Origin: Chloroflexota bacterium
GTDB taxonomy: Bacteria > Chloroflexota > Ktedonobacteria > Ktedonobacterales > Ktedonobacteraceae
Length of the DNA: 6,062 nucleotides
Assembly: GCA_021828635.1 (NCBI GenBank)
Contig: JAJZEJ010000519.1
Location: forward strand, 1 to 6,062
Direction: 5' to 3'
Position numbers and translations under genes: made by a program. How positions within the stretch are numbered: the stretch's first letter is position 1; each line of letters starts with the position of its first letter. This document shows positions 1 to 6,062 of this stretch, in pieces. The notes beneath the pieces were generated by a model, which was given only the letters and a program-made list of their open reading frames with translations, ran no database searches and was not told the DNA's origin.

Positions 1-51
1 CTGGTTTTCCTTTTTTATTGTACATCCTACCAGGAAATTTTTAGATTTCAT
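1..51 (-). CDS. Start of an unidentified gene running off the left edge
   Basis: A minus-strand reading frame opens with ATG at 51-49 and stays open for all 17 codons to the window edge (MKSKNFLVGCTIKKENQ). A purine-rich stretch, AGAGGAAAGGAG, lies directly before the ATG; its GAGG is about 7 nt upstream, a workable ribosome binding site. A sigma70-like promoter sits about 65 nt upstream (118-146). The same frame stays open upstream, with another in-frame ATG near position 131, but that codon overlaps the promoter and has no obvious ribosome site. The visible part is too short for any function to be proposed. It would be the next gene after the par/rep operon in the same direction, under its own promoter. 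Confidence 0.35.
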   Translation of the reverse strand, partial: MKSKNFLVGCTIKKENQ

Positions 52-117
52 CTCCTTTCCTCTTCTGTAGTAAAGTACAGCCTTACTGTGAACTGAGAAA
101 CAATCTTGCTGTTCTAA

Positions 118-146
118 ATAATACATAACAAATGTTCTTTTGTCAT
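118..146 (-). promoter_or_regulatory. Predicted sigma70-type promoter for the left-edge gene
   Basis: On the minus strand, a -35-like ATGACA (146-141) and a -10-like TATTAT (123-118) are separated by exactly 17 bp. The expected start site is near 111, giving a leader of about 60 nt before the ATG at 51. The -10 is close to consensus and the surroundings are AT-rich. Called by eye only. Confidence 0.4.
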
Positions 147-207
147 CACCCCCTGAATTTTATTTTGGCAAATGTCGATTTTCCGACCCTTTTTGGGCCT
201 ATGTAAA

Positions 208-248
208 ATATGCTATAAACTGGCTTCTCAGGCCAGTTTATAGCATAT
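208..248 (-). terminator. Perfect 17-bp hairpin downstream of the par/rep operon
   Basis: The arms 208-224 and 232-248 are perfectly complementary over 17 bp (ATATGCTATAAACTGGC and its complement) around a 7-nt loop. The hairpin begins about 60 bp after the stop codon of the initiator gene on the minus strand and is followed by ATTTTAC, a weak T-rich tail. This fits a transcription terminator for the parA-parB-initiator operon, though the stem is AT-rich. A protein-binding inverted repeat is the alternative. Confidence 0.5.
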
Positions 249-259
249 ACGACTGAAGA

Positions 260-303
260 AAAAAGCCGCCAGGTAGCGCCGAAAAAGCCGCCAGGTAGCG
301 CCG
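260..303. repeat. Two tandem copies of a 22-bp repeat
   Basis: Two identical 22-bp units lie head to tail (260-281 and 282-303). Each is a short A run followed by GCCGCCAGGTAGCGCC and G. The core is itself a rough inverted repeat (GCCGC against GCGCC). The second copy ends 5 bp from the stop codon of the initiator gene. The 22-bp length lies within the usual iteron range, but two copies are few. They may be initiator-binding sites or simply a small tandem duplication. Confidence 0.6.
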
Positions 304-308
304 AAAAT

Positions 309-2114
309 TCAAGACAAAAGGGGTATATTGCTGCTAGATTCCTCGTCGGATGCGTCCAAGAAGGATAAAGGAGCGACAGTGATTTGAATATGGAAATCTA
401 GCCATGTATCAAACCATTTCTTTGGCGGAAGTTTGACCAGTGCTTCTTGATAACCCCACTGGCTGATTAGTTTGTCTGCCTGCAAATGGTTGAGGGCTTT
501 TTCAAAACGTTGCCGCGTTTTGTCTGGATCGTTGCGGTTCTGCGGCAGACTCAATTCATCGAAGATACTGCGAAGCTGGCGCGTGATATAACCGCCTTGC
601 ACGTTCATTCGTAAGTTGAAAGTGACAAGACGAGCTAAGCGTTTTTCCCAAAACTCTCTCATAGGGTCGTAGCCCAATGCCCTCTGCAAGAGGTAGGCTG
701 TCTGGCGATTGGGGCCGGATAGGAATGGCTCCAAGCATTTACCCGGACGATAGCGCCAGGCAATAGGCAACCCCGTTTCTGTATCAGGCGACAACTCCCC
801 TTGTTGAATGAATTCTGGAATGGTCATGATGTAGCTTTCAAGTTGAAGAGCTTGTTTTTTGGGGCGTCCACGTCGGCGCGGTTGGCCTGATGCCAGTTCT
901 TCTTTTACCCATTGCTGAAGCGTCACATGGGTATCCCGTATGCGTTCTATACTTTTGCTGATAGTTTCAAGTTCTTCACGGCGATAGCTATATTGATGGG
1001 TCTGTCCTTCAGTGTCCTCGTATTTTCGTGGTTGGATGCCGCGATAGTTCAAAATGTGTTCGGAAGAAATCCAGGTATAGCCTTCTTCATCAGATGAGGC
1101 CATCCATTGCGCGAGTAGAGCCAGAAAGACATCACCATCGAGGTCAGAGAACAGACGAATCTGTTTCCAGAGTGTTTCAACGTCATTGGTGGTTGTCGGT
1201 CGCCATTCAATTTGTGCTGTATTTTTTTCCTGATGATACAAATAAGTAGGCGTCTGTGCGGGCTGTTGGTGTAACCAGCCCTCACCTCCACTTTGCGCGT
1301 TACTATATGCTGCTAATACTCCCTGCACGGCCAAGGGGGTAGGAGTGAGCGCGACAGGCTGATCGGTGTTGAACACGTGAGGAATAGTCGGACGCTCACG
1401 ATGTTTCATGGTTTCCTGATGCAATTGCCAGTAGAGAATGATCAATTCTCGTGCAGCTTGCTGTGCGCTATGCCATAGCTCTGTTTTGATCTGGGCAGGT
1501 GTAGGGGCATTAGTGCTATCGCTCTCTCCGCTGCCCTTTTTCTTACGTTGCTTCGTTTTTGTTGGCTGCTGCTGTATAGTAATAGATGATTGTCTTGAAA
1601 GTATAAAGGCATGCTGAATTTTCTCAAAGAGAGCATATCCCTGATTGCCAAGTTGATCGAGTCGATACATATTTAGACGAGTTGGATCATGTGGATGTGG
1701 AATAAGCGCATGAGAACCCGCGCTCAACTCGAAAGGTAGTGTAACAAGGCTTGGATCATCAGTAGCCAGTTGTGGTCGTTGTACAGCGTGCGTGAGTTGT
1801 ACAGGGTACTGTTGCGCAAAGCGCAGATCATCAGACTTTGCCCACAGACGAAATGTAGTCGTTTCTTGTGTGGCAATCGTCAAAGTAGAGGTGAGCTGGG
1901 TACGAGAAAAGAAAAACGTCTGGCCGAGTGTTCCGTCACCACTTTCTGGTAGTTCTACCCAGCCTTCATTGCGCAGTTCTTTGAGGTCTTCAGCTTCGAG
2001 ATTTGTGTACGTGTCAGTTTGAGTCCATATCCAGAAGATATAATCTGGATAGGATGGTAAAGCAAATGCCTCCGGCTGAAACGCCGATTGGAATGGCGTA
2101 AGCAATGATGCCAT
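309..2114 (-). CDS. Probable plasmid-type replication initiator, winged-helix protein
   Basis: This 601-residue protein is not one I recognise by name. Residues ~25-70 hold a Trp/Phe-rich segment; 184-210 is a basic, low-complexity linker (KTKQRKKK at 186-193) that probably separates two domains. Residues ~316-400 (DLDGDVFLALLAQW, then YTWISSEHILNYRGI) look like a winged helix of the kind found in TrfA/RepA initiators. An AT-hook-like RRGRPKK follows at 414-420. Residues ~484-575 (YDPMREFWEKRLARLVTFNLR, a helix ending near 545, then LISQWGY) look like a second winged helix. Two winged helices behind parAB suggest a replication initiator; this is inference from fold-like patterns and context. 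The ATG at 2114 has only a weak purine-rich ribosome site (GAGAGAAG). The gene starts 62 bp after parB, with no terminator or clear promoter between, so it is probably expressed from the parA promoter. A regulator or other DNA-binding par accessory protein remains possible. Confidence 0.55.
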   Translation of the reverse strand: MASLLTPFQSAFQPEAFALPSYPDYIFWIWTQTDTYTNLEAEDLKELRNEGWVELPESGDGTLGQTFFFSRTQLTSTLTIATQETTTFRLWAKSDDLRFAQQYPVQLTHAVQRPQLATDDPSLVTLPFELSAGSHALIPHPHDPTRLNMYRLDQLGNQGYALFEKIQHAFILSRQSSITIQQQPTKTKQRKKKGSGESDSTNAPTPAQIKTELWHSAQQAARELIILYWQLHQETMKHRERPTIPHVFNTDQPVALTPTPLAVQGVLAAYSNAQSGGEGWLHQQPAQTPTYLYHQEKNTAQIEWRPTTTNDVETLWKQIRLFSDLDGDVFLALLAQWMASSDEEGYTWISSEHILNYRGIQPRKYEDTEGQTHQYSYRREELETISKSIERIRDTHVTLQQWVKEELASGQPRRRGRPKKQALQLESYIMTIPEFIQQGELSPDTETGLPIAWRYRPGKCLEPFLSGPNRQTAYLLQRALGYDPMREFWEKRLARLVTFNLRMNVQGGYITRQLRSIFDELSLPQNRNDPDKTRQRFEKALNHLQADKLISQWGYQEALVKLPPKKWFDTWLDFHIQITVAPLSFLDASDEESSSNIPLLS

Positions 2115-2176
2115 TGGATCACTTCTCTCTCTCTGTTAACTATCCTATCGCAAAATCAATGTCTCTGGTATAGCTC

Positions 2177-3304
2177 TTATGCTTGTGTCTGCTCTAAAAG
2201 ATTACTCATCCATGTATGCCACTGGTCAACGCTATTGCGTACACGCTCTCTTGCTTCGGGAGACATCGTAGCAAGTGTACTTTGCAGTCGGTCGTAGATC
2301 TTATAGATTTGCGCTTTATCCCGCGATAACAGGTGTTCCAATGTTACTAACTCGACGACCGAAGATACGGGGCGTGGCACAGTCGTGGCTATTGTTGGAG
2401 GAGTTTGCTCAGATATTCTCTCCGTGTTTTCGACTGGTGCTGACAAAGAGGATGGGTTTGCCAGCATGCGGGCGGCAAGCTCTGTTCTCTCTGGCTCTTC
2501 TGGAAGCGAGGTGGTGTTTTTCTGAGCTACATACTCTTCGTGAGAGCGAACACTTTCTTTGATAGTTATTTTTTTGGCAGCTTGAAGAATTTGTGAGATG
2601 CTGTTAGCTGGCAATTCTCCTCGTGCGACAAAGGCAATCAGATATTTGCGATCCTCTTCGTTAGGAACATTGCCCAGGTCTCGAATAGTTCTAAGAGGTA
2701 CATCAGGATGTTCTTTGACGAGTTGACGCACTTCTAAAGGCACTCGTATGATCGCCAGATGGTCGTCTACATGGGCTTTCTTCTTTTTCACTTTTGCCGC
2801 AATTTGTTCTATTGATAATCCTTGCTCACGCAATTTCTGATAGGATTCCGCCAGTTCGTAAGGAGTCAAATCTTTGCGTTGCACGTTCTCAATGAGAGCA
2901 ATTTCGGCCATTTCAGTGTCTGAGACGCTAGCATCGAGGATAATAGCCTCGGCTTCACGAATACCCTTCATACGCATAGCCCGCCAGCGCCGTTCACCGC
3001 ATGCGATATCATAATATCCCGCATTGGCCAGAGACTCTCGTACTACCAGTGGTTCGAGCAGCCCATGTTCTAAAATAGAGTCACCTAACTGGTCGAGTTC
3101 CTCTTCATCAAACTCTTTGCGTGGCTGATGTGGATTTGGCCGTAAATGATCGAGTGTGACCAGATCGGGACGCCGCTTCTCTCGCGTGATAACCTGGTCT
3201 ACAACAGCTTCGATACCTTCAAAGGCTCCCGAAGATGGTTGTGGTTGTGTGACACTGGCATAAAGCTCATCGAAATTTGGAATGGCCCGTTTTTTTGTTG
3301 CCAT
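2177..3304 (-). CDS. parB: ParB-family partition protein (CTP-dependent DNA clamp)
   Basis: The 375-residue protein has the full ParB/Spo0J layout. A variable N-terminus (1-45) probably contacts ParA. The ParB/Srx nucleotide-binding domain spans about 48-155, with NPHQPR at 57-62, GERRWRA at 103-109 (the conserved CTP/phosphate motif) and ENVQRKDLTPYELA at 139-152. A helix-turn-helix follows (LSIEQIAAKVKKKKAHVDDHL, ~163-183) with helices to about 245. A polar linker (250-315) leads to a helical C-terminus (316-372), probably for dimerisation. Known ParBs load at a 16-bp parS palindrome and slide outward. The second half of this helix-turn-helix, KKKKAHVDDHL, differs from the GKSRSTVANLLRLL type of chromosomal ParBs, consistent with a different site. 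The likely target is the nearby ATCTGCATATGCAGAT. The ATG lies 6 bp after the parA stop, with its ribosome site (GAGGAG) inside the last parA codons, which suggests translational coupling. Confidence 0.93.
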   Translation of the reverse strand: MATKKRAIPNFDELYASVTQPQPSSGAFEGIEAVVDQVITREKRRPDLVTLDHLRPNPHQPRKEFDEEELDQLGDSILEHGLLEPLVVRESLANAGYYDIACGERRWRAMRMKGIREAEAIILDASVSDTEMAEIALIENVQRKDLTPYELAESYQKLREQGLSIEQIAAKVKKKKAHVDDHLAIIRVPLEVRQLVKEHPDVPLRTIRDLGNVPNEEDRKYLIAFVARGELPANSISQILQAAKKITIKESVRSHEEYVAQKNTTSLPEEPERTELAARMLANPSSLSAPVENTERISEQTPPTIATTVPRPVSSVVELVTLEHLLSRDKAQIYKIYDRLQSTLATMSPEARERVRNSVDQWHTWMSNLLEQTQA

Positions 3305-3310
3305 TGTTAT

Positions 3311-4297
3311 TTACTCCTCTTCTTTCCTGCTTTGTGTCTTTCTGCTACCCACTTTGCTTTGCTCACGTTGCTTGTTGTAGTACATCATAGCTCGTTCAAA
3401 TTGTACTTGCGCTAACGAGAGATCGGGGCTTTGAATTTTTCGTAGCAATTCGGTCAGCAAAGCCCAATAGGAGACAGAAATGGCATCAATGGGGTGGGTG
3501 AGTAGCACACACGAACGTCTATTGGTAGCGTTGATAAATGCTGCACTCTCATTAGTATATGCTTCAAAACAGGAGAGATGCAAGCGTGGGAATTGCTTAT
3601 TCAAGGTTGGAACAAGTTTATCCTGGATATATTCCATCAGTCTCGTGTGTTCTGCATAGCGCACCCGACTAAAGACGATGCCTACGATTTTGAGATTAGG
3701 GTTAATAGTACGTGCCTCGTTAATAGAGTTACACAAGATAATCAATCCCTGCGTAGGCCATTGTTCCGGCACGGTGGGTATCAGTACGTAGTCAGCGACA
3801 ATGAAGGCGTTGACAGTCAATTTGCCGAGGTCGGGATGGGTATCAATAAAAATATAGTCATAGTTTTGTCGGTAACTTTGTAGGGCTGTGCGCAGGAGTG
3901 ATCCCCAACTTGGATTATGGATCAGATCGTTTTCTGCACGAGCAGCAGCGATATTACAGGGTAGTAGATCAGGACCGCTGACAATATTCTCTGGCGGAAT
4001 AGTGAGCCGTGCTAAAATCTCTTGATTTGAGGCATCAATAAATTGTTTTGATACCTTGTCAAAGTACGTCTGTTTGACGGCCTGCTCGAAGGTTGATTGC
4101 CCTGTTATCAGGGTATAGGTAGTATGCTCTAATTTGCTTGGCTCAATACCCAACGCTGCGGTCGTATTGCCCTGTAAATCGGCATCCACCAGCAGGACGC
4201 GCTTGCCAAGTAGCGTGAGTCCTACACCCAAATTGATGGTAGAGCTTGTTTTTGTGACTCCACCTTTAAGGTTGGAACTCACGATGATTGTTCCCAT
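3311..4297 (-). CDS. parA: ParA-family partition ATPase
   Basis: This 328-residue ParA/MinD-type ATPase drives DNA segregation by ATP-dependent nucleoid binding, with ParB stimulating hydrolysis. The deviant Walker A is KGGVTKTS at 11-18, with signature lysine K11 and catalytic K16. The Walker A' region is VDADLQGN (37-44), and Walker B is IFIDTHPDLG (149-158). There is no N-terminal helix-turn-helix domain, so it resembles the short Soj-like ParAs. It is longer than these at the C-terminus, where residues 300-328 form a charged tail (KQREQSK, then RKTQSRKEEE). The start at 4297 is chosen because GGAGGGG lies 3 nt ahead and MGTIIVSSNLKGG is a standard ParA beginning. An in-frame ATG at 4348 would add 17 residues, but it lies inside an operator palindrome and has no ribosome site. 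It is the first gene of parA-parB-initiator. A consensus-like promoter at 4366-4394 and a palindrome just past its start site suggest self-regulation. Confidence 0.95.
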   Translation of the reverse strand: MGTIIVSSNLKGGVTKTSSTINLGVGLTLLGKRVLLVDADLQGNTTAALGIEPSKLEHTTYTLITGQSTFEQAVKQTYFDKVSKQFIDASNQEILARLTIPPENIVSGPDLLPCNIAAARAENDLIHNPSWGSLLRTALQSYRQNYDYIFIDTHPDLGKLTVNAFIVADYVLIPTVPEQWPTQGLIILCNSINEARTINPNLKIVGIVFSRVRYAEHTRLMEYIQDKLVPTLNKQFPRLHLSCFEAYTNESAAFINATNRRSCVLLTHPIDAISVSYWALLTELLRKIQSPDLSLAQVQFERAMMYYNKQREQSKVGSRKTQSRKEEE

Positions 4298-4300
4298 AAA

Positions 4301-4307
4301 CCCCTCC
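4301..4307 (-). promoter_or_regulatory. Strong ribosome binding site that fixes the parA start
   Basis: GGAGGGG on the minus strand is followed by TTT and the ATG at 4297. The GGAGG core is 5 nt from the start codon, which is optimal. It decides in favour of the 328-residue ParA over the upstream in-frame ATG at 4348. Confidence 0.8.
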
Positions 4308-4340
4308 AACATGGGTATTTCTATACAACTATACAATGCG

Positions 4341-4356
4341 ATCTGCATATGCAGAT
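4341..4356. promoter_or_regulatory. Single palindrome in operator position at the parA promoter
   Basis: One exact copy of ATCTGCATATGCAGAT lies alone here; with flanking bases the symmetry extends to 18 bp (4340-4357). It falls between the parA -10 (4371-4366) and the ribosome site, covering roughly +4 to +19 of the expected transcript. It is 97 bp (start to start) from the first copy of array 1. A protein bound here should block promoter clearance. I infer autoregulation by ParB or a ParA-ParB complex, as in many par operons; binding is not shown by sequence alone. Confidence 0.65.
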
Positions 4357-4365
4357 CACTTCCTT

Positions 4366-4394
4366 ATTATGACAAAGTATCTCGCTGTTTGCAA
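4366..4394 (-). promoter_or_regulatory. parA operon promoter
   Basis: On the minus strand TTGCAA (4394-4389) and CATAAT (4371-4366) are spaced by exactly 17 bp; the expected start is near 4359. Upstream, GTAAAAAACTAG (4415-4404) gives an A-tract in the position of an UP element. The same parts occur in the promoter at 5272-5300, which raises confidence in both. Palindromes lie on both sides: one downstream at 4341 and array 1 upstream from 4438. Confidence 0.75.
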
Positions 4395-4437
4395 GTACTT
4401 TTCCTAGTTTTTTACTACTTAGAAAAATTGGAATGTG

Positions 4438-4727
4438 ATCTGCATATGCAGATGAGTAGCATGGCGAGAAACGATCTGCATATGCAGATGAGTAGCATGG
4501 CAAGAAACGATCTGCATATGCAGATGAAAAGCATGGCAAGAAAGTATCTGCATATGCAGATGAGTAGCATGGCAAGAAACGATCTGCATATGCAGATGAA
4601 AAGCATGGCAAGAAAGTATCTGCATATGCAGATAGGTGCGCGGATAGTTTCCTTGTAAAGAGAGAATATGTATCTGCATATGCAGAAGAAGAGTGCTACC
4701 GAAAGGCAGACATCTGCATATGCAGAA
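4438..4727. repeat. Palindrome array 1: eight copies, candidate parS centromere
   Basis: The 16-bp palindrome ATCTGCATATGCAGAT starts at 4438, 4474, 4510, 4546, 4582, 4618, 4672 and 4712. The first six are exact; the last two end in A instead of T. Spacing is exactly 36 bp between the first six, then 54 and 40 bp. The 20-bp spacers in the 36-bp part are of two kinds (GAGTAGCATGGCRAGAAACG and GAAAAGCATGGCAAGAAAGT), so the spacers are conserved too. The array lies between the parA promoter and the broken DUF4190 gene. A cluster of 16-bp palindromes beside parAB is what a ParB-loading centromere looks like. Iterons for the initiator are the main alternative. Confidence 0.85.
4474..4617. repeat. 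Perfect 72-bp tandem duplication inside array 1
   Basis: The segments 4474-4545 and 4546-4617 are identical. Each is palindrome, A-type spacer, palindrome, B-type spacer. The preceding unit at 4438-4473 matches the A-type half with one base change (GGCGAGA for GGCAAGA). The identity points to a recent expansion by unequal recombination or replication slippage. Confidence 0.9.
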
Positions 4728-4735
4728 ATAGTGCC

Positions 4736-5173
4736 TCAGTAGCCGCGCAAGTGTAGATAGACACCGAGAGCGGAGTTGCCGATTGCCAGGATGAGATCAA
4801 GAAGCGCCAATGTTTTATGTATGACAGACCGGTGACCCAAGGCAGAGAAGACGATGCCGAGAATAGCGAGTGGGACGCCTGCTATAGGTAATAACTAGGC
4901 GATCATGCTGATAATACCTAAAACAAGTCTGGCGATGGCCTGACCATTACCTCGCGTTGGTGGTGGATAGGGTGCCTGTGGTGCATATGGTCCCGGCACA
5001 GGCTGAGTATAGGGAGCGTTCGCGTAAGGCATTTGAGAGTAAGGTGATGCTGGTGTCACATTAGCAGATGGATAGGGCGAGACAGGCGGTTGATTAGCAG
5101 GTGGGTAAGGGTTGCTTGGTTTCTCCGGCTGGTAAAGATATTCTGAATAGGGATCGGGAGTTTGATCGCTCAT
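4736..5173 (-). pseudogene. DUF4190-type membrane protein gene with an internal amber codon
   Basis: Reading from ATG 5173 gives MSDQTPDPYSEY, then a Pro/Tyr/Asn-rich cytosolic-type region (to ~72) with PYPPAN and PYAP motifs. TRGNGQAIARLVLGIISMIA (73-92) follows, the start of a membrane segment. Codon 93 is TAG (4897-4895). Past it the same frame continues for 52 codons, with PIAGVPLAILGIVFSALGHRSV and a second membrane segment LILAIGNSALGVYL, to a TGA at 4738-4736. From my memory of DUF4190-type proteins, Trp follows this first membrane stretch, so a TGG-to-TAG change is likely. The second helix also looks shorter than usual. The 92-residue product would lack both complete membrane helices. 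Function in the family is unknown. An upstream in-frame ATG at 5251 would add 26 residues but leaves only a ~14-nt leader and no ribosome site. The gene has its own promoter and sits between the two palindrome arrays. Confidence 0.75.
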
Positions 5174-5271
5174 ATGTTGCGCTTCTTTACTAAATATCTG
5201 GATAGGCAATAGAAGTATTACAAATCCTACATAACAATATGAGTTGTTCATCGAACAGAAATAGCTGCTTC

Positions 5272-5300
5272 AGTATACAAAGTATTGGCTGTGTTTGCAA
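5272..5300 (-). promoter_or_regulatory. Promoter of the broken DUF4190 gene, twin of the parA promoter
   Basis: On the minus strand TTGCAA (5300-5295) and TATACT (5277-5272) are spaced by exactly 17 bp; the expected start is near 5265, about 92 nt before ATG 5173. The spacer shares ATACTTTG with the parA promoter, and the A-tract GTAAAAAACTAG recurs upstream at 5326-5315. Palindrome array 2 begins at 5351. Unlike the parA promoter, no palindrome lies downstream of the start site. Confidence 0.7.
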
Positions 5301-5350
5301 GGATGTTCGGTTCTCTAGTTTTTTACAGTCTGGGAAAGCAATGGAATAAT

Positions 5351-5630
5351 ATCTGCATATGCAGATGAATGCAGAGATGAGAGGCTTCGAGAGAGCAGTG
5401 ATCTGCATAACCGGCCCGTATATCACAACTCACAGTATTTTGTTAAAGGGTATCTGCATATGCAGATGAGCCAGGAATAAGTGACTGAGGGATAGTTGGC
5501 AGAAATCTGCATATGCAGATACGTGCGTGGATGATCTTCTTGTAAAGAGAAGGTTGGTATCTGTATATGCAGATACATGTGGGAGGTAGCTATCTCGTAG
5601 AGGGCAAGACATTTATCTGCATATGCAGAT
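5351..5630. repeat. Palindrome array 2: five copies and a half-site
   Basis: Exact ATCTGCATATGCAGAT copies start at 5351, 5452, 5505 and 5615. The copy at 5559 has one change (ATCTGTATATGCAGAT). A left half only (ATCTGCATA) survives at 5401. Counting the half-site, start-to-start distances are 50, 51, 53, 54 and 56 bp, near five helical turns. The 38-bp spacer at 5521-5558 resembles the one at 4634-4671 in array 1 (27 of 38 positions by eye, shared TCTTGTAAAGAGA-like core). This shows that the two arrays share descent. The other spacers are unrelated to each other, so this array is older or more diverged than array 1. Confidence 0.8.
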
Positions 5631-5653
5631 CATATCAGGAACGCCGCTCTTGA

Positions 5654-5761
5654 TTGTCTGGCGACCGGCACGAACTGTGGTTCATTCAAGCCATCTACTA
5701 CCTAGCCGACCATTCGTGGCGCAATGACCTAGTCGATCAACTGGGATGCCTCAAATGGCTA
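5654..5761 (+). pseudogene. Short coding-like remnant, unidentified
   Basis: A plus-strand frame of 36 codons lies between TGA (5651-5653) and TAA (5762-5764). It reads RHELWFIQAIYYLADHSW, then a C-terminal GCLKWL. The composition looks protein-like, with several Trp, Tyr and aliphatic residues and few rare codons. It has no start codon and no ribosome site. It may be the tail of a degraded gene. I cannot name a family, and chance is possible for so short a frame. The rest of 5631-5811 shows nothing else. Confidence 0.2.
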
Positions 5762-5811
5762 TAACTTCGCTAACACCGTCTGGCCGCATTTGAATACATT
5801 GCCGTAGAATC

Positions 5812-5864
5812 TAGCATCCACGAGGCAGGGTAGCCCTTGCGGCTACCCTGCCTCGTGGATGCTA
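5812..5864 (-). terminator. Perfect 24-bp stem, 5-nt loop, after the ggt gene
   Basis: The arms 5812-5835 and 5841-5864 are perfectly complementary over 24 bp, with loop 5836-5840. The upper stem is GC-rich (GGCAGGGTAGCC and complement). The structure begins 10 bp after the gamma-glutamyltransferase stop codon on the minus strand. There is no T-run after it (ATTCTACGGC), so it is not a textbook intrinsic terminator. Position and strength still favour transcript ending or 3'-end protection. It also insulates array 2 from ggt transcription. A small mobile palindromic element is the alternative. Confidence 0.6.
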
Positions 5865-5874
5865 CGTCACAAGT

Positions 5875-6062
5875 CTACCAAGCTGCGGCGGCGCTTTCGG
5901 CACGTGGGTCCGCACCTCCTTGCATGACGCCCGTGTTGGCATCGAACATGATACCTTGCGCATAGCCCATGAGTGATTGCCATGCGCCGACCTCTTGCAC
6001 GAGATGGCCGCGTTGGCGCAACCCCTCTAGCGTCTCAACCGGAAAACGACTCTCAACCTGAA
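5875..6062 (-). CDS. ggt: Gamma-glutamyltransferase, C-terminal 61 codons (partial)
   Basis: The frame enters from the right edge and ends at TAG (5877-5875). It reads ESRFPVETLEGLRQRGH, then GYAQGIMFDANTGVMQGGADP and RAESAAAAW. This is the typical end of the small subunit of gamma-glutamyltranspeptidases: a Glu-Ser-Arg-Phe/Val-Pro start, a GH motif, a D-x-x-TG turn and the terminal GGADPR. The enzyme transfers or hydrolyses gamma-glutamyl groups of glutathione and related compounds, generally outside the cytoplasm after self-cleavage. The catalytic Thr and most of the protein (family length ~500-580) lie outside the window. The usual GGADPR(A)DG becomes GGADPRAES here, a mild departure. It is unrelated to partition and marks the edge of the par/rep region. 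GC content is visibly higher than in the par genes. Confidence 0.85.
   Translation of the reverse strand, partial: QVESRFPVETLEGLRQRGHLVQEVGAWQSLMGYAQGIMFDANTGVMQGGADPRAESAAAAW

Follow-up and report, generated by a model that had tools for sequence, protein, structure and literature searches.

The centromere sopC of plasmid F, as described in the available part of its published account, comprises twelve 43-bp repeats downstream of sopAB, each of which carries a 16-bp inverted repeat (PMC9178275). For RK2, the corresponding part of the literature presents KorB as a ParB-family protein, which closes into a CTP clamp and exerts repression on distant promoters (PMC11790492). The parS sites of the Burkholderiales secondary replicons (Bsr) are 16-bp palindromes with a central CG and a sequence specific to the ParB of each replicon type (PMC5450999, in the text available), and in the repABC systems of alphaproteobacteria the functions of partition and replication are transcriptionally linked (PMC4492784, likewise). 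At the level of the protein, the excerpted structural work on ParB and Noc lists Q162, G170, K171, S172, N178 and R204 as contacts common to both and positions 173, 179, 184 and 201 as those determining specificity (PMC7383237). As for the Ktedonobacteria, their large secondary replicons were surveyed in 2026, and the portion of the article available reports on them neither a parB nor, by Pfam, a canonical Rep initiator (PMC13289182). The DNA described here, a stretch of 6,062 nt which we term the window, points to a maintenance cassette for the Ktedonobacteria, and its own initiator-like protein is also without a significant Pfam match.

The core of the window is a run of three genes on the minus strand, parA, parB and a rep gene encoding 601 aa, leading away from two arrays of palindromes (Table 1). 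The first product is assigned by AAA_31 (142.6 bits; Pfam cut-off 27), a match that begins at residue 20 of the 345-aa open reading frame and hence at residue 3 counted from the likely start at 4297, which is preferred because it fits the start of the 91% identical relative P0156 (MATIIVSSNLKGG) and is preceded by GGAGGGG. The ParA of F has an N-terminal DNA-binding part; the window ParA is without such an extension before the ATPase domain and so is not of the F type (type Ia). The parB gene, 6 bases from parA, encodes a protein in which ParB_N (91.2 bits) and HTH_ParB (40.9 bits) both exceed their Pfam cut-offs and which scores 137.3 bits with TIGR00180 (NCBIfam, cut-off 58.45); its structural model matches the Caulobacter ParB structure 6t1f_D with a TM score of 0.83 by target length, and its relative P0002 is 90% identical. 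The Walker ATPase gene and the ParB with a CTP-type N domain and helix-turn-helix that characterise ParABS systems are thus both present, and so is a repeated inverted-repeat site near parAB (14 copies). When the 25 ParB rows of alignment A1 are set beside the best 30 ParA rows, six pairs have an equal longest contig (P0003/P0164, P0005/P0158, P0011/P0165, P0015/P0166, P0016/P0173 and P0024/P0174), and the closest relatives of the initiator (P0122) and of ParA (P0156) both have a longest contig of 5,714 bases. This suggests that ParA, ParB and the initiator form a linked module among the relatives, equal size being no proof of the same contig, and in the window the three genes would be co-transcribed.

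Table 1. Positions of the principal features in the window
Feature	Position	Strand	Remarks
Two exact tandem 22-bp repeats	260..303	no strand	directly 3' of rep, 5 bases past its stop; parallel in L149
Predicted double winged-helix replication initiator, 601 aa	309..2114	-	third gene of the run; from structural model
ParB, 375 aa	2177..3304	-	ParB_N domain, HTH_ParB domain, predicted C-terminal helices
ParA-type ATPase, 328 aa	3311..4297	-	likely start 4297 behind GGAGGGG
Palindrome copy 1, operator position	4341..4356	no strand	9 bases downstream of predicted parA -10 box, 43 upstream of likely parA start codon
Segment with parA promoter and array	4359..4686	no strand	blastn match to 5265-5573
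Predicted parA promoter, TTGCAA-17-CATAAT	4366..4394	-	consensus match only
Array 1, eight palindromes	4438..4727	no strand	starts 4438, 4474, 4510, 4546, 4582, 4618, 4672, 4712
Second copy of promoter and array segment	5265..5573	no strand	blastn match to 4359-4686
Paralogous promoter match, TTGCAA-17-TATACT	5272..5300	-	upstream of 118-aa ORF; consensus match and alignment
Array 2, five palindromes	5351..5630	no strand	starts 5351, 5452, 5505, 5559, 5615
Decayed half-copy ATCTGCATA	5401..5409	no strand	midway between 5351 and 5452; from sequence and repeat-family listing

The palindrome itself, ATCTGCATATGCAGAT, is 16 bp long and, with up to three mismatches allowed, occurs 14 times in the window, 11 times exactly and three times (starts 4672, 4712 and 5559) with a single mismatch. 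All copies fall within 4341-5630 and none elsewhere, so that the count given in the earlier note is confirmed, and the total divergence amounts to 3 substitutions in 14 x 16 bases. Shuffles contained on average 0.11 copies and at most 2, the number of 14 being reached in none of 200. In array 1 the start-to-start steps are 36 (five times), then 54 and 40, the first six copies sitting in the units of a 36-bp tandem repeat (5.5 units); those of array 2 are 101, 53, 54 and 56. The palindromes are poorly phased on the helix, with a coherence of 0.21 for n = 9 and of 0.37 for n = 5. The canonical chromosomal parS (TGTTTCACGTGAAACA) is absent from the window, its best match there having 5 mismatches. 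A text search of the open-licence literature did not find the 16-mer, and its exact occurrences in 66 stretches of viral contigs, a single one in each, are read as chance.

Array 2 together with its promoter is paralogous to array 1 with the parA promoter: the two segments align with 67% identity over 340 columns including 43 gaps (blastn E 2e-25, a score raised by the repeated palindromes). Since the window contains 11 promoter-like sites against 8.5 expected, the parA promoter match is weak on its own; the place of the copy at 4341 relative to the predicted -10 of this minus-strand match nevertheless makes the operator position proposed earlier a fair reading. Between the arrays and behind the duplicated promoter lies a 118-aa proline-rich open reading frame (4895-5251, minus strand) with no Pfam match up to E = 1, and its frame runs on past a TAG with hydrophobic sequence, such that the gene looks interrupted. 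One could regard the array as mainly a by-product of tandem duplication, in which one or two functional ParB sites are accompanied by passive copies, and the five nearly identical 36-bp steps and the segmental copying of array 2 would fit such an origin. Yet in the ungapped pair 4618-4686/5505-5573, the one segment pair compared and one picked after the repeats had been seen, mismatches affect 1 of 31 palindrome positions against 11 of 38 spacer positions (Fisher p = 0.008), which is what selection on the palindrome would predict, and copies with different spacers are still exact; we therefore consider passive duplication unlikely. Less probable still is the proposal that the palindromes serve a transcription regulator whose gene lies elsewhere on the element or in the host and which would use them as operators at two related promoters. 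Both paralogous promoter matches do have palindromes upstream, and one copy stands at the predicted transcription start, but the five open reading frames scanned (Pfam, NCBIfam) showed no further regulator family, 14 sites exceed the needs of a simple operator, and the partition genes would then have no visible centromere in the window, all of which makes this proposal very improbable.

The CTP motif GERRWRA and the segment KKKKAHVDDHL reported earlier are both found in the translation of the local ParB, and the departure of the helix-turn-helix from the chromosomal type is borne out by our own alignment, in which two of the six contacts common to ParB and Noc are kept. This alignment-based mapping places I, K, K, K, D and R of the window ParB at Q162, G170, K171, S172, N178 and R204, while its residues at the specificity positions 173, 179, 184 and 201 are K, H, R and R, that is neither the RTAG of Caulobacter ParB nor the QKKR of Noc; over all ten contact positions I K K K K D H R R R stands against Q G K S R N T A G R in Caulobacter ParB. 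Within the 25 rows of alignment A1, R187, R205 and R208 occur in all 25, H182 in 24 and I165 in 22, and positions 173-176 vary.

The genome contigs yielded one relative of this ParB (L001, from an Opitutia bin), which is without a repeated palindrome; a single-sequence search of the viral contigs found none, and an alignment search of the same contigs gave 93 distant relatives, of which the best 80 were kept. The whole window compared with plasmids by blastn gave no match. In 19 comparison rows we searched for a 12-bp palindrome occurring more than once at up to about 3 kb from the partition gene, dropping palindromes made of two letters only; the Opitutia bin was one of these rows, the short stretches L152 and L153 were scanned whole, and in L159, L161 and L171, where no genes are listed, the ParB frame was read by script. 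A convincing repeated palindrome lies near the ParB relative in six rows (L068, L159, L160, L161, L167 and L171), compared with one of 90 control segments from viral contigs. A seventh row, L152, has the AT-rich and doubtful GAAATATATTTC, and the remaining 12 have no repeated 12-bp palindrome, among them L154 and L157, which have no annotated ParB at the site. The palindromes of L161 and L167 contain the canonical parS core, and those of the other rows differ in sequence from ATCTGCATATGCAGAT. Near the ParB-like loci of viral contigs (best 80 of 93) a 12-bp palindrome is repeated within 3 kb in 4 of 80 cases, against 1 of 90 segments further away, a comparison that is uninformative because the ParB-like proteins of phages may have functions other than partition.

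The palindromes of these relatives allow residues and bases to be compared. The Chlorohelix plasmid NZ_CP128401.1 (L068) carries TTTTCGCGAAAA in 3 copies near its ParB relative, the core TTGTTTTCGCGAAAACAA being found at 4854, 6885 and 7807, around parAB, and this palindrome is probably a parS; in the ParB of L068 both 173 and 201 are R, in keeping with G as base 1 and C as base 6. More generally, residue 173 and base 1 are paired as R-G in L068, L159, L161 and L167, as Q-A in L171 and as K-T in L160, and K-T is also the combination in the window. Of these pairings, Q-A is stated and R-G implied in the available text of the published work, which gives as a companion rule, for Noc, R201 with C at base 6 (PMC7383237). 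In L068 the base-6 partner of R at position 201 is C, and in the other five rows residues other than R are paired with A; the window breaks this rule, since it has R205 in that place, yet A at base 6. Being post hoc and confined to six rows, the pairing comparison argues, from sequence, for such palindromes being ParB sites in general more than for ATCTGCATATGCAGAT itself.

The third gene of the run encodes a protein whose structural model has the double winged-helix fold of iteron-type initiators (RctB/Pi/RepE type). Its best Pfam match is a sub-threshold AT_hook (E 0.65), and NCBIfam gives nothing up to E = 1. The family comprises 35 rows at E <= 0.001, its own row included, and the three relatives with an organism name are from Ktedonospora formicarum, Ktedonobacterales and Chloroflexota, which makes a ktedonobacterium the probable host of the element. 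For the 34 rows of alignment A2, which is without P0155, Pfam returned RPA in one (E 0.0028), GH114_assoc in four (best E 0.0024) and otherwise weaker matches; the profile found nothing significant among sequences of solved structures (best E 0.3), and rep has no match in phages. The exact 22-bp repeats 3' of rep are probable iterons, since a 38% identical initiator in L149 has 22-bp repeats as well, three in number and 12 bases past its stop, of which the third is 86% identical; two Bacillaceae plasmid relatives have no 22-bp tandem repeats near the gene. In L149 (2668-6569, a contig of a viral collection) the repeats are succeeded by open reading frames of 372 and 418 aa, whose products resemble a DnaB-type helicase and a primase. 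The DnaA box, up to one mismatch being allowed, is matched once in the window against 5.9 times expected, so that a DnaA-dependent origin is unsupported here. Beyond the 22-bp repeats, at 208-248, lies a perfect 17-bp inverted repeat with a 7-base loop, a possible terminator or origin hairpin. Least probable of all is the suggestion that the palindromes form an origin or incompatibility array of this predicted iteron-type initiator, for although initiators of that type can also bind inverted repeats as dimers, which would allow it, this one has its own tandem repeats directly past its stop, as has its L149 relative, the palindrome has 7 identities with the 22-bp repeat, as many as in 68% of 2000 shuffles, and the arrays stand beside parA, at the opposite end of the gene run from rep.

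We thus regard it as very likely, judging from the sequence, that the 14 palindromes are the parS centromere of a plasmid ParABS system and that the one at 4341 also serves the parA-parB-rep run as its operator. This reading is preferred because parAB are adjacent and the palindromes are kept between diverged spacers, because one copy lies at the predicted parA transcription start in a window lacking canonical parS, and because the ParB recognition surface departs from the residues common to ParB and Noc; on these same grounds the ParB-parS pair with its own specificity, put forward in the earlier note, stands as the best explanation. One ParB dimer would dock on each 16-bp palindrome by way of the helix-turn-helix domains, and CTP would close ParB into a clamp, which would leave the site and load neighbouring DNA, the resulting ParB-DNA complex being moved by ParA. 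ParB bound at 4341 could block transcription of the gene run and, together with clamps spreading from array 1, could repress the parA promoter and hence the initiator gene downstream. ParB binding, clamp loading, repression and segregation would then all take place on an element that is probably a plasmid. More tentatively, we can envisage a self-contained replication-partition cassette of the Ktedonobacteria, in which a ParB of new specificity uses a 14-site centromere for segregation and acts as a KorB-like CTP clamp setting the dose of the initiator, such that occupancy of the centromere throttles replication.

At the far end of the window, a partial open reading frame (5875-6060, minus strand) has a sub-threshold Pfam likeness to the terminal part of gamma-glutamyltranspeptidase (E 3.2e-5; 23.4 bits, cut-off 27), and just 3' of it is a perfect 24-bp inverted repeat with a 5-base loop (5812-5864). 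Scans of the window for Rfam families and tRNAs gave none. A candidate ParB-parS pair, whose recognition surface is unlike that of chromosomal ParB or Noc, would be useful for studying the evolution of ParB specificity and as a further orthogonal pair for DNA labelling. No open-licence paper on Chloroflexota plasmid partition with iterons was found.

Compared with the described systems, the locus resembles F sopC/SopAB in that many short tandem repeats, each with a 16-bp inverted repeat, would make up the centromere. In F a ParB dimer occupies each inverted repeat (PMC9178275, in the part available), as is predicted here, but the F repeats are downstream of sopAB, whereas the sites here are upstream of parA. 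The unusually large centromere that had been proposed finds little support, with 14 sites against the twelve of sopC and with part of its span made up of the duplicated promoter and the interrupted open reading frame. As to RK2 KorB with its OB sites, the structures matched by the window ParB model include those of KorB, but with 22-26% identity in the aligned part, and nothing KorA-like is found among the window open reading frames scanned. Pfam holds KorB models, and up to E = 1 no KorB-named hit was returned for the window ParB, in a search from which weak matches can be filtered out. The cassette also differs from repABC, since ParB scores 58.4 bits with TIGR03454 (RepB) against a cut-off of 201.5 and the 309-2114 protein has no RepC match in Pfam or NCBIfam. 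The neighbouring initiator family is the more unusual find. The Bsr parS and ATCTGCATATGCAGAT are both 16-bp palindromes, the former with a central CG and the latter with a central AT and an otherwise different sequence. Private 16-bp palindromic parS sites on replicons are therefore of a known kind, as far as the accessible text of that study goes (PMC5450999), while this particular site sequence and its partner ParB look new.
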